NCBI GenBank assembly: GCA_903930515.1
Contig: CAIYYW010000112.1
Span: 1 to 5,844 of the forward strand
Source: an uncultured delta proteobacterium
GTDB taxonomy: Bacteria; RBG-13-61-14; DRUE01
Direction: 5' to 3'
DNA length: 5,844 bases
Shown here piece by piece: positions 1-5,844 of the stretch. Under the pieces are notes generated by a model. The model was not told the origin of the DNA. It was given only the letters and a program-made list of their open reading frames with translations, and made no database searches. The translations under genes and the position numbers were made by a program. Numbering within the stretch: position 1 is the first letter of the stretch; each line of letters opens with the position of its first letter.

Positions 1-457
1 ACCGGGTCTGGCAAACGCTCTGATCAAAGGCCCAGGGGATTTCCAGGATCAGCTCGCTGATTTGGGACAACTCGGAATTTTCCCGGCAACATACGCAAAC
101 CACCGGGCAGCCGAATTCCTGTTTCGCCTTCTTCACCGAAAGCACGACTTCGGAGGTCGCCCCGGAACGGCTGGGGGCGATGATCACCGTATCCTGGAGC
201 AGCTTTTGGTAATGATCAAAATTGACCAGCAGGTCTCCGGCCGCGATTGAGTTTGCCGGAACCCCGAGTCTTTGTTGGGCGGAGATTTGCGCGCTCCGGC
301 ATTGGAAATAGCTGGAGCCGCATCCGATAAAAGTCAGGCTCCGGCGCCGGCGCTTCTGAAAAAACTTTTTGATCCCGCCGGATTGCTTCAGAAAATACCG
401 ATAAGTTTTTCCCAGCGCCGGATACTGCCCGAAAATTTCCCGCTCGGTCAGAGACAT
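1..457 (-). CDS. SIS-domain sugar-phosphate isomerase/deaminase-like protein (AgaS/GlmS C-terminal type), 3' end outside window
   Basis: Only the first 152 codons are present; the reading frame stays open to the window edge. The start ATG reads leftward from 457 and is preceded by an AGGGAG-type ribosome binding site about 5 nt upstream. The N-terminus begins MSLTEREIFGQYPAL, the usual short lead-in of this family. A sugar-isomerase (SIS) fold then follows: GCGSSYF at residues 45-51 corresponds to the first phosphosugar-binding loop, and SRSGATSE at 96-103 is the conserved phosphate-binding serine loop. The last visible residues (FDQSVCQTR) match the 'ESV.(M/Q)TRS' stretch that precedes the second half of AgaS/GlmS-like proteins. 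Family knowledge points to binding or isomerisation/deamination of an amino-sugar or ketose phosphate in the cytoplasm. No N-terminal glutaminase domain is present, so this is not full GlmS. The exact substrate is not determined. It is transcribed divergently from the AAA ATPase gene. Confidence 0.88.
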   Translation of the reverse strand, partial: MSLTEREIFGQYPALGKTYRYFLKQSGGIKKFFQKRRRRSLTFIGCGSSYFQCRSAQISAQQRLGVPANSIAAGDLLVNFDHYQKLLQDTVIIAPSRSGATSEVVLSVKKAKQEFGCPVVCVCCRENSELSQISELILEIPWAFDQSVCQTR

Positions 458-497
458 TGCTTCTCCCTGCGATCCCCCCACCCCGATTTTGCAAAAT

Positions 498-525
498 ATC
501 ATAGCCCATTCCCGAGGGAAAGCAA
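498..525 (-). promoter_or_regulatory. Candidate sigma70-type promoter for the SIS-domain gene
   Basis: On the minus strand, TTGCTT (525-520) is followed after 16 nt by TATGAT (503-498). This predicts a transcript start near 491 and a leader of about 34 nt containing the AGGGAG ribosome binding site. The spacer contains the dyad TTCCC-GA-GGGAA (509-520), a plausible operator position. Called by eye from consensus match only. Confidence 0.5.
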
Positions 526-537
526 TTCCTTTGCCGA

Positions 538-567
538 TTGAACTTCCAAGAGAAATAGTGATATGAT
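538..567 (+). promoter_or_regulatory. Candidate sigma70-type promoter overlapping the AAA ATPase start
   Basis: TTGAAC (538-543) is followed after 18 nt by TATGAT (562-567). The predicted transcript start, about 7 nt after the hexamer, is position 574 or 575, exactly at the second in-frame ATG (575) of the AAA gene. If the promoter is real, the ATG at 563 is not transcribed and the message is leaderless from 575. The call rests on consensus match and spacing alone. Confidence 0.42.
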
Positions 568-2101
568 CAAGGCGATGAAGGAGCTGGAGCAAGAACTGAA
601 ATTATTGATTCAATCCGGGCATCACCTGATTTATCTCTTGAGCTTTGAAGAGGACCGGGCCCAGGCGCTGTTGGAGAAGCTGGCGCCGGGATTCTCGTCG
701 CGGGTTTCCAGCTGGTCCATCGCCCGCGGGATTGAACACGCCGGCGCCGGCGCGCAACCCGAGCCGAACTCCGCTTTAGCCGGGGTGGTCAAGGAAAAGG
801 ACCCGACCTGGTTTATTTTATTTGATTTTCATCCCTATCTGGAAGACCCCTACCTGGTGCGGGCCTTGCGCGAGTTGTATCCGGTGCTGGTTCAGCGGAA
901 ACAGTTCATCTTTATCGTCGCGCCGGTCCTGCGGATTCCGCTGGAATTGGAAAAGGAGATCGTGACTTTGGAGCTTCCGCTCCCGGAGGCCGCGGATTTG
1001 AGCCGGATTCTGGAGGGAGTGATCGCCGGGCTGGAAAAGAGCCGGAAACAGCCGGTCAAGCTGGAGCCGTCGCTGCAGGAGAAAATGGTCCGGGCCGGCC
1101 TGGGCCTGACCCAGCGCGAGGCGCAACGGGTATTTCTCCGGGCTTTGATTGAGCATCCGGAATTCCGGGAAGTGAATTTGGACGCGATCCTTTTCCAGAA
1201 AAAACAGATCATCCGCCAGCAAAACCTGCTGGAATTTTACCAGGTGAGCGAACACCTGGAAGAAGTGGGAGGGCTGGACCTGTTGAAAGGATGGCTCAAG
1301 AGCCGGAGCAAGGCCTTCAGCGAGGACGCGAGGAAATACGGTTTGCCCGCGCCCCGGGGATTGCTTTTGCTGGGAATCCAGGGCTGCGGGAAAAGCCTGT
1401 GCGCCAAAGCCGTGTCCAACCTCTGGAAGCTGCCCCTGCTCCGCTTTGACACCAGCCTGATCCTCGGATCCTACCAGGCGCCTCCGGAAGTGAACATCCG
1501 CCGGGCCATGCAACTGGCTGAATCCATCTCGCCCTGCGTGCTCTGGATAGACGAGATTGAAAAAGGGTTCAGCGCCCAACTGGTTTCCGGAAAAGAAGCC
1601 AGCGGAGCGGTCGCGCGCGCGTTCGCGGGTTTCCTGGTCTGGCTCCAGGAGCGACGGAAAGCGGTTTATGTCATCGCCACGGCCAATTCCATCACCGAGC
1701 TTCCGCCCGAGTTGGTCCGGAAGGGAAGGTTTGACGAGATCTTCTTCGTGGACCTGCCCAAGGTTCACGAGCGGGAGGAAATCTTCGCGATCCATTTGAC
1801 CAAGCGCGGGAGAGACCCGATAAATTTCCAGTTGAAAACCCTGGCGGAAAACAGCGAGGGGTTCAGCGGATCGGAAATTGAGCAGAGCATCATCTCCGCG
1901 ATGTATCAGGCCTTCACCGAGGGCAGGGAACTCAACAGCCCGGACATTATCAAAGCCCTTTCCGAGACCGTACCCCTGAGCCAGACCATGGAGGAGCGGG
2001 TGGAAGAACTCCGAACCTGGGCCAAAGACCGCGCCCGGCCGGCATCTCTGGACACCAAGCTGAGTGACCTGCTCTCCTTTGGACCCGGAGATAAAAAATG
2101 A
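563..2101 (+). CDS. Ycf46-like AAA+ ATPase
   Basis: This 512-residue protein has the two-part layout of the Ycf46 family. The N-terminal region (about 1-230) opens with a helix and 'HHLIYLLSFEEDRAQALL', resembling a degenerate P-loop domain. A complete AAA module follows: Walker A GIQGCGKS at 271-278 (K277), Walker B CVLWIDE at 325-331 (D330, E331), sensor-1 Asn N375 in IATAN, arginine-finger candidates R386 and R389 in RKGRFDEIF, and the GFSGSEIE helix at 433-440. These residues predict a competent hexameric ATPase. In cyanobacteria Ycf46 is linked to inorganic-carbon and photosynthesis responses; that role cannot be assumed here, and the substrate is unknown. The ATG at 563 has only a weak AAGAGA upstream at about 9-10 nt. 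The in-frame ATG at 575 (product 508 aa) is a serious alternative because a promoter-like hexamer lies 7 nt before it. The stop overlaps the cupin start. Confidence 0.9.
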   Translation: MIKAMKELEQELKLLIQSGHHLIYLLSFEEDRAQALLEKLAPGFSSRVSSWSIARGIEHAGAGAQPEPNSALAGVVKEKDPTWFILFDFHPYLEDPYLVRALRELYPVLVQRKQFIFIVAPVLRIPLELEKEIVTLELPLPEAADLSRILEGVIAGLEKSRKQPVKLEPSLQEKMVRAGLGLTQREAQRVFLRALIEHPEFREVNLDAILFQKKQIIRQQNLLEFYQVSEHLEEVGGLDLLKGWLKSRSKAFSEDARKYGLPAPRGLLLLGIQGCGKSLCAKAVSNLWKLPLLRFDTSLILGSYQAPPEVNIRRAMQLAESISPCVLWIDEIEKGFSAQLVSGKEASGAVARAFAGFLVWLQERRKAVYVIATANSITELPPELVRKGRFDEIFFVDLPKVHEREEIFAIHLTKRGRDPINFQLKTLAENSEGFSGSEIEQSIISAMYQAFTEGRELNSPDIIKALSETVPLSQTMEERVEELRTWAKDRARPASLDTKLSDLLSFGPGDKK

Positions 2102-2436
2102 AACTGAGGTTTCGGCTGGATGATAAAAAACCCCTGGTAATGGCCAAAGGCATCAACGGCCTCCCGATCGGGCTGGAAAAGGCTATGATCAATATCGTGG
2201 AACTGGAGCCGGATTCGGTTATCCCCGTTCACAGCCATCCCGAGGAACAAATCTCTTTGATCATTTCCGGCGAATTGGAATTTGAAATGGGGGATGACAA
2301 ATTCAGGCTCGGCCCCGGAGAAGTTTTATTGATCCCGGCCAATCTCAAGCATGGGGCCAAGTCCCTGAAGAAAACTTTGGCCTATGACTGCTTCTCCCCG
2401 CCCCGATGGGATTACCTGGAAAAGATCAGGAAATAA
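2098..2436 (+). CDS. Small single-domain cupin, probable metal-binding
   Basis: A 112-residue protein consisting of one cupin barrel. Motif 1 is H45-S-H47-PEE-Q51-x6-G58, with Gln in place of the canonical Glu; this H.HP.EQ variant is common among small cupins related to KdgF. Motif 2 is GPGEVLLIPANLKHGA with H85. H45, H47, Q51 and H85 are the expected metal ligands. The C-terminal 'DCFSPPRWDYL' is also a familiar ending in this subfamily. Possible roles include ring-opening or isomerisation of a sugar-derived compound, or ligand sensing; the sequence does not choose between them. The start is supported by GGAG about 8 nt upstream. The ATGA overlap with the AAA stop indicates translational coupling. 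Length is normal for the family. Confidence 0.88.
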   Translation: MKLRFRLDDKKPLVMAKGINGLPIGLEKAMINIVELEPDSVIPVHSHPEEQISLIISGELEFEMGDDKFRLGPGEVLLIPANLKHGAKSLKKTLAYDCFSPPRWDYLEKIRK

Positions 2437-2439
2437 TAT
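2434..2439 (+). promoter_or_regulatory. Possible internal -10 hexamer before the first phosphatase gene
   Basis: TAATAT overlaps the cupin stop codon and lies exactly 7 nt before the ATG at 2447. No convincing -35 is visible at 16-18 nt. It is listed because the spacing repeats that seen at 562-567 and 3264-3269. On its own it would not be called. Confidence 0.2.
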
Positions 2440-2446
2440 TTTCCCG

Positions 2447-3103
2447 ATGCCTAAAAAAGTCAGCAAAAAAATCATCATCGCCGCCATCCTGACCGTTGCC
2501 CTGTTTGCGCTCGGGCTGGGTGGATATTATGGCTGGCGGAACCCGACCCGGCGCAGCAATCCGATTAATTTCAGCGTGGTCGTCCCGGACAAGCTTTACC
2601 GGAGCGGTCAGCCCCGGGCGGATGATCTCAGGCGGATGGCAAAGGAGTACGGCATTAAGACCGTTGTTTGCATGAGCGCGGATGGCGATGAGGGATGGGG
2701 TGTGAGAAAAGCCGCGCAGGAATTGGGGATCAAGGTGGTTGGGATCAAAATGAGCGAGACCTTGATTCCCGGGCCGGAACAGTCAAGTTTGGTCTTGAAG
2801 CTGATTACCGGGAGGCCGGTTAAATATCGGGATTATGAGAGGATGATCCAGGAATGGCCCGGGCCCGCGGACGACCCGGTTTCTTTTCCCGGCCCGGTTT
2901 TGCTTCATTGCTATAAAGGCAAGGACCGGACCGGCTATATGATTGCCTTGTACCGGATTTGCCTTCAAGGCTGGCCGGTGGAAAAGGCCGGGAAGGAAAT
3001 GCGCGAACACTATCATCGGCAATGGATCTGGACCACGCCCCAATTCTTGAAAGCGGCCAGGGAAATCAAGCCCGCCCAATCTTGCCCCTCAATCATCCCC
3101 TAA
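2447..3103 (+). CDS. Membrane-anchored dual-specificity/tyrosine phosphatase-like protein, copy 1
   Basis: The chosen start gives 218 residues. A longer in-frame ATG at 2384 lies inside the cupin gene and would bury the membrane segment, so it is rejected. A lysine-rich N-terminus (MPKKVSKK) precedes one hydrophobic segment at about residues 9-29. This implies a signal anchor with the catalytic part probably outside the cytoplasm, or an uncleaved signal peptide. The family N-terminal motif LYRSGQP is at 50-56. The phosphate-binding loop is HCYKGKDRT at 154-162, with nucleophile C155 and R161. The general-acid Asp usual about 30 residues before the Cys is not obvious. An insert YERMIQEWPGPADDPV (130-145) sits between the core helix and the P-loop and is shared with copy 2. 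The C-terminus ends in CPSIIP (C213). The substrate could be phosphotyrosine, phospholipid or another phosphoester. Only a weak AGG lies upstream, at an unfavourable distance of about 15 nt. Confidence 0.82.
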   Translation: MPKKVSKKIIIAAILTVALFALGLGGYYGWRNPTRRSNPINFSVVVPDKLYRSGQPRADDLRRMAKEYGIKTVVCMSADGDEGWGVRKAAQELGIKVVGIKMSETLIPGPEQSSLVLKLITGRPVKYRDYERMIQEWPGPADDPVSFPGPVLLHCYKGKDRTGYMIALYRICLQGWPVEKAGKEMREHYHRQWIWTTPQFLKAAREIKPAQSCPSIIP

Positions 3104-3112
3104 GAATTTCCA

Positions 3113-3244
3113 TCACCGGCAAAAATTTTTCAAACCAGGAATGCGCAAAATACGCCCTCTTTCGTCTTCGGACCTTTGATCGGTGGCGGCCGCATTTAGT
3201 CCCGCTTTAAGGCGGGATCCGGGGTTTGCGACCCTTGCCGGTGA
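3113..3244. repeat. Ends of a 10-bp perfect inverted repeat enclosing 112 bp
   Basis: TCACCGGCAA at 3113-3122 is the exact reverse complement of TTGCCGGTGA at 3235-3244. The right arm overlaps the proposed -35 element (3241-3246) of the next promoter. The arms could be operator half-sites, the base of a long RNA fold, or ends of a miniature element. No clear target-site duplication flanks them. A chance match in a gap this short is uncommon but possible. Confidence 0.35.
3199..3218. other. GC-rich hairpin, possible REP-like palindrome or weak terminator
   Basis: GTCCCGC and GCGGGAT pair as a 7-bp stem (outermost pair G-U) around a TTTAAG loop. No T-run follows on the + strand, so a canonical intrinsic terminator is not supported. 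Short, symmetric palindromes of this type in gaps are often dispersed repeats, but no second copy lies in the window. Confidence 0.4.
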
Positions 3245-3269
3245 AATCGCGACAAACGGATGCTATAAT
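3241..3269 (+). promoter_or_regulatory. Extended -10 promoter for the phosphatase 2 / nadB unit
   Basis: TGCTATAAT (3261-3269) is a perfect -10 hexamer with the extended TG element. GTGAAA (3241-3246) matches the -35 consensus at four of six positions with a 17-nt spacer. The predicted transcript start is 3276 or 3277, coinciding with the A of the ATG at 3277, so the message would be leaderless. The strong -10 makes this the best promoter in the window. Confidence 0.65.
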
Positions 3270-3276
3270 TTATTCA

Positions 3277-3936
3277 ATGAAGCCAAAGACCAAGAAGGCT
3301 CTGGAGATTTTTTTCATCCTGCTGATGGGAATCGGCGCGGTTGACCTGGGATTATGGGTGTTCCACCGGGGATGGCTGTTGAATTTCGGGGAAGTGATTC
3401 CGGGGTATCTTTATAGGAGCGGCGAGTTCCATTCCGGGGATTTGAACAGTTTGGTGAAGAAATACGGGATCAAGACCATTATCTGCCTGAAGGGCAAAGA
3501 AAACCGTGAGGTTGAGGAGCAGGCGAAAAAGCTGGGATTGAACCTGGTCAGTGTGCGGTTGCACGCGGAGCGGCCTCCCGGCCCGGAAACCCTCTCGCTC
3601 CTGATGAAAATCCTTTCCGACAAAAGCTTTGACAAAAAAGATTACAACTGGCTGATCGAGGAATGGGTCGGGCCGGAGCAAGACCCGGTCAGGCTTCCCC
3701 CGCCCTACCTGGTCCATTGCCAGATGGGCGCGGACCGGACCGGGTATTTGATCGCGGTTTACCGGATTTGTTTTCAAGGTTGGAGCGGGAAATCCGCGCG
3801 GATGGAAATGCTCAGATACTATCATTTCCCGCCCCGGTTTCCGCGGTTGTGGGAGGACCTGAGAAAACTTGACCCGGATCAATTCTGTCCCGCGATCAAT
3901 CCGGAATACCATCCGGTTTCCCGCGGGAATGGTTGA
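3277..3936 (+). CDS. Membrane-anchored dual-specificity/tyrosine phosphatase-like protein, copy 2
   Basis: This 219-residue protein is a clear paralogue of the one at 2447-3103. A basic start (MKPKTKK) leads into a hydrophobic segment at about 8-29, followed by LYRSGEF, then the P-loop HCQMGADRT at 147-155 with nucleophile C148 and R154. The insert YNWLIEEWVGPEQDPV and the C-terminal CPAINP (C204) match copy 1. As in copy 1, no conserved general-acid Asp is apparent. An in-frame ATG at 3226 exists, but it adds a polar leader before the membrane segment and lies upstream of the -10 box, so 3277 is preferred. There is no Shine-Dalgarno sequence before 3277, consistent with leaderless translation. 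The stop is 10 nt before the preferred nadB start, so the two are likely co-transcribed. Substrate and cellular role are unknown. Confidence 0.82.
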   Translation: MKPKTKKALEIFFILLMGIGAVDLGLWVFHRGWLLNFGEVIPGYLYRSGEFHSGDLNSLVKKYGIKTIICLKGKENREVEEQAKKLGLNLVSVRLHAERPPGPETLSLLMKILSDKSFDKKDYNWLIEEWVGPEQDPVRLPPPYLVHCQMGADRTGYLIAVYRICFQGWSGKSARMEMLRYYHFPPRFPRLWEDLRKLDPDQFCPAINPEYHPVSRGNG

Positions 3937-3942
3937 AGGAGG
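3936..3942 (+). promoter_or_regulatory. Strong Shine-Dalgarno that decides the nadB start
   Basis: AAGGAGG begins on the last base of the preceding stop codon and ends 4 nt before the TTG at 3947. It lies downstream of the competing ATG at 3929, which has no comparable site, so it favours TTG initiation. Confidence 0.6.
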
Positions 3943-3946
3943 AGCT

Positions 3947-5587
3947 TTGGATCAGGAACTGATTGAAACCGACCTGCTGGTGATCGGCTCGGGCGTGGCC
4001 GGATTGTTCTTCGCGCTCAAGAGCCAGGGGTTGGGCAAGATTCTGGTGGTGAGCAAGCGCGAGCTTTGGGAATCCGCCAGCTATTACGCGCAGGGCGGAG
4101 TGGCCAGCGTGGTTTCCGACCAGGATTCCTTTGAGTCGCATATCCAGGACACGCTCTCCGCGGGAGCCGGGTTGTGCCGGCCTGGGATCGTGGAGATGGT
4201 GGTGAAGAGCGGCCCGGAGCGGATCCAGGAATTGATCCGGCTGGGAGTAAAATTTTCCACCCGGAACCAGGACCAGCGGGAATTATTTGAAAACTTCCCC
4301 CATAGCGATTTTGATCTGGCCCGAGAAGGCGCGCACAGCCGTCCGCGCATCCTCCATTCGCAGGACGCCACGGGCAAGGAGTTGGAGGGGGTTTTGCTCC
4401 GGAATTGCCAGAAATCATCCTCAATCCATTTTTGGGAATTCCATCAGGCCATTGATCTGATCACCAGCGAGAAGCTGGGCGAACCCGGGCCCAACCGCGT
4501 CCTGGGCGCATACGCCCTAGACCTCAAGACCGGCGCGATCAAGACCATCTCGGCCCGCGCCGTGATCCTGGCCGCGGGAGGGGCGGGCAAGGTTTTCCTT
4601 TATACCTCCAACCCGGACCTGGCCACCGGGGACGGCATCGCCATGGCCTATCGGGCCGGAGCCGAGATCGCCAACCTGGAATTCTTCCAGTTCCATCCCA
4701 CCTGCCTGTATCACCCGGAGGCCAAATCCTTCCTGATTTCAGAGGCGGTTCGCGGGGAAGGCGCCTTGCTCCGGACGGTCTCCGGCGAGCGTTTTATGCC
4801 CAAGTATCATCATTTGGCCGAATTGGCCCCGCGGGATGTGGTTGCCCGGGCGATTGACCAGGAGATGAAAAATTCGGGCGCGGACTATGTGCTTCTGGAC
4901 ATCACCCATCAGCCCGCGCATTTCATCCGGGAACGCTTCCCGAACATTTACAAGACCCTCAAGCAATACGGGTTCGACCTGACCAAAGACCCGATCCCGG
5001 TGGTGCCGGCGGCTCATTATATCTGCGGCGGAATCCAGAGCGACGAGAACGCCGGGACCAGCCTGGAGGGATTGTTCGCCATCGGCGAAAACGCCTGCAC
5101 CGGTCTCCACGGCGCCAACCGGCTCGCGTCCAATTCCCTTCTGGAGGCCCTGGTGTTCGCGGAACGCGCCAGCCGGTCCGCGGCAAAATATTTGGCCGAA
5201 AAAAAACCGGGACTAAACATTCCGCTCTGGGAAACGGGGAAAGCGGACAAGCTGGTGGAGCCGATGGTGATCAAGCATAACTGGCTGGAAATCAGAAGGA
5301 CTACCTGGAACTATATCGGGATCGTGAGAAGCGACCAATGGCTGAGCCAGGCCCGGCGCCGGATGGATTTGATCCAGGAAGAAATCAGGCAGTATTACTG
5401 GAACTACCTGGTCACCGGCGGCCTGGTGGAGTTAAGGAATATCGCGATTATGGCCGACCTGATCGCCAGGTGCGCCATTTACCGCGAGGAAAGCCGGGGG
5501 GCGCATTACAACCTGAACCATCCCGAGCCGAACCCGGAATGGGCGAGAGACACGGTTTTTCAAAAAGATTCCGGGTTCCTGAAATAA
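3947..5587 (+). CDS. nadB: L-aspartate oxidase
   Basis: This FAD flavoprotein oxidises L-aspartate to iminoaspartate, which NadA condenses with dihydroxyacetone phosphate to quinolinate in de novo NAD synthesis. From TTG 3947 the product is 546 residues, close to the 540 of E. coli NadB. The dinucleotide-binding motif GSGVAG is at 14-19, followed by YAQGGVASV and the HSRPRILHSQDATG stretch. The active-site positions are FHPT H250, S265-E266 before RGEG, R296, H357 in HYICGGI and R392 in GLHGANRLASNS. All five sit six residues beyond the E. coli positions H244, T259-E260, R290, H351 and R386, supporting orthology. The IRRTTWNYIGIVR C-terminal helix region is intact. NadA and NadC are not in the window. 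An ATG at 3929 (552 aa) overlaps the upstream stop and is the alternative start; the strong AAGGAGG favours TTG. The two genes probably form one operon. Confidence 0.95.
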   Translation: MDQELIETDLLVIGSGVAGLFFALKSQGLGKILVVSKRELWESASYYAQGGVASVVSDQDSFESHIQDTLSAGAGLCRPGIVEMVVKSGPERIQELIRLGVKFSTRNQDQRELFENFPHSDFDLAREGAHSRPRILHSQDATGKELEGVLLRNCQKSSSIHFWEFHQAIDLITSEKLGEPGPNRVLGAYALDLKTGAIKTISARAVILAAGGAGKVFLYTSNPDLATGDGIAMAYRAGAEIANLEFFQFHPTCLYHPEAKSFLISEAVRGEGALLRTVSGERFMPKYHHLAELAPRDVVARAIDQEMKNSGADYVLLDITHQPAHFIRERFPNIYKTLKQYGFDLTKDPIPVVPAAHYICGGIQSDENAGTSLEGLFAIGENACTGLHGANRLASNSLLEALVFAERASRSAAKYLAEKKPGLNIPLWETGKADKLVEPMVIKHNWLEIRRTTWNYIGIVRSDQWLSQARRRMDLIQEEIRQYYWNYLVTGGLVELRNIAIMADLIARCAIYREESRGAHYNLNHPEPNPEWARDTVFQKDSGFLK

Positions 5588-5707
5588 TTCCAAAAAAAAT
5601 ACAGGCCCTTCCGTCTATTAGTTTAAGGGTGGGGTGTCAAGGCTGAAAGCTTGCAGTAATAGCTAAAAGAGAAAGCCGCCCTGTCCTCCAAGAAAGGTGG
5701 GTGGAAA
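5588..5707 (+). ncRNA. Candidate structured 5' leader upstream of the last gene
   Basis: These 120 non-coding bases show nested pairing. AGGGTGG (5626-5632) can pair with CCGCCCT (5676-5682) using one G-U pair. Inside lies a small hairpin, CAAG-g-CT (5638-5644) with AGCTTG (5648-5653), closed by a GAA loop. The CCGCCC strand can instead pair with GGGTGG (5699-5704), between the ribosome binding site and the ATG at 5708. CCTCC (5685-5689) can face GGTGG (5696-5700) across one U-U mismatch. This resembles a switchable leader. It matches no riboswitch class I recognise. No clear promoter or nadB terminator is seen. Confidence 0.3.
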
Positions 5708-5844
5708 ATGGAATCCCGACCCGAATTGCTGTGCCTGAGAATCGAGACCACGGAAATCCCGACCCGGTCGTCCAAGCCCGGCTCCAGAAGGCCCATTTGC
5801 TTCTTCTGCCATCAGGAAGTGGAGCAGGAACTGCTCCTGGTGCT
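5708..5844 (+). CDS. Unrecognised protein with a CxxC motif, 3' end outside window
   Basis: The frame is open for 45 codons to the right edge. The ATG is preceded by AAAGGTGG (5693-5700) at 7 nt, a good ribosome binding site. The visible N-terminus begins MESRPELLCLRIETTEIPTR and is basic and polar around residues 19-28. It then contains CFFCHQEVEQE, with Cys at 31 and 34 and His at 35, which could be half of a zinc site if a second pair lies beyond the edge. No family can be named from this fragment. No signal peptide or membrane segment is visible. Codon choice (CTG, GAG, GTG) is like that of the neighbours. It could be co-transcribed with nadB or controlled separately through the leader. 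Confidence 0.55.
   Translation, partial: MESRPELLCLRIETTEIPTRSSKPGSRRPICFFCHQEVEQELLLV

Follow-up and report, generated by a model that had tools for sequence, protein, structure and literature searches.

The window, that is, the whole stretch of 5,844 nucleotides analysed here, is a complete contig, one of 401 in an assembly of 3.65 Mb (GC content of the genome 54%). It was compared with a set of 60 genomes, its own included, in which the lineage is represented by three: the window's own genome, G001 from its genus and G002 from its order. The other genomes share only the domain with it. The forward strand carries an AAA ATPase gene (PF00004, 575–2101), a cupin gene (PF07883, 2098–2436) which overlaps it at ATGA, two DSP/tyrosine phosphatase-like genes (gene 1, 2447–3103; gene 2, 3277–3936) and, downstream of the latter, a gene for a nadB-like FAD oxidoreductase (3947–5587), the probable second gene of its transcript. 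The order AAA-cupin-phosphatase is kept in G001 (L045), phosphatase gene 1 being the third gene of this conserved operon. Among named genomes, relatives of the nadB-like protein reach no more than 63% identity and are spread across many phyla.

Phosphatase genes 1 and 2 are 40% identical and each has a hydrophobic N-terminal stretch. They are adjacent here; in G001 they lie on separate contigs, one in the AAA-cupin operon and one before nadB. Between them the window has an inverted repeat, CCCGCTTTAAGGCGGG (3199–3216), which is not followed by a T run and is possibly terminator-like or a repeat element. The GC-rich spacer between nadB and ATG 5708 (5588–5707) folds into a long hairpin which is not better than those of shuffles (z -0.08), and neither an Rfam match nor a copy in the relatives was found for it. 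An Rfam search of the window as a whole gave nothing credible.

A first-pass annotation of this DNA had pointed to -10-like hexamers before three start codons and had read all three genes as leaderless. The motifs are all present, each at a gap of 7 nt: TATGAT (562–567) before ATG 575, TAATAT (2434–2439) before ATG 2447, and TGCTATAAT (3261–3269) before ATG 3277. It was also right that the cupin and nadB genes possess a Shine-Dalgarno sequence (SD; GGAG before 2098 and AAGGAGG before TTG 3947, respectively) and that none is well placed at 2447 or 3277.

Upstream of phosphatase gene 2, the extended -10 element TGCTATAAT is accompanied by a -35-like hexamer, GTGAAA (3241–3246; 4/6 matches), at a spacer of 17 nt. 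A promoter scan of positions 3080–3300 returned this GTGAAA-N17-TATAAT as the sole sigma-70-like site (1 found, 0.1 expected), and the coding score peaks at 3277. The G001 orthologue (57% protein identity) has the same CGGATGCTATAAT-N7-ATG, while the 7-nt spacer itself has changed (TTATTCA versus TCAGGAA). We regard the gene at 3277, judged from its sequence, as very probably leaderless and as the strongest case of the three. A distant relative of this gene in G002 (38% identity; L043:1356–1407) starts at TTG, with AAGGA as a possible SD, and carries TGCTATTCT some 40 nt upstream of that codon; it looks leadered, which suggests that the mode may switch over longer times.

The hexamer in front of the AAA ATPase gene is likewise the only sigma-70-like site in its region (scan of 440–600; 1 found, 0.1 expected). 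TGA directly precedes TATGAT, giving an extended -10, TGATATGAT (559–567), a feature which the first-pass annotation had missed; the -35-like hexamer is TTGAAC (538–543; 4/6 matches to TTGACA) at an 18-nt spacer. A perfect -35 is found in neither this promoter nor that at 3264. The G001 orthologue (77% identity) reads TGGTAAGAT-N6-ATG. Its sole usable ATG aligns with ATG 575; it has no ATG at the position of 563, and an in-frame TAA lies four codons upstream of its start. The latter two facts place the start of the gene at 575 and not at 563, and support the earlier proposal that the protein begins four residues after the first ATG. ATG 563 sits within the TATGAT box, and a gene caller preferring the first ATG would pick it. 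With the promoter and its conservation considered together, the gene at 575 is very probably leaderless as well.

The frequency of such starts was assessed in 855 kb of the window's own genome (about 23%), comprising 607 gene starts with upstream sequence. Genes were called with a simple hexamer coding model which is blind to promoters, and because of its simplicity some of the called starts are wrong. TANNNT occurs 23, 26 and 23 times upstream of in-frame ATGs at gaps of 6, 7 and 8 nt, versus a background of about 11; out-of-frame ATGs of the same regions have no TANNNT excess. Among 329 genes lacking an SD, TATAAT-like hexamers number 9, 10, 11 and 7 at gaps of 6, 7, 8 and 9 nt, with about 2 per position elsewhere. 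These 37 cases compare with none among 278 genes with an SD, an association which arises partly by construction since SD and hexamer compete for the same bases. The first-pass annotation had expected that distances from TAnnnT to ATG, set against shuffled upstream regions, would peak sharply at 7 nt in SD-less genes. The enrichment in those genes is there, but the peak is 6–9 nt wide. The exact match of the three 7-nt gaps in the window is partly luck, the gap genome-wide being 6–9 nt.

The signal belongs to genes at the head of transcripts. When SD-less genes that are first in a transcript or at a contig edge are taken together, 34 of 227 have a TATAAT-like hexamer 6–9 nt upstream; 1000 shuffles of each gene's own upstream bases gave 3.7 (sd 1.9, max 11). 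For first-in-transcript genes by themselves the count is 27 of 193 (background 4.2), and 26 of these 27 start with ATG versus 97 of all 193. Operon-internal starts exhibit no clear enrichment (3/102 versus 1.2). The share of all starts with the hexamer is about 5%, which is a lower bound. On this evidence predicted leaderless-type promoters are a real class of gene start in the window's genome. In G002 the enrichment is weak, with 5 first genes versus 1.1 and 15 TANNNT at gaps of 6–9 nt versus about 8.

Do these hexamers belong to promoters? When the 37 starts, which were picked solely by the -10 and its gap, are aligned on the -10, T, T and G are found at 23, 22 and 21 nt upstream in 28, 30 and 18 of them, and this TT(G) corresponds to a -35 at a spacing of 16–17 nt. 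Matches of at least 4/6 to TTGACA number 9 and 11 at spacers of 16 and 17 nt and mostly 0–2 at others (5 at spacer 23). TG stands directly 5' of the -10 in 12/37 starts. A comparison of -35 quality between hexamers at gaps of 6–9 nt and those at other gaps gave no clear difference (19/37 versus 36/107, p 0.08), probably since the other gaps include the genuine promoters of leadered genes, and we took the cross-spacer comparison inside one set to be the fairer test. A -35 at the right spacing is not predicted by AT-richness, which argues that the hexamers are putative sigma-70 promoters.

Conservation was judged against a single congeneric genome, G001. Twenty hexamer genes were searched there with joined N-termini and 19 orthologues were recovered, 14 of which keep TANNNT 6–10 nt before the aligned start. 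No hexamer was found in G001 for any of 14 controls lacking one in their own genome (Fisher p about 1e-5), a set which omits the AAA gene, entered with a wrong start and in fact carrying the hexamer. Of the five remaining orthologues, L234 retains TATAAT at a gap of 7 nt from an ATG further downstream, L240 shows TATCAT at a gap of 12 nt, the starts of two are uncertain and the last is without a hexamer. Across 16 aligned pairs the -35 and the ends of the -10 persist, conservation is among the lowest at the six positions preceding the ATG (2–7/16 identical), and the gap from hexamer to ATG shifts by 1–2 nt between orthologues. Together with the spacing of the -35, this conservation marks the hexamer as what appears to be a real promoter element. 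The hexamer genes include argC, aroC, ispD, gpsA, surE and recG; for recG the hexamer was not found in the G001 orthologue. We lean towards the view that leaderless initiation is a stable, gene-specific and inherited mode of housekeeping genes (argC, aroC, ispD, gpsA, surE and others), built from complete sigma-70 promoters in which the -35 and -10 are conserved and the bases adjacent to the start drift.

Taken as a whole, the sequence evidence leads us to propose, with good confidence, that 562 and 3264 are leaderless-type sigma-70 promoters of a design common in this genome and that the hexamer at 2434 is there by chance. At 2434 the scan found neither a -35 nor any promoter-like match. The weak -10 look-alike begins with the TAA stop codon of the cupin gene, and the nearest hexamer in the G001 orthologue, TATTAT, lies 5 nt before the ATG, so that the register is not kept. 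No conserved -10 with promoter context was found for this gene; TAATAT is probably a chance occurrence inside the operon, and gene 2447 is unlikely to be leaderless. Its translation probably comes about by reinitiation after termination at the cupin stop, or else from the AGGA farther off at 2428–2431, and the gene would then have no promoter of its own. The short distance from stop to start (10 nt here, 12 nt in G001) and the preserved order of the operon agree with this, while the AGGA is a poor fit, being 15 nt from ATG 2447 and not kept in the relative.

The proposal of the first-pass annotation, that all three sites are leaderless promoters, is well supported at 3277 and 575 by promoter and conservation. 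Its extension to 2447 draws on the identical 7-nt gap, the want of a good SD and the AT-rich TATTAT near the ATG of the orthologue, but is improbable for a start 10 nt past a stop codon in a conserved operon, with the stop lying in the hexamer itself, no -35, a different register in G001 and no clear enrichment of operon-internal starts genome-wide. AT-rich regions of low structure are common before SD-less starts, and a last reading would have these starts leadered but SD-less, the AT-rich stretch keeping the start unstructured and the hexamers being an effect of composition. This accords with the somewhat frequent ATAATT and TTATAA at the same positions, though both overlap TATAAT, and is most improbable given that shuffling each gene's own bases yields 3.7 cases and not 34, that TATAAT ranks top among all 20 permutations there, that the -35 is present at the correct spacing, and that the hexamer is kept while the bases between it and the ATG diverge.

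Under the proposal of two leaderless-type promoters, the hexamers at 562 and 3264 would be the extended (TGn) -10 elements of ordinary sigma-70-type promoters, with transcription presumably starting at the A of the start codon, give or take about two bases. The AAA mRNA (from 575) and the phosphatase 2 mRNA (from 3277) would then be leaderless, presumably with no further promoter upstream, although additional leadered transcripts from weaker upstream promoters may occur. Translation would follow an SD-independent route in which the ribosome engages the 5'-terminal AUG. Such a design may serve roughly a tenth of first-in-transcript genes, alongside normal SD genes.

Gene starts of this kind are known already; the lineage is new to them, and a literature search on leaderless genes among candidate phyla returned no publication. 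A sparsely sampled lineage would join those with leaderless genes. The signal also offers a sequence-only means of fixing start codons in this lineage, as with the AAA protein, now shortened by 4 residues. Leaderless-type starts are kept in most of the sampled orthologues across about 15–55% protein divergence, which bears on whether such starts are remnants or are maintained.

As had been suggested for these sites, the arrangement is familiar from leaderless transcripts of other bacteria (PMC3160421, PMC12340547, PMC3898074). In a survey of 953 bacterial genomes, Zheng et al. 2011 (PMC3160421) detected TA-like signals some 10 bp ahead of the start codon in 207 and interpreted these as marking leaderless genes. 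The geometry is the same, SD genes occur alongside, and leaderless starts are tied to operon-proximal genes in both. Medium-GC genomes in that survey have the full TAtaaT, as does this one at 54% GC. Their survey covered the sequenced RefSeq phyla of 2010, whereas ours concerns a lineage of three genomes whose promoters also have a -35. In Deinococcus-Thermus (PMC12340547) a -10 motif a few bases 5' of the ORF is likewise the promoter of leaderless mRNAs; it was tested by mutation, and expression is higher when a -35 lies at 17 nt. There the motif is TANNNT and is carried by about 30% of ORFs, whereas here it is TATAAT with a -35 and TGn, at about 5% of all starts as a lower bound. Leaderless transcripts were also mapped in Mycobacterium tuberculosis (Cortes et al. 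2013; PMC3898074), where many transcripts begin at start codons and TANNNT is centred 7–12 bp upstream of transcript starts. Unlike the present genome, in which the -35 is visible and TGn occurs in about a third of the aligned starts, that organism has no conserved -35 and TGn in 7%. Compared with these systems, what is slightly unusual here is the complete promoter (-35, TGn and TATAAT) combined with clear conservation between two genomes.
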